DNA of 34,724 nt. It comes from Burkholderiaceae bacterium (GTDB taxonomy: Bacteria > Pseudomonadota > Gammaproteobacteria > Burkholderiales > Burkholderiaceae). Every line of letters begins with the position of its first letter. Position 1 is the stretch's first letter. Where the stretch lies: contig JAGWNU010000017.1 in assembly GCA_028871175.1 (NCBI GenBank), positions 1 through 34,724 of the forward strand, written 5' to 3'. A program made the position numbers and the translations under genes. Shown one piece after another: positions 1-34,724 of this stretch. The notes beneath the pieces are model-generated. The model saw nothing but the letters and a program-made list of their open reading frames with translations, was not told the DNA's origin and made no database searches.

Positions 1-36
1 GTCGACAGGCGCAAGGCCCCAGTGGCAGCCGTCCGT

Positions 37-786
37 TCAGCCGCCCGCGAGCAGCGACGGTGGAATCTGTCCGTAGGCGTCGAGCAATGCCTTGACGGCG
101 CGCTCTTCATGACGGAGCAGGCGTGCCTTCGGTCCACCGATGACGAGCGCGAAGGGCTCTCCGTGGATCAGGAAGCCACGCGCGAGGCCGGCTACGTCTT
201 CCACGTTCTCGCCCGTCGAGCGGTGCCAGCCGCGCTCCAGCCCCTGCTCTACCTCCTTCTCCAGCATGGCCCGATCGATGCTGGAACCATCAGTTGCGGG
301 TGGCAGGGGTTCACAACTGTCGAGCAGCTTGCGGCGGGCATCGGCTCGAAGCGTGCCCAGCAGCGCCTTGCCGGCCGCGCTGGCATGCACGTACATGAAG
401 CCGCCCGGCTCGTCGCTGTAGCGGATCTTCTGGCGCGACTCCACGACGTCCAGATAGACGACGCGATTACCGGCCAGCGAAGCCAGCGCGGCGGTCTCAC
501 CGGTCGCGTCGCGTAGCGTGCCGAGCAGCGGCTGGAAAGCCAGCGTCAGCGGGTCGGCGCTGCAGATGTCGCGTGCCACGTGGAGCAGCCGCTGCGTAGG
601 GTAGTAGCCCGCCTTGACGCCGGGCGCATACAGGTAACCCTTGGCAACCATCGTGCGCAGCAACGCATGGCAGCTTGAGAGGGGGATCTCGGTTCGGCGT
701 GCGATCTCGCTGTAGATCATCGGTTGGCGGACTTCCGCAAACAGGTTGATCACGTCGAACACGCGGGTAGCAGTTTTCACATCCAT
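37..786 (-). CDS. IclR family transcriptional regulator
   Basis: A 249-residue one-component regulator of the usual IclR length. Residues about 4-65 form the winged helix-turn-helix (TATRVFDVINLFAEV, then SEIARRTEIPLSSCHALLRTM), and residues about 80-245 form the GAF-like effector domain, including the typical HASAAGKALLGTL segment. IclR proteins normally bind an aromatic or small organic acid and repress or activate a neighbouring catabolic operon. The frame stays open 30 codons further upstream, but the homologous part starts at MDVKTATRVF, so I use the ATG at 786; no strong ribosome binding site is visible. An inverted repeat lies 8 bases before this start and suggests autoregulation. No target gene lies between it and the window edge, so its target is unknown; it could lie to the left of the window. 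Family assignment is secure, function is not. Confidence 0.9.
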   Translation of the reverse strand: MDVKTATRVFDVINLFAEVRQPMIYSEIARRTEIPLSSCHALLRTMVAKGYLYAPGVKAGYYPTQRLLHVARDICSADPLTLAFQPLLGTLRDATGETAALASLAGNRVVYLDVVESRQKIRYSDEPGGFMYVHASAAGKALLGTLRADARRKLLDSCEPLPPATDGSSIDRAMLEKEVEQGLERGWHRSTGENVEDVAGLARGFLIHGEPFALVIGGPKARLLRHEERAVKALLDAYGQIPPSLLAGG

Positions 787-793
787 GAGAACA

Positions 794-811
794 TTATCGA
801 CATACCGATAA
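794..811. promoter_or_regulatory. Inverted repeat before iclR-type gene, probable operator
   Basis: TTATCG, six bases, CGATAA form perfect six-base arms eight bases upstream of the regulator's ATG. A second, offset pair (ATCCAT at 781-786 and ATGGAT at 812-817) flanks it. The position fits an autoregulatory operator; no experimental motif is known to me for this regulator. Confidence 0.45.
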
Positions 812-1050
812 ATGGATGACAAGCACCCTAGGGTAAATCCGGATGCTCTCTGACGTGAGCAGAGAACCCGTGTCATGACCCAGAGAAACAGTTCTGAACG
901 TGCAGGGGATAGACCGGCCTCGGATAAAAAAACCTTCCGCCGATGCGCATGAAGCTGGAGAGCCGAGATGCGGCATAGATCTGCTCAGAGGCAAAAAGAT
1001 TGGCCCTCAACTGGACGGGGCCACGCTCGCTCCCACTTTGTCTTGTACTG

Positions 1051-1365
1051 TCAGGCGTCAGATGATTGCGTACCGGCATTCACCTCAGCCGGCGCGCGCA
1101 CAGGCATAACGGTCTGCCTGGTGGTTCGCAGGTCTCTGGCCATTTGAACCACGCTGACGGCAGCCGTGAGGTTCTGGCGGACTGCGTGCTGCTGGTCATC
1201 AGGTCGTGAGGGTTCGCGGCCTGATGCTTTGCCTGCGGCCCTCACACGAGCGGGGCCGGATTGTCTGCGCTTGATCAAGAGATCGCGCTTGAACTCGGCG
1301 ACGGCGCCGATCCCGCCCATGATGAGCTTGCCGGCTGAACCGGTCAGGTCTGCCCTGGTGGCAGC
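1051..1365 (-). pseudogene. Serine recombinase (resolvase/invertase) C-terminal remnant
   Basis: The minus-strand frame carries the end of a resolvase-family serine recombinase: GSAGKLIMGGIGAVAEFKRD resembles the helix E region (usually GKLVFxxLGAVAEFERDLI), followed by LLIKRRQSG, RAAGKASGR and a C-terminal helix-turn-helix with ARDLRTTRQTVMPVR. The N-terminal catalytic domain with the nucleophilic serine is absent; upstream sequence in the same frame is unrelated. Several conserved positions are altered (EFKRD for EFERD, PVRA for RVRD), which fits decay. I read this as a relic of a transposon or integrative element, not a working gene. Boundaries are approximate. Confidence 0.6.
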
Positions 1366-1642
1366 TGGACCCAATAGAACGAACGCGGGGGCGACGTCAT
1401 CGAGTTGATCATGTCGCGCACCTCGCACTCGTTTGCGATCGTGATGTCGGAGACGACCAGCCGCCGCTCGCTCCCTGCGGCGAGGTGGCCAGCTCAAGCG
1501 ACAAATCCAACTGCTTCGCCTCAACGTGTATACGCCGCGCAACACTCGCGTGCGCCAAGCCAAGGCACGCAAAGGCGCGCCAACACCCTTCCGGCTTGGC
1601 TAACCGCATATTGATTCATATCAGGACACTTTCATCAGCAAA

Positions 1643-1670
1643 TTGACAGGATGGGTCTTGACGCAATACA
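1643..1670 (+). promoter_or_regulatory. Possible sigma-70 promoter for the cytochrome pair
   Basis: A perfect -35 hexamer TTGACA (1643-1648) is followed after 16 bases by AATACA (1665-1670), which matches the -10 consensus at only three of six positions. It lies 47 bases before the ATG at 1717. The weak -10 would fit an activator-dependent promoter. This is a pattern match only. Confidence 0.3.
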
Positions 1671-1716
1671 CATGTTGTCAGTGGGGTAGAAATCTAAAAA
1701 AACCGGGAGGGTTACC

Positions 1717-3057
1717 ATGAGACGGTCCATCGCTGCATTCAAGGCGGTCGTCTGGCTATTGCTTGGCGGCATCATGGCGTGGTCAGGACAAGCTGGTGCC
1801 GTACCAGCCTTCGCACGCCAGACCGGCATGGCTTGTATGGCGTGCCACGTCAGTTTTCCAGAGCTCACACCCTTCGGCCGATTCTTCAAGCTGACCGGCT
1901 ACACACTGAAAAACAAGGACACCATCCCGATTTCAGGGATGCTGCAGGTCTCGCGCACCAATACGCGGACCATCGATCAGGACAACTTCGATTTCGTCCG
2001 CAATGGCGACACCGTTCCGCAACAAGCCAGCCTCTTCTACGCTGGCCGCATATATGGCCCGGTCGGAGCGTTCGCACAGTGGACCTATGACGGCATCGCC
2101 CATCACAGCGCACTGGACAACACTGACATTCGCGCCGCCGCGCATTTGACGCGGGAAGATGTCGATTTCATCTATGGCATCACCGTCAACAACAACCCGA
2201 CAATGTCCGACGTCTGGAACAGCAGCCCGGCATTCGGTTATCCCTATGCTTCGCCCAGCATCGGCGTACCGCCTCTGGCTGCTACGCTGGTCGACGGCGG
2301 ACTGGCTCAACAGGTCGTCGGTGCCAGCGCCTACGCATTCTGGCAACGCCACATCTATGCCGAGTTTGGCGCCTACCGCACCGCCGACCAGGCGTTCTCG
2401 ATCTTCCGGGCTGGGCAGGACACCGCCACCCCGGGGGGCGTGGCCCGTCTGAGCGGTGCGAACCCCTACTGGCGCCTCGCGTACAACCAGGAATGGGGGC
2501 CGCACTCTGTGATGTTCGGCACCTTCGGCCTGCTGGCCAACCGGTATCCTGACAACACGATGCCTGGCACACCAACCGATCGATTCAGTGACTACGCACT
2601 CGATGCCCAGTATCAGTACCTGACCATGACACACGCCTTCACGGCGCAAATGGCATGGATCTACGAGGATCAGAACTGGCGCGCCAGCTTCCCGAGCGGG
2701 GGCATCGGCGCAGGTCCAACGCCTGCAAACCCGAAGGACCACCTCAACACCTTCAAGGCCAAGACGTCTTACTACTACCAACGTAAGTACGGCGGCTCGG
2801 TGGCGTTCTTCTCGACCACAGGCAATGCGGACCCGGGCCTCTACTCGCCAACACCGGTAACCGGTAGCGCCAACGGCCGTCCCGATACACAGGGCCTGAT
2901 CCTTGAACTCGACTACCTCCCACATCCGCAGGTCAAGCTGGCGCTGCAGTACACGTGGTACACGAAGTTCAATGGGGCACATACCAATTACGACGGTAAC
3001 GGCAGAAACGCGAGCGACAACAACATGATCTACCTGCTTGGCTGGTTCATGTTCTGA
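1717..3057 (+). CDS. Cyc2-like fused monohaem cytochrome c / outer-membrane porin
   Basis: A 446-residue exported protein. Residues 1-28 are a signal peptide (hydrophobic VVWLLLGGIMAW, cleavage after AGA). Straight after it comes AVPAFARQTGMACMACH, with one c-type haem site C40-M-A-C43-H44, followed by SFPELTPFGRFFKLTGY. The rest is rich in alternating aromatic and polar strands typical of a beta-barrel and ends in IYLLGWFMF, with the terminal Phe of outer-membrane proteins. This arrangement, length and the AxPxFARxTGxxCxxCH pattern are those of the Cyc2 family, porin-cytochromes that pass electrons across the outer membrane, best known from Fe(II) oxidisers. A GGGAGG ribosome binding site precedes the ATG by six bases. 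The next gene, a dihaem cytochrome, starts 39 bases on and may be its periplasmic partner. Substrate is inferred, not shown: many Cyc2 relatives are uncharacterised. The gene is visibly less GC-rich than its neighbours. Confidence 0.75.
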   Translation: MRRSIAAFKAVVWLLLGGIMAWSGQAGAVPAFARQTGMACMACHVSFPELTPFGRFFKLTGYTLKNKDTIPISGMLQVSRTNTRTIDQDNFDFVRNGDTVPQQASLFYAGRIYGPVGAFAQWTYDGIAHHSALDNTDIRAAAHLTREDVDFIYGITVNNNPTMSDVWNSSPAFGYPYASPSIGVPPLAATLVDGGLAQQVVGASAYAFWQRHIYAEFGAYRTADQAFSIFRAGQDTATPGGVARLSGANPYWRLAYNQEWGPHSVMFGTFGLLANRYPDNTMPGTPTDRFSDYALDAQYQYLTMTHAFTAQMAWIYEDQNWRASFPSGGIGAGPTPANPKDHLNTFKAKTSYYYQRKYGGSVAFFSTTGNADPGLYSPTPVTGSANGRPDTQGLILELDYLPHPQVKLALQYTWYTKFNGAHTNYDGNGRNASDNNMIYLLGWFMF

Positions 3058-3096
3058 CAGCCGCAAAGACTCAATCAGGTGACAGGAAGAGACGCG

Positions 3097-3717
3097 ATGA
3101 AAACACTTCACAATTCCGCGTGGAAGCAACTGGCCGGCCTGCTCGTCGTCGCGGCGGCCGGATGGACCGCCACCGCCCACGCACAAGACGGTGAAAAACT
3201 GGCCGCGCAACTATGCGCGACCTGCCACGGCGTACACGGCAATAGCGGATCCCCAATGTTTCCGCGCCTGGATGGGCAAGTGCCAGGCTACCTGGAAGCC
3301 CAATTGAAGGGATTCCGTGATCATGCTCGCGGGGAAACCGACGCTCAAAGCTTCATGTGGGGCATTGCCTCACAACTCGATGACAAGACCATCGCTTCGC
3401 TGGCGGACTACTACGGACGTCAGACAGCCCCTGCTGGCCCGAGCGGCGACCCCGCACTGGTAGCCAAGGGCAAGGAAATCTTCGAGCACGGCCTTGCCAA
3501 GGAGGGCGTCCCTGCTTGTGCGTCGTGCCATGGCCAGCATGGTGAGGGACACGATACGTTCCCCCGGCTGGCGGGGCAGCACGAGGCTTATCTCGCGCGG
3601 CAGATCACCCACTTCCGAAGCGGAGCGCGTGGTAACGCCCCAGTGATGAGCGCTGTCGCACATACGCTCAACGACGAAGAGGCCAACGCGGTCGCGGCGT
3701 TCCTTCAATCGCAGTAG
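3097..3717 (+). CDS. Cytochrome c4-type dihaem periplasmic cytochrome
   Basis: A 206-residue protein with a signal peptide (residues 1-29, cleavage after AHA) and two tandem class I cytochrome c domains. Haem sites are C40-A-T-C43-H44 and C141-A-S-C144-H145; likely axial methionines are M87 (SFMWGIAS) and M184 (PVMSAVAH). The repeated FPRLxGQ..YL..Q...F pattern is the hallmark of cytochrome c4, a soluble or membrane-associated carrier that feeds terminal oxidases. I chose the ATG at 3097, since AGGAAGAG lies five bases before it and the signal peptide then starts with MKTL; an ATG at 3079 lacks this. It follows the Cyc2-like gene by 39 bases, so the two are probably co-transcribed, and it would be the natural acceptor of electrons from that porin. 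Family assignment is firm; partnership is inferred. Confidence 0.88.
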   Translation: MKTLHNSAWKQLAGLLVVAAAGWTATAHAQDGEKLAAQLCATCHGVHGNSGSPMFPRLDGQVPGYLEAQLKGFRDHARGETDAQSFMWGIASQLDDKTIASLADYYGRQTAPAGPSGDPALVAKGKEIFEHGLAKEGVPACASCHGQHGEGHDTFPRLAGQHEAYLARQITHFRSGARGNAPVMSAVAHTLNDEEANAVAAFLQSQ

Positions 3718-4178
3718 CACGCGTGGGCCCAAGGCTCTGGGGCCGCAGCCCGGGGACGCCTTGGCTATCGCGAGACCGCGCTGCTTCACAGTCGAGGCAG
3801 CGCGGCTGCGGTGTTCGTCCTGAGTTGAATCATCGCGCGCCAGCCTGCCCAGCCAACGCCACGGTCGGGATTTTCATCTTCAGCGCCCGGTTGGGACCGT
3901 TGATGGCTGTAGGACTGGATCGAACCCAAGCCAAACCCGGAATAGGTATCCGCGCGGCCGATCAAGCTCCGTAAGGCAGCGGGTGGCGCATCAGCTTTGC
4001 GCGACACACTGACCAGCCAATCCGAGGATGAAGCCATGGTCTTGCTGACCGGCTGCGTGGAGCGCATCTGTGAACGCGCTGGCAAGCCCCTGCCGGGCAC
4101 CATCGACTACCGCGCAGAGCGCCGCAACCCCGGTCTTCGGGGTGGCAAGGTGATCAGGGCGCGGCGCGGCTACTCTCC
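3718..4178. other. Gene-poor stretch after cytochrome pair
   Basis: Apart from the stem-loop at 3729-3764 I see no recognisable gene. A plus-strand frame open from about 3937 to 4182 has gene-like third-position GC near its end but no homology I can name; it may be a fragment. Confidence 0.4.
3729..3764 (+). terminator. Possible U-poor stem-loop after cytochrome pair
   Basis: CCAAGGC and GCCTTGG are perfect seven-base arms with a nested GGGC-CGCA-GCCC stem between them, starting 11 bases after the cytochrome c4 stop codon. There is no T-run after it, so it may stabilise the transcript end or be a weak terminator instead of an intrinsic one. Confidence 0.3.
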
Positions 4179-4182
4179 TTAG
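3997..4182 (+). CDS. Unrecognised short ORF, possible gene fragment
   Basis: From a TTG at 3997 the frame gives 61 residues, including SEDEAMVLLTGCVERICERA and GKPLPGTIDYRAERRNPGL. Codon choice from about 4030 onward is strongly GC-ending, as in real genes here. There is no convincing start or ribosome binding site; the frame is open about 60 bases further back. It ends inside the stop codon of the convergent hydrolase gene. I do not recognise it. It may be the tail of a disrupted gene, in line with the broken recombinase on the other side of the cytochrome pair. Confidence 0.22.
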   Translation: MRDTLTSQSEDEAMVLLTGCVERICERAGKPLPGTIDYRAERRNPGLRGGKVIRARRGYSP

Positions 4183-5135
4183 GCAAGTGCCTCGGCAAGC
4201 TCAGCGGCCGAGGCGGCAACTTCGAGCACCCACGCCGTCGTCAACGCGGGCTGCGTAACGGGCAGCATGTGCCCGCCTTCCACGATCCGCAGATTCGCAC
4301 GGTCAAGCTTGTGCGTGAGCGCTTCGCCCTGACGCCGGACGTTGAGGATGCGATCACCGCGCCCGTAGAGCACATCGACCGGCACGGTCATCGACGCATA
4401 CCGACGCTCCATGTCGGGCAGATCCTCCGGTGCGCTGACGAGGTCGGACGATGCCGCGTAGAACACATGCGGGCGCAGGCCCAGCAAGCCGCCGCCCTTG
4501 AACGGAAAGTCCTTTGGCATCGACTCGGGCGCAAACACCATGGCAATGGCCTTGCGTGAGTTGAGAATCGACAGGGGGATCGCCAGCGTCCAGGAGACCA
4601 GCCGGCGCACCAGTGGCGACGTCAGCGCGAGGCCACTGAAAGCGCCGGGCGGCGTGCTTTCGGTATGTGTCAGCGGAGCGATCAGGGCAAGCCCGCGAAC
4701 GGCCTGCGGATGATTGAGCCCCACCGCGAGCGCGATTGCCCCGCCCAGTGAGTGCCCGACCAGCAGCGGCTTTTCCAGCCCGAGCGTCTCGATGCACTGC
4801 GCAACCATGCGCGCCTGCGCATAGATGTTTGCGGTGGACGCCGCGCCGCGCAACGAGCGCCCCGAGCCCGGCCGGTCGATCGCGATCACGCGATGCGATT
4901 GCGCCAGGCGCTCCAGATCCAGGTACGCAAAATTGCGCAGATTGCCGCATAGACCATGCACCAACACGATGGCTGGGCCATGGCCACGGTCGGTGTAATG
5001 CACACGATCGCCGCCGACATCCATGAACTTGCCTTCTGGCGGAAAGCCCCTGGCAACACGACGCGCGATAAAAAAGGAGAACGCCACAAGCGCCGCAATC
5101 GTCAGGGCGATGGCATACAGGATGATCTGGATCAC
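4179..5135 (-). CDS. Membrane-anchored alpha/beta hydrolase
   Basis: A 318-residue alpha/beta-hydrolase-fold protein. Residues 3-24 are one hydrophobic helix followed by RR, so it is probably anchored in the inner membrane. The oxyanion-hole HGLCG is at 60-64, the nucleophile elbow GHSLGG has Ser129, and the acid and base are likely Asp261 (YGRGDRIL) and His289 (EGGHMLP). The start is a GTG at 5135, 15 bases after the stop of the monooxygenase gene, so the two form an operon. Such hydrolases often cleave esters; next to a Baeyer-Villiger-type enzyme the obvious role is to hydrolyse the ester or lactone it makes. That substrate link is inference from position. Other roles (epoxide hydrolase, haloalkane dehalogenase) are less likely, as the nucleophile is Ser, not Asp. 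Confidence 0.85.
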   Translation of the reverse strand: MIQIILYAIALTIAALVAFSFFIARRVARGFPPEGKFMDVGGDRVHYTDRGHGPAIVLVHGLCGNLRNFAYLDLERLAQSHRVIAIDRPGSGRSLRGAASTANIYAQARMVAQCIETLGLEKPLLVGHSLGGAIALAVGLNHPQAVRGLALIAPLTHTESTPPGAFSGLALTSPLVRRLVSWTLAIPLSILNSRKAIAMVFAPESMPKDFPFKGGGLLGLRPHVFYAASSDLVSAPEDLPDMERRYASMTVPVDVLYGRGDRILNVRRQGEALTHKLDRANLRIVEGGHMLPVTQPALTTAWVLEVAASAAELAEALA

Positions 5136-5150
5136 AGTCGTCTCGAATCG

Positions 5151-6683
5151 TTAAACCGGTTGGGCGACGCCGGCAGGCTGGGCGCGGCGCTCGAACTGCA
5201 TGGCGCTGTCGGCAAGGTTGCCGAACTTGAGCATCAGCAGGTCGCGTGCGTAGTTCTGATAGGACTTCCACGGCTGCTTCGTGCCCTGTTTGGGCAGGAT
5301 GGCCGCCGCACGCTGGATATAGCCGGAGGTCAGGTCCACGGCGGGCTCGAGGTGCATCGCGTCGTCGTCCAGACGCGGCACGCACGTGTCGAAGCCGTTC
5401 GTCTGCATGTGATTGAGCAGGCGGCACACGTATTGCGCGATCAGCTCCGCCTTGAGCGTCCACGAGGCATTCGTGTAACCGAATGACGACGCGAGGTTCG
5501 GCACGCCGCTATACATCATGCCTTTGTAGGACACGGTTTCCGCAAGATTCACCGGGCGGCCGTCGATCGTGATGGACGCCCCGCCCAGCACCTTGAGCTT
5601 GAGGCCCGTGGCGGTGACGATCACGTCTGCATCCAGATGTTCACCGCTCTTGAGCGACAGGCCCGTGGGCGTAAAACGCACGATCTCGTCGGTGGCAATG
5701 GACGCCTTGCCAGCACGGATGGTCTTGAAGAGGTCGCCGTTCGGTACGAGGCACAGGCGCTGGTCCCAGGGGTTGTAGCGCGGCGTGAGGTGCTTGCGCA
5801 CGTCGAAGCCGGGGCCGAGCTGCTTGCCCGCCATGCGGATGATGAAGTCCTTGAAGGCTTTTGGCTTGCGGCGCGCCACGCTGTAGAAATACATCGTCAG
5901 CAGGACATTCTTCGTGCGCACCAGCCGGTGCGCCAGGCCGGAGGGGAGCCAGCGGCGCAGCATATTGGCCACGGCGTCCTGCTCCGGCCGCGACACGATA
6001 TAGGTGGGCGAGCGCTGCAGCATCGTCACATGCTGCGCCGACGCGGCCATCGCGGGCACAAGCGTCACCGCTGTCGCCCCGCTGCCGATCACGACCACGC
6101 GCTTGCCTGTGTAGTCGAGGTCTTGCGGCCAGTGCTGCGGATGCACGATGCGCCCCTGGAACGCCGCCATCTCGGGCCATGTGGGCGCATGGCCTTGCGC
6201 ATAATCGTAGTAGCCGCTGCACATGTAGAGAAACTTGCACGTGAAATGCAGAAGCGCCTCGCGCGCCCCGTCGCTATGCACGACCTGCACGGACCAGCGC
6301 GCGGCAGAAGAATCCCAGCTTGCGCCCGTCACCCTGTGGCGAAAGCGGATCGTCTTGTCGATGCCGAATACACGCGCCGTGTCGCGGATGTAATCCAGGA
6401 TGGTCTGGCCATCGGAGATCGCCTTATCGCTGTGCCACGGCCGAAAGCTGTAGCCCAGCGTGAGCATGTCGGAGTCGGACCGGATGCCGGGGTAGCGGAA
6501 CAAATCCCACGTGCCGCCGATGGTCGCGCGGCCTTCCAGGATGGCGAAGCGCGCCGACGGGCAACGCTCCCGCAGGTGATAGGCGGCCCCGATGCCGGAG
6601 AGGCCCGCGCCGACGATCAGCACATCAAGGTCCGTGTCCGGGGCGGCTGAGCGGCTGGCGCCCTCGTGGGTCATCGTCTCCAT
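5151..6683 (-). CDS. Flavin-containing monooxygenase, Baeyer-Villiger type I-like
   Basis: A 510-residue flavoprotein. GAGLSG at 25-30 binds FAD, and GSGATA at 200-205 is the second Rossmann motif for NADPH. Between them F175-QG-RIV-H181-PQH-W185-P matches the FxGxxxHxxxW(P/D) fingerprint of type I Baeyer-Villiger monooxygenases, close to the EthA branch. Such enzymes insert one oxygen atom next to a ketone carbonyl, giving an ester or lactone, using NADPH and O2. AGGGAGA lies five bases before the ATG at 6683, fixing the start. The gene is first in an operon with the alpha/beta hydrolase and is divergent from a TetR regulator 96 bases away with an inverted repeat between them, which argues for induction by the substrate. 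The natural substrate cannot be read from sequence. Confidence 0.88.
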   Translation of the reverse strand: METMTHEGASRSAAPDTDLDVLIVGAGLSGIGAAYHLRERCPSARFAILEGRATIGGTWDLFRYPGIRSDSDMLTLGYSFRPWHSDKAISDGQTILDYIRDTARVFGIDKTIRFRHRVTGASWDSSAARWSVQVVHSDGAREALLHFTCKFLYMCSGYYDYAQGHAPTWPEMAAFQGRIVHPQHWPQDLDYTGKRVVVIGSGATAVTLVPAMAASAQHVTMLQRSPTYIVSRPEQDAVANMLRRWLPSGLAHRLVRTKNVLLTMYFYSVARRKPKAFKDFIIRMAGKQLGPGFDVRKHLTPRYNPWDQRLCLVPNGDLFKTIRAGKASIATDEIVRFTPTGLSLKSGEHLDADVIVTATGLKLKVLGGASITIDGRPVNLAETVSYKGMMYSGVPNLASSFGYTNASWTLKAELIAQYVCRLLNHMQTNGFDTCVPRLDDDAMHLEPAVDLTSGYIQRAAAILPKQGTKQPWKSYQNYARDLLMLKFGNLADSAMQFERRAQPAGVAQPV

Positions 6684-6724
6684 GCGGTCTCCCTGTTGGC
6701 GGCATCGCGGATGCCGCCCTGAAT

Positions 6725-6744
6725 GTGGTGTTTCTCGTCACCAC
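6725..6744. promoter_or_regulatory. Inverted repeat, probable TetR operator
   Basis: GTGGTG, eight bases, CACCAC are perfect six-base arms midway between the divergent monooxygenase and TetR genes. Size and position fit a TetR-family operator acting on both promoters. Confidence 0.55.
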
Positions 6745-6779
6745 TTTAATTTTCAGGCGTCCTGGCGTCAAATAGCGAA

Positions 6780-7442
6780 ATGGAAAAAACATTTGAAACG
6801 GCCAGAAAAGGCCGGCCGTACGGAGGTATGGCCCCGGAGGCGCGTGCGGCGGAGCGCCGCGAGGCACTCATCCGGGCCGCGACGCAGGTGTTCGGCACCG
6901 TGGGCTTCCGCAAGGCCACCGTGCGGGCGATCTGTCACGAAGCGAAGCTCAACGACCGCTATTTCTACGCGGCCTTCGACAGCCTGGAGGCGTTGCTGCG
7001 CGCGACGTACCAGTTGCACGCCGAAAGCCTGCGTGCGCAGGTCTGGCAGGCCATCGCAGCGGCCGATGACAGCCTGGAAGCGCGTGTCGACGCCGGCTTG
7101 CAGGCGTTCTTCGCGTTCTTGCGAGACCCCAGCGCCGCGCGGGTACTGCTGCTGGAAGTGATGGGGGTGAGCCCCGAAACCGATGCGACCTATCAACGCA
7201 ACCTGCTGGAATTCGGTAAGCAGATCATGGCAATTGGTCAATCGCCACGCGCGCGGGCAGACGCTCTGGCTGGCGCGGACGCGCGCGCTGACCAGCGCAT
7301 CATCGGCCTGGCACTGGTGGGCGCCATGACCAATGTCGGCGCGGCCTGGCTGCTGGGCGGCTATCGCGAAACCGAAGAAAAGATGGTGCGCAATTGCCGG
7401 CAGGTGCTGCTCGGCACCTTACAGTCCGTTGCCGCACGCTGA
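6780..7442 (+). CDS. TetR/AcrR family transcriptional regulator
   Basis: A 220-residue repressor-type protein. The helix-turn-helix lies at about residues 28-70 (RREALIRAATQVFGTVGFRK, ATVRAICHEAKLNDRYFYAAF), and the rest is the helical ligand and dimer domain. It is transcribed away from the monooxygenase/hydrolase operon, with a GTGGTG-N8-CACCAC repeat in the 96-base gap, so it most likely represses that operon and itself until a substrate binds. An ATG at 6828 has GGAGG before it but at a one-base spacing, too close; I keep the ATG at 6780, although its own ribosome binding site is weak. Confidence 0.88.
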   Translation: MEKTFETARKGRPYGGMAPEARAAERREALIRAATQVFGTVGFRKATVRAICHEAKLNDRYFYAAFDSLEALLRATYQLHAESLRAQVWQAIAAADDSLEARVDAGLQAFFAFLRDPSAARVLLLEVMGVSPETDATYQRNLLEFGKQIMAIGQSPRARADALAGADARADQRIIGLALVGAMTNVGAAWLLGGYRETEEKMVRNCRQVLLGTLQSVAAR

Positions 7443-7507
7443 CGGCGCCGTCACGCACCTGCCCCTCCAGCGAGCGAAAGCGCGCGGGTCAGCGAGCGTT
7501 GCGCCGC

Positions 7508-7535
7508 CTCAAGCCACCTCAAGCCACCTCAAGCC
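7508..7535. repeat. Ten-base tandem repeat across a stop codon
   Basis: CTCAAGCCAC occurs at 7508-7517 and 7518-7527, and its first eight bases again at 7528-7535. The second copy contains the stop codon (7519-7521) of the minus-strand hydrolase gene. As ten is not a multiple of three, gain or loss of a unit would change the C-terminus. Confidence 0.75.
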
Positions 7536-8502
7536 GGCCCAGGCGCACCACCGTCACGCCTGGCGCCAAGTGCCGCAGCGATGGCTGCAGGAGCACACAG
7601 TTGTCGAATGGCGTGACGATCCTGGTGTCGCCGTCGGTGGCGATCACGGTGCCGGCCCGAGCGATCACCTCCATGCCTCGGTAGTCTTCGGCAAAACGGA
7701 AGGCCGTGGACCGGGCGACCACCGCGTCGGCCACGCGGATGCACCGCACGTCGAGTGCAGGTGCAATGCCCAACCAAGGCGCCACGGTCGTCTCTTCGAC
7801 CGTGCCCAGCACCGTCAGGAAGCGCGCGCAGGCATCGAGCGCAACGTCACGGCTCACGCGTTCAAAGTGCTGGCCGCACTCGATGAGCAATGCGTTCTTC
7901 GGGCTGGCGGCATCGCCAAAGCCACCGTAGTCGCGCACGCGTCGGCCAGCGGCGTGGCCAGCGTCAATCATCAGATGGGACGGCGCGCCAACCTGACGGC
8001 CGAACGCGACGCCCTTTTCCAGCGGGCCGGTCAGCATCAGCGGCGCAGCCTTTTCGTGCATCGAATGAATGTCGAGCAGACAGTCGACGGTGTCGATCAC
8101 CGGACGCAGCACGCGCGCGCGGCGCAGCTCCAGCGTGTTGCCGGGGCCATCGAGCTTGTCGGCGGACCAGACACGGTTCAGATCTTCTTCGATGAAGCGG
8201 GTGGCGTCCGGGTCGCGGATGTCGAATCGTTCGTAGGCCTCGACATTGGCGAAGGACAGTGTCAGCCGACCGCGCACGGGGCGTACGCCGGCTGCAAGGA
8301 GCGTATCCACGGCGATGGCGCCGCACAGTTCGTTGCCATGCGTGAGCGCATTGATCATGACGTGCGGGCCCGGCACGCCGCTGTCGAACGTATGCACGTA
8401 GTCGACGCCATGTGTGCCGGTCTCCCAGCGGCGGATATCGGGTTTCTGCAACTCGATCGGGTAGACCGGCAGCGTGGCGCGCAGCGCCTCCAGGGTCATC
8501 AT
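7519..8502 (-). CDS. Aspartoacylase / succinylglutamate desuccinylase-like zinc hydrolase (M14 fold)
   Basis: A 327-residue metalloenzyme of the AstE/AspA group. Zinc ligands are His55 and Glu58 in LTHGNE and His146 in LLDIHSMHE; the substrate-binding pair DLNR is at 107-110, and Glu208 in LLIECGQH is the likely general base. The C-terminal third is the beta-barrel-like lid domain seen in this group. The family removes acyl groups from N-acylated amino acids, such as N-acetylaspartate or N-succinylglutamate. It lies 36 bases after an MFS symporter gene and shares its strand, so the pair probably imports and deacylates one compound, under the LysR regulator upstream. There are no other arginine-succinyltransferase (ast) genes here, so I avoid the name astE. 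AAGGAC precedes the ATG pair at 8497-8502. Confidence 0.85.
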   Translation of the reverse strand: MMTLEALRATLPVYPIELQKPDIRRWETGTHGVDYVHTFDSGVPGPHVMINALTHGNELCGAIAVDTLLAAGVRPVRGRLTLSFANVEAYERFDIRDPDATRFIEEDLNRVWSADKLDGPGNTLELRRARVLRPVIDTVDCLLDIHSMHEKAAPLMLTGPLEKGVAFGRQVGAPSHLMIDAGHAAGRRVRDYGGFGDAASPKNALLIECGQHFERVSRDVALDACARFLTVLGTVEETTVAPWLGIAPALDVRCIRVADAVVARSTAFRFAEDYRGMEVIARAGTVIATDGDTRIVTPFDNCVLLQPSLRHLAPGVTVVRLGRLEVA

Positions 8503-8538
8503 GCGAAGTCCTTGGTGAAACGAAAGATAGGTCTTGAT

Positions 8539-9867
8539 TCAGTGCGCCCGGCTGCGACCCCGCAGCATCCACAGTGCAGCCAGGCTGATGAGCGTGGTGG
8601 CCAGCACATAGAAGCTTGGCGAGGTCTTACTATGCGTCACGCCGATCAGCCACGTGACGATGAGGGGCGAAAATCCGCCGAAGATCGTCACCGACACGTT
8701 ATAGCTCAACGCCAGACCCGTGCCGCGCGTTCGCGTCGGAAAGATGTCGGCCAGCAATGCCGGGAGCGGGGCGAGAATGGCTGCCAGCAGCACGCCGACG
8801 ATCGCCTGCATGATGAGCAGTGTCCAGAACGTCGGCCGCGCGACCAGCGTGGCGAACATCGGAACCGTCGACAACGCAATCACCACCATTGCCGTCGACA
8901 CCACGCGAATACTGCCGAAGCGGTCGGCCAGCAGACCGAAAGCCGGCGCCATCACCATCAACATGGCACCGGTGATCATCGTGCACACCAGCGACGCACT
9001 GGTGGCGATGTGGAGCTGGTTGATAGCGTAGGTCGGCATGTAGACCTTCTGCACATAGTTGAACGCGGTGACAGCCACCACGACGCCCGCCCCCAACAGC
9101 AGCCCGGGCAGGCCCTGCGTCAGCGTGTCGCGCAGCGGCGAGCGCTCCGTCATCGCCGTGCGCTCCTGCGCCTGCATGGCAATGAACTCCGGTGTCTCGG
9201 GCGTCTGGCGGCGGATATACACGCCAATCGGGCCGATGAGCAAGCCGAACATGAACGCCACGCGCCAGCCCCATGCTTCGACCTGGGCGGTCGTCAGCGC
9301 GTAGGTCAGCCATGCGCTCAGCCCCGCGGCGAGCAGCGTGGCGAGGCCCTGCGTGGCCGCCTGCCAGCTTGCGTTGTAGCCCATGCGCTTGCCGTTGGCG
9401 TGCTCGATCATGAACGCTGTCGCCGAGCCGAACTCGCCGCCGGCCGAAAAGCCCTGCAGCAGCCGCGCCACGATCACGATGACCGGCGACCACAGGCCGA
9501 TCGACGCATACGTCGGCGCAAACGCGATCATGGCGGTACCCAGCATCATCAGCAGGATCGACCATGTGAGCGCGGCCTTGCGGCCGACGCGGTCGGCATA
9601 GCTGCCAAGCACCATTGAACCGAGCGGTCGCATGATGAACGACACACCGAACGTGCCGACAGACAGCATCAGCGAGGTCCATGCGTCGCCCGTCGGAAAA
9701 AACAGCTTGCCGATGGTGATGGCGAAGTAGCCGTAGATCAGCAGATCGTAGTACTCGAGCGCATTGCCGACGCTGGCGGCCAGCACGGCGCGCCAGGGGG
9801 CGGGGTGTCGGTGCGTGTCGGTGACGCGTGCGGCTGCGTCGCCCGCATGGAGGGTGTTGGCTGGCAT
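8539..9867 (-). CDS. MFS transporter, metabolite:H+ symporter type
   Basis: A 442-residue inner-membrane protein with about 12 hydrophobic helices. The loop 2-3 signature is GSYADRVGRKAAL, and the region LLQGFSAGGEFGSATAFMIE after helix 4 is typical of the metabolite:proton symporter group (ProP, KgtP, ShiA, citrate carriers). Its substrate is therefore probably an organic acid or zwitterion, brought in with protons. GGGGAGA lies about five bases before the ATG at 9867. The aspartoacylase-like gene follows at 36 bases, and a LysR gene precedes it by 147 bases on the same strand with a palindrome between. I infer uptake of an N-acyl amino acid or dicarboxylate, but the exact substrate cannot be told. 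Confidence 0.88.
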   Translation of the reverse strand: MPANTLHAGDAAARVTDTHRHPAPWRAVLAASVGNALEYYDLLIYGYFAITIGKLFFPTGDAWTSLMLSVGTFGVSFIMRPLGSMVLGSYADRVGRKAALTWSILLMMLGTAMIAFAPTYASIGLWSPVIVIVARLLQGFSAGGEFGSATAFMIEHANGKRMGYNASWQAATQGLATLLAAGLSAWLTYALTTAQVEAWGWRVAFMFGLLIGPIGVYIRRQTPETPEFIAMQAQERTAMTERSPLRDTLTQGLPGLLLGAGVVVAVTAFNYVQKVYMPTYAINQLHIATSASLVCTMITGAMLMVMAPAFGLLADRFGSIRVVSTAMVVIALSTVPMFATLVARPTFWTLLIMQAIVGVLLAAILAPLPALLADIFPTRTRGTGLALSYNVSVTIFGGFSPLIVTWLIGVTHSKTSPSFYVLATTLISLAALWMLRGRSRAH

Positions 9868-9955
9868 GGTTGTCTCCCCGTGGTCTGTGCCGGTCCGCCC
9901 GTTGAATCGCCAGGCGGTTGAAGGTTGCGGGGAGTCTAGGCGGCGCGCCCAGGGC

Positions 9956-9978
9956 GCTTGTGCCGTTTTGGCACAAGC
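9956..9978. promoter_or_regulatory. Perfect palindrome upstream of MFS gene, probable LysR box
   Basis: GCTTGTGCC, five bases GTTTT, GGCACAAGC: nine-base perfect arms, 89 bases upstream of the transporter ATG and 37 bases after the LysR stop. It contains the T-N11-A core of LysR-type sites. No T-run follows on the minus strand, so a binding site is likelier than a terminator. Confidence 0.6.
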
Positions 9979-10014
9979 TTGGGCTTTCTGCGGTGAAGCT
10001 GTTCCAGGCCCGTC

Positions 10015-10926
10015 TCAGGTGCCGCCAGCCGGCGCGTTGTCGACGGCCAGTTGCCACACCTCGTCAAGCAGGGCGCTCTGGTTGCTGCGCACGCGCACCA
10101 TGCGGATATCGACGTGGATGTGCCAGGCTTCCCCGCCGGCCGGACGCAATGCGCCGTGATTGAGGTGCGGCTTGGCCAGGCGGTACGGCAACCAGGCCAT
10201 GCCGAAGCCGCGCAGGGCCATCTCCTCCACCGCTTCGTAGAAATCCGCCTGGAATACGGGCTGAAGATGCGGCTTGTCGTCGGCAGCCGCGAGATGGCTA
10301 TCGAGCATCTGGCGCAGTGTCAGCCCCCGCGCAAAGGCCAGCCACGGCAGCGGCGCCGCGGCTGAACCCGGCAGCGTGAACCGCGCGCGGCCGCGCTTGT
10401 CCGGCGCGCTCATGGGCAACAGCGTCTCGCTGCCGAGCCTGCAGTGATCGTATTTTCGCGGATCGAGCAGGACGTCTGCCTGCGGGCTGGCATAGGCGAT
10501 CAGCAGGTCGACCGTGCCATCGGCCAGCGCCAGCACGCCCTCCTGCGTGCCGCCCGTGGTCACACTGAGGGGAAAGACGCCGCGCGCCTGCGCCAGGGTC
10601 TCGTACCAGCCGGGCACAAACGTGCGTGCCAGCGTGCGCCCCGTCCCGATCTTGAGCGCCACCGGCAACTGGGCTTCGCGCAGCAGCAGGCGCGCATCGT
10701 TCAAGCCATCGACCGCGTTGGCTGCCGCGTCCAGGAACAACCGCCCAGCGGGCGTGAGCGTGACCGGATGCTCGCTGCGCTCCACCAGCGCGGTGCCCAC
10801 CCAGGCCTCCAGTGCCTTGATGCGACGCCCGAATGCCGGGTGTGTGACGTGACGGTTTTCCGCGGCACGGCTGAAGCTGCGGGTCTTCGCCAGTTCCTTG
10901 AAGTCTTCCAGCCATTTGATGTGCAT
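10015..10926 (-). CDS. LysR family transcriptional regulator
   Basis: A 303-residue LysR-type regulator. The N-terminal winged helix is MHIKWLEDFKELAKTRSFSR and AAENRHVTHPAFGRRIKALE (about 1-60), followed by the two-lobed effector domain. The frame is open 35 codons upstream, but the family always starts at the MxxxxLxxFxxLA helix, so I start at 10926. It precedes the MFS and aspartoacylase-like genes on the same strand, with a nine-base palindrome in the 147-base gap, and probably activates them in response to the transported compound. The subgroup with NRHVTHPAFGRRI is close to HypT/YjiE-like regulators, but I would not assign that role. Confidence 0.88.
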   Translation of the reverse strand: MHIKWLEDFKELAKTRSFSRAAENRHVTHPAFGRRIKALEAWVGTALVERSEHPVTLTPAGRLFLDAAANAVDGLNDARLLLREAQLPVALKIGTGRTLARTFVPGWYETLAQARGVFPLSVTTGGTQEGVLALADGTVDLLIAYASPQADVLLDPRKYDHCRLGSETLLPMSAPDKRGRARFTLPGSAAAPLPWLAFARGLTLRQMLDSHLAAADDKPHLQPVFQADFYEAVEEMALRGFGMAWLPYRLAKPHLNHGALRPAGGEAWHIHVDIRMVRVRSNQSALLDEVWQLAVDNAPAGGT

Positions 10927-11085
10927 GGCGCGTCCGGTCGTGAGGTGGGCGTGGGGTCTGCGCATTATCCCCGCCCGCCCCGGGAACTGCCTCAACGCTC
11001 GCGGTCTGTCGTGATCGCTTTGGTCACACATCCGTCGCGTTCACGACCCCGCCCCGCCCTTGACCAGCGGTATCGCCAATGCCGC

Positions 11086-11343
11086 TCATGCCTGCCCGGC
11101 CGCGATGCTCGCGTTTGCGGATGCGCAGTCGCTGCTCGCGAGCGATCGCCCGCAGACCTCGGGGTGGCCGTGGCTCTCGTCGGGATCCGGCACGCCACCC
11201 ATTCGCAGCACCGTGAAATTGGCGCCGCCAAAGCGCTCCAGCACACGGGACGACCCCGCACGCGGCAGCATCTGCGCAACGGCAGTGAGGTCGACTAGCA
11301 GCGGCACGGCCGCCTCGACGCAAGAATGGGCAGCGGCGGACAT
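11086..11343 (-). CDS. Small ORF with cupin-like segment, possibly truncated
   Basis: An 85-residue ORF with a good ribosome binding site (GGGGAG five bases before the ATG at 11343) although it lies just past the terminator of the response-regulator gene. Residues about 25-62 read LPRAGSSRVLERFGGANFTV and then PDPDESHGHPE, resembling the first strands and metal-site start (HxHPE) of small cupins. The sequence then turns into low-complexity Ser/Ala text and stops, so the second cupin motif is missing. It may be a broken cupin or a chance ORF. Confidence 0.35.
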   Translation of the reverse strand: MSAAAHSCVEAAVPLLVDLTAVAQMLPRAGSSRVLERFGGANFTVLRMGGVPDPDESHGHPEVCGRSLASSDCASANASIAAGQA

Positions 11344-11359
11344 CTCAGCTCCCCAAATG

Positions 11360-11392
11360 AAAAAAGCGATGTCGCACTTCATGCGACATCGC
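11360..11392 (-). terminator. Intrinsic terminator of the response regulator gene
   Basis: GCGATGTCGCA and TGCGACATCGC form a perfect 11-base stem with a five-base loop; on the minus strand it is followed by six T. It lies 26 bases after the response regulator stop codon. Confidence 0.9.
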
Positions 11393-11418
11393 CTCGATCG
11401 CCTGCGTCTGGCGTGCGC

Positions 11419-12159
11419 CTAGTCGGTGTAGGACGCAGCACCGGCCATGACCAGCGCCTCCATGTTGTCTGCCGGCTTGAGGTGATCCAACCGGTAGCCG
11501 TGTTTGTACACCGCAACCAGGCGCACTTCATTCACCGGCTCAATATTCAGTTTCATGCGGATGCGCGACACGTGACTATCGATGGTTCGCGTGTACTCGA
11601 AGGCGTTACGGCCCCACACCTGCCCGAAGATGTGGTCGCGCGACAGCGTCCGGCCCACGCTCGAAAACAGCAGCAATGCGAGCTGGAACTCGATGCCCGT
11701 CAGGCCGACGGGCTCGCCGTGCAATGTCACCTGCTGGCGCTGCGGATTGAAGTGGTACGGGCCCACATCAAATGGCAACCGGCCATACGGAATCGGGTAG
11801 GCACGACGCAGCAACGCATCGACGCGCGCGCGCAGCTCCGGAATCCGGAAAGGCTTCTCGATGTAGTCGTCGGCCCCCTGCGAGAGCGCGCGCACGAGCC
11901 CCCGCTCGCCTTCTTCGGCCGTTACGAACAGGATCGGCAGGACTTCCTTGTGACGACTGCGCACCACGCTGACCACGTCGATGCCCAGCATGCCGGGCGT
12001 ATGCCAGTCGAGGATCAGCATGTCGAAGGACGAACGTCCAAGCATGCGCAGCAACGTTGCACCATCGGCAAAGGTGACCACTTCGTGGCCTGACTGGGAC
12101 AGGATCTGCACGATGACTTCGCTCTGGAAGGGATCGTCTTCAAGCAAGGCGATTCGCAT
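11419..12159 (-). CDS. OmpR-family response regulator, orphan
   Basis: A 246-residue two-component regulator. The receiver domain (about 1-118) has acidic pocket D8-D9, phospho-acceptor Asp51 (LILDWHTPG), Thr80 and Lys102 (EKPF), all intact. The C-terminal winged helix (about 140-235) shows the OmpR/PhoB pattern TGIEFQLALLLFSS and TIDSHVSRIRMKL, followed by VYKHGYRL. The frame extends nine codons upstream, but MRIALLEDDPFQ at 12159 is the usual beginning. No histidine kinase gene is adjacent, so its partner must lie elsewhere, or it integrates several signals. The gene ends at a strong terminator and stands as a single transcription unit. Target genes cannot be inferred. Confidence 0.9.
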   Translation of the reverse strand: MRIALLEDDPFQSEVIVQILSQSGHEVVTFADGATLLRMLGRSSFDMLILDWHTPGMLGIDVVSVVRSRHKEVLPILFVTAEEGERGLVRALSQGADDYIEKPFRIPELRARVDALLRRAYPIPYGRLPFDVGPYHFNPQRQQVTLHGEPVGLTGIEFQLALLLFSSVGRTLSRDHIFGQVWGRNAFEYTRTIDSHVSRIRMKLNIEPVNEVRLVAVYKHGYRLDHLKPADNMEALVMAGAASYTD

Positions 12160-12370
12160 GTTCGGTTCCACGAAAGTTGCGCACATGCATGCCGGGATGG
12201 CTCGGGCGTCTCTTGCGCACGATCAGTCGCGATCTCACGCGATCCATTGCATGTGTTGCGTGTCAGGCATTTTCATGGCGAGGTTTGCGACGAACCATGA
12301 GAAGAGTCCTAATTTGTGAAGCCCCCGGCGACCCGCCGCCGCCCTGCCAACGCATCCGGCGGTCGCGGAT

Positions 12371-12401
12371 AAAAAAAGCCCGGACACACAGGGTCCGGGC
12401 T
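12371..12401 (-). terminator. Strong intrinsic terminator, orphan
   Basis: AGCCCGGAC and GTCCGGGCT are perfect nine-base arms around a seven-base loop; on the minus strand the stem runs into seven T. It is 230 bases downstream of the LysR stop and 212 bases upstream of the response regulator start, so it ends either a long LysR 3' region or a separate small RNA. Confidence 0.85.
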
Positions 12402-12512
12402 GCGGTGTTTCCCCACAACGTGACGGGATCGGAAACACCCAAGGGTCGCATATGCCGAACACATCGCAGCACACCGGGGGGAAGCGCTGCGACGTCTCAC
12501 GGGGATGACGTC
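12371..12512 (-). ncRNA. Candidate small RNA or 3'-UTR-derived RNA
   Basis: On the minus strand a perfect nine-base hairpin (GGTGTTTCC at 12404-12412 with GGAAACACC at 12431-12439, 18-base loop) stands two bases before the intrinsic terminator at 12371-12401. Two-hairpin, terminator-ended units with no ORF are typical of Hfq-type small RNAs. The 5' end is unknown; TTGACG at about 12508-12513 could be a -35 element, but no good -10 follows. It could also be processed from the LysR mRNA. I do not recognise a known family. Confidence 0.4.
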
Positions 12513-12630
12513 AAGGAAGGTCCGACGTTCTTGCCCGGCATATGTGCGCCACATCATGCCGCGGGTGGCCGGTATCGAGCTGGTTCGTCACATCATTTGA
12601 CATGCCTCTGCATGCGCAAGGGGCAGCGCA

Positions 12631-13548
12631 TCAGGTGGATTCGGCGTTTTCCAGTTCCTGCCGGATCGACTCCATCAACATGTCGACCAGCAGGCGCACG
12701 CGCTTGGGCACAAAGCGGGCAGACGGCGTGACAAGGTTCAATGGCTCGCCGCTCGTTGCGTATTCGGGCAGCACGCGTACCAGTCGCGGCAGCGGGGCAT
12801 TGGCTCGCGCCACGGCACTCGCATACAGCGGCAGCGGGCCGATGCCGGTGCCGGATGCGATCAGCGACTCCAGGAACGACAGGCTGTCGGCATTCAGGCC
12901 CGCATGGACGGCCACGGTTTTCAGCCCATCGGGGCCGACGAGGCGCCATTGCGTTTCGCCGCGGCCCGTGCCGCGGAAGTCGAGGCAGCAATGGTCGGCC
13001 AACGCCTGCACACTTTGCGGGACACCGCGGCGCTGCAGGTAATCCGGCGAGGCAAACAGGCCGATCCGCAACACGCCCAGCGGCCGGGCCACCAGCGAGC
13101 TGTCCGCCAGGCGCCCCACGCGGACGGCCAGGTCGAAGCCCTCCTGCACCAGATCGACGTTGCGCGGCGTCAGGACGACGTCCAGATCGATGTCCGGATA
13201 CTGCTGCATGAAGCGCGCGGCCACGGGCGCGACCAGAAGACGTCCCACATCTTCTGGGGATGTGATGCGCACCTTGCCGCGCGGCAGGTCCTGCAGCTCG
13301 CCGGCGCAGGTCGTGGCGCGCTCGATGTCCTCCAGCGCGTGGGACGCCACCTGGTACAGACTCTGGCCGGCATCGGTCAGGTGCAGGGTGCGCGTGGTGC
13401 GCTGTAACAGTCGTACGTTCAAATCCTGCTCGAGCGCGGCGACACCCCGGCTGACAGACGATTTCGGCAAATCGAGCCGCGCCGCCGCGGCGGTAAAGCT
13501 CCCCGCTTCCACCACGCGCACGAAGAGCGCCAACTGGTTCAGATCCAT
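12631..13548 (-). CDS. LysR family regulator, CrgA-like subgroup
   Basis: A 305-residue LysR-type regulator. The helix-turn-helix is MDLNQLALFVRVVEAGSFTA and AAARLDLPKSSVSRGVAALE (about 1-60), followed by LLQRTTRTLHLTDAG, typical of the CrgA/AaeR/DmlR-like group. A strong AGGAGG sits before the ATG at 13548, so the in-frame extension upstream is rejected. It is divergent from a pirin gene 149 bases away, an arrangement common in proteobacteria, and probably controls that gene. T-rich sequence in the gap (ACATTTTTTCCC) may contain promoters, but I could not fix a LysR box. Confidence 0.9.
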   Translation of the reverse strand: MDLNQLALFVRVVEAGSFTAAAARLDLPKSSVSRGVAALEQDLNVRLLQRTTRTLHLTDAGQSLYQVASHALEDIERATTCAGELQDLPRGKVRITSPEDVGRLLVAPVAARFMQQYPDIDLDVVLTPRNVDLVQEGFDLAVRVGRLADSSLVARPLGVLRIGLFASPDYLQRRGVPQSVQALADHCCLDFRGTGRGETQWRLVGPDGLKTVAVHAGLNADSLSFLESLIASGTGIGPLPLYASAVARANAPLPRLVRVLPEYATSGEPLNLVTPSARFVPKRVRLLVDMLMESIRQELENAEST

Positions 13549-13697
13549 GGTTTCCTCCTGTTTTGGGGTGCTCGCCGGCTGATGGTTGTTATTGTCTCGT
13601 CCGGAGCAACATTTTTTCCCACCATAACCGACTAGTGCAAAGGGGGCAACCACCCTACATTTCGGATATGACCAATCCCCGAATCCAGGAGAACCAC

Positions 13698-14603
13698 ATG
13701 GGAACCCTCGTGCAACCGCAAGCGCCGCAACTCCAGAAGGGGCGCCGTGTCGAGCGGATCGTCACCGGCCAGGCAACGTCCGATGGCGCGGGCGTCAAGC
13801 TCACACGCGTGCTGACGAACAACCTGCAACGCCGGCTGGACCCGTTCCTGATGCTGGACGCGTTTCGCAGTGACGACCCGAACGACTATCTGGCCGGCTT
13901 TCCCGACCACCCGCACCGTGGCTTTGAAACGGTGACGTACATGATCGCGGGCCGCATGCGCCATCGCGACAGCGCCGGCCACGAAGGCCTGCTGCAACAC
14001 GGCGGCGTGCAATGGATGACGGCCGGCAGCGGTGTCGTGCACTCTGAAATGCCGGAACAGGAAGATGGCGTGATGGAAGGCTTCCAGCTGTGGCTGAACC
14101 TGCCCGCCCGCGACAAGATGACGACGCCGTGGTACCGCGACATCCCCTCGAACGAGATTCCCGAGTTCACGACGCAAGACGGCGTGGCCGTGCGTGTCAT
14201 CGCCGGGGAATCGCAAGGCGTGCAAGGTGCGATGACGCGTGAAGCGACGCAGCCGCTGTACCTCGACATCACGCTGCCGGCGGGTGCGTCGTTTGCGCAG
14301 CCGCTGCCGGCCGGGCACAACGCGTTCGTCTACGTGTTCCGTGGCAGCGCGCTGGTGGGCGACGCCGAAGCATCTGGCAACGCTGGGCTGCAGCGCGTGG
14401 AAGACAAGCAGATGGCCATCCTCGCCAACACGGAAGGCGCCGAGGGCGTGGTCATCCGGGCGGGCGACGCACCGGCTCGGGTGCTGCTGGTGGCTGGCAA
14501 GCCGCTGAACGAGTCGATTGCCCAATACGGCCCGTTTGTGATGAACACGCAGGAAGAGATTTTCCAGGCTGTTCGAGACTTCCAGGCCGGCAAGTTCGCC
14601 TAA
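13698..14603 (+). CDS. Pirin family protein
   Basis: A 301-residue bicupin of the pirin family. The signature FPDHPHRGFETVTYMIAGR and the later QWMTAGSGVVHSE supply the metal ligands His71, His73, His115 and Glu117, all present. Pirins are cytoplasmic, usually iron-bound, and some bacterial ones are quercetin dioxygenases or modulate pyruvate dehydrogenase, so the role here is open. AGGAGA lies six bases before the ATG at 13698; the frame is open upstream, including an ATG at 13668, but without homology. The neighbouring divergent LysR gene is its likely regulator, consistent with induction by stress or an aromatic effector. Confidence 0.92.
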   Translation: MGTLVQPQAPQLQKGRRVERIVTGQATSDGAGVKLTRVLTNNLQRRLDPFLMLDAFRSDDPNDYLAGFPDHPHRGFETVTYMIAGRMRHRDSAGHEGLLQHGGVQWMTAGSGVVHSEMPEQEDGVMEGFQLWLNLPARDKMTTPWYRDIPSNEIPEFTTQDGVAVRVIAGESQGVQGAMTREATQPLYLDITLPAGASFAQPLPAGHNAFVYVFRGSALVGDAEASGNAGLQRVEDKQMAILANTEGAEGVVIRAGDAPARVLLVAGKPLNESIAQYGPFVMNTQEEIFQAVRDFQAGKFA

Positions 14604-14614
14604 GCCCAAGCCTC

Positions 14615-14653
14615 AAAGAAAAACCGCCGCTCGGTTTCACCAGAGCGGCGGTT
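14615..14653 (-). terminator. Intrinsic terminator overlapping the srkA stop codon
   Basis: AACCGCCGCTC (14622-14632) and GAGCGGCGGTT (14643-14653) form a perfect 11-base stem; on the minus strand it is followed by TTTTTCTTT. The loop (14633-14642) contains the srkA stop codon (14637-14639), so one arm is coding sequence. It may also slow plus-strand transcription from the pirin gene. Confidence 0.88.
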
Positions 14654-15671
14654 CATCCAACAGCGCGATCTGCTCGCGCAATTCCAACACCCGGTCCTGC
14701 CAGTAGCGTTGCGTGTTGAACCACGGAAACGCGGCAGGAAACGCCGGATCATTCCAGCGACGCGCCAGCCATGCGCTGTAATGCAGCAGGCGCAGCGTGC
14801 GCAGCGCTTCCACCAGATACAGCTCGCGCGTGTCGAATTCGCAGAAGTCTTCATAGCCGGCCAGCAGGCTGGCGAGCTGCGATTGCATCGACGCGCGATC
14901 GCCCGAGAGCAGCATCCACAAGTCCTGCACGGCGGGGCCGGTGCGGCTGTCGTCAAAGTCGACGAAATGCGGGCCCGCGCTGCGCAGCGGATCACCCTGC
15001 TTGGCGTCGGCCTCTTCGATCCAGAGGACGTTTGAGGCGTGGCAATCGCCGTGCAGGCGCAGCAGCGAAACGTCGCCCGCGCGGTCGTAGCAGCGGCGCA
15101 CGCCGTCAAGCGCGGCATCGGCCACGCTGCGCCAGGCCGGCAACAAATCGGGCGGGATGAAATCGTGTTCGAGCAGCCAGTCGCGCGATTGCACGCCGAA
15201 GGTGTCGATGTCGAGTGCGGGCCGGGCCATGAACGGCCGCTGCGCGCCGATGGCGTGAATGCGACCGAGGAAACGGCCCATCCATTCCAGCGTGTCGTCG
15301 CGGTCGATGGCCGGCACCCGGCCGGCACAGCGCGGGAAAACCGCAAAATGCCAACGCTCGAACGTGTGCAGCGTGCGGCCGTCGATTTCCAGCGGCGCGA
15401 TCACGGGGATTTCCGCCGCCGCGAGTTCTGCCGTGAAGGCATGCTCTTCGACGATCTGCGCTTCGGTCCAGCGGCCCGGGCGGTAGAACTTGACCACCAC
15501 TGGCGCGCTGTCTTCCACGCCGGCCTGGTAGACGCGGTTTTCGTAACTGTTGAGCGCGAACATGCGGCCGTCCGGCATCAGCCCGACCTGCGCCAACGCA
15601 TCGAGGATGCTGTCGGGCGTCAGGCCATCGTAGGGCGCTTCAGCGGATGCCGGTTGGCCGTCGTCGTGCAT
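14637..15671 (-). CDS. srkA: Stress response Ser/Thr protein kinase YihE/SrkA
   Basis: A 344-residue kinase of the SrkA (YihE, RdoA) family, close to the E. coli length. LNSYENRVYQ (about 41-50) is the conserved nucleotide-loop region, VVVKFYRPGRW has the ATP-binding Lys, LRLHGDCHASNVLW contains the catalytic loop HGDxHxxN, and FVDFDDSRTGPAVQDLWMLL holds the metal-binding Asp that replaces DFG. In E. coli the kinase counters stress-induced cell death linked to the MazEF toxin and the Cpx response. The start lies five bases past the rhlE stop on the same strand, so the two genes are co-transcribed; the end is fixed by a terminator that wraps the stop codon. Confidence 0.92.
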   Translation of the reverse strand: MHDDGQPASAEAPYDGLTPDSILDALAQVGLMPDGRMFALNSYENRVYQAGVEDSAPVVVKFYRPGRWTEAQIVEEHAFTAELAAAEIPVIAPLEIDGRTLHTFERWHFAVFPRCAGRVPAIDRDDTLEWMGRFLGRIHAIGAQRPFMARPALDIDTFGVQSRDWLLEHDFIPPDLLPAWRSVADAALDGVRRCYDRAGDVSLLRLHGDCHASNVLWIEEADAKQGDPLRSAGPHFVDFDDSRTGPAVQDLWMLLSGDRASMQSQLASLLAGYEDFCEFDTRELYLVEALRTLRLLHYSAWLARRWNDPAFPAAFPWFNTQRYWQDRVLELREQIALLDEPPLW

Positions 15672-15676
15672 GAACG

Positions 15677-17341
<1,665 letters not shown>

Positions 17342-17990
17342 GGAAAGCGATTGGACCGGCGTGTCCCGCGCATTCGTTCGTGCGCCAATCGTGGACAGAG
17401 CCTGGGTAGGTGACGGGGCGACTGGACCCCGGGGACTGCGAAGGAGCGTAGTTTAACAGCATGCCGCATCGAGCCCCGACGACACGGCCTATTCCGCCCA
17501 TTACCCACGGCCCGCAAACGCAATGCGCTCCCGAGGCGCATCACCCCGTCGCCCAGGCGCTGCGCCGGCAATGGGGGCTGTGTAGGGCCGAAGATGCGCC
17601 AGGAACGCCACGTCGGCAGTCGGGAGCGGCCGCTGTTCGAGCGGCTTTTCTCATGCTGGCGTCTGTCGATGCAGAGCGGCTGCCGCATGCTCCAGCGGAC
17701 TGGAGTCGCTGCGTCAACCGGTCGGCTGACGCCTCCCGTTCGAACCGCAGCCTCCTTTGCACAGTCGGAATGTTTGCGCCCACTCACGGCCAGACCCTTG
17801 CGTTTCATACGCTGCCGTGGCAATCACTTCGGCTCTAGAGTCCTTACTCGAATTGGGCGCTTGGCGTTTTCAAACGTCTGTTCCTAACATGCCCCAGCAA
17901 CACAAATACACATGTTTGAATCGTGTGTTCGATCACTGCAATGCAGCAATCGGGCCCGATATCAGACCAAAAAGAGACGAGGTAGGAGAC
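17342..17990. other. Intergenic stretch between rhlE and the TetR gene
   Basis: About 650 bases separate the divergent rhlE and TetR genes. I find no convincing protein gene; weak frames have no matches I recognise. The right end becomes AT-richer (from about 17860) and carries a promoter-like pair with a putative operator (17861-17890). The rhlE promoter should lie near 17342-17460 but has no clear hexamers. Confidence 0.45.
17861..17890 (+). promoter_or_regulatory. Possible promoter with PsrA-like box in its spacer
   Basis: TTGGCG (17861-17866) and TAACAT (17885-17890) are each four of six matches to the sigma-70 hexamers, with an 18-base spacer. The spacer contains CAAAC-GTCT-GTTCC (17871-17884), one mismatch from the (G/C)AAAC-N2-4-GTTT(G/C) site described for PsrA. 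This would make the regulator downstream self-repressing. Pattern match only. Confidence 0.4.
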
Positions 17991-19052
17991 ATGGGACGTC
18001 CTGGAGCAGGTGACACCAAGGGCCGCATTCTGGAAGCCACCGAACTGCTGTTCATCGAGTTCGGTTACGAGGCGATGTCGCTGCGGCAGATCACCGCGCG
18101 CGCCAAGGTCAATCTGGCGGCGGTCAACTATCACTTCGGCAGTAAGGAAGCGCTGATGCAATCGGTGCTCGGCCGCCGCCTTGATCCGCTCAACACGCGC
18201 CGCCTGGCGCTGCTCACCGCGTGCGAAGCGCGCTGGACCAAGGAGCAGCTCACCTGTGACCACGTCCTGGGCGCCTTGTTCGTGCCCGCGCTCCAGATGG
18301 CGCGCAATCCCGAGACCGGTGGGCCCGCCTTCCTGCGTCTGATGGGCCGCGTGTATTCCGACACCTCGCCGTTCGTGCAGAACTACCTGTTCGGCCATTA
18401 CGCGCCGGTGTTCGATCGATTCTTCGAAGCGTTTTCGCGCGCGCTGCCGCACCTGCCGCGCCCGGAACTGGGCTGGCGCCTGCACTTTGCGCTCAAGGCG
18501 CTTGCCGGCGTGCTGGCTGGTGACGATCTGAACAACCTGCTGCCGATGTTCACACAGGGCAAACCGATGACCGATGCCTCGCTGCTGGCCCGCCTGACGG
18601 CGCTGGTGGTGGCCACGCTCAACGCCCCGCTGCCCGGCGAGGCCGGCGCGCTCGATCAGGTCGTCGAACTGGCTGAAGCCCAGGTGCCCACGCCCGTCGC
18701 GCAGATCGGCGACGCTGCCACCGGCAGTGACGGCGGCAGCGGCCACGGCGGGTCTGGCCGCCAGGCAGGACACGGGAACGGCCGCGCAACGGAACGCGGT
18801 GCGACGCCCGCCACCGCCTCGCCCTTCTCCGGTGATCTGTTCGGTCGCACGCCCGGCGTACGCGCCAGCGCCGACCTGGTCACCGATGAGCACGACGATC
18901 CTGCCCCGGACCATCAAGCCGACGAGGACGAGGACCGCGAGGCCGGCGCGCCTACCGCGCGGACTCGGGCCTTGGCCATCCGCCGCAGCAACGCCGCCCG
19001 CGCGATCTTCCCCGCCAACCCGATGCGCCCCTGGCGCAGCCCCACCGCCTGA
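17991..19052 (+). CDS. PsrA-like TetR family regulator with long C-terminal tail
   Basis: A 353-residue TetR-family protein. Residues about 10-60 carry the helix-turn-helix; MSLRQITARAKVNLAAVNYHFGSKEAL closely follows the PsrA pattern, as does the later MGRVYSDTSPFV and LGWRLHFALKALAG. PsrA senses long-chain acyl compounds and represses beta-oxidation genes; here a fadE-led fatty-acid cluster follows at 104 bases. AGGAG lies three bases before the ATG at 17991, so the upstream in-frame extension is rejected. The oddity is length: the normal fold ends near residue 230, and about 120 further residues follow, rich in Gly, Ala, Asp and Arg (for example GDAATGSDGGSGHGGSG) with no predicted fold. 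The tail may be genuine disorder or the result of a frameshift past an old stop codon. Confidence 0.85.
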   Translation: MGRPGAGDTKGRILEATELLFIEFGYEAMSLRQITARAKVNLAAVNYHFGSKEALMQSVLGRRLDPLNTRRLALLTACEARWTKEQLTCDHVLGALFVPALQMARNPETGGPAFLRLMGRVYSDTSPFVQNYLFGHYAPVFDRFFEAFSRALPHLPRPELGWRLHFALKALAGVLAGDDLNNLLPMFTQGKPMTDASLLARLTALVVATLNAPLPGEAGALDQVVELAEAQVPTPVAQIGDAATGSDGGSGHGGSGRQAGHGNGRATERGATPATASPFSGDLFGRTPGVRASADLVTDEHDDPAPDHQADEDEDREAGAPTARTRALAIRRSNAARAIFPANPMRPWRSPTA

Positions 19053-19061
19053 CAGGCCAGA

Positions 19062-19092
19062 CCCGCGCCGAACGCCCGCGTTCCGGCGCGGG
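19062..19092 (+). other. GC-only stem-loop between regulator gene and fadE
   Basis: CCCGCGCCGAACG and CGTTCCGGCGCGGG pair over 13 bases with one bulged C and a four-base loop, ten bases after the regulator stop codon. There is no T-run, so it is more likely a processing or stability element in a shared transcript than an intrinsic terminator. Confidence 0.5.
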
Positions 19093-19156
19093 AGCTGCCC
19101 GGACCTCGGGCGGGCGCCGGATGCCCGGCCACTGAACTCATGATACGGAGACGCTC

Positions 19157-21664
19157 ATGACGATCTGGATCGTCCTGCTTTGCATCGGCGCGCTCGCGCT
19201 CGCCAGCATGGAGGCTTCCGCTCTGGCCTGGCTGGTTGCCACCGCCGGGTGGCTTGCGGCCGGGGCGTGGCTTGGACTCGTCGGGCCGATCCTGGCGGCG
19301 GGGCTCGCCGTGGTGTTCGTTCTGCCCGCGCTCGTGCTGGCATGCAAGCCGCTGCGCCGCGCGGTGATCACGCGCCCGGTGCTGGCCATGTTCCGCAAGA
19401 TCATGCCGTCGATGTCACCTACCGAGCGCGATGCGATTGAAGCCGGCACCGTCTGGTGGGACGCCGAACTGTTTTCCGGCCGCCCGAACTGGTCGCGGCT
19501 GCTGTCCGCACCGCAGCCGCGCCTCTCGCCGGAGGAGCAATCCTTCCTCGACGTGGAAACGGAAAAGCTGTGCGACCTGGCCAACGATTGGGAAAGCACG
19601 CAGATCTGGCAGGACATGTCGCCCGAGGCATGGGCCTACGCCAAGCAGGCCGGTTTCCTCGGCATGATCATCCCGAAGGCATACGGCGGCAAAGGCTTCT
19701 CGGCCTACGCGCACTCGCAGGTGGTGATGAAGCTGGCAACGCGCTGCTCGGCCGCTACCGTGTCGGTCATGGTGCCGAATTCGCTCGGCCCGGCAGAGCT
19801 GCTGCTGCATTACGGCACCGAGGCGCAGAAGAACCACTACCTGCCGCGACTCGCTCGCGGTGAAGAGATTCCCTGCTTCGCCCTGACCAACGCCTATGCC
19901 GGATCCGATGCGGCCGCCATCCCGGACGTGGGCATCGTCTGCCGCGGCATGCACGAGGGCCGCGAGACGCTCGGTTTCCGCGTGACCTGGAGCAAGCGCT
20001 ACATCACGCTCGGGCCGATTGCGACCGTGCTCGGCCTTGCCTTCCGCGCGGTGGATCCGGACGGGCTGCTCGGCGGCGACAAAGAGCCCGGCATCACGTG
20101 CGCGCTCATTCCGACGCGGCATCCGGGCGTGAACATCGGCCGCCGCCACTGGCCACTGAACGCGGTGTTCCAGAATGGCCCGAACTGGGGCAAGGACGTG
20201 TTCATCCCGATCGACTGGGTGATCGGCGGACGGGCGCAGGTTGGCGGCGGCTGGCGCATGCTGATGGAGTGTCTGGCAGCCGGCCGCGCGATTTCGTTGC
20301 CGTCATCGAACGTGGGCCTGGCCAAGCTGGCCGTGCGCTCGACCGGCGCGTACGCTGCCGTGCGACGCCAGTTCCGCACGCCCATCGGCAAGTTCGAGGG
20401 CATCCAGGAGGCACTGGGCCGCATGGGCGGCAACCTGTACATGATGGATGCAACGCGTCGCCTGTCCGCGCTGGCTGTGGACCTGGGCGAGAAGCCGTCC
20501 GTCATCTCCGCGATTGCCAAGTACCACGTCACCGAACGGGCGCGCGATGTGGTGAACGATGCGATGGACATCGTCGGCGGCAAGGGCATCTGCATGGGGC
20601 CCAACAACTTCCTGGCGCGCGCGTATCAGCAGGTGCCGATTGCCATCACGGTGGAAGGCGCCAACATCATGACGCGCTGCCTGATCATCTTCGGGCAGGG
20701 CGTAATCCGCTGCCACCCGTATGTGCTGCGCGAGATGACGGCCGCTCAGGGCAGCGATACGCCGGAAACGCTGCGTGCATTCGATGCGGCTCTGTTTGGG
20801 CACGGCGCATTCCTTGCGGGCAACTTCGTGCGCGCGTTCCTGCATGCTCTGACCGGCGGGCGCATGGCGGCAGCGCCGTCGAATGCTGCGCCGGACATGC
20901 AGCGCTACTACCGCGCCGTCAACCGCTTCTCCACCGCGCTGGCGTTGTTGTCGGACGTGTCGATGTTCACGCTGGGCGGCACGCTCAAGCGCCGCGAGAG
21001 CATCACCGGGCGCCTGGGCGACATCCTCTCGCAGCTCTATCTGATTTCGTCTGCGCTCAAGCGCTTCGAAGATGAAGGCCGCCCGGCGGAAGATGCGCCG
21101 CTGGTGCATTGGTCAGTGCAGGATGCGCTTGTGAAAGCCCAAGACGCGCTCGATGGCGTACTGGCGAACTTCCCGAGCCGCGGCGTGGCCGGGCTGCTGC
21201 GCGCGCTGATCCTTCCGTTCGGCTCACCGTATTGCAAACCGTCGGACGCACTGGCCGCGCAGGTGGCCGAATTGATGCAGACGCCGGGTGCAGCACGCGA
21301 CCGCCTGCTGGCTGATTCGTACTGCCCGACTCCCGACATCGACCCGATTGCGTACGGCGAAGCAGCCTTCCGCCTGCAACCCTCCGTGGATGCAATCGAG
21401 CAGCGCTTGAAACCTGTCATCCGCGAAGGCAAGCTGCCGCCCGTGCCGCAAAGCCTGCCCGACTTCGAGGTCTGGACCGCGCAAGCCGTGGCTCAAGGCT
21501 TCATCGATGAGGCCGAGCGCGCGCAGCTCTGCGACTACGCGCGCTATGGCGAACACGCCGTCGCCGTGGACGACTTCCCGCCCGACTTCAACCTGCTGGA
21601 CGACCTGCAGCGCCGCAAGGATGCGCTGGAGGCTTTGCAGGCCGCCGAACGTCGCGCGGCCTGA
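19157..21664 (+). CDS. fadE: Acyl-CoA dehydrogenase FadE
   Basis: An 835-residue enzyme that collinearly matches E. coli FadE (814 residues). Residues 1-65 hold two to three hydrophobic helices for membrane attachment, then MFRKIMPSMSPTERDAIEAGTVWW, the acyl-CoA dehydrogenase N, middle and C domains, and the FadE-specific C-terminal part (YYRAVNRFSTALALLSDVSM, LVHWSVQDAL). The catalytic base is probably Glu500 in ITVEGANIMTR, followed by the family's FGQGVIRCHPYV. It oxidises acyl-CoA to trans-2-enoyl-CoA with FAD, the first step of beta-oxidation. CGGAGAC lies before the ATG. It opens an operon with fabG4-like, maoC-like and thiolase genes (gaps of 18, 4 and 4 bases). Confidence 0.95.
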   Translation: MTIWIVLLCIGALALASMEASALAWLVATAGWLAAGAWLGLVGPILAAGLAVVFVLPALVLACKPLRRAVITRPVLAMFRKIMPSMSPTERDAIEAGTVWWDAELFSGRPNWSRLLSAPQPRLSPEEQSFLDVETEKLCDLANDWESTQIWQDMSPEAWAYAKQAGFLGMIIPKAYGGKGFSAYAHSQVVMKLATRCSAATVSVMVPNSLGPAELLLHYGTEAQKNHYLPRLARGEEIPCFALTNAYAGSDAAAIPDVGIVCRGMHEGRETLGFRVTWSKRYITLGPIATVLGLAFRAVDPDGLLGGDKEPGITCALIPTRHPGVNIGRRHWPLNAVFQNGPNWGKDVFIPIDWVIGGRAQVGGGWRMLMECLAAGRAISLPSSNVGLAKLAVRSTGAYAAVRRQFRTPIGKFEGIQEALGRMGGNLYMMDATRRLSALAVDLGEKPSVISAIAKYHVTERARDVVNDAMDIVGGKGICMGPNNFLARAYQQVPIAITVEGANIMTRCLIIFGQGVIRCHPYVLREMTAAQGSDTPETLRAFDAALFGHGAFLAGNFVRAFLHALTGGRMAAAPSNAAPDMQRYYRAVNRFSTALALLSDVSMFTLGGTLKRRESITGRLGDILSQLYLISSALKRFEDEGRPAEDAPLVHWSVQDALVKAQDALDGVLANFPSRGVAGLLRALILPFGSPYCKPSDALAAQVAELMQTPGAARDRLLADSYCPTPDIDPIAYGEAAFRLQPSVDAIEQRLKPVIREGKLPPVPQSLPDFEVWTAQAVAQGFIDEAERAQLCDYARYGEHAVAVDDFPPDFNLLDDLQRRKDALEALQAAERRAA

Positions 21665-21682
21665 CCAACGACAACCACAACG

Positions 21683-23095
21683 ATGCAAGACAAGTACCTC
21701 GACTTCGTGGGTTCCGGTTTCGGCAAATGGCTGTCGGCCAACCTCGGGCTGCCGCAGCCGGTGCCGCTGCGCCGCTATCGGACGGGCGAGCCGGAGTTCG
21801 TCGGCCCGTTCCTGATGGGTGCGGCGCCGGGTGGCGCCATGCGCGACACGCTGGCCGCGCTGTTTGCCGAGATCGAAGTGCCGACGCGCTTCCATGAAAG
21901 CGATCCGGAATGGCTCGGCGCGGCCAATCGGCACGGGCAGATCACGGGGCGGTTCGTTGCAACCACGGGCAAGGACGGCGACGCGTCTGATCGCATCGGC
22001 GGCATCGTTTTCGATGCGACGGGCATCACATCCGTCGACGGGCTGGATGCGCTGTATCACGTGTTCCACGACGGCGTGCGCGCCATCGGCCGGTGCGGGC
22101 GCGTGGTCGTGATCGGCCGCCCACCCGAAGGCTGCAAAACACCCGAGGCTGCCATCGCCCAGCGTGCACTCGAAGGGCTGACGCGCTCGCTGGGCAAGGA
22201 AATCCGGCGCGGCTGCACGGCGCAACTCGTCTACGTGACCGATGGCGCGGAAGACGTGGCGGCCTCCACCTTGCGCTTCCTGCTCTCGGCCCGCTCCGCG
22301 TATGTCTCGGGGCAGGTGGTGCGGGTGCGCCCGGCGCCAGTTGTCTCGCTGGACTGGCAAAAGCCGTTGGCCGGACGCACGGCCCTGGTCACCGGGGCAT
22401 CGCGCGGCATTGGCGCAGCCATTGCGCAGGTGCTGGCCCGCGACGGCGCGCGCGTGTTGTGCCTGGACGTACCTGCGGCGCAGGACAACCTGAACGCCGT
22501 CGCGCGGGAGGTCGATGGCGAGGCGCTGGTCTATGACATCGCCGCACCTGAAACGCCCGCCCTGCTCGCGCAGCAGCTTTCGGCGCTTGGCGGCGTCGAC
22601 ATCCTCGTGCACAACGCCGGCATCACGCGCGACAAGACCATTGCGCGCATGACCGAACCCGCCTGGCGCAGCGTGCTCGACATCAACCTGAGCGCGCAGC
22701 TGCGCATCAACGACGCGCTCCTCGGGGCCAAAGCGCTGCGCGCGGGCGGAGCCATCGTCTGCGTGTCGTCCATCAGCGGCATTGCGGGCAACCTCGGGCA
22801 GACCAACTATGCGACATCCAAGGCGGGCGTGATCGGGCTTGTCCAGGCAAGCGCCCCGCTGCTGGCCGAGTGCGGCATCACGATCAACGCCGTCGCACCC
22901 GGCTTTATCGAAACGCAGATGACAGCAGCCGTGCCGTTCGCCATCCGCGAGGCGGGCCGCCGCATGAACGCGATGAGCCAGGGCGGCCAACCCGTCGACG
23001 TGGCGGAGACGATCGCGTGGTTTGCCAATCCGGCCTCGAATGGCGTGACGGGCAACGTCGTGCGCGTGTGCGGCCAAAGCCTGCTTGGGGCTTGA
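21683..23095 (+). CDS. High-molecular-weight FabG (FabG4-type) 3-ketoacyl reductase
   Basis: A 470-residue short-chain dehydrogenase, almost twice the size of ordinary FabG. The C-terminal half is a complete SDR domain: TGASRGIG at 237-244, NAGITRDK, catalytic Ser363 and Tyr376-xxx-Lys380 (NYATSK), then the PGFIETQMT loop. The N-terminal 210 residues form a degenerate Rossmann/flavodoxin-like domain (GGIVFDATGI, GRVVVIGRP) without a cofactor motif. This is the architecture of mycobacterial FabG4, which uses NAD(H) and accepts CoA thioesters. Within this operon it likely interconverts 3-hydroxyacyl-CoA and 3-ketoacyl-CoA in place of FadB. It starts 18 bases after fadE and ends four bases before the maoC-like gene. 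Confidence 0.9.
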   Translation: MQDKYLDFVGSGFGKWLSANLGLPQPVPLRRYRTGEPEFVGPFLMGAAPGGAMRDTLAALFAEIEVPTRFHESDPEWLGAANRHGQITGRFVATTGKDGDASDRIGGIVFDATGITSVDGLDALYHVFHDGVRAIGRCGRVVVIGRPPEGCKTPEAAIAQRALEGLTRSLGKEIRRGCTAQLVYVTDGAEDVAASTLRFLLSARSAYVSGQVVRVRPAPVVSLDWQKPLAGRTALVTGASRGIGAAIAQVLARDGARVLCLDVPAAQDNLNAVAREVDGEALVYDIAAPETPALLAQQLSALGGVDILVHNAGITRDKTIARMTEPAWRSVLDINLSAQLRINDALLGAKALRAGGAIVCVSSISGIAGNLGQTNYATSKAGVIGLVQASAPLLAECGITINAVAPGFIETQMTAAVPFAIREAGRRMNAMSQGGQPVDVAETIAWFANPASNGVTGNVVRVCGQSLLGA

Positions 23096-23099
23096 GATC

Positions 23100-24032
23100 A
23101 TGCGCGCTACCGCCACGCCCCCACGTTCTGCCGCGACGCCGTTCGTCCCCACGCAGATGCTGGTGACCGAGAGCCCCACGCCGGGGGCGCTGGCCTGGCG
23201 CGCATTGCTGTCGCAACGCAAGGGCAAGCGCGGCGGACCACTGCCGCGCCGCACGCTGGTCCGCCAGGAGGTGCCGCTCGATGCGCAGCACATCGCCGAC
23301 TATGCGGCCGTGTGCGGATTTTCGCCCCTGCATGGCGTGCCGATGACCTATCCGCATGTGCTCGGCTTTCCGCTGCAGTTGATGTTGATGACGGAATCGG
23401 CGTTTCCCTATCCGGTCATCGGCCTCGTGCACCTGTGCAATACGATCCGCCAGCATCAGCGTCTGCAGGCAGGCGAGCGCGTACGCGTGGAGGTGCGTCC
23501 GCGCCGGCTGTTCCAGCATGCACGCGGGCAGGCGTTTGCCATCGAAACGGTGGTCATCAAGGCCGGTGCGGTGGTCTGGGAGTCGCTTTCCACGTACTTG
23601 CGCGTGGGCGTGCCATCGCCACAGGGCGCACCGCTGATTCCGCTGCCGGTGGCGCCGGACCTGACGCCCGACGGCCGATGGGACGTGCCCGCGGACACCG
23701 GCCGCCGCTACGCCAGCGTGTCCGGCGACTGGAACCCCATTCATCTCTCGGCGCTCGGCGCGAAGCTGTTCGGTTTTGCGCATCCGATTGCGCACGGCAT
23801 GTGGACCAAGGCGCGCGCACTGGCGGCGCTGCTGCCGGCCGAGCCCCTCGCACGGGCGGAAGTGGTGGCGGAGTTCAAGATGCCGCTGGCGCTGCCCGGT
23901 GGCGCCACGCTGTGGCGAGCCAACGAAGCGGCGCCGGGCCGAGCGTTCGAGGTGCGCAACACCGCGGGCGACAAGCCGTATCTGCGTGGCGTGCTGACCC
24001 TGCCGCTGCAACCAGACCACACCGGAGACTGA
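23100..24032 (+). CDS. MaoC-like dehydratase/hydratase (HtdX-type)
   Basis: A 310-residue double hot-dog protein. The hydratase-2 signature YASVSGDWNPIHLSALGAKL carries the catalytic dyad Asp210 and His215 in the C-terminal half; the N-terminal half is a hot-dog domain without that motif. The family adds water to trans-2-enoyl-CoA giving the (R)-3-hydroxyacyl form, or the reverse. The order fadE, fabG4-type, maoC-like, thiolase matches the mycobacterial fadE5/fabG4/htdX/fadA2 set. An upstream in-frame start would overlap fabG4; I use the ATG at 23100, four bases after that stop codon. The ribosome binding site is poor, so translational coupling is likely. Confidence 0.88.
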   Translation: MRATATPPRSAATPFVPTQMLVTESPTPGALAWRALLSQRKGKRGGPLPRRTLVRQEVPLDAQHIADYAAVCGFSPLHGVPMTYPHVLGFPLQLMLMTESAFPYPVIGLVHLCNTIRQHQRLQAGERVRVEVRPRRLFQHARGQAFAIETVVIKAGAVVWESLSTYLRVGVPSPQGAPLIPLPVAPDLTPDGRWDVPADTGRRYASVSGDWNPIHLSALGAKLFGFAHPIAHGMWTKARALAALLPAEPLARAEVVAEFKMPLALPGGATLWRANEAAPGRAFEVRNTAGDKPYLRGVLTLPLQPDHTGD

Positions 24033-24036
24033 ACCC

Positions 24037-25356
24037 ATGCTCGTCAACGCGCAGGTGCGCCGCGTCGCCATTCTCGGGGGCAACCGCATTCCGTTTGCCC
24101 GCTCGAACACGGCCTACGCCACGGCGTCGAACCAGCAGATGCTGACGGCCGCACTGCAAGGCCTGATCGACCGCTTCCAGCTGCACGGCCAGCGCCTGGA
24201 CGAGGTAGTGGCGGGGGCCGTCATCAAGCACGCGCGCGATTTCAACCTGACGCACGAGACGGTGCTCTCCACCACGCTCGCCAAGCAGACGCCCGCATAC
24301 GACGTGCAGCAGGCTTGCGGCACGGGGCTGGAGGCGGCCATCCTCGTCGCCAACAAGATCGCGCTCGGGCAGATCGACGTCGGCATCGCCGGCGGGACCG
24401 ACACCACCTCCGACGCCCCGATCGGCTTGAACGAAAAGATGCGCAAGGTGCTGCTCGAAGCCAATCGCGCCAAATCGACCGGCGCGCGCATCAAGGCGCT
24501 GAGCGGGCTGCGTCCGTCGATGTTCGTGCGGCCGCTGCTGCCACGCAACAGCGAGCCGCGCACGGGCCTGTCGATGGGTGAGCACTGCGAGCTGATGGCC
24601 AAGCGCTGGGGTATCCGCCGCGAAGACCAGGATGCGCTGGCCCTGCGCAGCCACCACAACCTGGCCGCCGCCTATGAACGCGGCTTTTTCACCGACTTGA
24701 TGACCGCCCATCTTGGGCTCGATCGCGACAACAACCTGCGCAGCCATCTCACGGCCGAGCAGCTTGCCAAGCTGCAGCCCGTGTTCGATCGCAGTGCCGC
24801 CGGCACCATGACCGCCGGCAACTCCACACCACTGACCGACGGCGCCTCTTGCGTGCTGCTGGCCAGTGAGGATTGGGCACGCGCGCACAACCTGCCGGTG
24901 CTTGCGTACATGACGTGCGCCGATACGGCGGCCGTCGATTTCTTCAGCGGCACTGCGGAGCAGAACGAAGGCCTGTTGATGGCGCCGGCATATGCCGTGT
25001 CGCGCATGCTGCAGCGCGCCGGCCTGACGCTGCAGGACTTCGACTACTACGAGATCCACGAAGCCTTTGCCGCCCAGGTCCTGTGCACGCTGGCGGCGTG
25101 GGAATCGGCCGAGTACTGCCGGGAGAAGCTCGGCCGCGGCGCGCCCCTGGGCAGCATCGATCGCAGCAAGCTCAACGTGAACGGCAGCTCGCTGGGCACC
25201 GGCCATCCGTTTGCGGCAACCGGCGGGCGCATCGTCGCCACGTTGGCCAAGATGCTGGCGCAGCGCGGCAGCGGGCGCGGCCTGGTATCGATCTGCGCGG
25301 CTGGCGGGCAAGGCGTGGTCGCCATCCTTGAACGACCGGAGCACCTATCGCATTGA
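24037..25356 (+). CDS. Acetyl-CoA C-acyltransferase (thiolase), FadI/FadA2-type
   Basis: A 439-residue thiolase. The acyl-accepting Cys94 is in QQACGTGLEA, the C-terminal catalytic residues are His341 (EIHEAF), His390 (GTGHPFAATGGR) and Cys420 (SICAAGGQG). Length and the missing FadB partner place it with FadI/FadA2-type degradative thiolases that release acetyl-CoA from 3-ketoacyl-CoA. GGAG overlaps the stop codon of the maoC-like gene, four bases before this ATG, so translation is coupled. A perfect hairpin and a gap of 83 bases separate it from the acyl-CoA ligase gene. Confidence 0.93.
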   Translation: MLVNAQVRRVAILGGNRIPFARSNTAYATASNQQMLTAALQGLIDRFQLHGQRLDEVVAGAVIKHARDFNLTHETVLSTTLAKQTPAYDVQQACGTGLEAAILVANKIALGQIDVGIAGGTDTTSDAPIGLNEKMRKVLLEANRAKSTGARIKALSGLRPSMFVRPLLPRNSEPRTGLSMGEHCELMAKRWGIRREDQDALALRSHHNLAAAYERGFFTDLMTAHLGLDRDNNLRSHLTAEQLAKLQPVFDRSAAGTMTAGNSTPLTDGASCVLLASEDWARAHNLPVLAYMTCADTAAVDFFSGTAEQNEGLLMAPAYAVSRMLQRAGLTLQDFDYYEIHEAFAAQVLCTLAAWESAEYCREKLGRGAPLGSIDRSKLNVNGSSLGTGHPFAATGGRIVATLAKMLAQRGSGRGLVSICAAGGQGVVAILERPEHLSH

Positions 25357-25362
25357 CCCACA

Positions 25363-25382
25363 GGGCCCATCGGAATGGGCCC
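25363..25382 (+). other. Perfect hairpin between thiolase and ligase genes
   Basis: GGGCCCAT and ATGGGCCC pair over eight bases around a CGGA tetraloop, six bases after the thiolase stop codon. No T-run follows (a run of seven A comes later), so read-through is expected; it may set mRNA stability or relative expression of the ligase. Confidence 0.55.
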
Positions 25383-25439
25383 CCACCAACCGCGCGGCAC
25401 ATAAAAAAACCACGCCGCGCTTTCATGGACGGAGACACC

Positions 25440-27182
25440 ATGAACACCGTTGCCGACAGCACCATCCTGACCGACCGTATCTGGCTGAAGTCCTACCCCG
25501 GGGGCGTACCTGCCGAGATCGATCCCGACCGCTATCCCTCGCTGGCCGAGGTATTCCGCGAATCGGTGGAAAAGTACCGCACGCGCACCGCCTATGTGAG
25601 CGTCGGTACGGAAATGACCTACGACGAATGCGAGCGCCAGGCGAAGCACTTCGCTGCGTGGCTGCAATCGCGCGGCGTGAAGAAAGGCGATCGCGTGGCG
25701 ATCATGCTGCCCAACTGCCTGCAGTATCCGGTCTGCCTGTTCGGCACGCTGCTGGCTGGCGCCATCGTCGTCAACGTGAACCCGCTGTACACCGTGCCAG
25801 AGCTTGCGCATCAACTGCGCGATTCCGGCGCACAGACGATCGTCGTGCTGGAGAACTTCGCGCGCACGCTGGAGCGCGCACTGCCGGGCACGCAAGTTCG
25901 CAACATCGTCATCACCGGCATTGGTGACCTGATGGGCAGCGGGCTCAACTTGAAGGGCCGCGCACTGAACTTCGTGATGCGCCATGTCCAGAAGCAGGTG
26001 CCGCCCTACAAGCTGCCGGCGCCGGTGCAACTGCGCGACGCGCTGGCCATCGGCCGCTCGCGCGCGCTGCAGGCGGTGCAACTGACGCCGGAAGACATCG
26101 CCTTCCTGCAATACACCGGCGGCACCACGGGCGTGGCCAAGGGCGCGATGCTCACCCACCGCAACATCGTCGCGAACCTGCTGCAGGCGGAAGAGTGGTC
26201 CAAGAGCATGCTGACCGGCGATGTGGAAACAAATGTCACGCTGCTGCCGCTGTATCACATCTTTTCGCTCACGGTGAACCTGCTGATGTTCATGACGCAG
26301 GGCGGGCGCAACATCCTGATCGCCAATCCACGCGACACCAAGCGTGTGCTGTTCATTCTGCGCAAGGAACGGTTCTCTGGCATCGCGGGGGTGAACACGC
26401 TGTTCAATGCGCTGCTGGAAGATCCGGACTTCGCCAAGCGCGACTTCTCGGCCATGAAGATCACCATTGGCGGCGGCATGGCCGTGCAGCGGGCGATTGC
26501 GGAACGCTGGAAGAAGGTCACCGGCCACACCATCGTTGAAGGCTACGGATTGACCGAATGCTCGCCCGTCGTGTCGATGAACCCGCCGCACGTCACTGAG
26601 TTCAGCGGCACGATCGGCCTGCCGGCGCCGTCCACCGAAGTCCGCTTCAAGCGCGATGACGGCACAATCGCGGCGCTGGGGGAGCCGGGCGAGCTGCAGG
26701 TCCGCGGCCCCCAGGTGATGCGCGGCTACTGGCAGCGCCCCGAAGAAACCGCCAAGGCCATCGATGGCGACGGCTGGTTTTCCACCGGCGACATCGGCGT
26801 GATGGACGCCAGCGGCTACATCCGCCTGATCGACCGCAAGAAGGACATGATCCTGGTCTCGGGCTTCAATGTGTATCCGAACGAGATCGAAGACGTAGTC
26901 GCGCTGCATCCGGAGGTGCTGGAGGTCGCGGCCATTGGCGTGCCGGACCCGGTGGCCGGCGAGCGCGTGAAGATCATCGTCGTGCCACGCACCGGCGCCC
27001 TCACCGAGCCCGCGCTGCTTGAGCACTGCCGCGCGCACCTGACGGGCTATAAGATGCCGCGCATTGTCGAGTTCCGCCACGAAGAGCTGCCCAAGTCGAC
27101 CGTCGGCAAGATCCTGCGCCGCGAGCTGCGTGATGCCGACCCGGACATCAGGCGCGCCCGCGCGGCACAGGAGCAGCCATAA
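25440..27182 (+). CDS. fadD: Long-chain fatty acid-CoA ligase
   Basis: A 580-residue member of the adenylate-forming family. The P-loop YTGGTTGVAKGAMLTH begins at Tyr225, GYGLTECSPVV is the A5 motif, GWFSTGDIG carries Asp451, KKDMILVSGFNVYPNEIE is the hinge and fatty-acyl-CoA synthetase motif, and LPKSTVGKILRREL ends with catalytic Lys557. It activates fatty acids with ATP and CoA at the inner membrane, feeding the preceding fadE-led genes. The frame is open 29 codons upstream, but GGAG stands just before the ATG at 25440, where the family begins. The DUF1571 gene follows after 22 bases. Confidence 0.93.
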   Translation: MNTVADSTILTDRIWLKSYPGGVPAEIDPDRYPSLAEVFRESVEKYRTRTAYVSVGTEMTYDECERQAKHFAAWLQSRGVKKGDRVAIMLPNCLQYPVCLFGTLLAGAIVVNVNPLYTVPELAHQLRDSGAQTIVVLENFARTLERALPGTQVRNIVITGIGDLMGSGLNLKGRALNFVMRHVQKQVPPYKLPAPVQLRDALAIGRSRALQAVQLTPEDIAFLQYTGGTTGVAKGAMLTHRNIVANLLQAEEWSKSMLTGDVETNVTLLPLYHIFSLTVNLLMFMTQGGRNILIANPRDTKRVLFILRKERFSGIAGVNTLFNALLEDPDFAKRDFSAMKITIGGGMAVQRAIAERWKKVTGHTIVEGYGLTECSPVVSMNPPHVTEFSGTIGLPAPSTEVRFKRDDGTIAALGEPGELQVRGPQVMRGYWQRPEETAKAIDGDGWFSTGDIGVMDASGYIRLIDRKKDMILVSGFNVYPNEIEDVVALHPEVLEVAAIGVPDPVAGERVKIIVVPRTGALTEPALLEHCRAHLTGYKMPRIVEFRHEELPKSTVGKILRRELRDADPDIRRARAAQEQP

Positions 27183-27204
27183 CCCCACGGATCCGGAGAC
27201 CCGC

Positions 27205-28107
27205 ATGTCATCGCGCACCCTCGCCCTGTTGACGGCGCTTGCCTGCAGCGCGGCCGGTTGGGCCCAGACGCCGCAAGCCCCGGCGCCTGCTGCCACTGCG
27301 GCGGCCGTGCCCGCCGCGCCGTCCGCTGCGGTGGCCGGCTTTTCCGCCATGGACATTGGCCGGCAGGCCGCGTGGCTTGGCAGCCAGACCCGCGCCAACG
27401 CCTTCGCCGACTGGTCTGATGACGACATCCTCGCGATGGCCCAGGCGATGAAGCCCGAAGCGCTCACGCGCTGGCTGCGCGCAGAGGCCAATCATCTGCC
27501 CGAGTACGAATACCGCATGCGCCGCCAGGAGCGCGTGAAAGACCAGTGGCAGAGCCAGCCTTCGCTCATGCTCGTGCGCTACCGCAACGCGCCGCGCCAG
27601 GTGTACGCGCGCTGGCTCAAGGGCGGCGCGCATGCTGGGCAAGAGATCATTTACGACGAAACCGTGCGCAAGAATGAGATGTACGGCCATCTCGGCGGCC
27701 TGTTCGGCTTTGCGGCCATCTGGAGCGCCCTCGACGGACCGCTCGCCAGATCGCAGTCGAACCACACGGCGCGTGAGCTCGGGCTGCAGTTCATCGTCGA
27801 TATGCTCGAGCGCGACGGACGCGCACACGTCGCCGCAGGCGGCACCGGCAAATTCAGCGAGGCCAGGATGGTGACCGAGGAGGGCGAGCGGATGCTGCGC
27901 CTGACCTGGGACGCTCCAAGCGGGCCGCCAACGTTCTACGCCAAACGCGTCCGCCTGTATTTCGACCTCAAGAATCCGTGGGTACGTGTCGAAGAATCAT
28001 GGGATGAATCGGGCAACCAGCTTGAGAAGATCACCATTGAGAGCGTGACGCGCAGAACGTGGAACGACCAGACCTTCAACCCCAGGAATCCCGAATACAA
28101 GTTTTGA
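27205..28107 (+). CDS. DUF1571 family periplasmic protein
   Basis: A 300-residue exported protein: residues 1-20 are a signal peptide (TLALLTALACSAAGWAQ), followed by an Ala/Pro-rich linker to about residue 40. The region YEYRMRRQERVKDQWQSQPS, VRYRNAPRQVYARWLKGG and GQEIIYDE follows the DUF1571 pattern. The fold resembles lipoprotein-carrier proteins of the LolA/LppX type, so lipid or lipoprotein handling in the periplasm is possible, but no function is established. CGGAGAC precedes the ATG. With a 22-base gap after fadD it is probably the last gene of that unit, hinting at a role in fatty-acid uptake or envelope lipid turnover. Confidence 0.8.
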   Translation: MSSRTLALLTALACSAAGWAQTPQAPAPAATAAAVPAAPSAAVAGFSAMDIGRQAAWLGSQTRANAFADWSDDDILAMAQAMKPEALTRWLRAEANHLPEYEYRMRRQERVKDQWQSQPSLMLVRYRNAPRQVYARWLKGGAHAGQEIIYDETVRKNEMYGHLGGLFGFAAIWSALDGPLARSQSNHTARELGLQFIVDMLERDGRAHVAAGGTGKFSEARMVTEEGERMLRLTWDAPSGPPTFYAKRVRLYFDLKNPWVRVEESWDESGNQLEKITIESVTRRTWNDQTFNPRNPEYKF

Positions 28108-28220
28108 AGTTCAGCCCGCAGACCGTTGCGCACCAAGGCTCCGCCATCCGGCGGACGGTATCAAACGCGACTAGGGGAAACCCTTGTTGCATGCGTACCA
28201 GCTAGAGGAAAGCTTCGATC

Positions 28221-28242
28221 AACGCAGTGAAATCGCTGCGTT
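28221..28242. promoter_or_regulatory. Inverted repeat upstream of ompW-like gene
   Basis: AACGCAG, eight bases, CTGCGTT form perfect seven-base arms 65 bases before the OmpW-family start codon. It could be an operator; the gap also has a short CCGCC-ATCC-GGCGG stem at about 28141-28154 without a T-run. Confidence 0.4.
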
Positions 28243-28306
28243 ATGCTGCGGAAACACAAATCGCCACACCTCGGCGAAATAACGATCCCACCCTGAGAGA
28301 CGCCAC

Positions 28307-29233
28307 ATGAACCGCTTTGCCCGCCGCTTTGCCGCAGCATTCGCCTGCGCTGCCGCCAGCACCCTTGCTGCCCCCCTGGCTCACGCCCAATCCACCGCAG
28401 AGGCCAACGTGGCCGCAAGCGCCAGCAGCGGCAGTGGCAGTAGCGCCAGCAGCAGCGGCGGCTTCAGCGGCTTCATGGACGATTACGTCTGGGGCCGCAA
28501 CGTCATGGCACTGGGCTGGTTCTACATCCGCCCGATGGATTCGGCCACGCCGCTGACCACCACCACCAGCGCGCTGGGCCTCGGCACCTACCAGTCGCCG
28601 GGCACTGACGTGAAGGTCAGTAACGCCAATACGCTGTCGCTGACGTTCACGCACTTCTTCAACGACAACATTGCCGGTACGTTCGTGGGTGGCGTGCCGC
28701 CCAAGTTCAACCTGTATGGCAGCGGCAATGTGATCGCGCCGGTGCCGGTTATCGGGCCGCTGACGCTGATCAACCTGGGGCTGCCGCAAAACAACCCGAT
28801 CGCCACCGTGCGTGAATGGAGCCCTGCGGTCGTTGCGCAGTACTACTTCGGCACCAAGGAGAGCAAGTTCCGCCCGTTCGTCGGCGCCGGTGTCAGCTAC
28901 AACTTCTTCACCAACCTGCGCCTGAATTCGAACTTCGTGAACGCGCTGCAAAACCTCGGGCAGGTGCTGCAGCTCGGCATGGGACAGGTGCCGACGGGCC
29001 CGGCCAAGGTAACGGCGGAAACGTCCAGCTCGTGGACGCCGGTCGCCAACGTGGGGGTGTCGTACGAGTTCGCCAAGAACTGGACTGCCATCGGCACGGT
29101 GTCGTACCTGCCGCTGAAGACAACCTCCACCATCACGATCCGCAGCCAGCAAGGCCAGGTGCTGGCGGTCAACAAGACCGACATCAAGGTCGACCCGATC
29201 GTGTTCGGGCTGGCTGTGGGTTACAAGTTCTAA
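28307..29233 (+). CDS. OmpW family outer membrane protein
   Basis: A 308-residue outer-membrane protein. The signal peptide is residues 1-27 (cleavage after AHA). A Ser/Gly/Ala-rich stretch (about 28-52) precedes the barrel. NTLSLTFTHFFNDNIAGTFVGGVPP, YYFGTKESKFRPFVGAGVSYNFF and the end VDPIVFGLAVGYKF are typical of OmpW, an eight-stranded barrel with a hydrophobic side exit used for small apolar compounds. It ends with Phe, as needed for the assembly machinery. Two loops are longer than in E. coli OmpW (212 residues). It is a single unit with its own terminator; next to fatty-acid genes it could help entry of hydrophobic substrates, but that is speculation. Confidence 0.88.
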   Translation: MNRFARRFAAAFACAAASTLAAPLAHAQSTAEANVAASASSGSGSSASSSGGFSGFMDDYVWGRNVMALGWFYIRPMDSATPLTTTTSALGLGTYQSPGTDVKVSNANTLSLTFTHFFNDNIAGTFVGGVPPKFNLYGSGNVIAPVPVIGPLTLINLGLPQNNPIATVREWSPAVVAQYYFGTKESKFRPFVGAGVSYNFFTNLRLNSNFVNALQNLGQVLQLGMGQVPTGPAKVTAETSSSWTPVANVGVSYEFAKNWTAIGTVSYLPLKTTSTITIRSQQGQVLAVNKTDIKVDPIVFGLAVGYKF

Positions 29234-29257
29234 GCCGCAGATCTGCGCCTTTGCGAG

Positions 29258-29282
29258 ACGCCACCTCCGGGTGGCGTTTTTC
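29258..29282 (+). terminator. Intrinsic terminator of ompW-like gene
   Basis: ACGCCAC and GTGGCGT pair over seven bases around a six-base loop, followed by five T, 25 bases after the stop codon. Confidence 0.9.
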
Positions 29283-29305
29283 ATTGGGGCGCGACCCGAT
29301 ATGAT
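29278..29305 (+). promoter_or_regulatory. Possible promoter of the FAD oxidoreductase gene
   Basis: TATGAT (29300-29305) matches the -10 consensus at five of six positions; TTTTCA (29278-29283), in the T-run of the terminator before it, is a four-of-six -35 at 16-base spacing. The start codon is 38 bases on. Confidence 0.4.
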
Positions 29306-29343
29306 GGCGGGGTTGTTCAGCCCAAACCTAGCCCACATTACCC

Positions 29344-30342
29344 ATGACCCAGCCTTCCATCGCCATCGTCGGAGCCGGTATTGCCGGTGTCGCCTGTGCC
29401 AACGCGCTTGCCGCAGAAGGCATTGCCTCAACCGTCTATGAGCGCGCGGGCGGCGTGGGCGGCCGGCTGGCGACCACCGTACTGCCGGAAGGTGCACCGG
29501 CATATGCGTTCGATCACGGGGCGCAGTCGTTCAATGTGCGCAGCGAGGCCTTTCGACGTGCCGTGGACGCGGCCGGCAGACAGGGGTCGGTCCTGCCCTG
29601 GCCCGCACGCTGGGGCCATCGCACAGCCGACGCGCTCGTTGCGGATCATCGTGAAGAAACCCGCTATGTCGGCCTGCCCGGCATGGGGGCGCTGGTGCGC
29701 AGCCTCGCTGCGCCGCTGGATGTGCGCTTCGGCCACGCCGTCACGCGCGTCGCCCACGAAGGCCGCCGCTGGACAATCGAGCGCAACGGCGGCAGCGTGG
29801 AACACGCCGACATCGTCGCCCTTGCCCTGCCGGCTCCGGAGCTGCCCGCGCTCTTCAATGGCACGGTGCCGGCCTCGTTGGCGCAGGCCATCGCGCCGGT
29901 GCGCTATGCCCCCTGCTGGTCGTTGATGATGGGTTTTGCGCAACCGCTGGACGTGCCGTACGACGGCATCCGCATCGACGACGACATGCTGGCCTGGGCC
30001 GCGCGCGACAACACCAAGCCCGGCCGGGTGATGGTCGATGAGTCGTGGGTGGTGCACGCTTCGCCGTCGTGGTCTGCCGCACACGCCAAGGACTCGCCCG
30101 AGCAGGCGCTGCACGCCCTGCACGCGCGCTTTGCCGAAGCGTTTCCTGGCACGCCCGACCCCGACGTCATGGCCGCGCAACTCTGGCCGTACGCGCTCGT
30201 GGAGCAATCGGCCGGCATGCCCTGCCACTGGGATGCCGCCGGCCACCTGGGTGCCTGCGGTGACTGGTGCGAAGGTCCGCGTGTGGAAGCCGCCTTCCTG
30301 AGCGGCGTGGCGCTGGCAGCGAAGATCGCTGAAGCGCTGTAG
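29344..30342 (+). CDS. Renalase-like FAD-dependent amine oxidoreductase
   Basis: A 332-residue flavoprotein. The N-terminal dinucleotide motif is IAIVGAGIAGVACANALA (Gly10, Gly12, Gly15), followed by YERAGGVGGRLATT, the GG motif of the amine oxidase superfamily. The C-terminal FAD segment is HLGACGDWCEGPRVEAAFLSG. Length and pattern match bacterial renalases, which oxidise off-pathway dihydro-isomers of NAD(P)H, but other small NAD(P)-binding amine oxidases look the same. It seems a single gene, with a likely promoter just before it; the next gene starts 90 bases on. Confidence 0.82.
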   Translation: MTQPSIAIVGAGIAGVACANALAAEGIASTVYERAGGVGGRLATTVLPEGAPAYAFDHGAQSFNVRSEAFRRAVDAAGRQGSVLPWPARWGHRTADALVADHREETRYVGLPGMGALVRSLAAPLDVRFGHAVTRVAHEGRRWTIERNGGSVEHADIVALALPAPELPALFNGTVPASLAQAIAPVRYAPCWSLMMGFAQPLDVPYDGIRIDDDMLAWAARDNTKPGRVMVDESWVVHASPSWSAAHAKDSPEQALHALHARFAEAFPGTPDPDVMAAQLWPYALVEQSAGMPCHWDAAGHLGACGDWCEGPRVEAAFLSGVALAAKIAEAL

Positions 30343-30432
30343 GAAACAGCTTCCCGGCGTTACAATGTCGGGTTGTCTCGTGTTTCGTGTGCCGGGTCGC
30401 TCACCCGGCGGTGGCTTTCCATTCACGACGCC

Positions 30433-30834
30433 ATGCGCACCCGACGCCAAGTCCTTGCCCTCGCCTTCGCTGCCGTTGCTGCGGCATCGGCGCCGTTGCT
30501 GTCTCATGCGCAAGTACTGCGCAACATTCCGGCGACGGCCCCTGCGGCCCAATTGACCGTTGATTCGGTCAATACCGGCACGTTGAGCACCGGCAGCACC
30601 GGACTGGTCAGCTTCCTGCTGCTCGGCTTCGGAACGACCAAGGCCGAAATCCGCTTCGCTCCGGGTGTGCGAATCCTGTCGCTGGAGGGGCGCCTGCTGC
30701 CAACCTCGAGCGTGGTCGGCCAGACGTTCAAGGTGCGCTACCAGCTCGACCTGTATCAGCAATTGCTGACCGCCTGGGTTGTCAGCGATGACGACTACAA
30801 GGCCGCGGTGGCCGCACAGGCGCAGTCTCGGTAG
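30433..30834 (+). CDS. Small exported protein of unknown function
   Basis: A 133-residue protein with an N-terminal signal: [20 protein letters not shown] and cleavage after SHA (about residue 26). The TRRQVLA start resembles a twin-arginine signal, though it would also work through Sec. The mature part ([19 protein letters not shown] onwards) is beta-rich with no Cys and no recognised domain. A TACAAT -10-like hexamer is at 30361-30366. I choose the ATG at 30433 because the signal peptide begins there; the open frame reaches further back. It ends 61 bases before miaB. Function not recognised. Confidence 0.65.
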
Positions 30835-30895
30835 CTGGCATCGTCATAACGCCCCACGAAATACGTGCCCCCAGGTCAACCACTGTGAACGGCAC

Positions 30896-32266
30896 ATGAA
30901 AAAAGTCTTCATCAAAACCTACGGCTGCCAGATGAACGAGTACGACTCGGACAAGATGTCCGACGTGCTCAACGCGGCTGAAGGCCTCGTCCCCACCGAC
31001 ACGCCCGAAGATGCGGACGTGATCCTCTTCAACACCTGTTCCGTGCGCGAGAAAGCGCAGGAGAAGGTGTTTTCCGAACTCGGCCGCGTGAAGGCGCTGA
31101 AGGCGCTCAAGCCTGACCTCGTGGTCGGCGTGGGCGGCTGCGTGGCGAGCCAGGAAGGCGCGTCCATCGTGGCGCGCGCACCTTACGTCGACGTGGTGTT
31201 CGGCCCGCAGACGCTGCACCGCCTGCCCGACCTGATCGCCGCGCGCCGCCGCACGGGGCGATCGCAGGTCGACGTGTCCTTCCCCGAGATCGAGAAGTTC
31301 GACCACCTGCCGCCGGCACGCGTGGACGGCACGACCGCGTTCGTGTCGATCATGGAAGGCTGCTCGAAGTACTGCAGCTACTGCGTGGTGCCGTACACGC
31401 GCGGTGAAGAAGTGTCGCGCCCGTTTGACGATGTGCTGGCCGAAGTGGCTGGCCTGGCCGAACAGGGCGTGCGAGAAGTCACGCTGCTGGGCCAGAACGT
31501 CAATGCGTACATCGGCAAGATGGGCGATACCAGCGAACGTGCAGACTTCGCGCTGCTGCTCGAATACGTGGCCGAGATTCCCGGCATCGAGCGCATCCGC
31601 TACACGACCAGTCACCCGAAGGAATTCACCTCGCGGCTGATCGATGCCTACGCCACCAATCGCAAGCTGGTCGATCACCTCCACCTGCCTGTGCAGCATG
31701 GCTCCGACCGCATCCTGATGGCGATGAAGCGCGGCTACACGGTGCTCGAATACAAGAGCATCATCCGCAAGCTGCGCGCGATCCGTCCGAACATCTCGGT
31801 CGCCACCGACTTCATCGTCGGCTTTCCGGGCGAAACCGATGCGGACTTCGCCAAGACGATGGACCTGATCCACGAGATCGGCTACGACAACTCGTTCAGC
31901 TTCATCTACAGCCCGCGCCCCGGCACGCCGGCGGCCAACCTGCAGGATGACACACCGCACGCGGTCAAGCTCGAACGCCTGAAACTGTTGCAGTCGACCA
32001 TCGATGCCAACATGGTGCGCATCAGCGAGAGCATGGTCGGCAGCGTGCAGCGCATCCTGGTCGAAGGCCCGTCACGCAAGGATCCGACCGAGCTGCACGG
32101 ACGGACCGAGAACAACCGCGTGGTCAATTTCGCCCTGCCTGACCTGCCGCAGGCGCGCCGCGATCAGCTCGTCGGCCAGATGCTGGACGTGCGCATCGTG
32201 CACGCGTATCCGCACTCGCTGCGGGGCGAGGTGACGGAACAGCGTGCAGCCAGCGCAACTCACTGA
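30896..32266 (+). CDS. miaB: tRNA-2-methylthio-N6-dimethylallyladenosine synthase MiaB
   Basis: A 456-residue radical-SAM methylthiotransferase. The N-terminal cluster ligands are Cys11 (YGCQMN), Cys48 (NTCSVRE) and Cys82 (GGCVAS); the radical-SAM motif C156-xxx-C160-xx-C163 lies in [22 protein letters not shown] domain closes the protein. MiaB adds a methylthio group to i6A37 of tRNAs reading UNN codons. [14 protein letters not shown] is the usual beginning, so I start at 30896. ybeZ follows after 21 bases and then ybeY, the widely conserved RNA-maturation operon. Confidence 0.97.
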
Positions 32267-32287
32267 TCATCAACCCATCCCGATTTG

Positions 32288-33280
32288 ATGAAACCGACCA
32301 TCGCTGAATTCACGGCGCCCAAGAACGACAACACGCGCCTGCAGAACCTGTGCGGGCCGCTGGACGAGAACCTGCGGCAAATCGAGCAGGCACTGGACGT
32401 CACCATCAACCGGCGCGGCAGCAAGTTCACCGTGCGGGGTGCCAACGCGCAGGGCGCAGCCAACGCATTGGAGACGTTCTATAACTCCGCGCGCGAGCCG
32501 CTGTCGGTGGACGACATCCAGCTCGGCCTGGTCGAGACCCGCCAGGTGGCTGCGCACGGCGCCTATCTGCCGGAATCGAGCGCCGACGAGCCGGACGGCA
32601 ATGATCTGTCGCCAGTGCTGCACACGCGGCGCACCGACCTGCACGGCCGCACGCCGACGCAGCGCGAGTACCTGCGCAACATCCTGTCGCACGACCTGTC
32701 GTTCGGCATCGGCCCGGCCGGCACGGGCAAGACGTATCTGGCTGTGGCTTGCGCCGTGGATGCGCTGGAGCGCGACGCCATCAAGCGCATCGTGCTGACG
32801 CGTCCGGCCGTGGAAGCCGGCGAGCGCCTGGGCTTCCTGCCGGGCGACCTTGCACAGAAGGTGGACCCGTACCTGCGCCCGCTGTACGACGCGCTGTACG
32901 ACCTGCTCGGCTTCGACAAGACGCAGAAGATGTTCGAGCGCCAGATGATCGAGATCGCGCCGCTGGCCTACATGCGCGGGCGTACGCTCAATCACGCGTT
33001 CATCATCCTGGACGAAGCCCAGAACACCACGCCGGAACAGATGAAGATGTTCCTCACGCGGATCGGCTTCGGCTCCAAGGCGGTGATCACCGGCGACACC
33101 ACGCAGATCGACCTGCCGCGCGGCCAGAAGAGCGGCCTGATCGAAGCGCAGCACGTGCTGCGTGACGTGCGCGGCGTGGCGATGACGCGCTTTACCAGCG
33201 TCGACGTGGTGCGTCACCCGCTGGTGGCCCGCATCGTCGAGGCCTATGACGAATTCCATGCCCAGCATAAAGATGCATAA
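32288..33280 (+). CDS. ybeZ: PhoH-like ATPase YbeZ
   Basis: A 330-residue PhoH-family ATPase. Walker A is G142-PAGTGK-T149 and Walker B is ILDEAQN with Asp242 and Glu243; a small KH-like region (about 25-70, [12 protein letters not shown]) lies before the ATPase domain. YbeZ works with the endoribonuclease YbeY in rRNA maturation and is its usual genetic partner. A TTG codon directly precedes the ATG at 32288; I take the ATG. ybeY starts 12 bases after this gene ends, so the two are coupled. Confidence 0.95.
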
Positions 33281-33292
33281 GGACGCCTGAAC

Positions 33293-34099
33293 GTGGCTAA
33301 AGCAAAGACCGATACCAAAGCAAAAACCAAGAAGACCCAACCCGCAGTCGCAGCGTCGTTCGGCCCGCGCGTCGACGTGTTCGACGCCCAGGGCAAACCC
33401 AAGACGGTCGATGCCAGCGCGCTGCGCATCGCCTTTGCCGACGGCCGCAGCCTGATCATCAGCGTGCCCGACACTGCCGATGGCGCCATCACCCTCGTCG
33501 CCGAGCATTCGGATACCAACACGAACGCCATGCTGTCATTGCGCCCCGAGCACCACGACAGCGTCACGCTTCGCGTTGAGGCGGAACCCGTACAAACCGA
33601 GCGAACAGAAGACCTCGACGACACGTTCGACGACGCTCAAATGCTCACCCTCGACCTGACCGTCCAGTACGGCGACGAACTCAAGGCCGCCGCACGCAGG
33701 GCGCTGCCCAAGAAGCAGGACATCGAGGCGTGGATCGCGCCCGCACTGTTTGCCGATGCGCAGCTCAACGTGCGCTTCGTCGGCGAGGAGGAAGGGCGCA
33801 CACTCAACCGCACATACCGCGGCAAGGATTACGCCACCAACGTGCTGACATTCTCGTACGCCGAGAACGAGGATGATCCGGTCTCTGCCGATATCGTGCT
33901 GTGCTGCTCCGTGGTCGAGAAGGAAGCCAAGGAGCAGGGCAAGCCGCTGCAGGCGCATTACGCGCACCTGATCGTTCACGGTGCGCTGCACGCCCAGGGC
34001 TATGACCACGAAGACGCCGCGGATGCGGCAGAGATGGAAGGCATCGAAACCCAGATCCTCGGCGAGCTCGGCTTTGCCGACCCCTACGCGAGCCGCTGA
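33293..34099 (+). CDS. ybeY: Endoribonuclease YbeY with N-terminal extension
   Basis: A 268-residue protein whose C-terminal 150 residues are Ybe[20 protein letters not shown] and the zinc site H229-GAL-H233-AQGYD-H239. YbeY is a metal-dependent RNase for 16S rRNA 3'-end processing and ribosome quality control. In E. coli the whole protein is about 155 residues; here the core begins only at Met117 ([11 protein letters not shown]). The first 116 residues are a Lys/Ala/Thr-rich start followed by a small beta-rich segment ([18 protein letters not shown]). The start is GTG with GGACG before it, in the normal place after ybeZ, so the extension looks translated; an internal start at Met117 cannot be excluded. 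Confidence 0.92.
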
Positions 34100-34116
34100 C
34101 GCGCGTCCCGCACCGC

Positions 34117-34269
34117 TTACAGACGCCGGCCTCGTGCCGGCGTTTTGTTTTTCCCGCCTCGATGTTTCAGTGCTGAATCAAGCTGTTCCAGCACAGATCC
34201 AGTTCCGACAACGGTTTGCGGCATTTCCTCCGCCATTCGGCGCAGGCCTTCGCCAGTCGAATCGCTCAT
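34117..34269 (-). CDS. Tentative 50-residue ORF
   Basis: From an ATG at 34269 with GAGGGGG three bases before it, the frame gives a 50-residue acidic-then-basic peptide (MSDSTGEGLRRMAEEMPQTV at the start, KHRGGKNKTPARGRRL at the end). Its last codons overlap the ybeY terminator on the other strand. The first half could form an amphipathic helix. I recognise no family; it may be chance. Confidence 0.25.
   Translation of the reverse strand: MSDSTGEGLRRMAEEMPQTVVGTGSVLEQLDSALKHRGGKNKTPARGRRL
34123..34152 (+). terminator. Intrinsic terminator of the miaB-ybeZ-ybeY operon
   Basis: ACGCCGGC and GCCGGCGT are perfect eight-base arms around a five-base loop, followed by TTTTGTTTTT, 24 bases after the ybeY stop codon. 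Confidence 0.92.
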
Positions 34270-34458
34270 CAGCCCCCTCGTCAGCCGTCCGCCATCCGAC
34301 ACCCTCGCCGCTGTCCATACGGCGCATAGGTTTTGCAGTAGCGATTTCTATCCTCGACGCATCCGCCGCCATTCGAGCGCGCATCGTGAATATCGGCGCG
34401 AACGTGCGCCACGGGCCAACCCGCGCACAGACGGGCGCGGCCCCGCGGGGAGGTCATC
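34153..34458. other. Intergenic stretch after ybeY
   Basis: Apart from the tentative minus-strand ORF I see nothing convincing. It should hold the promoter of the exported protein that begins at 34459. Confidence 0.4.
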
Positions 34459-34724
34459 ATGCGTCATCGTTTCATGGACAGCATTCCATGGGCCACGCTG
34501 CTTGTCGGCGTGGGTGTCGGCACCGTGCTTGCAGGCGCGCCCGGAATCGCGCGTGCGGAACACCGGCAATCGTGCTATGCCGGCATCGTGGTCGTCTTCG
34601 ACGGCGCATGGCACCCCGGCGCGGTGGTCGGATGCCGTACGGTCAATGTGTCGGACAGCAACAGCGTGGTCGGGGCGGAAGTGAACCTCATGATCGCGCC
34701 GGGCACGATCCGGCCGCGCTTGCA
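34459..34724 (+). CDS. Exported protein of unknown function, truncated by window end
   Basis: The first 88 codons of a gene that runs off the edge. GGGGAGG lies six bases before the ATG. Residues about 10-32 form a signal peptide (WATLLVGVGVGTVLAGAPGI, cleavage after ARA). The mature part has two Cys (HRQSCYAGIVVVF and VVGCRTVNV) that could form a disulphide in the periplasm. I do not recognise a family from this part. Confidence 0.7.
   Translation, partial: MRHRFMDSIPWATLLVGVGVGTVLAGAPGIARAEHRQSCYAGIVVVFDGAWHPGAVVGCRTVNVSDSNSVVGAEVNLMIAPGTIRPRL

What the first reader, a model, noticed from the sequence alone, without database searches (positions are those of the whole stretch)
1717..3717. 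Cyc2-like porin-cytochrome paired with a dihaem cytochrome c4
Seen: signal peptide, AVPAFARQTGMACMACH with one haem site right after cleavage, PFGRFFKLTGY, a long strand-rich region and a terminal Phe; then, 39 bases on, a cytochrome c4. Known: the Cyc2 family (fused monohaem cytochrome and outer-membrane barrel) carries electrons from extracellular Fe(II) into the periplasm, where small c-type cytochromes accept them. Inferred: this two-gene unit is a complete outer-membrane-to-periplasm electron conduit in an organism not known for iron oxidation, possibly for Fe(II), Cu(I) or another extracellular donor.
Basis: partly seen in the sequence, partly recalled or inferred. Interest (0 to 1): 0.75.

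Follow-up and report, generated by a model that had tools for sequence, protein, structure and literature searches.

The report
Cyc2 electron-entry gene pair in Ralstonia
This is a known type of outer-membrane protein (Cyc2) that lets bacteria take electrons from outside the cell, usually from iron, next to its usual partner cytochrome; the fresh point is a DNA switch in front of it that should turn it on when oxygen runs low, as for genes of nitrite and nitrous-oxide breathing.

Summary
ORF 1717-3057 is a Cyc2-family fused cytochrome-porin: it carries the published Cyc2 motifs (AVPAFARQT...CMACH...PEL), a predicted 16-strand barrel and a C-terminal Phe, and is 39% identical to a Cyc2 inside a rusticyanin-type operon. 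The gene 39 bases on is a di-haem cytochrome c4.

"An organism not known for iron oxidation" does not hold: the organism is a Ralstonia, a genus named in a published Cyc2 survey and in a 2011 title on Fe oxidation. Cyc2 followed by a c4 is the Acidithiobacillus order and is frequent in this family. It is a new member of a known kind.

New here: (1) the pair plus a short upstream stretch sits at different places in different Ralstonia, twice in this genome, under purifying selection (dN/dS 0.05-0.10); (2) it has an Fnr-type box at 1611-1624, a motif that also precedes fnr, nirK, nosZ and hemN in this genome; (3) such boxes precede 35 of 107 Cyc2 genes outside the Cluster-1-like clade, against 12 of 372 control genes. 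Best reading: low-oxygen-induced entry of electrons, probably from Fe(II), towards cbb3 oxidase or denitrification. Donor and regulation are untested.

The parts
1611..1624 (+). Fnr/Anr-type palindrome TTGATTCATATCAG (9 of 10 to TTGATNNNNATCAA), centre about 25 bp before the TTGACA; predicted activator site near -61.5
   Evidence: TTGAT and TCAG invariant in 7 of 7 Ralstonia upstreams aligned; the only exact TTGATNNNNATCA in the 34.7 kb window. Consensus and the -61.5 class are recalled.
1643..1648 (+). TTGACA, predicted -35 hexamer; a -10-like TTTCAT/TTCCAT 17 bp on is seen in relatives but is degenerate in the window
   Evidence: TTGAC invariant in 7 of 7. Against: the promoter scan found no sigma-70-type site in 1500-4200.
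1705..1711 (+). ribosome binding site GGGAGGG
   Evidence: read from sequence
1717..3057 (+). Cyc2-family fused monohaem cytochrome and outer-membrane barrel, 446 aa
1717..1800 (+). signal peptide, predicted cleavage after residue 28 (AGA)
   Evidence: read by eye from the sequence; no signal-peptide program was at hand
1798..1866 (+). Cyc2 signature: AVPAFARQT (1798-1824), haem site CMACH (1834-1848), PEL (1858-1866)
   Evidence: sequence against the consensus in PMC8406198; conservation over 133 proteins
1930..3054 (+). beta-barrel region, 16 long strands predicted, C-terminal Phe
3097..3717 (+). di-haem cytochrome c4, 206 aa (haem sites 3214-3228 and 3517-3531); in-frame GTG at 3079 is an alternative start

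Best explanation
A Cyc2-type outer-membrane electron-entry module, switched on at low oxygen. Shown by sequence: a Cyc2 protein with one haem site and a predicted barrel, a co-oriented c4 gene 39 bases on, a conserved Fnr-type box upstream, different genomic sites in different Ralstonia, and purifying selection. [quoted passage not shown] The c4 then feeds the cbb3 oxidase at low oxygen, or the nitrite and nitrous-oxide reductases, whose genes carry the same kind of box. As no RuBisCO was found, the gain would be extra electrons or Fe(II) removal rather than growth on CO2.
For: Cyc2 motifs. 39% identity to a Cyc2 in a rus-type operon, L054. Tree. 16 strands and porin matches. c4: best PDB match 1h1o, E 6.8e-40. 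A two-CXXCH ORF within 400 nt downstream in 56 of 106 Cyc2 genes outside the Cluster-1-like clade (three rows re-sorted by the tree). dN/dS 0.05-0.10. Box: conserved in 7 of 7 Ralstonia upstreams; 9/10 or better in 35 of 107 Cyc2 genes against 12 of 372 control genes, and 26 of 78 against 11 of 181 when both are limited to G+C of 58% or less; dinucleotide shuffles mean 1.93, maximum 5. Motif before fnr, nirK, nosZ, hemN in this genome. Fnr with C-X2-C-X5-C. CcoN of cbb3 oxidase present; no RuBisCO.
Against: No experiment. Haem segment poorly modelled. No named characterised Cyc2 could be put in the tree. Seven neighbouring genes in the window scanned with Pfam show no iron or respiratory link. 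Of 27 places of the motif in the genome, 22 were looked at and only six of them, besides the window's own, lie before fnr, nirK, nosZ/apbE or hemN; most others lie inside or beside unrelated ORFs. The window's -10 is degenerate and the scan found no promoter. The second copy's box is 8 of 10, and six plasmid homologues score 6-7. 72 of 107 Cyc2 genes have no box at 9/10. 7 of 16 Ralstonia genomes have no match and two keep only broken copies, so the module is dispensable.
Confidence: 0.52

Rival explanations
1. A Cyc2-type module that works on another donor (Cu(I), reduced humics, an electrode or mineral surface) rather than Fe(II).
For: [quoted passage not shown] PMC8406198 section 13). The family is widespread: matches in 92 of 399 genomes of the order.
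Against: The three biochemically tested Cyc2 representatives oxidise Fe(II). A title reports Ralstonia mediating Fe oxidation.
Confidence: 0.25
2. A protective sink: at low oxygen Fe(II) builds up and reacts with nitrite and NO, so cells oxidise it outside to avoid damage, without energy gain.
For: Same kind of box as nirK and nosZ; no RuBisCO in a draft rated 90% complete.
Against: A c4 partner and a cbb3 oxidase are a usual energy-conserving route (recalled). No Fe(II)-responsive element was looked for.
Confidence: 0.15
3. The box is a chance palindrome or serves another Crp-type regulator, and the pair is not oxygen-controlled. (Not exclusive of the donor rivals.)
For: Degenerate -10 in the window; second copy's box 8 of 10; 7 of the 35 boxes in the family lie more than 320 nt before the motif; several Crp-family regulators in the genome.
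Against: Conserved in 7 Ralstonia upstreams whose outer flanks largely differ; family-wide enrichment; same motif before Fnr-type targets in this genome.
Confidence: 0.22

Closest known systems
Acidithiobacillus ferrooxidans Cyc2-Cyc1 (start of the rus operon)
   Same: Outer-membrane Cyc2 gene followed by a c4 gene, as printed in PMC10654088 (passages).
   Different: No rusticyanin, cup or cox genes among the neighbours examined; only a weak rusticyanin-model match in the genome (E 2.4e-4). Control differs: Fnr-type box here, RegA and sigma-70 promoters described for A. ferrooxidans (PMC5506826, passages).
Cyc2 of Mariprofundus ferrooxydans PV-1 (Cluster 1)
   Same: AXPXFAR motif, CXXCH, PXL, 16 strands (PMC8406198, passages).
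   Different: Its sequence was not held. Proteins that I call Cluster-1-like form a separate clade, matched the profile mainly at the N terminus, and have a box at 9/10 or better in 0 of 25.
Bradyrhizobium Cyc2 cluster with HiPIP and three periplasmic cytochromes
   Same: Cyc2 beside periplasmic cytochromes in a bacterium that is not an obligate iron oxidiser (PMC5566968, passage).
   Different: Here one c4 only; the HiPIP gene found is on another contig. A Caballeronia plasmid homologue does have a HiPIP gene upstream.
Ralstonia Cyc2 homologues in the Keffer 2021 set
   Same: Same genus and family (PMC8406198, passage).
   Different: The passages read give no sequence, location, partner or regulation for them.

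Membership tests
Cyc2 fused cytochrome-porin | AXPXFAR[Q/K][T/Y] shortly before the haem site | tested here: met
   AVPAFARQT, three residues before CMACH; the paper says 5 amino acids upstream, a difference I could not resolve
Cyc2 fused cytochrome-porin | single CXXCH, and PXL four residues after it | tested here: met
   CMACH-VSF-PEL
Cyc2 fused cytochrome-porin | at least 365 aa, with signal peptide | tested here: met
   446 aa; signal judged by eye
Cyc2 fused cytochrome-porin | 16-strand barrel | tested here: met
Cyc2 fused cytochrome-porin | haem domain as a plug of the barrel | tested here: inconclusive
   residues 14-53 under pLDDT 50
Cyc2 fused cytochrome-porin | groups with characterised Cyc2 in a tree, or hits a FeGenie HMM | tested here: inconclusive
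   on the side of a rus-operon Cyc2, away from Cluster-1-like proteins; named characterised sequences and FeGenie models were not held
Cyc2 fused cytochrome-porin | Fe(II) oxidation | not testable with these tools
   needs protein or mutant
cytochrome c4 | two class I c domains in one exported chain, similar to solved c4 | tested here: met
   two Cytochrom_C stretches; 1h1o, 6q2u, 8uf3 and 1etp aligned over about 170 residues; export judged by eye
Fnr regulon | TTGATNNNNATCAA-type box upstream, and an Fnr in the genome | tested here: met
   the Fnr-like protein scores 203.6 bits, below the model's cut-off of 228
Fnr regulon | Fnr- or oxygen-dependent expression | not testable with these tools
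   needs a reporter or transcriptome

The most novel reading that the evidence does not exclude
Outside the Cluster-1-like branch, Cyc2 is to a large extent an Fnr-controlled, low-oxygen module of facultative heterotrophs and denitrifiers, often with a c4 partner and able to change genomic place as a unit. It would tie extracellular Fe(II) oxidation to denitrification or cbb3 respiration in many bacteria not counted as iron oxidisers.
Probability: 0.37. Interest if true: 0.7.

Novelty: new member of a known kind. Interest (0 to 1): 0.46.

Why it matters
What Cyc2 homologues do in bacteria not counted as iron oxidisers is an open question in print (PMC5566968, PMC8406198), and PMC8406198 says genetics has been hard in iron oxidisers. 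A compact two-gene unit with a predicted oxygen switch in fast-growing heterotrophs gives a condition to test (low oxygen, nitrite) and a simple gene removal. If the Fnr link holds across families, it would help explain why iron oxidation by such bacteria could be missed under air.

Tried and rejected
Pfam, NCBIfam and PDB sequence searches gave nothing for the Cyc2 protein. No stretch of viral contigs matched its peptide patterns. The promoter scan found no sigma-70-type site and one terminator-like site, fewer than the shuffle mean of 2.3. A distal haem ligand was looked for: M75 is Met in 91 of 108 proteins outside the Cluster-1-like clade and in 0 of 25 inside it, so none is called. The strict printed motif AXPXFAR[QK][TY] is met by 78 of 108 and 14 of 25 in those sets. 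Rusticyanin as an anchor: the one genome over the model's cut-off (G222) had no match to the window protein at E 0.01; G278, below the cut-off, had the operon. No named Cluster 1 protein could be fetched, so 'Cluster-1-like' rests on motif, tree and recall.

Rows dropped or moved; 34 of 187 records gave no Cyc2 ORF by my motif and length filter; 20 of them had been fetched for other families, the other 14 are broken, cut, remnant or divergent. L147 and L148 are cut by contig ends. L164, L165 and L186 were labelled outside the Cluster-1-like clade by a pattern, and four Cluster-1-like and two other rows had under 800 nt downstream and were not counted. L181 (same protein as L126) was counted outside the clade; one search corrects it. 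132 of 133 proteins had enough upstream sequence. The loci were best matches plus ones I chose, not a random sample, and rows are related; the box label needs 23 changes on the tree.

Controls for the box. The first real-sequence control (918 ORFs of 180 aa or more, 18 with a box) is weak, because six-frame ORFs of that length include false ones and mostly lie in coding DNA. The check uses longest non-overlapping ORFs with at least 100 nt free upstream: 12 of 372. Cyc2 upstreams are lower in G+C (51.5 against 57.2%); limited to 58% or less the figures are 26 of 78 against 11 of 181, so the enrichment is about fivefold, not the tenfold or more of the other counts. I lowered two odds slightly for this. 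7 of the 35 boxes lie more than 320 nt before the motif (four in Rhodanobacteraceae) and may serve other genes.

Literature. 'cyc2' with 'FNR' gave 6 papers; I saw passages of two, and in them neither ties cyc2 to the Fnr regulator; four were seen as listings. A search with Anr and low-oxygen terms listed 12 of 520 papers, none of the listed ones on this by title. A search with Rhodanobacter and nitrate shows that Cyc2 is discussed in nitrate-reducing Fe(II)-oxidising cultures; listings only seen. I claim absence for these searches only.

Full report
What is there. ORF 1717-3057 (+) codes for 446 aa; 39 bases on, an ATG at 3097 opens a 206-aa ORF ending at 3717. The first protein begins with a signal-like stretch and then reads AVPAFARQTGMACMACHVSFPELTPFGRFFKLTGY; it ends in Phe. 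The printed Cyc2 consensus is AXPXFAR[Q/K][T/Y] upstream of CXXCH, and PXL four residues after it (PMC8406198, passages); all three elements are present, though the paper counts five residues between the first two and I count three. No Pfam or NCBIfam model hits the protein and no PDB sequence is similar at E 1. The second protein matches the cytochrome c domain in two stretches and aligns with solved c4 proteins, best with 1h1o 'cytochrome C-552' at E 6.8e-40. I recall that 1h1o is the A. ferrooxidans c4; the call gives the molecule name only.

Whose it is. The window is contig 61 of a 4.06 Mb draft rated 90% complete. The nearest named relatives of the Cyc2 protein are Ralstonia at 86-89% identity. 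Of 16 genomes of the genus, 9 have a match at E 1e-5 or better. Seven have the window's type (86% or more), one of them (G010) in two frames; G008 keeps an 82-residue piece with a stop; G011 has only a second type at 44%, which G013 has too (42%) beside the first. Seven have no match. The species of the window is not known.

Family place. The protein is 73% identical to one on a Caballeronia plasmid, 36-45% to others from many Proteobacteria, and 39% to one in G278. In G278 the gene lies in a row with cupredoxin-, CoxB-, CoxA-, CoxC-, CtaA-, CtaB- and rusticyanin-like ORFs (named by eye, except rusticyanin, which scores 137.2 against a cut-off of 146.7); I saw no cyc1-like ORF between cyc2 and the cupredoxin. 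In a tree of 133 distinct proteins the window groups with Ralstonia, then Caballeronia, then one more row, inside a 59-row set mostly from its order; the rus-operon protein is in a neighbouring 25-row set. Another 25 rows, most with a QHFPxLN form of the haem site, are split off by a long branch with full support (quick method, SH-aLRT, midpoint root). I call these Cluster-1-like; the name rests on recall and on the papers' descriptions, not on a named sequence. Profile matches occur in 92 of 399 genomes of the order and 63 of 369 of the class (different E limits), so the family is common.

Pairing. Among Cyc2 genes with at least 800 nt downstream, a two-CXXCH ORF starts within 400 nt in 56 of 106 outside the Cluster-1-like clade and in 4 of 21 inside it; a one-CXXCH ORF in 14 of 106 outside; none in 36 of 106 (with L164, L165 and L186 moved by the tree). 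So a cytochrome partner is frequent, and the order repeats the printed cyc2-cyc1 order of Acidithiobacillus (PMC10654088, passages).

A unit that changes place. DNA similarity between the window and full-length copies in other Ralstonia loci starts between 1611 and 1775 and stops at 3717-3727; with the Caballeronia plasmid it runs 1796-3710. Copies in three genomes (L009, L010, L056) share flanks with one another, and the second copy of the window's own genome (C197:6433-8434, 86% identical in Cyc2) shares 10.5 kb with another Ralstonia (L011), but the other comparisons are limited to about 2.1 kb. That makes about five apparent sites among the loci held; only a few kb of flank were compared. 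Among five complete copies synonymous differences are 0.50-0.64 per site and dN/dS is 0.05-0.10. Neighbours in the window are an IclR regulator, an alpha/beta hydrolase, a flavin monooxygenase, a TetR regulator, an AstE/AspA-type protein, a transporter and a LysR regulator, with no visible iron link.

The switch. Seven Ralstonia upstreams aligned show TTGATYCRYRTCAG, then 17-20 nt, then TTGAC. In the window these are 1611-1624 and 1643-1648, 18 nt apart. TTGATNNNNATCAA is the Fnr/Anr consensus as I recall it, and the spacing fits a site near -61.5. It is the only exact TTGATNNNNATCA in the window. In the whole genome TTGATNNNNATCAR has 38 strand hits at 27 places and the backward-read control none. 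Of 22 places looked at (five had no locus), one is the window's, and six lie before an fnr-like gene, a copper nitrite reductase, a nitrous-oxide reductase, an ApbE-like gene (two places) and hemN. Most others lie inside ORFs or beside unrelated ones, for instance PHA-synthase-like and glycosyltransferase-like genes. The Fnr-like protein has the C-X2-C-X5-C cluster and scores 203.6 against a cut-off of 228.

Is the box wider than Ralstonia? In a 340-nt stretch before each gene, the best box scores 9 or 10 of 10 in 35 of 107 Cyc2 genes outside the Cluster-1-like clade (15 perfect) and in 0 of 25 inside it. Controls: 12 of 372 other genes with a free upstream stretch (2 perfect); with G+C limited to 58% or less, 26 of 78 against 11 of 181; 200 dinucleotide shuffles of the Cyc2 upstreams, mean 1.93, maximum 5 (on 108 rows). 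The 35 come from 21 family labels plus one unassigned row, six of them Ralstonia, and the label needs 23 changes on the tree. Weak points: related rows, seven boxes far from the gene, scores of 6-7 in six plasmid homologues, and 8 of 10 in the second copy of this genome.

How it likely works. Electrons from a dissolved donor enter at the Cyc2 haem, go to c4 and on to the cbb3 oxidase, whose CcoN is present, or to denitrification enzymes. No RuBisCO was found, one HiPIP gene lies on another contig, and rusticyanin is at best a weak match. Fe(II) is the best guess because three tested Cyc2 representatives oxidise it (PMC8406198, section 13) and a 2011 title reports Ralstonia mediating Fe oxidation (seen only in reference lists). 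The donor remains open, and so does expression.

Verdict. The pair is ordinary for its family. The oxygen-type box and the change of genomic site are what deserve a follow-up.

Noticed in passing
G010 (L013, L061) and G008 (L029, L063): Window-type Cyc2 is in two frames in one Ralstonia genome and reduced to an 82-residue piece with a stop in another, so the gene decays in some lineages.
   Followed up: partly
L059, L060 (G013:C12, G011:C2): A second, divergent Cyc2 type (38-44% identity, HANPLFARQTGLxCASCH) in two Ralstonia genomes, with no CXXCH ORF found in the next 1.5 kb and no box at 8/10 or better.
   Followed up: no
L044 6948-7259: Caballeronia sp. SBC2 plasmid carries a HiPIP gene roughly 800 bp upstream of its Cyc2-c4 pair, with transposase genes within 8 kb on both sides.
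   Followed up: no
L047 and L049: An Acidithiobacillus ferrooxidans YQ-N3 plasmid record and Acidiphilium cryptum pACRY03 give the same mature Cyc2-like protein and the same gene row; possibly transfer, possibly a mixed culture.
   Followed up: no
L199 800-2161 (G000:C36): The copper nitrite reductase with an Fnr-type box upstream lies in a 547-aa open frame that further on matches a cytochrome c domain (C36:1946-2209), as in haem-tethered NirK (recalled).
   Followed up: no
L188 8211-8525 and 6600-7508: HiPIP gene with a twin-arginine-like leader near a 302-aa protein with two CXXCH sites and an Ala/Pro-rich linker.
   Followed up: no
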